23,018 bases of DNA from a virus. The stretch lies in IMG/VR virus record IMGVR_UViG_3300046524_000086, positions 1 to 23,018 of that record, one strand, 5' to 3'. Under the pieces are notes generated by a model. That model had not been told where the DNA came from and ran no database searches. It saw only the letters and a list, made by a program, of their open reading frames with translations. Positions 1 through 23,018 of the stretch are shown one piece after another (positions within the stretch are counted from its first letter, which is position 1; every line of letters begins with the position of its first letter). A program made the position numbers and the translations under genes.

Positions 1-1
1 A

Positions 2-199
2 CCGCAGCAAGTCAAAGTGACGGAAGCGCTTGAGGAATGGCGTATGGCGCGACAGGACGTCTTTGACAACACCACGAAGATTTCCGAGGAAAACGTCGCG
101 CGATGGAAGAGGCTTTCGGATGCTGAGCATTCCTTGATGGATGTGGCTCGCGCTGCGTCATCCCCGCTCACGCGCCCACAGAGCAAGGGAGACCAATGA
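2..199 (+). CDS. Hypothetical protein, 5'-truncated by window edge
   Basis: The frame is open from base 2 to a TGA at 197-199, so the true start probably lies upstream; the first in-window start codon is a GTG at 17. The visible part is charged and mostly helical (acidic N-terminal half, many Ala/Glu/Arg), with no membrane segment and no motif I recognise. It overlaps the next gene by ATGA (196-199), which suggests translational coupling. Function unknown. Confidence 0.5.
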   Translation, partial: PQQVKVTEALEEWRMARQDVFDNTTKISEENVARWKRLSDAEHSLMDVARAASSPLTRPQSKGDQ

Positions 200-300
200 T
201 GCACAGGGACACATGGGCAGCTGCCGCGTGCATCGTGCTGTGGTTTGGCAGCATGACTTGGGGAATTGGTTTCATCGCGAGGTACGTCTGCCCAGCATAA
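196..300 (+). CDS. Small single-pass membrane protein (34 aa)
   Basis: This short ORF starts in an ATGA overlap with the preceding gene and has AAGGGAG about 6 bases upstream of the ATG. A hydrophobic stretch (AAAACIVLWFGSMTWGIGF) fills most of the protein and is followed by Arg, giving one likely transmembrane helix. An in-frame second ATG at 199 is an alternative start. Tiny membrane proteins recur in this genome. Function unknown. Confidence 0.5.
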   Translation: MMHRDTWAAAACIVLWFGSMTWGIGFIARYVCPA

Positions 301-350
301 AAAATAAGGCATAACCGGGGCAGAACGTTGACCGCTTTTTCCCGGTATGC

Positions 351-378
351 AACTTAGGTTGCTGTGACTACCTAAGTT
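351..378 (+). promoter_or_regulatory. 9-bp perfect inverted repeat, candidate operator
   Basis: AACTTAGGT at 351-359 is exactly complementary to ACCTAAGTT at 370-378, with a 10-base spacer. It lies in the 126-base gene-free gap 301-426. A TTGACC at 328-333 could serve as a -35 element, with the repeat covering the -10/start region. The half-site TAGGTTG (355-361) recurs in both arms of the second inverted repeat, at 2767-2812. The lack of a following T-run makes a terminator less likely than a protein-binding site. Confidence 0.45.
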
Positions 379-426
379 CCAAGAAGAAAACCACTCACAC
401 CGAACTGATGGACACGCGGGTCCCTG

Positions 427-954
427 ATGATGATTCCAGCAAATACCCAATTCGTACTAACCGCCCCTCTAGACCACATTCCGGCCGGGGCAACCGGACA
501 GCTAACGCGCTTGGATAGCTACCATGTTGCGCTAGCCTTCGACCACCATGAGGCCCTTGTGTTCGACGTTGAGGACACTGACGATCAAGTCTGGGCAGCT
601 ATCACGCCAGTAGTTAACCCGAGCATGACTGACCCCCCGCTCTTCCAAGTGATCTTGTGCTCTCTCACGTCGCTGATTGTCACTACGCCGCTTGCTATGC
701 TGTTCGTGTACTTCACCGGGGCCGGGGCGGTCCTAACGTTTGCCTTAGGTATCGCTTGGAAGGCTACGCGCTACGGCTGGCGAGGAGCGCTACCTTTGGC
801 CGTAGCTTCGCTTGTAGTTGACCAGTACCTTATTCCGACGCCTGACCATCTTACCCTGTTCCCCTCAACCCCGATTGAATGGTACGCTTTTGCAAGCCTT
901 TTCTTCCTAGCCTTTCTACGCGACCTTGGACTGAAACGAATATTCACACCCTGA
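427..954 (+). CDS. Hypothetical membrane protein (175 aa)
   Basis: The N-terminal ~70 residues look soluble and beta-rich (an IPAGATGQLTRL segment resembling a small SH3-like beta barrel). The C-terminal half holds three to four hydrophobic segments (about residues 73-95, 98-112, 120-135, 150-163), so it is an integral membrane protein with a soluble N-terminal domain. The ATG at 427 follows the inverted-repeat gap and lacks a strong Shine-Dalgarno sequence, so the start is uncertain. It sits upstream of the MarR-like gene and the integrase, i.e. in a lysogeny-type region. A role in superinfection exclusion is possible from location alone; no family recognised. Confidence 0.6.
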   Translation: MMIPANTQFVLTAPLDHIPAGATGQLTRLDSYHVALAFDHHEALVFDVEDTDDQVWAAITPVVNPSMTDPPLFQVILCSLTSLIVTTPLAMLFVYFTGAGAVLTFALGIAWKATRYGWRGALPLAVASLVVDQYLIPTPDHLTLFPSTPIEWYAFASLFFLAFLRDLGLKRIFTP

Positions 955-985
955 TACCCTAACAAGTTGTAATTGGAGTTCCGCT

Positions 986-1420
986 ATGGCACATACTAAC
1001 GGAGACTATCTGAAAGCACTGCATTTAGGAGGTAACATGGCGGCAAATATCCCAGTTGGGTACAAGTCACACTTGTCGGACGAAGTGCGGCAGGCAGCCA
1101 AAGCCCTACGCTTGGCACTGGAGCCGTTCGTATCGCTAAACCCGACAATACCCGCCAGCTACATCATTAGCTTTCTCGCGGTCGCCGAAAAGGAAGGGCG
1201 GCCGGTCAACGAGTACGCTAGCGAAGTAGGGATGCATAAGGCGATCATGACACGCCACCTGTTGGATTTAGGAGAGAGGGACCGTCGCGGCAACGAGGGC
1301 ATGAACATCGTTGAACAGCGCCGCGACAAGAAAGACCTTAGAATTAATCGATCCTTTATCAATGAGAAGGGCGCGGCTTTGCTTTCTAAAGTTAGGCGCG
1401 CCTGGGAACTTAGTCGCTAA
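986..1420 (+). CDS. MarR-like winged-helix transcriptional regulator
   Basis: The protein resembles a MarR-type winged helix-turn-helix: helical N-terminal part, a helix-turn-helix at roughly residues 75-98 (NEYASEVGMHKAIMTRHLLD), then a wing rich in charged residues (EQRRDKKDLRINR) and a C-terminal helix (EKGAALLSKVRRAW). The order 'recognition helix, wing with DLR, EKG' is typical of MarR proteins. The ATG at 986 has GGAG 7 bases upstream; an internal ATG at 1037 has a stronger AGGAGG (1027-1032), so initiation at 1037 (127 aa) is a real alternative. No CI- or Cro-like repressor is visible elsewhere in the window, so this is the best candidate for lysogeny control; that role is inference. 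Confidence 0.7.
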   Translation: MAHTNGDYLKALHLGGNMAANIPVGYKSHLSDEVRQAAKALRLALEPFVSLNPTIPASYIISFLAVAEKEGRPVNEYASEVGMHKAIMTRHLLDLGERDRRGNEGMNIVEQRRDKKDLRINRSFINEKGAALLSKVRRAWELSR

Positions 1421-1438
1421 GGGTAATAGCTAGCCATC

Positions 1439-1525
1439 ATGCAAAACATTGACCAGTTATGGCTTGTGCTGGGTGGGTTGGCCCTAGGTTTCCTGCTCGG
1501 CGCATTTCTCAAAAAGGTTAGCTAA
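1439..1525 (+). CDS. Tiny membrane protein (28 aa)
   Basis: A short ORF whose residues 8-23 form one hydrophobic helix (WLVLGGLALGFLLGAFL), ending in LysLys-Val-Ser. It fits between the regulator and the integrase without overlap. The Shine-Dalgarno is weak. The stops of this gene and of the preceding regulator are followed by almost the same 17 bases (1416-1432 and 1521-1537). Function unknown. Confidence 0.4.
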   Translation: MQNIDQLWLVLGGLALGFLLGAFLKKVS

Positions 1526-1557
1526 CGGCAATAGCTGCACTAACGCGCGAGGCTCAA

Positions 1558-2754
1558 ATGGCATACGTTGACAAGAAGGGCGGCAAGCCCACCGGCTCCT
1601 TTGTGGGCGAGTGGCCCAAGGGAAATAAGAAGCGCCGCTTCAAGACCATGCAGGAAGCCAAGGACTACGAAGCCTTCACGAAGCTGTTCGGCCGCGAGCC
1701 TCCCACGATTGACGAGGGCGGGCCTGCTGCGGGCGAGCTAACGTTTAGGCAGGTAGCAGAGCAGGCTAAGGCAGCGGGAGGCCCCAAGGGTAAATGGAAG
1801 AAGACCGACGACGACCTGATGCAGCGGCTGGACTACTGCTGCGAGGCCATTGGGGACTTGGGGATCAGCCGCGTGACCCGTGGGGCCCTGAAGCAGATCA
1901 CTGAGACCCTAGCTACGCGCAAGACACCCAAGGGCAAGCGCGGGCCCGATAAGGCCCGAGGCCACATGAGCAACGCGCGCATGAACCGGTACCTCTCGGC
2001 GGCATCGGGTGTCCTGACGTGGGCGGTCAATGAAGAGGTCATCGAGACCAAACCGAGCGTCCCGTGGCTAAACGAGACGGACGACAGGCGCTACCGGGAC
2101 ATCCTGAAGGTGGAGGAGGACGAGGTGGTACTAGGTATCATTGAGGCCGACGGCAACCACGTAGAGGCCCAATGCCTCGACTGCATCATGCAGACCGGGC
2201 TGAGGCAGGGGGAGCTACAGAAGCTTGCCCCCGAGCAGATCACCATAGAACCAATTGAGGACGATACGGGAACGCTTGTTCCCTTTGGTGTGCTCCATTT
2301 GAAGCGGGGGCAGACCAAGAACAAAAGGTCTCGCCCTGTAATCTTTTCGCCCGAATTAGCTAAGTTTGTCAGGGCCCTGATCGCTACAGGAAGTCTGCCA
2401 ACTGCTGACCGATTGCTAACTATCTTCCAATCCGCATGTAAACGCGCGGGGATAGAAGGGAACCTCGTTGTCCACTCGCTGCGACATGCACGCAATACGC
2501 GTCTCCGAAAAGCTGGCGTACCAAAGAAAATTCGTAAGGAAATGCTGGGACATATCAGCGACGAGGCTAACGAGATTTACGACCACGTAGACCTTGAGGA
2601 TCAACTGGAAGCTGTGAAAATGGCTGAGGAGTACGCGGGGAAAAGGCTGAAAAGGGCCAAACAGGCCCCCTCGCAAGTCATTGATTTTGCTGAGGATGGT
2701 GCCGGCTCCCGGGATCGAACCGAGGACCTTCGGTTTACAAAACCTAATGTGTAA
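1558..2754 (+). CDS. int: Tyrosine recombinase / phage integrase
   Basis: Site-specific recombinase for integration and excision. The catalytic set of the tyrosine recombinase family is visible: Arg216 (TGLRQGEL), Lys254 in the beta-hairpin (QTKNK), His306 and Arg309 (HSLRH), His332 (LGH) and nucleophile Tyr341. The N-terminal ~60 residues carry a Gly/Lys-rich arm-binding-like segment, followed by a helical core-binding domain at about 60-180. The length (398 aa) is normal. The last ~18 residues (GAGSRDRTEDLRFTKPNV) are encoded by the attachment core that matches a tRNA gene, so integration re-creates or replaces the C-terminus. Integrases are not part of the classical lytic T7 layout, so this gene marks the phage as temperate or derived from a temperate line. 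Confidence 0.95.
   Translation: MAYVDKKGGKPTGSFVGEWPKGNKKRRFKTMQEAKDYEAFTKLFGREPPTIDEGGPAAGELTFRQVAEQAKAAGGPKGKWKKTDDDLMQRLDYCCEAIGDLGISRVTRGALKQITETLATRKTPKGKRGPDKARGHMSNARMNRYLSAASGVLTWAVNEEVIETKPSVPWLNETDDRRYRDILKVEEDEVVLGIIEADGNHVEAQCLDCIMQTGLRQGELQKLAPEQITIEPIEDDTGTLVPFGVLHLKRGQTKNKRSRPVIFSPELAKFVRALIATGSLPTADRLLTIFQSACKRAGIEGNLVVHSLRHARNTRLRKAGVPKKIRKEMLGHISDEANEIYDHVDLEDQLEAVKMAEEYAGKRLKRAKQAPSQVIDFAEDGAGSRDRTEDLRFTKPNV
2697..2744 (-). other. attP: attP core matching 3' half of a tRNA-Thr(TGT)
   Basis: Read on the minus strand, these 48 bases form the 3' part of a tRNA: anticodon loop TTTGTAA (anticodon TGT, Thr), variable loop, T-stem CTCGG / loop TTCGATC / CCGGG, acceptor strand AGCCGGC, discriminator A and CCA. 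The 5' half of the tRNA is absent; pairing fails within the anticodon stem, so this is a partial tRNA carried as the phage attachment core, not a working tRNA gene. Integration would restore the host tRNA-Thr 3' end. It overlaps the last codons of the integrase gene. Confidence 0.85.
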
Positions 2755-2763
2755 CTATTACCA

Positions 2764-2812
2764 TTGACAACCTATTTGCAAATCGCCTAGAGACTGTGTC
2801 CTGATAGGTTGT
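2764..2812 (+). promoter_or_regulatory. Candidate host-type promoter with flanking operator repeat
   Basis: A perfect TTGACA (2764-2769) is followed after 18 bases by TAGAGA (2788-2793), a weak -10 match. A 9-bp perfect inverted repeat, ACAACCTAT (2767-2775) and ATAGGTTGT (2804-2812), overlaps the -35 and the expected start region, as an operator would. The arms contain the TAGGTTG half-site also found at 355-361. The element lies in the only gap between integrase and phage RNA polymerase, where a host-transcribed, repressible promoter for the polymerase would be expected. Integrase arm binding is an alternative reading. Confidence 0.5.
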
Positions 2813-2852
2813 TTTAGGTACATATCCAATAAAACCAACCACTTACGCCGCA

Positions 2853-2875
2853 AACATGCTCACGTACTACAGCAA
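2853..2875 (+). repeat. 23-bp direct repeat, copy 1 (before RNA polymerase gene)
   Basis: This 23-base sequence beginning AACATGCTCACG and ending TACAGCAA is identical to 5285-5307. It lies 13 bases before the RNA polymerase start codon. Its length equals that of a T7-class promoter, and it could be the promoter for this phage's own polymerase, but it has no clear T7 consensus. It also contains an ATG that opens a 10-codon ORF (2856-2888) whose stop abuts the polymerase ATG. Confidence 0.7.
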
Positions 2876-2888
2876 CGAAGGGGAATAG

Positions 2889-5411
2889 ATGGAACAGATG
2901 CAAGTAGCTGAAGCTAGGGAATACCAGCTTGCCGCCGCATCCCTGAAGAAGCGAGACAAGCGACAAGCCGCCAGCTTCAGCAAAGGATCGACTACCGGAG
3001 CAATGGCCCTTAGTGGCCGGCAGTTGCCCCGGCTAACTGAGTACCTGACAGAGAAGTGGAAGACCTACTGCCGAGCGGATGCCCCCGAGTTCAATCTTGA
3101 GAGGATGCTGCGGCAGCTGGAGCCCGAGGTTGTAGCTCTAGTGTGTTTGCAGAGCGGCATGCACGTAGTTGCCACACAGCCCAAAAAGCAAGTGAAGGCG
3201 TTCAGGCTGTTCGCGGACAACCTTGAAGCCGAGTGCTTCAGCGCGGGGTTGACGGTCGAGAACCAACGCCTAGCCAAGCGGGCGGCAAAATGGGCAACCG
3301 AGAAGCACTCCAATCAGAAGATGCGACAGGCGGCGGCCCGCGCTGTAGCTAAGAAGGCAGGGTTTAGCCGCGAAGAGTGGTCTGATGAGGACCGTATTAT
3401 TGCAGGTACGTGGTGCGCCAATCTGCTCACGCAGGGGCTCCCTGACGTATTCCATTGGGAAGAGTTCACCGAATGGAACAAGTCTCTCGGCATCCCCGAG
3501 AAGTACCGGGTGCTCACTGTGTCGGAAGAGGCTCATGGCTTCATGGCTGAGGCGATCAAGGACATGATCCTTCGGCGCCCGGTGTGGCTGCCGAGGCTGA
3601 CCCCTCCCGCGCCATGGGTTAGCTATAAGCAGCGCCCCTCCGACGACACCCGCGTGCGCCAATCGGTAGCGCTGATCAAGGCGCACAACAACGACCAGAT
3701 TGCAGAGATCAAGAAGGCGATAGCTGATGGCACGATGGCGCCCGCGCTCAAGGGCATCAACACGCTGCAAGCCGTGCCCTTCCAGATCAACACTTGGCTG
3801 TTGGACGTGATGGATCAGGTGCAGGCTAACGGCCTTGTGGTCCCCGGGTTCACCGTGCCCGATAAACTTGAGGTCCCCGCGAAGCTCACAGAGGAGCAGT
3901 GGAACGCGCTAGGACAAGACGAGCGCAAGCTGGCTAGCGAGGAGCGCTACTCTGCGCAGAAGCTCAACCGGCAGCGGCACAGCGACTTGACGCTGTTGGC
4001 TCTGGACATGGCCGAGGCGCACAGGTTGGCCGAGGTACCCGAGTTCTACATGGGCATGACGATGGACTTTAGGGGCCGCGTGTATCCGTTACCGCGCTTC
4101 AATTTCCAGCGGGGCGATCATGTGCGGAGCCTGTTTCTGTTTAGGAACGGGCTTCCGATTGGCGAAAAGGGTACACATTGGCTACGAGTACATGTTGCCA
4201 ACTGTTGGGCCCAGAAGGCTCCCGGCGAGGATACCGGGCTCGACAAGAAACCAATAGCTGAGAGGGTACAATGGACGAAGGACAACGAAGAGACCCTGCG
4301 GGGGTACGTTACGTCACCGCTGACCAACTTAGGATGGAGCAAAGCCGACAGCCCGTTCCTGTTCCTTGCGGCTGCACGCGAATTAATGACTGCTATCAGC
4401 GAGGGGGCGGACCATCCGTGTCATCTACCTGTCAGCTTCGACGGGTCTTGCTCAGGACTCCAGCACATGGCCGGGGCAACGCTGGCTGAGGAAGGCCGCT
4501 TCGTGAACCTAACGGACAACGAAGTCCCGCAGGACATCTACGCCATTGTGGCTAAGGTCGCGCGCCGTATGGTCGAGGAGGACGCAGCGGGCCAGGACGA
4601 AAAGAAGCGCAAGTTTGCTCAGCTGTTCCTTAGCTACAAAGGCGGCAAGGGTATCGACAGGAAGCTGTTGAAGCGCTCGACCATGACGTTCTGCTATAGC
4701 TCTGAGGCTAACGGTATGGGCGATCAGTTCTTTGAGGACCTGATGACCCCACTGCAAGCCGATGCCGTGCGCAACAAGACGCCTCACCACTTCGGGACCG
4801 TCAAGGAGCAGGCGGCTGCGGCTCGCTACATGGGCCGCGTGGCCTATGCGGCGATCACTGATGTGGTGCGGAAGCCTGCGGAGGCCATGGACTTCCTCAA
4901 GGCTCTCGCGGGCGTTATGGCGCACGAGGGGAAGCCGGTTAGCTGGGTGACACCGGCAGGCATCCCTTGCATCAACCGCTACCACGAGACCAAAACGAAG
5001 AGGCTTAGCCTGTGGCTGCACAATGAGCGTCTACAGGTGTACGTGGCCACGGGAACGGAAGCACCTCTCTTGAAACGGAAGTGCCAGCAGTCGATAGCGC
5101 CGAATTGGGTGCATTCGATGGACGCGGCCCATTTGCTCCTGACAGCGGGGGCGTGCGCCGACGAAGGCATTACGGACATCGTTACTGTCCATGACTCATT
5201 TGGTTGCCTTCCGGCACATGCTGGCAGGTTCAATCAAATCATTCGGGAGCAGTTTGTGTTGATGTATCAGAGGGATGACCTTCTAACATGCTCACGTACT
5301 ACAGCAAGCGCTCAGTTGTCAGAAGCAAACCAACGGCGACTACCACCGCTTCCGACCAAAGGCCAGCTGGAGTTGAGTGAAGTCCTGCGGGCGAAGTATG
5401 CCTTTGCCTGA
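2889..5411 (+). CDS. Single-subunit DNA-directed RNA polymerase, T7 type
   Basis: Transcribes phage genes from phage promoters. The T7 RNAP catalytic residues align: Asp518 (SFDGSCSGLQH, T7 Asp537), Lys595 and Tyr603 (KRSTMTFCYSS, T7 Lys631/Tyr639) and His768-Asp769 (VHDSFG, T7 His811/Asp812). The C-terminus PLPTKGQLELSEVL...YAFA matches the T7 ending, including the final Phe-Ala. Length 840 aa against 883 in T7. The specificity-loop region (about residues 708-735) differs strongly from T7, so the promoter sequence is expected to differ. The start at 2889 is preceded by GAAGGGG. Residues TCSRTTASA near the C-terminus, encoded by the second 23-bp repeat, replace a segment that in T7 reads ADFYDQFAD, without length change. 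Confidence 0.97.
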   Translation: MEQMQVAEAREYQLAAASLKKRDKRQAASFSKGSTTGAMALSGRQLPRLTEYLTEKWKTYCRADAPEFNLERMLRQLEPEVVALVCLQSGMHVVATQPKKQVKAFRLFADNLEAECFSAGLTVENQRLAKRAAKWATEKHSNQKMRQAAARAVAKKAGFSREEWSDEDRIIAGTWCANLLTQGLPDVFHWEEFTEWNKSLGIPEKYRVLTVSEEAHGFMAEAIKDMILRRPVWLPRLTPPAPWVSYKQRPSDDTRVRQSVALIKAHNNDQIAEIKKAIADGTMAPALKGINTLQAVPFQINTWLLDVMDQVQANGLVVPGFTVPDKLEVPAKLTEEQWNALGQDERKLASEERYSAQKLNRQRHSDLTLLALDMAEAHRLAEVPEFYMGMTMDFRGRVYPLPRFNFQRGDHVRSLFLFRNGLPIGEKGTHWLRVHVANCWAQKAPGEDTGLDKKPIAERVQWTKDNEETLRGYVTSPLTNLGWSKADSPFLFLAAARELMTAISEGADHPCHLPVSFDGSCSGLQHMAGATLAEEGRFVNLTDNEVPQDIYAIVAKVARRMVEEDAAGQDEKKRKFAQLFLSYKGGKGIDRKLLKRSTMTFCYSSEANGMGDQFFEDLMTPLQADAVRNKTPHHFGTVKEQAAAARYMGRVAYAAITDVVRKPAEAMDFLKALAGVMAHEGKPVSWVTPAGIPCINRYHETKTKRLSLWLHNERLQVYVATGTEAPLLKRKCQQSIAPNWVHSMDAAHLLLTAGACADEGITDIVTVHDSFGCLPAHAGRFNQIIREQFVLMYQRDDLLTCSRTTASAQLSEANQRRLPPLPTKGQLELSEVLRAKYAFA
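5285..5307 (+). repeat. 23-bp direct repeat, copy 2 (inside RNA polymerase 3' end)
   Basis: Identical over 23 bases to 2853-2875; identity stops sharply on both sides. Here it is coding (Thr-Cys-Ser-Arg-Thr-Thr-Ala of the polymerase), about 105 bases before the stop codon. Together the copies bracket nearly the whole polymerase gene. Confidence 0.7.
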
Positions 5412-5431
5412 ATAGTCACACATAGGGAACC
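5411..5431 (+). promoter_or_regulatory. Possible phage-polymerase promoter (T7-like CATAGGGA)
   Basis: The 26-base gap after the polymerase stop contains AGTCACACATAGGGAACC, resembling the core of T7-class promoters (CACTATAGGGA) apart from one extra base. The location, immediately after the polymerase gene, is where the first phage promoters lie in T7. No second copy was found in the window, so support is weak; the GGGA also serves as Shine-Dalgarno for the gene at 5438. Confidence 0.25.
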
Positions 5432-5437
5432 ATTACC

Positions 5438-5611
5438 ATGAGCAACACTTCCACCGACACCTTCGAACGCATCGCGGAAGACACGATGGACCTCCTGATC
5501 AAGGCGCTGGCTGCCCTGTCTGCTGAGGACGAGAAGGAACGGCTGATGCTGAAACTCCTCATCTCGCTTGGCGCGTCGGATATCTGCAATCGAGCTATCG
5601 CTCTCGTATGA
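5438..5611 (+). CDS. Hypothetical small protein (57 aa)
   Basis: Starts ATG at 5438 after TAGGGAACC and ends in a TGA that overlaps the next ATG. The protein is helical and acidic (FERIAEDTMDLLIKALAALS...EDEKERLMLKLL), consistent with a small dimeric or coiled-coil protein. First of three ATGA-linked genes after the RNA polymerase, the position in which T7-like phages often keep small host-takeover proteins. Not recognised. Confidence 0.6.
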   Translation: MSNTSTDTFERIAEDTMDLLIKALAALSAEDEKERLMLKLLISLGASDICNRAIALV

Positions 5612-5787
5612 GCATCGCAGCCAACGTCGAGGAGATAATCCGCCTCGACCATCTGCTTGAGGAGATAGCTGGGCAACCGGTTGTCTCCCTTGCGGACCTG
5701 AATGAGTGGCGTTGGCTGAAGCAGCAGCGCCGCTATCAGGTGCGAGCCATCCGTAACTACACCCCTCCATCATCGAGCATCAGATGA
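5608..5787 (+). CDS. Hypothetical small protein (59 aa)
   Basis: ATG overlaps the previous stop as ATGA (5608-5611). The protein is acidic at its start (NVEEIIRLDHLLEEIAG) and basic in the middle (WRWLKQQRRYQVRAIRNY). No membrane segment or known motif. Second of the ATGA-linked trio. Confidence 0.6.
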   Translation: MSIAANVEEIIRLDHLLEEIAGQPVVSLADLNEWRWLKQQRRYQVRAIRNYTPPSSSIR

Positions 5788-5957
5788 CGAACGACGACGT
5801 TTTCGAATTGACTGACGAGTTCGGCGCCACGCTGCGCCTTCAGCCTATCAACAGCACCGCCGTTATCACCGTGTCAGACGAGACCACCGCAGCTATCACG
5901 CTCAGCTATGAGCAGGCGCGCGCTCTCGCTAACGCACTCGTTGATGCGGGGTTCTGA
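5784..5957 (+). CDS. Hypothetical small protein (57 aa)
   Basis: ATG overlaps the previous stop as ATGA (5784-5787). Two or three beta strands (ATLRLQPINSTAVITVSD) are followed by a helix (SYEQARALANALVDAGF), a compact beta-alpha fold. Last gene before the two hairpins at 5961-6005. Not recognised. Confidence 0.6.
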   Translation: MTNDDVFELTDEFGATLRLQPINSTAVITVSDETTAAITLSYEQARALANALVDAGF

Positions 5958-5960
5958 AGT

Positions 5961-6005
5961 CCCGCACTAGCGGGCAAGTTAGATGGGCGGGGTAAATCCC
6001 CGTCC
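5961..6005 (+). other. Two tandem hairpins in the gap before the ssDNA-binding protein gene
   Basis: Hairpin 1: CCCGC (5961-5965), loop ACTA, GCGGG (5970-5974). Hairpin 2: GGGCGGGG (5985-5992), loop TAAAT, CCCCGTCC (5998-6005), 8 pairs with one G-T. No T-run follows, so an ordinary intrinsic terminator is unlikely. RNA processing, transcript stabilisation or a weak terminator are options. No good Shine-Dalgarno lies between the hairpins and the ATG at 6041. Confidence 0.5.
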
Positions 6006-6040
6006 TTAGACTGATCGATACTAGGACTACAATTTCCATA

Positions 6041-6610
6041 ATGGCACGAATTAATAAGTCGCTCCCCGTGGGCACCGCAGTGTTCCCCAAGCTCGACAAG
6101 GTTGACGTTTATCAGCCGGTGGACCAGTTCGGTAAGCCGAAGGGCGATCCCAAGCGGACGTGGAATACCCAGATCAAATTTAGTGACGAGGACCACCGCG
6201 AGGTCGATGCGCTGCTTAAGCAGTGGGTTGCTGATGCTGGCCTGAAGTCAGTAGCTAACTGGCCTTGGAAGACCAGCAAGAAGACCGGCGAAGTTACGCT
6301 GAAGGTCGAGAGCAAAGAAGCCAAGAAGCCGGGCATGTATGACAGCCAGAACGGGCCGCTCCCCGCTGGCACCGTCATCACAGGCGGCTCTCAGATCAAG
6401 GTCAACGTTCAGCCCTACGTTTATACGGGTCTCGGAGGCGGCATCAAGCTCTACCTCAACGCCGTTCAGGTGATGGAGTTGGCGCAGGGTGCAGGCGTTA
6501 GCCCGTTCGAGGCAGTTGAGGGTGGCTATGTGGCTCCCAAGGAGACCTCAGAGGACAAGTCGCCCTTCGATCCGTCAGAGGCCAACACCGACGACGAGGA
6601 AGCTTTCTAA
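6041..6610 (+). CDS. ssDNA-binding protein, T7 gp2.5-like
   Basis: Coats single-stranded DNA and recruits polymerase and helicase at the fork. The protein (189 aa) has an OB-fold-like pattern of beta strands and ends in a strongly acidic tail with terminal Phe (DDEEAF), the hallmark of gp2.5 proteins. Its position directly upstream of endonuclease I matches the T7 order 2.5-3. ATG at 6041 was chosen because it gives a normal N-terminus, although the nearest purine-rich stretch (AGGA, 6023-6026) is 14 bases away. Confidence 0.85.
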   Translation: MARINKSLPVGTAVFPKLDKVDVYQPVDQFGKPKGDPKRTWNTQIKFSDEDHREVDALLKQWVADAGLKSVANWPWKTSKKTGEVTLKVESKEAKKPGMYDSQNGPLPAGTVITGGSQIKVNVQPYVYTGLGGGIKLYLNAVQVMELAQGAGVSPFEAVEGGYVAPKETSEDKSPFDPSEANTDDEEAF

Positions 6611-7066
6611 GTGACCAAGAAGCCTGCGCTGGCGCGTAGGTATCGGTCAGGTCTCGAAGAGAAGCTTGCAGAGCAGTTGGAAGGGGCCGGGATTAGCTAC
6701 GAGTACGAGTCCGAAAAGATTCCGTACACAGTCCCGGCCCGCGAGGCAAAGTATCTGCCCGACTTTCCGATTACCGGAACCAACATCTACCTCGAAGCTA
6801 AGGGCCATTGGGGCGGCGGCAAGTTCGGAGGCATCAGGCAAGCTAGCGCAGAACAGCGCCAGAAAATGCTGTTGCTGAAAGAGCAGCACCCCGGCCTTGA
6901 TATTCGCGTCGTGTACGAACGCGCCAGTACCAAAATCTATCCCGGCAGTCCGACCACCAACGCCATGTGGGCTGAAACCCATGGGTTCAAGTGGGCCGAC
7001 AAAGGGACCATTCCGCAAGAGTGGATTGACGAAATCAAACTTCAACAGAAGAGGAAGAAGACATGA
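6611..7066 (+). CDS. Endonuclease I, Holliday-junction resolvase (T7 gp3-like)
   Basis: Resolves branched DNA and helps break down host DNA. It aligns with T7 endonuclease I: RSGLEEKL (catalytic Glu16, T7 Glu20), PDF (Asp51, T7 Asp55), LEAKG (Glu62 and Lys64, T7 Glu65/Lys67), followed by the conserved EQHP.LDIRVV and TKIYPGSPT blocks. Length 151 aa against 149 in T7. It begins with GTG directly after the stop of the ssDNA-binding gene and overlaps the next gene by ATGA. Confidence 0.93.
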   Translation: MTKKPALARRYRSGLEEKLAEQLEGAGISYEYESEKIPYTVPAREAKYLPDFPITGTNIYLEAKGHWGGGKFGGIRQASAEQRQKMLLLKEQHPGLDIRVVYERASTKIYPGSPTTNAMWAETHGFKWADKGTIPQEWIDEIKLQQKRKKT

Positions 7067-7296
7067 CGAACTCGCAGTTTTTCCGCTCCGTCAGCCTGTC
7101 CCCGCAGCAGAGGACCATCCTTGGCCATCTGGCTTCCGGGCGATCCATCTCCACCATGGAGAGCAATATCGTCTACAAAATCGGCCGCCTCTCTGACGTG
7201 ATCCTGAAGCTCCGTCGCAAGGGCTTCAACGTGACGACCGATGTTCGGAAGGACAACACCGGTACCACGTACAGTCGCTATTCGCTGGCCGCCTAA
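7063..7296 (+). CDS. Small helix-turn-helix protein
   Basis: 77 aa, starting in an ATGA overlap with endonuclease I. The pattern LSPQQRTILGHLASGRSIS...ESNIVYKIGRLSDVILKLRRKGFNV resembles the phage helix-turn-helix family in which a Q-x-x-IL-x-x-L-x-x-G segment precedes a recognition helix and a G-[FY]-x-I/V wing. Likely a DNA-binding accessory or regulatory protein; target unknown. Confidence 0.65.
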   Translation: MTNSQFFRSVSLSPQQRTILGHLASGRSISTMESNIVYKIGRLSDVILKLRRKGFNVTTDVRKDNTGTTYSRYSLAA

Positions 7297-7311
7297 TTGG
7301 AGCGCATGACT

Positions 7312-7545
7312 ATGTTCTCCAAGATCAAAGCGTTCTTCGTCGGCGTCGAGCACGATATTGAAGCCATCATCTCCGACTTCACCAGCACCGTCACCAAGCT
7401 GGAAGCAGCTGCGGTAGCCAAGGCGAAGGAGGCAGAGAGCCACCTAGCCGCCGCTACGTACTCGTCGCATCTCAGCGCCGTAGCGTCCAGCGCCTCCGAG
7501 AAGGCCACCGCTGTAGCTGAGAAGATCAAGGCGCTGGTTGCTTAA
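7312..7545 (+). CDS. Small Ala-rich helical protein (77 aa)
   Basis: ATG at 7312 has GGAG (7299-7302) nine bases upstream; an in-frame ATG at 7306 and TTG at 7297 are alternatives. The start MFSKIKAFFVGVEHDIEAI is amphipathic, and the rest is an Ala/Lys/Glu-rich helix with coiled-coil character (EAAAVAKAKEAESHLAAA). No true membrane helix. The stop overlaps the primase-helicase start (TAATG). Function unknown. Confidence 0.6.
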   Translation: MFSKIKAFFVGVEHDIEAIISDFTSTVTKLEAAAVAKAKEAESHLAAATYSSHLSAVASSASEKATAVAEKIKALVA

Positions 7546-9140
7546 TGGCATGGCTCAATTCTGGGCCTTGCGATAAGTGTAACTCAAGCGATGCCCGGGC
7601 TCATTATGATGATGGGTCCGGGTATTGTTTTGCGTGTGAGACTTACTTCAAGGCGGACGGCGAAGAGACAGAGGTAGCTACCGGCGATTGGCGCCGAGGC
7701 GACTACCTCGCGATGAACTCACGGGCGCTCAAGGAAGAGACGCTCCGAAAGGCAGGCTACCAGTACGACCGCTCCACCAAGACCCACATCATGAACGTGC
7801 GGGACAGCGGCGGCAAACTGATCGCACAGAAGTTCAGGACGCCCGAGAGCAAGGGCTCTTGGATCGGGGACGCAAAGGACCCTCCCATTTACCTTAGCTG
7901 GCTGTGGCCATCGAAGGGCCGGAGCGTGCTGCTGACAGAGGGCGAGATAGACGCGCTTTCCTATTGGCAATCTTGGGACTGCAAGTATCCCGTGGGCTCG
8001 CTGCCGAATGGCACCGGCTCCGTGCGCAAGGCGATCCTGAAGCACTATGAGCAGCTGTGCGCCTTCGAGAGCATCTACCTCAGCTTCGATAACGACGAGC
8101 CAGGACAAAAAGCCCTTGAGCTAGCTTGCCAGCTATTGCCCGTCGGCAAGGTCAAAATCGTTCGGCTACCCGAGGACTGCAAGGACGCCAACGAGTGTCT
8201 GATGAAGCACGGGCCGCAAGCCCTTGTGCGCGCCTACTATGACGCGAAGGAATACAGGCCCGATGGCATCCGCGAGGGACGCGAGTTCACCAAGGAGCGG
8301 CTGAAGAAGAAGCGGCGCGCAGGGTTCAAGCTGCCGTGGCCGAAGCTAGACGAAATGTGGATGGGGCTCCGAGATGGAGAAGTCACGACAATTGCCGCAG
8401 GCAGCGGTATCGGCAAGTCAACTATCGCAAGGCACATTGCCTACCACCTCCGCACCGAGCACAAGCTCAAAATCGGAAACATCTACCTTGAGGAAGACAA
8501 CGATACCAGTGTGTCCGCTTACGTCGCACTGCATCAGGGTGTTCCCCTAAAGAACGTCTTAGCTAATCCAGAGTCCATCAGTGACGAGGATTGGGACGCA
8601 GCGCTAGCCGCTGTGGTCTGGGACGGGATGCTCTTCTACGACCACTTCGGATCGCTGGAGAGTGAGCGGCTGCTGACCATGATGCGTTTCATGGCCGCGA
8701 GTGGCTGCCGGTTCATTGTGCTTGATCACATCAGCATCGTTCACAGCGGCACCGAGACCAACGACGAACGCAAAGACATCGATATCCTGATGACCAAGCT
8801 AGCTAGCTTCGTCAAGGAGACCGGTGTGGGCGTGATTGCCGTTGTCCATCTGAAGCGGGGCAAGAACTACAATGAAGGTGACGCTATTTCTCTCACTGAT
8901 ATGCGCGGATCAGCGTCTATTGAACAGCTATCTTTCAACGTCCTTGGCCTCGAACGGGACCAGCAAGACAACGATCAGAAGCTATTCGCGCAAATGCGGT
9001 CGCTCAAATGTCGCATCACCGGAGAGACCGGGGAAGCGGACAGACTCAAATGGAATGTAAAGAGAGGACAGTATGAAGTTGCAGGACCTGAGTGCTTCGA
9101 TCCCGCAGGAGCAGCGGCAGACGATGACTCGCCGTTCTAA
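7545..9140 (+). CDS. Primase-helicase, T7 gp4-like
   Basis: Bifunctional replication protein that makes primers and unwinds DNA. N-terminal zinc-binding domain with Cys9, Cys12, Cys28 and Cys31 (CDKC...CFAC); TOPRIM primase core with Glu132 (LLTEGEIDAL) and the Asp182-x-Asp184 pair (SFDNDEPG); C-terminal RecA-like DnaB-type helicase with Walker A GSGIGKST (Lys291) and Walker B FIVLDH (Asp394), then the HLKRGKNYN and DMRGS motifs. 531 aa, close to the full-length T7 protein (566 aa). It begins in a TAATG overlap. The acidic end DDDSPF resembles the T7 gp4 tail that contacts DNA polymerase. Confidence 0.95.
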   Translation: MAWLNSGPCDKCNSSDARAHYDDGSGYCFACETYFKADGEETEVATGDWRRGDYLAMNSRALKEETLRKAGYQYDRSTKTHIMNVRDSGGKLIAQKFRTPESKGSWIGDAKDPPIYLSWLWPSKGRSVLLTEGEIDALSYWQSWDCKYPVGSLPNGTGSVRKAILKHYEQLCAFESIYLSFDNDEPGQKALELACQLLPVGKVKIVRLPEDCKDANECLMKHGPQALVRAYYDAKEYRPDGIREGREFTKERLKKKRRAGFKLPWPKLDEMWMGLRDGEVTTIAAGSGIGKSTIARHIAYHLRTEHKLKIGNIYLEEDNDTSVSAYVALHQGVPLKNVLANPESISDEDWDAALAAVVWDGMLFYDHFGSLESERLLTMMRFMAASGCRFIVLDHISIVHSGTETNDERKDIDILMTKLASFVKETGVGVIAVVHLKRGKNYNEGDAISLTDMRGSASIEQLSFNVLGLERDQQDNDQKLFAQMRSLKCRITGETGEADRLKWNVKRGQYEVAGPECFDPAGAAADDDSPF

Positions 9141-9252
9141 CGTTGCCGCATGGCACGGGGAACAGGCGGTGAAGGCGTATCGCCGTAAAGATATGGTTGC
9201 CTATGTGCGCCATGTGGCGATTGCGGACCATCTGTGGAGTACGTGGGGATGA
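9073..9252 (+). CDS. Hypothetical protein (59 aa) overlapping primase-helicase end
   Basis: ATG at 9073 is preceded by AGAGAGGACAGT, a good Shine-Dalgarno at good spacing, although it lies inside the last 68 bases of the primase-helicase gene. The stop forms an ATGA overlap with the next gene (9249-9252), and this reading explains the otherwise empty interval 9141-9248. The protein is basic and helical (MTRRSNVAAWHGEQAVKAY). Not recognised. Confidence 0.65.
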   Translation: MKLQDLSASIPQEQRQTMTRRSNVAAWHGEQAVKAYRRKDMVAYVRHVAIADHLWSTWG

Positions 9253-9458
9253 CCGAGTATGTGTATCCGCAAGATGTGAGGGCGCACGACGAGGACGGGA
9301 CCTACCTGTACCAAGAGAACGGTATGACCCTGCGGGACTACTTCGCTGGGCAGGCTCTGGTGGGGATCGCTCAGCGGGGGCAGTACACCAACACGGTAGC
9401 AGCCGCGATTGCCTACGAGTACGCAGATGCCCTCATGAAAGCGAGGGGTAGTGACTAG
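9249..9458 (+). CDS. Hypothetical phage protein (69 aa)
   Basis: ATG at 9249, with GGAG at 9236-9239, is preferred over the GTG at 9234 because of the ATGA overlap with the previous gene. It contains the segment MTLRDYFAGQALVG, familiar to me from small conserved phage proteins of unknown function, and a C-terminal helix (AAAIAYEYADALMKAR). It overlaps the DNA polymerase start by 8 bases. Confidence 0.65.
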   Translation: MTEYVYPQDVRAHDEDGTYLYQENGMTLRDYFAGQALVGIAQRGQYTNTVAAAIAYEYADALMKARGSD

Positions 9459-11442
9459 GCTCCTATTCGACATCGAGACGGACGGCCTTCTCTACGTAGC
9501 TTCCAAAGTCCACTGCATCGGCATCGTTGACGTTGATACAGGCGTCGAGAGCAGCTACGGCCCCGCCGAGCTTCATAAGGCCACCGTGAGGCTGATGGCT
9601 GCTGACGAGCTTATCGGCCACAACATCAAAGCGTTCGACATCCCGGCCCTAAAGAAGCTCATGGCCTTCACGCCCAAGGCGGGCCAGAAGGTAACCGATA
9701 CGCTCATTGTGTCCCGGCTGGTGTACCCGGCGCTGAAGGCCGACGATGCCCTCAATGACAAGGTGCCCGCAGAGTACAAGGGCAAGCATTCGCTGGGCTC
9801 GTGGGGCCACCGGCTAGGTGAGCACAAAGGCGACTATGCGGAGGTCAAGCGGGCTGAGGCTGTCGCGTTGGGTTACACCGACGAGGTAGCTATTCAGCGG
9901 TTCATCTGGGCCGAGTTCTCGACCGATATGCTCGACTACATGATGCAGGACGTTCGCTTGAATTTCTTGCTCTACAAGAAGCTCAACCCGGACCAGTACG
10001 CACCGAAGGCCATCCAGCTAGAGCACCGCATAGCTGGGCTCTGCGAGCACATTGAGGAATCCGGCTTCCCTTTTGACTTCGCCGCCGCAGGGCGGCTCCA
10101 CGTCGAGCTGCTGGAGAAGCAGTACCAGCTAGAGCAGAGACTGAAGGCTGAGTTTGGATCGTGGGAGCAACCTATCTCCCCTGACCCAGCTAAGGCTTGG
10201 TTCGTCCCCAAGAAGGACGACGCAAAGCGCGGGTACAAGAAGGGCGTCGGCTTCATCAAAATGAAGACCGTCGAGTTCAACCCCGGATCGCGGGCCCACA
10301 TCGCCAAGGTGCTCAAGGAGCGCGGGTGGAAGCCCACCAAGTTCACGGACGGCGGAAGCCCTCTGTTGGACGAGGAGACCATTGAGGGCGCCGTAGCTAA
10401 GTTTCCAGAGCTACACGGCGTTGGTGAGTATCTGATGCTCACTAAGCGCCTCTCGCAGCTGACCGGCTCCAAGCAGAGCCTCATGGCAGCAGTGCGGGAC
10501 GACGGAAGGATACATGGCCGCATCAACCCTATGGGGACCATCACGGGGCGGGCCGCCCACTACTCACCAAACTTGGCTCAAGTCCCGTCAGCTAAGAAAC
10601 TCTACGGAACAGACTTCCGGCGCCTGTTCAAGGTGCCCGCTGGCTACAAGCTGGTGGGGGCCGATATGCAGGGCTTGGAGTTGCGTGGCCTAGCCCACTA
10701 TCTCTCATACTTCGACGGAGGGGCCTATGGCCGCACGCTTCTTGAAGGCGACCCACATTGGGCTGCTGTTATCGCTCTTGGTTTGCTTCCTCCGGGGACG
10801 GCCCGAGATAAGCACAACAAGCTACACATCATCCTTAGAGAAGAATGCGCCAAGGTGTTCGTCTATGCCACAGTCTACGGCGGCGGCGACCTCCAAGCTG
10901 GGACTATCATTCACGAAGCTCTCCTGAATGCCCGCAACAATGCGGGGCCTGCGGGGGCAGCTGTCTACAGTGAGTTCTTTGGCTACGAGTTGGCGCCTAG
11001 CGAAGCCACCCTTAGACGGGTTGGCGGTAAGGCTAGACGCGGGTTCGCAGCTGGTATCGAAGGGTACGAGGCTCTCCAAGCGCAGCTGAAGGAGCGTGTA
11101 GCTAAGCGGGGTGCGGTTAAGGGCCTTGACGGGCGCCTGATCCCGCTGCGCAAGGACTACGCGGCGTTCTCAACGCTCAATCAGAATGCGGGCGCCATTC
11201 TCTGCAAGGAGTGGGGCTGCAACGCATTTGACGAGATGGCAGGGATGATCCTGCCGGGGCGTGACTTCTTTGTGTGTGCTTGGGTTCACGACGAATACCA
11301 AGTAGCAGCAAAGGAAGAGTTTGCCGACTTCGTTGGCGAGACGCTCGTAGCTACCGCACAGAAGGCGGGCGAACCCTACGACTTCCGCATCCGTCTCGAT
11401 AGCGAATACAGCATTGGGGATAGCTGGGCGGATACCCACTAA
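9451..11442 (+). CDS. DNA polymerase, family A (T7 gp5-like)
   Basis: Replicative polymerase. The 3'-5' exonuclease domain opens with LLFDIETDG (Asp7, Glu9) and includes HNIKAFDIPAL and DTLIVSRL. Polymerase motif A is GADMQGLELRGLAHY (Asp405). Motif B, REECAKVFVYATVYGGGD, has Lys468 and Tyr472 in the positions of T7 Lys522/Tyr526; the Tyr predicts acceptance of dideoxynucleotides as in T7. Motif C is WVHDEYQV (His613, Asp614, Glu615). 663 aa against 704 in T7. Starts with GTG overlapping the previous gene; GAGGGG lies upstream. A loop with Lys-rich sequence at about 250-275 resembles a shortened thioredoxin-binding area, but processivity-factor use cannot be judged. Confidence 0.95.
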   Translation: MTRLLFDIETDGLLYVASKVHCIGIVDVDTGVESSYGPAELHKATVRLMAADELIGHNIKAFDIPALKKLMAFTPKAGQKVTDTLIVSRLVYPALKADDALNDKVPAEYKGKHSLGSWGHRLGEHKGDYAEVKRAEAVALGYTDEVAIQRFIWAEFSTDMLDYMMQDVRLNFLLYKKLNPDQYAPKAIQLEHRIAGLCEHIEESGFPFDFAAAGRLHVELLEKQYQLEQRLKAEFGSWEQPISPDPAKAWFVPKKDDAKRGYKKGVGFIKMKTVEFNPGSRAHIAKVLKERGWKPTKFTDGGSPLLDEETIEGAVAKFPELHGVGEYLMLTKRLSQLTGSKQSLMAAVRDDGRIHGRINPMGTITGRAAHYSPNLAQVPSAKKLYGTDFRRLFKVPAGYKLVGADMQGLELRGLAHYLSYFDGGAYGRTLLEGDPHWAAVIALGLLPPGTARDKHNKLHIILREECAKVFVYATVYGGGDLQAGTIIHEALLNARNNAGPAGAAVYSEFFGYELAPSEATLRRVGGKARRGFAAGIEGYEALQAQLKERVAKRGAVKGLDGRLIPLRKDYAAFSTLNQNAGAILCKEWGCNAFDEMAGMILPGRDFFVCAWVHDEYQVAAKEEFADFVGETLVATAQKAGEPYDFRIRLDSEYSIGDSWADTH

Positions 11443-11690
11443 TGGAACGCCTGCACAGGCTCCTACAAACCATCTTCGAACGCCCCTTAGCCATCCAGAG
11501 CAACACGGCCCGCCGAGACGCGGACGTTGTAGCTATGGCTGCGTCTATGGGGCTCATCACAACAGAAATTACCCCTCACACGTTCGGCCGAGATTGGCGC
11601 GTTACGAGCACGGGGTTGGTACTTCTAAACGAGGGAAACAATGCAATATCTCATTCTGTCGAAGGATCAGGCGAAGGCGCTGGTTGCTGA
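11442..11690 (+). CDS. Small winged-helix-like protein (82 aa)
   Basis: Begins in TAATG overlapping the DNA polymerase stop. The segment DADVVAMAASMGLITTEI followed by WRVTSTGLVLLNE resembles the helix plus C-terminal wing ('T-x-x-G-x-x-x-L') of small winged-helix proteins. Its last 50 bases overlap the next gene, whose Shine-Dalgarno (GAGGGA) is inside this gene. Function unknown. Confidence 0.55.
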   Translation: MERLHRLLQTIFERPLAIQSNTARRDADVVAMAASMGLITTEITPHTFGRDWRVTSTGLVLLNEGNNAISHSVEGSGEGAGC

Positions 11691-11988
11691 GGTTGAGGCT
11701 CTGGCCGAGGAAGCCTTTCAGGCGGGCGTCAAGGTTGGGCGCGGTGACGTAGCTCAGCTGTCGGACGAACAGGAAGCGGATGCCTACGACGCAGGCTACG
11801 ATGACGGCAAAGCCTCCGGCTACGACGAAGGCTACAACCACGGAGCCGCTGATAGCTACGACGATGGCTACGAGGACGGAAAGGCCGAGGGTGAACTTCG
11901 CGCCGCTGAGGCCGCAGCCTACGGTGATGCCTTCGAGGAACAGCCCCGCATCCATCAGTGGACCGAGGGCACGCGGTTCTTCGACTGA
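11641..11988 (+). CDS. Protein with deca-GX3-like glycine repeat
   Basis: ATG at 11641, preceded by GAGGGAAACA. After a helical start (about residues 8-33) the protein has a run in which Gly recurs every fourth residue: G-YDD-G-KAS-G-YDE-G-YNH-G-AAD-S-YDD-G-YED-G-KAE-G (residues about 52-84), with one Gly replaced by Ser. This periodicity resembles the deca-GX3 motif of eukaryotic Yae1/Lto1 proteins, which forms paired helices. Many Asp/Tyr residues make it very acidic. The C-terminus is HQWTEGTRFFD. Role in the phage unknown; protein-protein contact is the likely use of the repeat. Confidence 0.75.
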   Translation: MQYLILSKDQAKALVAEVEALAEEAFQAGVKVGRGDVAQLSDEQEADAYDAGYDDGKASGYDEGYNHGAADSYDDGYEDGKAEGELRAAEAAAYGDAFEEQPRIHQWTEGTRFFD

Positions 11989-12158
11989 TGGACGGTTATC
12001 ATGAGTACGCGGGTGGCCAATTCGATGTGCAGGCTACCCGCGTGGACAACAAGGTAACGCTCAGCTTCTACCGGAACGGCGTGCTGCTTATGCAGGCCGA
12101 TACGACCCGCGAGGGGGCTATGGGCATCGTGCAGCGTATTCTGGGGGTGCTCTCATGA
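11988..12158 (+). CDS. Hypothetical small protein (56 aa)
   Basis: ATG at 11988 forms a TGATG overlap with the previous stop, preferred over an upstream in-frame start at 11958. Beta strands (FDVQATRVDNKVTLSFYRNGVLLMQAD) are followed by a helix (EGAMGIVQRILGVLS). The stop overlaps the exonuclease start as ATGA. Not recognised. Confidence 0.65.
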   Translation: MDGYHEYAGGQFDVQATRVDNKVTLSFYRNGVLLMQADTTREGAMGIVQRILGVLS

Positions 12159-12904
12159 CCACCCTGCTGATCGACGGCGACGAGTACCTCTTCAGAGCGT
12201 GTGTAGCTAACGAGCTGGACATTCGCTGGGACGAGCACAACCACGTCCTACAGGCCAATGAGGAGGCGTGTTGGTCTGACTTCGCTGGCTCTATCGACAA
12301 GCTGGCGCAGCGCTTCCACACGCAGGACATCAAGCTCTGCTTCTCAGGCACCTACGACACGCCGAACTTCCGGCTAGCTATCGATCCTTCCTACAAGGCG
12401 AGCCGACAGGAGAAGCGCAAGCCTCTCTGTTACGCCGCGCTGCGTAGCGAGGCCGACGACACCTATAGCACCCAAGCATTCCCGGGCCTTGAGGCCGATG
12501 ACGTGATGGGCATCCTAGCTACCAAGCCGGGAGCTAACTGCATCATCGTCAGCCAGGACAAAGACATGAAGACGTTGCCCGCCAAGATTTGGACGGGGGA
12601 CGAACTTCTGACCATCAGTCAGGAAGAGGCCGACTACTGGCACATGTTCCAGACGCTGACCGGGGATGCCGTGGACGGCTTCAAGGGCTGTCCGGGTATG
12701 GGGCCCGTTGGAGCACAGAAGCTGCTGGGTGAGGCCATGGCGACCGAAGACGGCATGTGGCCCTACGTGGTCAAGGCTTTCGAGAAGAAGCAGCTGACCG
12801 CTGACGACGCAATCCGCAACGCCCGCTTGGCCCGCATTCTCCGCTGGGACGATTGGGACAAGAAGAAAAAGGTACCGATCCTATGGACGCCGGGCGCGAG
12901 CTAA
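12155..12904 (+). CDS. 5'-3' exonuclease, FEN/gp6-like
   Basis: Removes RNA primers and degrades DNA from 5' ends in phage replication and recombination. Metal-binding motifs of the 5'-nuclease family are visible: LLIDGDEYLF near the N-terminus, FPGLEADDVMG, IVSQDKDMKTLP, and a helix-hairpin-helix block LTGDAVDGFKGCPGMGPVGAQKLL that binds DNA. 249 aa. It overlaps the previous gene by ATGA, and its position after DNA polymerase matches T7 gene 6. Confidence 0.9.
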   Translation: MTTLLIDGDEYLFRACVANELDIRWDEHNHVLQANEEACWSDFAGSIDKLAQRFHTQDIKLCFSGTYDTPNFRLAIDPSYKASRQEKRKPLCYAALRSEADDTYSTQAFPGLEADDVMGILATKPGANCIIVSQDKDMKTLPAKIWTGDELLTISQEEADYWHMFQTLTGDAVDGFKGCPGMGPVGAQKLLGEAMATEDGMWPYVVKAFEKKQLTADDAIRNARLARILRWDDWDKKKKVPILWTPGAS

Positions 12905-13023
12905 TTGAGCGACTGAAGCGCGCAGTGTTTGGGCTGTGCGTCGAAGGCGAGACGCCGACTATCGTAATTGCGCTCACAGCCGCAGAGCGCGCCTTGATAA
13001 TCAATGCTTTGGAGAGACAATGA
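12883..13023 (+). CDS. Hypothetical small protein (46 aa)
   Basis: ATG at 12883 lies inside the exonuclease 3' end (22-base overlap) and the stop overlaps the next gene as ATGA (13020-13023). The protein has helices at both ends (GRELIERLKRAVFGL and TAAERALIINALERQ). The tight start/stop overlap downstream is the main evidence that it is translated. Not recognised. Confidence 0.5.
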   Translation: MDAGRELIERLKRAVFGLCVEGETPTIVIALTAAERALIINALERQ

Positions 13024-13496
13024 CACTCTATCTCGACCTCGACGGGGTCTTAGCTGACTTCGACCGGAGGGCTGGGTACCGCATGGATACCGACAACATC
13101 TACAAGTACGAGTTCGTTTGGGGCACAGGGAAGTTCTGGGACAAGATCAACGAGGACCCGGAGTTCTTCCTCAACCTCGGGCCGACGCCGGACTGTTACG
13201 ACTTGCTGGAGGCTGTTGGCCACCTTAATCCAATCATCCTGACCGCGCTCCCGAGCAGCAACAGCGATGGTGTTGACCGGCAGAAGCGCGCATGGGTGAA
13301 GCAGCACCTTGGGGGCTACGAAGTCATTACCTGCCTTACCAAGGACAAGCCGAACTACTGCAAGCCCGGGGATATCCTGATCGATGACCGCGCGGTCAAT
13401 CGAGATGCATGGATAGCTAAGGGCGGCATCTACATCATTCACACGACAGCCGCGCGCTCCATTGGGGCGCTTCAGGCATTGGGGATTATCGACTGA
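13020..13496 (+). CDS. HAD-family phosphatase, 5'(3')-deoxyribonucleotidase-like
   Basis: Likely dephosphorylates nucleotides. The HAD motif I is MTLYLDLDGVLADFD (nucleophile Asp6, acid Asp8); ILTALPSS fits motif II and DILIDDRAVN the metal-binding motif IV. 158 aa, as for phage 5'(3')-nucleotidase-like HAD proteins. The ATG at 13020 (GGAGA upstream, ATGA overlap) is chosen because it places motif I at the N-terminus. It neighbours a predicted dATP/dGTP diphosphohydrolase-domain protein, suggesting a shared role in the dNTP pool. Confidence 0.82.
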   Translation: MTLYLDLDGVLADFDRRAGYRMDTDNIYKYEFVWGTGKFWDKINEDPEFFLNLGPTPDCYDLLEAVGHLNPIILTALPSSNSDGVDRQKRAWVKQHLGGYEVITCLTKDKPNYCKPGDILIDDRAVNRDAWIAKGGIYIIHTTAARSIGALQALGIID

Positions 13497-14047
13497 TGAT
13501 CTACGAGGCAAAGAAGGGCGACAAGGTACGTTGCATTGAAAGCTACGAAGGGGGCTCCTTTTCCGAAGGAACGATTTACAAGCTGCGCGAGGACTTCAAC
13601 AGCACTGACCCGTTTGCTACTGTCCGCGTGACTAAGGACGACCTGGGCTCGAAAACCAACGGTTGGGGCCAGAGTTTCTTTGAGCTTGTGCAGCGGGACA
13701 CCGTCCCAGCTAAGCCGCTGGTCCGCACGTTCTCCACCGGTGCCACCCGTGACACCGACGAGAACAAGCTGGACTTCGAAGGCTTCCTCTCGCCGCTCGT
13801 TCTGGAAGAGTTTGCCAAGTACATGCACGGCAAGCGCAAGATGCCTGACGGCTCCATGCGTGACAGTGACAACTGGCAGAAGGGCATTCCGCTCGATGCC
13901 TACATGAAGAGCATGTTCCGGCATTTCTTCGCGGTCTGGAAGAGCCACAGGGCAGGCACTACCACCGCAGAGGAAGACTTGCTTGGCCTGTTCTTCAATG
14001 TGCAGGGTTATCTGCACGAGACCCTGAAGGCGAAAAAGGAATGCTGA
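13496..14047 (+). CDS. dATP/dGTP diphosphohydrolase N-terminal-domain protein
   Basis: The block FSTGATRDTDENKLDFEGFL followed by DSDNWQKGIPLDAYMKSMFR is the signature of the phage family named 'dATP/dGTP diphosphohydrolase, N-terminal' (about residues 78-165). Ahead of it is a ~60-residue segment (AKKGDKVRCIESYEGGSFSE...) that looks like a small SH3-like barrel, an added domain. No HD-type phosphohydrolase or MazG catalytic domain can be seen after it, so enzyme activity cannot be assumed. It begins in TGATG after the HAD gene. Confidence 0.75.
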   Translation: MIYEAKKGDKVRCIESYEGGSFSEGTIYKLREDFNSTDPFATVRVTKDDLGSKTNGWGQSFFELVQRDTVPAKPLVRTFSTGATRDTDENKLDFEGFLSPLVLEEFAKYMHGKRKMPDGSMRDSDNWQKGIPLDAYMKSMFRHFFAVWKSHRAGTTTAEEDLLGLFFNVQGYLHETLKAKKEC

Positions 14048-14226
14048 TCTACGACCCACCATCAGGATGGCGCTACGGCTTCCCAAGGCCGTACCGGCCG
14101 CTACCCGGGGAGACATTGGCGCAGACCCTGCTGCGAGATGGTTACCCGCAGAAGGAAATCGACCAAGGAGGCGACAAACACGTTCGTTTCCTTGGCACCA
14201 AGGAAGAGCTGAAGGCGAAACAATGA
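14041..14226 (+). CDS. Hypothetical phage protein (61 aa)
   Basis: Starts ATG at 14041 with AAAAAGGA just upstream, overlapping the previous stop by 7 bases. The Pro/Tyr-rich start (MLIYDPPSGWRYGFPRPYRP) followed by LAQTLLRDGYP is a pattern known from small conserved phage proteins of unknown function. Overlaps the next gene by ATGA (14223-14226). Confidence 0.65.
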   Translation: MLIYDPPSGWRYGFPRPYRPLPGETLAQTLLRDGYPQKEIDQGGDKHVRFLGTKEELKAKQ

Positions 14227-14540
14227 TCAAAGCATCTGAAGCGGCCGTTGAGGCCGAACTGCGAACCAAGGGGCTCAATGCCCCGAGACTCACCCCGCAG
14301 GATATCGACGCAACTATCGAGCATGAAGAATACTGCCGATTCGGCGAAACGGCTACCGTGTGCGCCCTCACGCTGCGTAACGGCTACGTTGTGATTGGTA
14401 AGAGCGCGGCAGCATCGCCGGAGAACTTCGACGCGGCGATTGGTCGCCGCATTGCCCGCGACGATGCCCGTAATCAAATCTGGGAGCTTGAGGGCTACCT
14501 CCTGCGCGAGCGGCTTAACGACCCATGGCCTGCCGAGTAG
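14223..14540 (+). CDS. Gp49-like family phage protein
   Basis: 105 aa from the ATG at 14223 (ATGA overlap). The pattern IDATIEHEEYCRFGETATVC, then LRNGYVVIGKSAAASPENFD and IWELEGYLLRERL matches the phage Gp49/Gp66-like family: beta strands with NG[YF]-x-V-x-G-x-SA and a C-terminal IW-x-LEGYLL helix. The biochemical role of the family is not established; it is common in early regions of tailed phages. Confidence 0.8.
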   Translation: MIKASEAAVEAELRTKGLNAPRLTPQDIDATIEHEEYCRFGETATVCALTLRNGYVVIGKSAAASPENFDAAIGRRIARDDARNQIWELEGYLLRERLNDPWPAE

Positions 14541-14788
14541 ACCGAGACGCGCACGGCACTAGCTACCAAATACCAGCAGCAGAGACCATCAAGACCCCGG
14601 GGCGAACAACGCTTCCGGGGTCTCCGCTGTTGGACGTGTGGTGGGCTAGGCGTTTCAAGAGCCGCGCCGAAGAAACCCTTATCATCAAACAAGAGAACAA
14701 TTCGGATCGCGCTGACGTGGTCGAGCTAACGCTTGGCCAAGTCTACGACCTGATTGCTGCTCTCAACAAGGCAGTAGAGAACACATGA
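14525..14788 (+). CDS. Hypothetical protein (up to 87 aa), start uncertain
   Basis: The frame from ATG 14525 runs through a strong hairpin (14592-14623) and ends in an ATGA overlap with the next gene. The C-terminal ~50 residues (RFKSRAEETLIIKQENNSDR, then VVELTLGQVYDLIAALNKA) look like a genuine beta-alpha domain. The first ~35 residues look less protein-like, so a start at GTG 14636 after the hairpin is a serious alternative (50 aa). Function unknown. Confidence 0.5.
   Translation: MACRVDRDAHGTSYQIPAAETIKTPGRTTLPGSPLLDVWWARRFKSRAEETLIIKQENNSDRADVVELTLGQVYDLIAALNKAVENT
14592..14623 (+). other. Strong 9-bp hairpin, no T-run
   Basis: AGACCCCGG (14592-14600) and CCGGGGTCT (14615-14623) are perfectly complementary around a 14-base loop. 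No T-run follows, so it is not a standard intrinsic terminator. It lies where the coding character of the overlapping frame is poor, so it may be an intergenic RNA element such as a processing or pausing site. Confidence 0.5.
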
Positions 14789-14967
14789 GCAAGTTCAATT
14801 TCGAACACGAGACCCCTATCGACGGCAACGAAGTCTCTGAGCGCCTCAAGGGCATCCTCAAAGCCGCTGGCGTCAAAATGCTCATCACTGAAGCTCGCGT
14901 GTCGGCCATCTTCCCTGACGGCTCCGCCGCGCGCTACCAAGAACTCCACATGGACACCGAGCAGTAA
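14785..14967 (+). CDS. Hypothetical small protein (60 aa)
   Basis: ATGA overlap with the preceding gene. Helix (EVSERLKGILKAAGVKML) followed by beta strands (ITEARVSAIFPDGSAARYQEL). Two bases separate its stop from the next ATG. Not recognised. Confidence 0.6.
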   Translation: MSKFNFEHETPIDGNEVSERLKGILKAAGVKMLITEARVSAIFPDGSAARYQELHMDTEQ

Positions 14968-14969
14968 CA

Positions 14970-15323
14970 ATGACCCCTGATGTGGAAGTAGTGCTACGCA
15001 CCCTTCCTCGCAGGATCAAAGTTGGTGCCTACGATTGGCGCATCAAGGTCGATCCGGGTCCTAGTGAGGACTACGGAGAGACCAACTTCGACAAGGCCGA
15101 GATAACTATTTGGCCAGCTAACCATCAGTCTCCCGAGCGCCTAGTGGGTACCGTTATCCACGAGCTGCTGCATGTCATCTACGACATCGAGGAGATTGAC
15201 GGCGCAGTCGGAGACCGAGAAGAGACCACCGTCTCAGGTTTCGAGACCGGCCTTGTCTCGCTGTTCCGCGACAATCCCAAGCTACTCAACTGGATCAAAC
15301 GAGGACTGAAGAAATCACCATGA
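14970..15323 (+). CDS. Small HExxH zinc metalloprotease-like protein
   Basis: 117 aa. The segment VIHELLHVIYDIEE holds a full HExxH motif (His64, Glu65, His68), preceded by beta strands with WRIKV and DKAEITIWP as in compact SprT- or ImmA-like phage metallopeptidases. A downstream Glu (in REETTVSGFETGL) could be the third zinc ligand. The substrate is unknown. It begins 2 bases after the previous gene and overlaps the next by ATGA. Confidence 0.7.
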   Translation: MTPDVEVVLRTLPRRIKVGAYDWRIKVDPGPSEDYGETNFDKAEITIWPANHQSPERLVGTVIHELLHVIYDIEEIDGAVGDREETTVSGFETGLVSLFRDNPKLLNWIKRGLKKSP

Positions 15324-15475
15324 GCGACAACAACAACACTACATCTGTCAACTTCCGACTCGTGCCGTTCACCAGCGGCCTACTCATGCTCATCTATGCG
15401 TTCTTCTGGCCTGAAGGCTACGGGGCGTGGCTGGGCACCATCGTGCGGTGCTTCCGTGAAGCTGCGGGGCTCTGA
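15320..15475 (+). CDS. Small membrane protein (51 aa)
   Basis: ATG overlaps the previous stop (ATGA at 15320-15323). An Asn-rich hydrophilic start (SDNNNTTSVNF) leads to one hydrophobic segment (FTSGLLMLIYAFFW) and a short tail with Cys-Phe-Arg. First of four overlapping or abutting tiny membrane proteins before the TerB-like gene. Function unknown. Confidence 0.55.
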   Translation: MSDNNNTTSVNFRLVPFTSGLLMLIYAFFWPEGYGAWLGTIVRCFREAAGL

Positions 15476-15687
15476 TGCCCAGCGAACTAAAGTTTCTCTG
15501 CGCATTCATCGCGGGGTTCATCGCCCTGTTCGTCGGCCTCTTCTTCCTCGTGAATTGGGGGAACGAGGTTAACTGCCGCGCCACCGCTGAGGTGATGGGG
15601 CTCCCTTATCACTACAGCGTCAACACGCCCTGCATGGTTCAGCTGGGGAGCCAGTGGTTCCCGCTGCACTCCATCCGCGTCAACTAG
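15475..15687 (+). CDS. Small membrane-anchored protein (70 aa)
   Basis: Starts in a TGATG overlap. Residues about 6-27 (KFLCAFIAGFIALFVGLFFL) form a transmembrane helix or uncleaved signal anchor, followed by ~40 mainly polar residues with two Cys (NCRATAEVM, TPCMVQLG) that could form a disulfide if exported. This suggests a periplasmic or extracellular-facing tail. Function unknown. Confidence 0.6.
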   Translation: MPSELKFLCAFIAGFIALFVGLFFLVNWGNEVNCRATAEVMGLPYHYSVNTPCMVQLGSQWFPLHSIRVN

Positions 15688-15695
15688 GGGCCCCA

Positions 15696-15776
15696 ATGTC
15701 CGAGCCTGAAATCATCGTGGGCATGGGCTGCCTCACGCTCATCATCTGCTGTGTCTTGATGGTCTGGGAAAAATGA
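15696..15776 (+). CDS. Tiny membrane protein (26 aa)
   Basis: ATG at 15696, preceded by AGGGGCCCCA. One helix (IIVGMGCLTLIICCVLMVW) flanked by Glu and Lys, with three Cys inside the membrane segment. The stop overlaps the next ATG (ATGA). Evidence is the overlap pattern and hydrophobicity only. Confidence 0.4.
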   Translation: MSEPEIIVGMGCLTLIICCVLMVWEK

Positions 15777-15886
15777 TCGTCGCTGTCCTAGCTAACCACG
15801 TCCTCGACTTCTTGGGCGTGGTCTTCATCGTTTCCGCCGCTGTGAAAATCGCACGCGGCTATCCCCTCTCTCGCTGGTTCTTCTGA
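15773..15886 (+). CDS. Tiny membrane protein (37 aa)
   Basis: ATGA overlap with the preceding ORF. Hydrophobic helix (VLDFLGVVFIVSAAVKIA) followed by a basic end (RGYPLSRWFF), an amphipathic membrane anchor pattern. A small hairpin, GCCGC-AAA-GCGGC (15888-15900), follows it before the TerB-like gene. Function unknown. Confidence 0.4.
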   Translation: MIVAVLANHVLDFLGVVFIVSAAVKIARGYPLSRWFF

Positions 15887-15916
15887 AGCCGCAAAGCGGC
15901 ACGAAAGGAATACACT

Positions 15917-16351
15917 ATGGGTCTGTTCTCGAAAATGTTCTCCGACGCTCGCTCAAAGATCAACAGCTATGTTGGCGACGACGCCTTCCTGAAGGGCGTT
16001 GCGTCAGCCGCAGCTAACGTGACCGCCGCTGATGGCGTGGTCGAAGACAGCGAAGTTGACGCTGCCATCAAGGGTATGCAGTCGAACGCTACCGTCTCGG
16101 CTTCGTTCAACTCGACGCAGATCAGCGATGCCTACGGGCTCGCCCTGATCCGAGCGAAGACCCGTGCGGGCCGCATGGAGAACAAGCGCAACATCGAGGC
16201 TCTCGTGGGCCGTGACGCCACCGTGCGGCAGGACGTGTTCCTGATTGCGGCTGACGTTGCCGATCAGGGTGGCATCGGTCCCGAGGAAGAGAAGGTGCTG
16301 CTGGACATCGGCGGCCTGCTGAACCTCGACGCCAAGAAGCTGCTGGGCTGA
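15917..16351 (+). CDS. TerB-like tellurite-resistance family protein
   Basis: 144 aa, all-helical. The block FLKGVASAAANVTAADGVVEDSE (only positions 24-46) matches TerB: a helix, then Asp39-Gly and Glu46 as in 'AADG-x-x-x-x-x-E'. A second, similar unit is AADVADQGGIGPEEEK (Asp116, Glu123), giving the internal two-fold repeat of TerB that holds acidic metal-binding sites. In known Ter systems TerB is a cytoplasmic protein that associates with membrane TerC. Here a TerC-family gene follows after one tiny membrane ORF and a structured leader. AAAGGA sits 8 bases before the ATG. Whether it binds metal ions in this phage is unknown. Confidence 0.8.
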   Translation: MGLFSKMFSDARSKINSYVGDDAFLKGVASAAANVTAADGVVEDSEVDAAIKGMQSNATVSASFNSTQISDAYGLALIRAKTRAGRMENKRNIEALVGRDATVRQDVFLIAADVADQGGIGPEEEKVLLDIGGLLNLDAKKLLG

Positions 16352-16428
16352 TGCCGCTGCTCGCCTACTTGGTCACAGTGGCGATGCCGCTGATGGTCGT
16401 GCTGCTCCTCTACGTGTGGCGTAGCTAA
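16351..16428 (+). CDS. Tiny membrane protein (25 aa)
   Basis: Starts in a TGATG overlap with the TerB-like stop. Almost entirely hydrophobic (LLAYLVTVAMPLMVVLLLYV), ending Trp-Arg-Ser, i.e. a single membrane helix. Translational coupling to the TerB-like gene suggests it works with it, for example as a membrane anchor; this is inference. Confidence 0.45.
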   Translation: MPLLAYLVTVAMPLMVVLLLYVWRS

Positions 16429-16433
16429 CTTAT

Positions 16434-16615
16434 GCCCCGGTAAGCCTGCGCGTGGGCCCCGGGCGCCGGTTGGACGGCGAAACACTCTGATCCAACTGAG
16501 ACCCTAGGCTCTGCCTGTACGGGGTCGCAGCGGGTGAAAGCCCCGCACCGCTCTCCTCCCCAAAGGTTGTTGACCTTCCCACGGCCCGTAGAAGTCGGGA
16601 GGGGGAGGGGAGCGG
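16434..16615 (+). ncRNA. Structured 5' leader of terC-family gene, candidate cis-regulatory RNA
   Basis: The 212-base gap before the TerC gene folds by eye into an ordered structure. A closing stem CCCCG (16435-16439) / CGGGG (16520-16524) is stacked with AGCCT (16443-16447) / AGGCT (16506-16510) around an inner stem GTTGGA (16469-16474) / TCCAAC (16491-16496). Next come GCGGG (16530-16534) / CCCGC (16542-16546) and a long 14-pair hairpin (16548-16561 with 16602-16615, one G-T) that resembles an expression platform. The gene's AAAGGA and ATG follow 15 to 25 bases later. TerC-family genes are known to be controlled by yybP-ykoY manganese riboswitches, and a separate 'terC' RNA motif has been described from Alphaproteobacteria. 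The yybP-ykoY hallmark GGGGAGUA is missing, so the terC motif or a new class is preferred. Confidence 0.65.
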
Positions 16616-16640
16616 CTTATTCTCATTCAAAGGAAACATC

Positions 16641-17303
16641 ATGGACACTATGTTCTGGGCCGCGCTTCTCGGCATCGTCTGGATTGACTTGTTGCTCTCC
16701 GGCGACAACGCGCTCGTTATCGCGATGGTCAGCCGCCAGCTGCCAGCTAATCAGCAGAAGTGGGGCATCATTGGGGGCACCATTGCGGCTATCGTCCTCC
16801 GGGTGGCCATGGCGTTCTGCGCTGCGTCCCTCCTTGGCGTACCTGGGCTCAGCCTCGTGGGCGGCGTCTTCCTGCTCTACGTGGCAGCTAAGCTCGTCAT
16901 GGGCGAGGACGAAGCAGAGGGCGCTGTGAAGCCCGCTGTGAACCTGTGGGCGGCTATCGTCACCATTGCGGCTGCGGACGCCAGCATGAGCCTCGACAAC
17001 GTCATGGCTATCGCTGCGCTGTCCAATGGCCAAATGCTGCTCATGGCCCTCGGCGTGCTCCTGTCGATCCCGCTGGTTATCGCTGGCGCCGCTATCATCT
17101 CCAAGATCATCGGTCGCTTCCCGGTCCTCGTGTGGGCCGGTGGTGCCCTGTTGGCTTGGGTTGCTGGGGGCATCATCGCGGCTGACCCGTGGGCCGTTAC
17201 CTACGTTGACCACTACATGACAGCGACGGCCTGCGTGGTTGTCGTGCTGGTCGGTGGTTGGTTTGCCAAACAGGATGAAGCTGATGCTCGAATTGCCGGT
17301 TGA
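16641..17303 (+). CDS. TerC/YjbE-family integral membrane protein
   Basis: 220 aa with about seven hydrophobic helices. The TerC-family signature occurs twice, in inverted halves: SGDNALVIAM (residues 20-29, Asp22-Asn23) and SLDNVMAIAA (117-126, Asp119-Asn120); the acidic/Asn pairs in these helices are the expected ion-coordinating residues of the LysE/TerC fold. An acidic loop (GEDEAEGAV) separates the halves. Related proteins (Alx, YkoY, MeeF/MeeY) export Mn2+. The size and sequence are closest to the riboswitch-associated YjbE type. A Shine-Dalgarno AAAGGA precedes the ATG. An intact bacterial-type transporter is unusual in a T7-like phage. Export of Mn2+ or a tellurite/stress role remain possible; neither is shown. 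Confidence 0.88.
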   Translation: MDTMFWAALLGIVWIDLLLSGDNALVIAMVSRQLPANQQKWGIIGGTIAAIVLRVAMAFCAASLLGVPGLSLVGGVFLLYVAAKLVMGEDEAEGAVKPAVNLWAAIVTIAAADASMSLDNVMAIAALSNGQMLLMALGVLLSIPLVIAGAAIISKIIGRFPVLVWAGGALLAWVAGGIIAADPWAVTYVDHYMTATACVVVVLVGGWFAKQDEADARIAG

Positions 17304-17484
17304 TTGGAACGACCCGACGCCGACCCGCACCACACATGCTCCCTATGACGTACAGCGGACCCCACGAGGGTCCGTAGTCGTTTGTAGGTCCCATGTGGTC
17401 ACCGACGAACTCAAGGACGGAGAGGCCCGCGCGCTGGCTATCGCCCTCAACATGGAATTTGAAACAAGGATGCTGAAACAATGA
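17275..17484 (+). CDS. Hypothetical small protein (69 aa)
   Basis: ATG at 17275 overlaps the TerC 3' end by 29 bases; ATG 17284 is an alternative start. The first part is beta-rich and Pro/Thr-rich (ELPVDWNDPTPTRTTHAPYD), then VQRTPRGSVVVCRSH, then a helix (KDGEARALAIALNMEFETRM). The stop overlaps the next gene as ATGA. Not recognised. Confidence 0.55.
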   Translation: MKLMLELPVDWNDPTPTRTTHAPYDVQRTPRGSVVVCRSHVVTDELKDGEARALAIALNMEFETRMLKQ

Positions 17485-17648
17485 ACGAACGCGAACACAC
17501 ACCCTACCACGAGCGGCGGCTTGAGCAGCAGATGCTGGACGCGCTTCTGCGCATTGAGGAGTTGCTCACAGCTTTCCTTGTGCTGCTCCCGGTACAGGAG
17601 CCTGCGAAGGAGCCCGAGGCCGAGAAGCCCAAGGGCAAGCGTAGGTGA
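17481..17648 (+). CDS. Hypothetical small protein (55 aa)
   Basis: ATGA overlap with the previous gene. An amphipathic helix (RRLEQQMLDALLRIEELLTA) passes into a hydrophobic turn (FLVLLPVQ) and a Lys/Glu/Pro-rich tail (PAKEPEAEKPKGKRR). A coiled-coil dimer with a charged, disordered tail is likely. Function unknown. Confidence 0.5.
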   Translation: MNEREHTPYHERRLEQQMLDALLRIEELLTAFLVLLPVQEPAKEPEAEKPKGKRR

Positions 17649-17824
17649 AGCTACAGCAGTTCGACTGCTCCGAGCTGGTCGAGCAGCTAGCTGAAGTTAT
17701 CGAGCAGTACATGGAGACGCACCCGGACTCCACGCATGACGAGGTCGCTGCGACTGTCAGCTACGTGCATGGGTGCATCTTCCGGCTAGCTAAAGACGCA
17801 CCACCAGCTAACAAATTACATTGA
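17645..17824 (+). CDS. Hypothetical small protein (59 aa), GTG start
   Basis: GTG at 17645 overlaps the previous TGA (GTGA). Two helices (SELVEQLAEVIEQYMET and THDEVAATVSYVHGCIFRLA). The only other start in frame is late, so GTG is preferred. Not recognised. Confidence 0.5.
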   Translation: MKLQQFDCSELVEQLAEVIEQYMETHPDSTHDEVAATVSYVHGCIFRLAKDAPPANKLH

Positions 17825-17830
17825 GGGCCT

Positions 17831-18244
17831 ATGGGATACTACGACCGTTTTGACTGGAAGAACAACATCGCGTTTGAAGACCTGAAGGGCCGAACGATCA
17901 AGGCTATCGAGCGCGGCGACGACGAACTGAAGTTTGCGATGGACAATGGCGATTTGTTCGTCATGTACCACCATCAGGACTGCTGCGAGAGCGTCTACAT
18001 CGAGGACATCTGCGGAGACCTTGAAGACCTGATCGACACGCCGATCCTAGTGGCCGAAGAGCGCACGCAGGATGACACGGAGAGCGATGAGGCGCGCTAC
18101 GGCGATGCCATGTGGACGTTCTATGAACTCCGCACCATCAAGGGCTCTGTGACCATCCGTTGGCACGGTAGCTCCAATGGCTACTACAGCATCAGCGTCA
18201 GCTTTGATAAGCTGAAGGCCGAAGAGCAGCGGCTCGCCGCGTAA
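17831..18244 (+). CDS. Conserved phage protein, DUF7448-like
   Basis: 137 aa, preceded by GAGGGCCT. The pattern FEDLKGRTIKAIERGDDELK, then YHHQDCCESVYIEDICGDLE and PILVAEE is characteristic of a widespread phage family of unknown function (my recollection is DUF7448). A basic strand RTIKGSVTIRWHG and a C-terminal beta strand follow. Last + strand gene before the bidirectional terminator. Confidence 0.7.
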   Translation: MGYYDRFDWKNNIAFEDLKGRTIKAIERGDDELKFAMDNGDLFVMYHHQDCCESVYIEDICGDLEDLIDTPILVAEERTQDDTESDEARYGDAMWTFYELRTIKGSVTIRWHGSSNGYYSISVSFDKLKAEEQRLAA

Positions 18245-18252
18245 CGAAAAAA

Positions 18253-18285
18253 CCCCCTAGGGTCCATTTCTGGATTCCTAGGGGG
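18253..18285. terminator. Bidirectional intrinsic terminator between convergent units
   Basis: CCCCCTAGG (18253-18261) pairs perfectly with CCTAGGGGG (18277-18285), extended inside by TCCA/TGGA around loop TTTC. Six A precede it (18247-18252) and six T follow it (18288-18293), so it acts on transcripts from either side. It separates the + strand gene ending at 18244 from the - strand gene ending at 18309. Confidence 0.92.
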
Positions 18286-18308
18286 AATTTTTTAGTCAAC
18301 GCTAGTGC

Positions 18309-18662
18309 TTAGCCTTTAGCTGCCATAGCGGCGGCAACCTGAGCCATAGTGTCCGCTACACCCGTTACACCCACAGCCACCGGAGCAACCGGCGCAGGGG
18401 CGACGGGGTCAGCTGCGGGCTGGGTAGGAGAGACAGGGGCCGGGGGCACACCGAGGGCCGCAGAGACCGCAGTGAGACCAGCGGCCTCCGCAGGAGTAGT
18501 GGCAGCGGCAACAAGCTGCGCCGTAAGGGCGTCAACGTCGGCCTGAGCCTGCACGAGTTCTGCCTTGGCAGCATCGCGCTCAGCGGCCACAGAGGCAACC
18601 GAGGAGGCGAGAGAGGCTACCTTGGTAACCGCGTCAGTGAGTTTAGAGAGGTCGAGAGGCAA
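18309..18662 (-). CDS. Ala/Pro-rich coiled-coil protein (117 aa), TTG start
   Basis: Last gene of the minus-strand late unit. The start is TTG at 18662-18660; AAGGA lies 8 bases upstream on that strand, supporting it. The first ~75 residues form a long helix with heptad character (VASLASSVASVAAERDAAKA...), then a Pro/Ala/Val-rich linker (VPPAPVSPTQPAADPVAPAP) and a short Ala/Met helix. It may be a virion-associated or tail-spike-linked helper, judged from position only. The reverse frame continues upstream without a start, but that stretch is less protein-like and lies under a + strand gene. Confidence 0.65.
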   Translation of the reverse strand: MPLDLSKLTDAVTKVASLASSVASVAAERDAAKAELVQAQADVDALTAQLVAAATTPAEAAGLTAVSAALGVPPAPVSPTQPAADPVAPAPVAPVAVGVTGVADTMAQVAAAMAAKG

Positions 18663-18677
18663 TTAGAAAAATCCTTG

Positions 18678-18707
18678 TTGAAATTGAGGACATACTGCGG
18701 GTATCCT
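18678..18707 (+). promoter_or_regulatory. Candidate sigma70-type promoter, leaderless start
   Basis: TTGAAA (18678-18683), an 18-base spacer, and TATCCT (18702-18707) precede the ATG at 18714 by only 6 bases. Transcription would begin at or next to the ATG, giving a leaderless mRNA; no Shine-Dalgarno is present. Confidence 0.45.
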
Positions 18708-18713
18708 AGGGCC

Positions 18714-18890
18714 ATGCAGCAGGACGAAAAAATCTGGCACAAGTGCCGTTGTCCCATCATCCCTAAACGCACGGTGGACGGCGGCTGGACAACTTGGCTC
18801 GGACAAACATGGCGCCGACGCCAAGGAAGCGATTGGGAATATAGCCAAGACCCTCAGCCCTATGAGAAATGGGCCGAGGAGCAGTGGTAA
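18714..18890 (+). CDS. Small Trp/Arg-rich protein (58 aa), moron-like
   Basis: A + strand gene inside the minus-strand late unit. The protein is rich in Trp (8), Arg and Lys, with two Cys (HKCRCPIIPKRTVDGG) and the segment TWLGQTWRRRQGSDWEYSQD. The stop (18888-18890) abuts the tail-spike stop. Opposite orientation, its own promoter-like sequence and lack of an RBS fit a 'moron', a gene expressed separately from the late genes, possibly from the prophage. The longer in-frame start at 18675 would place the promoter inside the gene. No family recognised. Confidence 0.6.
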   Translation: MQQDEKIWHKCRCPIIPKRTVDGGWTTWLGQTWRRRQGSDWEYSQDPQPYEKWAEEQW

Positions 18891-20468
18891 CTACGGTGTA
18901 TAAACCTGCACCGTGCCTGTGCCGTCACCCGCAGTTGGCGTAAAGCCCAGATTGGCATAATTGAGCGTACCGCCTGTATAGGCTTCCGTCGCGTACTGAG
19001 CTGCGCCATTGAGGCCGTTAACAGCTTGGCACGCATCCAGCCACTTGGTTGCGAACGGCGCCGATTGGCCGCTCTGCCCGACTGCGAAACAGGCCGCCGT
19101 CGTGCCTCCGGAGGGCCCTCTGCTGTTGCTCGCAGTGACACCCAAGTCCCAACTCTGCGTCCCGTTAATGTCGTGAAGGACACGGTCGAGCGCGTCTAGG
19201 TGAATGCTCCCCACGCGGACGGTTCGGCACAGGTTGTGCGACGTAGAGCCGTTCACGGTAAGCGAACTCTTGGAGCCGGTCAGTCGGCTCTTGCACCCAA
19301 TCTCTGCACGGTCGAAACTGTTGGCCTGAGTGACATTGTCGGACCCGTAAGGGGCGAAGGCGTCATCGCTAACACCCCGCGCCTGATCTTGGTAGTTGAT
19401 GAGTTCACCGCCGCCGTTTTGGGCTACAAAGCCGCCTAGCGTGGTCGCATTGCCGTTGAACAGATAAGCGCAATTCCACGTGTAGCAGTTGACCTTGAAG
19501 CCACTCGCCCCGTTTGCGAGAAGCCGTAGGCCTTGGTTGCCCCCCCAAAACTTGATGTTCTTGAGGTATAGGGTGATGGTCGCGGTGGCGTTCGCTGACA
19601 TCCCGGCATATGCGCCCGCGTCATAGAGATTTATCGCGGTTCCGGGAGCACTGTTATCAGCGCGACGTACATAAACCTTCTTGTTCGTAGTGTCGATGAA
19701 ACAGGCGCCGCTAGCGCTGTACTTCGAAAAGCCGTTGCCGCTAGACGCCGTGTTAGCCACAGACCACGCCGCATTTATCTCAGCCCAAGGATTGTTTACG
19801 TCAGCGACAGACCAAACCGGATACATCCCGATGGGGAAACCTTCCGGGTCGGTGAACGACGGGTCCGGTACGATATTGCACGGGGCCGTCGTACCTAGAT
19901 AGCTAGCAACGTAAATGTTCGGATCGGACGTGGCCGCGAACGTAACCGCTGCTCTGTCGTGGATATTCCTGATCGTGCCCACACCATCGGACGGCTCAAT
20001 GATGATGTTGCAGGTAGGTGCGTTGCTGGTGACGAATAGGACATGCCAGCAATCTGGAATGTTAGCTTGGTTGAGGCTCGCTTGACCTGTGCGGGTCTGA
20101 GTATTGGAGAGCTTATAGTCGCCGGGCGCTACAGACACCAACACCGTTCCGCCGAGCGCATTCGCCATACTGATACCAAGCGAGATAGACCGCACAGCCG
20201 TAGCTGGTGTTGCTCCGCTGTTGTTATTGTTGCCCGTGTTCACGTCCACGTAAACGGTCGCAGTCGGCGTAGGCCGTTTGTTCAGCGGATTGTAATCCGT
20301 AGTGAACGTAGATGCTGCGCCAGAGCCGATGCGGTAGATATTGAACGGAGGCGAGTAGGTGAACCCTGCGGGACGCGCCAGCAGGGTCTGTGCGGTTCCA
20401 CCAAGGACACGGCGCCTGTTCTTGCCAATCGACGGCACCCCGGGAACGTAGATGTTCGTCGGTGCCAT
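18891..20468 (-). CDS. Tail spike protein with right-handed beta-helix
   Basis: 525 aa. After a short N-terminal segment (SIGKNRRRVLGGTAQTLL) that likely attaches it to the virion, TVYVDVNTGNNNNSGATPAT followed by AVRSISLGISMANALGGTVL is the entry to a pectin-lyase-like beta-helix: many short strands with Asn/Gly/Ser turns run to about residue 470. Such spikes bind or degrade host surface polysaccharide. A short Gly-rich C-terminus (TPTAGDGTGTVQVYTP) follows. No catalytic residues can be assigned. Its start overlaps the previous gene's stop (TAATG), so the two genes are linked. Confidence 0.8.
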   Translation of the reverse strand: MAPTNIYVPGVPSIGKNRRRVLGGTAQTLLARPAGFTYSPPFNIYRIGSGAASTFTTDYNPLNKRPTPTATVYVDVNTGNNNNSGATPATAVRSISLGISMANALGGTVLVSVAPGDYKLSNTQTRTGQASLNQANIPDCWHVLFVTSNAPTCNIIIEPSDGVGTIRNIHDRAAVTFAATSDPNIYVASYLGTTAPCNIVPDPSFTDPEGFPIGMYPVWSVADVNNPWAEINAAWSVANTASSGNGFSKYSASGACFIDTTNKKVYVRRADNSAPGTAINLYDAGAYAGMSANATATITLYLKNIKFWGGNQGLRLLANGASGFKVNCYTWNCAYLFNGNATTLGGFVAQNGGGELINYQDQARGVSDDAFAPYGSDNVTQANSFDRAEIGCKSRLTGSKSSLTVNGSTSHNLCRTVRVGSIHLDALDRVLHDINGTQSWDLGVTASNSRGPSGGTTAACFAVGQSGQSAPFATKWLDACQAVNGLNGAAQYATEAYTGGTLNYANLGFTPTAGDGTGTVQVYTP

Positions 20469-20743
20469 TAGAAGTTCTCGACGACCGCGACCACCTGAGT
20501 GCCTGAGGCAACAATGCCATACACAACATCCGTGGTCTCAATGGCAACACTCGCGCCGACGACACCCGGGAGCAGAAGGCCGTTCGAAACGGTCACGCCG
20601 GCGTTGCCAAGGTAGACCGGCGTGGTGCCGGTGTTCTCAATAACAACAGTGTCACGGCCGGGGCGCTGAGTAATGATAAGGGTAGCAGTGGCGCCAACAG
20701 TCGCCTGTGAGGTAGCGAAGTTAGCGTTGAGGTTCTTAGTCAC
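20468..20743 (-). CDS. Small beta-rich structural protein (91 aa)
   Basis: GTG start at 20743; the stop overlaps the tail-spike start. Strand-rich sequence (ATLIITQRPGRDTVVIENTG, TPVYLGNAGVTVSNGLLLPG, VYGIVASGTQVVAVVENF) is typical of small jelly-roll-like phage decoration or adaptor proteins. Being coupled to the spike suggests it is virion-attached, perhaps linking or decorating; this is inference. Confidence 0.65.
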   Translation of the reverse strand: MTKNLNANFATSQATVGATATLIITQRPGRDTVVIENTGTTPVYLGNAGVTVSNGLLLPGVVGASVAIETTDVVYGIVASGTQVVAVVENF

Positions 20744-20926
20744 TTACTTGGGGTCTCTCTTGATCCATTTGAAATAGATTTGCGTCCCAACCCAGACGAT
20801 TGACACGAACAGAAATAGCGTCTGTAGGAACGGATTAATGAGCGGCAGCGCTAGGAAATACTGAGCGAAGCCGACGCCTGCCGTGGCGTTGGTTGCGTGG
20901 TCTACCATTAGATTGTCTTTGCGCAT
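20744..20926 (-). CDS. Small membrane protein, holin-like (60 aa)
   Basis: Start chosen at ATG 20926, with GAGG 7 bases upstream on this strand; the 20950 start is an alternative. After a polar start (RKDNLMVDHATNATAGVGFA) there are one or two membrane segments (QYFLALPLINPFLQTLFLFVSIVWVG) and a basic end (YFKWIKRDPK). This layout fits a small class II/III holin or an anchor. It lies just after the lysis genes and overlaps the HNH gene by 19 bases. Confidence 0.6.
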   Translation of the reverse strand: MRKDNLMVDHATNATAGVGFAQYFLALPLINPFLQTLFLFVSIVWVGTQIYFKWIKRDPK

Positions 20927-21327
20927 GTTGGCGCCTCTTCCAAGTAGCACGCTGCGGCTCTAAGGATAGCTGGCGTAGTATTGGAGTGGACGGTGTGGTT
21001 ACAGGGTTGGCATAAGATGCCACGCACCTTGCCTGTCGAATGATCGTGATCGGTGTGCCACCCGCACTTAGAGCCGGGGTCTGTAGCGCTGCAAATCTTG
21101 CAGGCTTGACCTTGGGCGGCGAACATTGCTTCCCACTGTTCCAATGTGAGGCTGTACCGCTTCAGATTGTACCCGCGCACCTTTTCAGGATTAGCTCGCC
21201 GCCACGCTCTGTCTTTGGCCCGCCTCTTCTCGGGATTTGCTGCCCTCAGCGCGCGCGCGCGTTCGTTGATCTTCTCTTTGTTGGCGGCGCGGTATTCGCG
21301 CTGATACTCTACACTCGTTTTGCCCAT
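20908..21327 (-). CDS. Endonuclease VII-type HNH endonuclease, likely homing
   Basis: 139 aa. The recombination endonuclease VII signature is visible: Cys76-x2-Cys79, then TDHDHSTGKVRGILCQPCN with Asp93-His94-Asp95-His96 and the second Cys pair Cys106/Cys109 (zinc). Ahead of it is a basic region with repeated 'R-x-x-NPEK' units (ANPEKRRAKDRAWRRANPEK) that likely binds DNA. It is wedged between two membrane-protein genes and overlaps both (19 bases each side), as free-standing phage homing endonucleases often are. A replication/recombination role is a less likely alternative. Confidence 0.85.
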   Translation of the reverse strand: MGKTSVEYQREYRAANKEKINERARALRAANPEKRRAKDRAWRRANPEKVRGYNLKRYSLTLEQWEAMFAAQGQACKICSATDPGSKCGWHTDHDHSTGKVRGILCQPCNHTVHSNTTPAILRAAACYLEEAPTCAKTI

Positions 21328-21722
21328 GCGTTCGCCACGGTGGCGACCACAGTTGAAGCGCCAGTAAGAGTAAATACAGATTTGACTATGAGGTCGGCGT
21401 AGGCCAACTCTTCGGCGGGGACCTTAAGGACGGTCCAGCCTAGTGCAGGGAACGTAGACACAAAGAAGATGGCCGCGTGATAGCCCAATACGGGGATGAC
21501 CCCGAGGCCCCATGCTACCCAAAATACTTTATGAGAATGCATGGAGATGGCGAGGTCCCTCTGCGCGTTCTGCCTCGCTACTTCAGCTTGGATAACCGCC
21601 ACATCAATGGTAGCCGCGTTAGCGTTCTGAGCTACAGCGGTGTCCTGTCTTTTCTGTAGGTACGCGAGGAGGCCACTAAGTAAGCCCGGTAGCCCTGTTA
21701 GCAGGCTGAAGAGCCACGTCAT
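21309..21722 (-). CDS. Holin-like protein of three membrane segments (GTA-holin type)
   Basis: 137 aa. N-terminal hydrophobic segment (WLFSLLTGLPGLLSGLLAYL), a helical charged stretch (EVARQNAQRDLAISMHSHKV), then two further membrane helices (VAWGLGVIPVLGYHAAIFFV and FTLTGASTVVATVANAW). This matches the family of three-segment holins from gene-transfer-agent release ('Holin of 3TMs'). It starts in an ATGA overlap with the preceding gene, next to the endolysin, consistent with a lysis role. Confidence 0.78.
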   Translation of the reverse strand: MTWLFSLLTGLPGLLSGLLAYLQKRQDTAVAQNANAATIDVAVIQAEVARQNAQRDLAISMHSHKVFWVAWGLGVIPVLGYHAAIFFVSTFPALGWTVLKVPAEELAYADLIVKSVFTLTGASTVVATVANAWAKRV

Positions 21723-21967
21723 TCCGTGGTCTCCTTTCGTGCCTGATAGGCAGACAGGAGGACCGCGAGCGTGCGGAAGATCACCTTAGCTAGACCAACC
21801 GTAGCTACGATGGCCGGGGCGTACTTGCCGAGGTAGGGGACCGCTGACAAGTCAATGGCCCCGAGTTGGTCGCAAGCCTCAGCAAGTCCGCTGAAGACAA
21901 TAAGCAGGGCGCCCGCCTGAAGGAGCTTCGAACTCTTCAGGGCGTCCCAGATTACATGGAGGTGCAT
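21719..21967 (-). CDS. Small membrane protein in lysis cassette (82 aa)
   Basis: ATG at 21967 lies 3 bases after the endolysin stop; a much longer upstream frame in this strand is only an endolysin shadow. Two hydrophobic segments (LLQAGALLIVFSGLAE and APAIVATVGLAKVIFRTLAV) and a charged end (YQARKETTE). It is probably a second holin, antiholin or lysis accessory protein; the sequence does not decide which. Confidence 0.6.
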   Translation of the reverse strand: MHLHVIWDALKSSKLLQAGALLIVFSGLAEACDQLGAIDLSAVPYLGKYAPAIVATVGLAKVIFRTLAVLLSAYQARKETTE

Positions 21968-21969
21968 TG

Positions 21970-22602
21970 TTATCGCCTGAACAGCCGCAGGATGGCGTTG
22001 AGGATGGCGAGGAGCGTGTTGAGCAGCGAGGGCTTCACAGGGGCAGCCGGAGCAGCCGGGGGCGCTGCGGGGGCCTGTGCGGGCGGTGTGCCCATAACGA
22101 AATACTTGGACACGTCTAGCTGATAGCCTTTGCTGTAGACCGGTTTGTGCGAAGCGCTCACGGGGAAGACAAGCACCTTGCCGCTGGACGAGTAGACGCC
22201 AGCCTGAAACAGCCGCTTCTCTTTGTTGCGGCGCTCCGTGATTTCGACAGGCTTGTGGTAGAGGTCGAACGCTTCGCCAATCTGGGCGACAGCGCGCCCG
22301 CGACAAAGGTTAGCTAGGTTCTGCGGGCCCACGTTGTAGCAGAAGGACACGAGTGCATCGAACTGCGCTTGAGTTAGCGCGAGCCCGAGCTTCTGCACCG
22401 GAGCCACGTAGGCAGCGATGCGCGCCTTGAACATGGAGATGGCTTGGTCGATGGTGATGGTCCCCATGGTCTGAGGATCGACGCCATCGTGCTTCGTGAT
22501 GCCGACGCCGATTGTCCAAACGCCAACGGAGTCAAGGTAAGGGGAAAGGCAAACGCCTTCGTGGCTCATGATTTCAATGAGCCCTTTGGTAGAGATGTTC
22601 AT
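21970..22602 (-). CDS. Endolysin, GH24 lysozyme with C-terminal amphipathic tail
   Basis: Cleaves peptidoglycan for lysis. The T4-lysozyme-type catalytic triad is present with standard spacing: Glu15, Asp24, Thr30 (HEGVCLSPYLDSVGVWTIGVG read 14-34 in parts). The fold continues with LTQAQFDALVSFCYNVG. There is no N-terminal signal or SAR anchor, so release depends on a holin. Unusual is the C-terminus: a Pro/Ala linker (TPPAQAPAAPPAAPAAPVKP, about residues 170-190) leads to a hydrophobic, cationic helix (LLNTLLAILNAILRLFRR). Such tails could perturb the outer membrane. T7 itself uses an unrelated amidase. Confidence 0.9.
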   Translation of the reverse strand: MNISTKGLIEIMSHEGVCLSPYLDSVGVWTIGVGITKHDGVDPQTMGTITIDQAISMFKARIAAYVAPVQKLGLALTQAQFDALVSFCYNVGPQNLANLCRGRAVAQIGEAFDLYHKPVEITERRNKEKRLFQAGVYSSSGKVLVFPVSASHKPVYSKGYQLDVSKYFVMGTPPAQAPAAPPAAPAAPVKPSLLNTLLAILNAILRLFRR

Positions 22603-22603
22603 A

Positions 22604-22897
22604 TTATCCGTTGATTAGTTTCATGGTGCTAGGCGCAGCTAAGGCGCGCTCGTTGGCTACGACCATGTCGTTGCGGAAGCTCTCGACAGCGGCGCCCGTC
22701 TGGCGCTGCATCTGAGCGTTCTCGATCAACAGCATGGGGAGCAGCGCGACTGCACAGCGCCAATCGTCAATCATCTCTTCGGACTGAGGGTTCTTTCCGA
22801 CTACGCGGGTCCACCATGGGCACTTGTGGCACACGGTTGACGTGTCGGCCTTGTGCAGCGGGCAGATGGTGCCCTCGTCAGCGTGGGGAATTTTCAT
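22604..22897 (-). CDS. Conserved Cys-rich phage protein (97 aa)
   Basis: The N-terminus has a zinc-finger-like spacing: Cys12, His15, Cys23, Cys26 (CPLHK...CHKCPWW), followed by Trp-Arg-Cys (Cys48) and a helix (AVALLPMLLIENAQMQRQ) with TGAAVESFRNDM. This combination recurs in many phages with no assigned function, often near late or lysis genes. Its stop is one base before the endolysin start; the upstream gene is the tail fibre. Confidence 0.7.
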   Translation of the reverse strand: MKIPHADEGTICPLHKADTSTVCHKCPWWTRVVGKNPQSEEMIDDWRCAVALLPMLLIENAQMQRQTGAAVESFRNDMVVANERALAAPSTMKLING

Positions 22898-22901
22898 TGC
22901 G

Positions 22902-23018
22902 TCAGTTCTTGCTGGCTAGGATCAGGTCGATGTACTGGATTGCCATAATGATGGTGTGGTTGTGCGCCGCGCCGCTACCTACACTGGACGTTCCAATGGT
23001 GCCTGTCTGACCGGAGCC
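22902..23018 (-). CDS. Tail fibre protein, C-terminus only (gene runs off window)
   Basis: The minus-strand frame is open from the window edge to a TGA at 22902. The visible 38 residues are Gly/Ser/Thr-rich (GSGQTGTIGTSSVGSG) then AAHNHTIMAIQYIDLILAS. The 'HNHT ... QYI-x-LI-x-AS' ending is typical of tail-fibre and collar-like C-termini. It is upstream of the Cys-rich gene, so it belongs to the same late operon. Confidence 0.65.
   Translation of the reverse strand, partial: GSGQTGTIGTSSVGSGAAHNHTIIMAIQYIDLILASKN

Follow-up and report, generated by a model that had tools for sequence, protein, structure and literature searches.

The native function of ter genes is obscure, and the DNA analysed here raises the question of what a TerB-like and a TerC-like protein, encoded side by side, would do in a T7-like phage. 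The window, i.e. the whole stretch that was analysed, is a linear virus record of 23,018 bases, a fragment of 23 kb. Its plus strand encodes a tyrosine integrase (positions 1558-2754; PHROG 1, PF00589), typical of a temperate-type phage, a T7-like single-subunit RNA polymerase (2889-5411; PHROG 414, E 1e-175, and PF00940), an SSB, an endonuclease, a primase-helicase, a DNA polymerase, an exonuclease and a 5'(3')-deoxyribonucleotidase. The ORFs after this block, on the minus strand, encode a tail or hydrolase-like protein, endonuclease VII and an endolysin. The single-subunit RNA polymerase, found together with primase-helicase, DNA polymerase, SSB and exonuclease, places the window among the T7-like phages, and the profile matches of polymerase and integrase bear out an earlier note on this DNA, which had read it as a T7-like phage with an integrase; an integrase was also found in 20 of 28 relatives. 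TerB, a 25-aa ORF and TerC lie near the end of the plus-strand block, at positions which confirm those given in that note. Upstream of TerB, the same block contains a small HELLH-motif metallopeptidase-like protein (14970-15323, plus strand; PHROG 1233, with HELLH visible in the translation), found at 83-88% identity in the closest relatives only (L002, L003, L005-L007, L015 and L017).

The 220-aa integral membrane protein encoded at 16641-17303 (plus strand) is with certainty a member of the TerC family, YjbE subfamily. It matches PF03741 with an E value of 2.5e-41 (141.8 bits, cutoff 27.8), the NCBIfam model TIGR03717 (YjbE) with 184.1 bits (cutoff 134.8) and PHROG 7180; the YkoY and Alx models stayed under their cutoffs. 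Two charged membrane motifs, corresponding to the metal-site positions D22-N23 and D113, D119-N120, do not vary among 23 homologues, in agreement with the earlier description of an intact TerC-family protein with both ion-binding motifs. Its predicted model is poor (pLDDT 56). The link to tellurite resistance, also drawn earlier, is a weak reading, because this TerC belongs to the YjbE subfamily and is not the long TerC of ter operons.

The 144-aa helical protein encoded at 15917-16351 (plus strand) is a divergent TerB. In a Pfam profile search it scored, taken alone, 16.4 bits against PF05099, below the cutoff of 24.4, but 18 of 21 orthologues match the TerB profile (best E 4.8e-12) and one orthologue locus passes the PF05099 cutoff with 46 bits; the window protein itself matches PHROG 632 'tellurite resistance' (E 1.6e-21). 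The profile check proposed in the earlier note was thus clear for TerC, and for TerB it gave matches over most of the orthologues, with the window protein below the cutoff. The proposed structure prediction agreed with TerB structures: the AlphaFold (AF2) model (pLDDT 82) is all-helical, and its top matches are 2h5n, at Z 11.6, and the tellurite resistance protein 2ou3 (COG3793), at Z 8.5, with unrelated entries at Z of 5.6 or less. Since helical bundles can reach middling Z values by chance, the match of this predicted fold supports the assignment and is no proof alone. Neither the TerB nor the TerC alignment gave a direct sequence match to solved structures, and the comparison of the TerB and TerC profiles revealed no relation between them. 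In the alignment of 21 TerB sequences, D39, E46, D116 and E124 are invariant, so that both repeats hold acidic residues. The acidic units had been placed at Asp39/Glu46 and Asp116/Glu123: the TerB identity and the first three residues stand, but the second acidic residue of the second unit is Glu124, and Glu123 varies.

Two small membrane proteins accompany the pair. The 25-aa membrane ORF was already listed in the earlier note, which had missed the most conserved extra component, a 37-aa single-TM microprotein (NHxLDxxG...KIxRxxPxxRWFF) encoded directly upstream of TerB at 15773-15886 (plus strand). The latter holds this place in each of the 17 T7-like loci that carry the pair, with constant length, 46-97% identity and a conserved RWFF-type end. 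The same microprotein is found in phages of about 120 kb, where it immediately precedes a TRAP-TAXI solute-binding protein whether or not TerB-TerC is present; it is thus not exclusive to the pair and may not be a TerBC component. The conservation of these 37-aa membrane microproteins suggests an undescribed family. The 25-aa single-TM ORF (16351-16428, plus strand) has an ATG overlapping the TerB stop (TGATG), and a hydrophobic ORF of 23-31 aa, weakly conserved in sequence, is similarly placed in 16 of the 17 T7-like loci (TGATG, ATGA, GTGA, TTGA, or a start at most 7 nt before), an overlap that suggests translational coupling. Median dN/dS values, rough because they are pairwise estimates that include distant pairs, are 0.33 for TerB, about 0.29 for TerC and 0.32 for the 37-aa microprotein, and indicate purifying selection on both TerB and TerC.

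As separate observations, the 37-aa microprotein precedes a TRAP-TAXI-like solute-binding protein in L091, L095, L096, L098, L099, L102, L103, L109, L113 and L114 (BDU-MI-1-like genomes and EBPR siphovirus 2), and a protein of about 77 aa (MFSKIKAFFVxVEHDVEAIIANFT...), not present in the window, lies between TerB and TerC in L002, L003, L005, L006, L007 and L017.

In scans of viral contigs the TerC query found 18 loci and the TerB query 23, and the 32 distinct contigs obtained all carry both genes, TerB first, in the same order, although scans of close relatives may overlook divergent single-gene cases. The situation which, according to the earlier note, would speak against a pair, with the two genes carried apart and never adjacent, was not seen among them. 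A T7-like RNA polymerase is present in 15 of 28 tested contigs, at 41-89% identity, the rest being fragments or larger phages without it; in each of the 15, the pair lies on the strand of the polymerase gene. Neither TerB nor TerC was detected in 48 other records with a T7-like RNA polymerase (18 of at least 30 kb), collected by a polymerase profile scan, nor in another 11 records with the 37-aa gene, most of which are related to the ~120-kb Bradyrhizobium phage BDU-MI-1, with the unrelated EBPR siphovirus 2 also among them; the TerB and TerC profiles did respond to known positives. The occurrence of the pair is thus all-or-none.

The ~120-kb group also provides empty sites. A segment of 1.5-2.7 kb with the pair sits after the ribonucleotide reductase gene, and the same flanks are 0-7 nt apart in relatives (L013 and L109, for example, have 1487 and 3 nt between flanks); in the T7-like phages, relatives without the pair have diverged too far for such a comparison. 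Judging from these comparisons, two unrelated phage groups appear to have gained the pair as a single functional unit and to have kept it as such. The earlier view of a functional pair is upheld by same-order presence, all-or-none occurrence and the two groups; that of a T7-like peculiarity is not, as the pair is also present in relatives of the 120-kb Bradyrhizobium phage. A two-gene unit under selection in small and large phages, with empty-site relatives, offers a minimal natural system for a possible TerB-TerC partnership, and suggests that the handling of metal at the membrane may be of importance in lytic infection.

The nearest cellular TerB genes were found at 25 loci, 24 of them in Methylobacterium, at 42-52% identity, and none has a TerC within 10 kb. 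Of 91 genomes of Methylobacterium's order, 50 contain TerC and one this TerB type, on another contig. The pairing looks phage-made. In the phages, TerB and TerC are 15 to 734 bp apart, and the gap can hold other ORFs. The trees of the two proteins are discordant, with five different combinations of the two TerB types with the three TerC types, which points to recombination of alleles with both functions kept. Beside this, the site after the ribonucleotide reductase gene in L010, L012, L013, L008 and L018 is apparently one of variable cargo (inserts of 1.5-2.7 kb). In the 113-kb record L016 (7303-10260), a 985-aa transposase (PHROG 7951) is encoded some 1.6 kb away from the pair; the carrier of this copy may be a transposon or plasmid rather than a phage.

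The 150 nt preceding terC (16468-16617, plus strand) form a real but sporadic structured RNA leader, with stems P1 (16468-16497), P2 (16500-16526) and P3 (16530-16546) and a long hairpin (16549-16614). P1 and the long hairpin have z scores of -3.8 and -3.0, and the whole 217-nt stretch folds only slightly better than its shuffles (z -1.8). The core of the leader is found again in three further types of T7-like contig (L003, L015 and L017). Across the window and these contigs, P2 appears as GACCC/GGGTC, GGTCCC/GGGACC, GGCTC/GAGCC and GGCC/GGCC, and P3 as GCGGG/CCCGC or GAGGG/CCCTC, with pairing kept. Double changes preserve pairing in P2, P3 and the long hairpin among the four sequences, the hairpin being found only in the window and L015; covariation in four aligned sequences is suggestive rather than statistical. 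The structured leader of the earlier note is therefore retained as far as the pairing of P2 and P3 is concerned, but most relatives lack it, so that the pair does not depend on it. It may serve in RNA processing or as an attenuator.

No Rfam family matched the window at gathering score. A Mn2+ riboswitch (yybP-ykoY) was discarded as the identity of the leader, being absent also from a permissive scan of 16340-16700; the sole permissive match, to twister-sister (15.9 bits, gathering score 34), was treated as chance. A hairpin between TerB and TerC is likewise no general feature: by a strict stem test it is significant in the ~120-kb phages and L016 only, not in T7-like ones. A wider search with the leader DNA pattern returned the same phages and three contigs without a homologue of the terBC region.

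The pair is embedded in the replication and nucleotide block that follows the phage RNA polymerase, and no sigma-70-like promoter was found at 13400-18300 by a scan that is weak for alphaproteobacteria. This location, the shared strand of the polymerase gene and the lack of such a promoter favour lytic-phase over prophage expression, and for the same reasons the protection of the lysogen suggested in the earlier note is not favoured.

In our best explanation, which we consider about evenly balanced between right and wrong, the locus is a two-gene accessory cassette of TerB and a YjbE-type TerC, gated by TerB and devoted to the handling of divalent metal (Mn2+) in the lytic phase. In T7-like phages it would also include one or two single-TM microproteins. 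The analysis itself establishes the identities of the genes, their linkage, their all-or-none occurrence, their insertion as a unit and the purifying selection on them; the metal, the gating, the timing and the part of the microproteins belong to the proposal. As far as sequences can tell, the cassette probably tunes metal at the host membrane during infection. TerC, placed in the host inner membrane, would move or hand over divalent metal, most likely Mn2+; the acidic, cytosolic TerB would bind metal or a small ligand, dock on TerC and gate it; the microproteins would act as small membrane subunits or regulators. Such a cassette would be active during lytic growth, adjusting metal and membrane state of the host. 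The metal reading follows from the YjbE assignment, which points to metal. In Bacillus, TerC proteins show Mn efflux activity and supply exported enzymes with metal, and loss of YjbE in B. subtilis had no effect on growth in the conditions tested (PMC10550928). In Klebsiella, terC influences sensitivity to Te, Zn, Mn and phages, and the same source cites a complex of TerC and TerB for bacterial ter loci (PMC12054061). Free reassortment of the TerB and TerC types argues against a highly specific interface between the two proteins. Adjustment of Mn2+ during infection had been proposed earlier; Mn2+ is kept as a candidate through the YjbE assignment, but no Mn2+ riboswitch was detected in front of terC.

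An extended form of this explanation, which we regard as unlikely, has the 37-aa microprotein, TerB, the TM microprotein and TerC acting as a four-part, phage-specific membrane system that actively redirects host Mn2+ or another divalent metal in lytic infection, the microproteins gating the TerC transporter.

Rather unlikely, in our judgement, is a module of competition or exclusion, in which the pair would alter the membrane and block superinfecting phages or colicin-like agents. Such a role has been proposed for Ter genes in jumbo phages (Iyer et al. 2021, PMC7824862), and loss of terC in Klebsiella leads to larger phage plaques (PMC12054061); however, PADLOC returned no match, the signal-making and sub-membrane parts known from complete Ter systems did not turn up in the scanned ORFs, and a position in the replication block would be odd for an exclusion gene of the lysogen stage. 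The same position weighs on lysogenic conversion, by which prophage expression would make the host resistant to metals, oxidants or tellurite. The integrase of the window and its relatives, and the filing of both PHROGs (632 and 7180) as moron/auxiliary metabolic genes, speak for it. Strand and block are nevertheless shared with lytic replication genes, with no sigma-70-like promoter, and a YjbE-type TerC is found here without TerD, whereas published work cited in PMC12054061 makes TerC-TerD the minimal tellurite unit; we hold this explanation to be improbable.

It would be harder still to see here two unrelated host genes that came to adjoin by chance and are passively carried. Reassortment of the types and the variable gap with its inserted ORFs would fit such an origin, but a single gene was never seen alone in the 32 contigs, nor in the 59 records lacking both, selection on the two genes is purifying, and the pair recurs in two unrelated phage groups, so that we consider passive carriage very improbable. 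The TerB-gated metal cassette remains the reading we prefer.

Compared with the ter operon (terZABCDEF), the window has TerB and TerC families side by side, as in bacteria, but no TerD, TerZ, TerA or TerF was seen, and two microproteins are added; scanning the ORFs of the window, itself a fragment, against PHROGs revealed no TerD-type genes and no TelA/TerF partners. The TerC of the window is of the short YjbE type (220 aa), whereas the long TerC of ter operons has 346 aa (PMC11256456). From the Mn2+ transporters and metal chaperones of the TerC/YjbE/YkoY group (MeeF, MeeY), to which its score over the TIGR03717 cutoff and its invariant metal site relate it, it differs in showing no yybP-ykoY riboswitch, in being paired with TerB and in being phage-borne.

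Ter genes are known in jumbo phages (PMC7824862) and in Pseudomonas phages (PMC11256456), and TerB or TerC occur in different Paracoccus phages (PMC6536676). Jumbo and large phages (Acinetobacter ME3, Caulobacter jumbo phages, Pseudomonas Otagovirus) also carry TerC with other Ter genes (PMC7824862), but these are TelA, TerD or vWA proteins; the two annotated neighbourhoods that were inspected show no TerB-TerC pair, and the phages are not T7-like. Rhizobium phage RHph_I1_18 and Paracoccus phage vB_PyeM_Pyei1 have a similar TerB (34-39% identical), but a standalone one, with no TerC annotated within 4 kb. A literature search of incomplete coverage found no description of a TerB-TerC pair in T7-like phages, in line with the earlier claim that a compact two-gene version had not been described there, and the combination of the pair with microproteins in phages appears to be undescribed.

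The records are mostly soil metagenome fragments, as far as their source can be inferred, and the hosts of phages with the pair probably belong to the Hyphomicrobiales. A 23-nt exact repeat, AACATGCTCACGTACTACAGCAA, lies at 2853-2875, before the RNA polymerase gene, and at 5285-5307, inside its end. It is not expected by chance (zero occurrences in shuffles), and possibly represents phage promoters or a recombination site.
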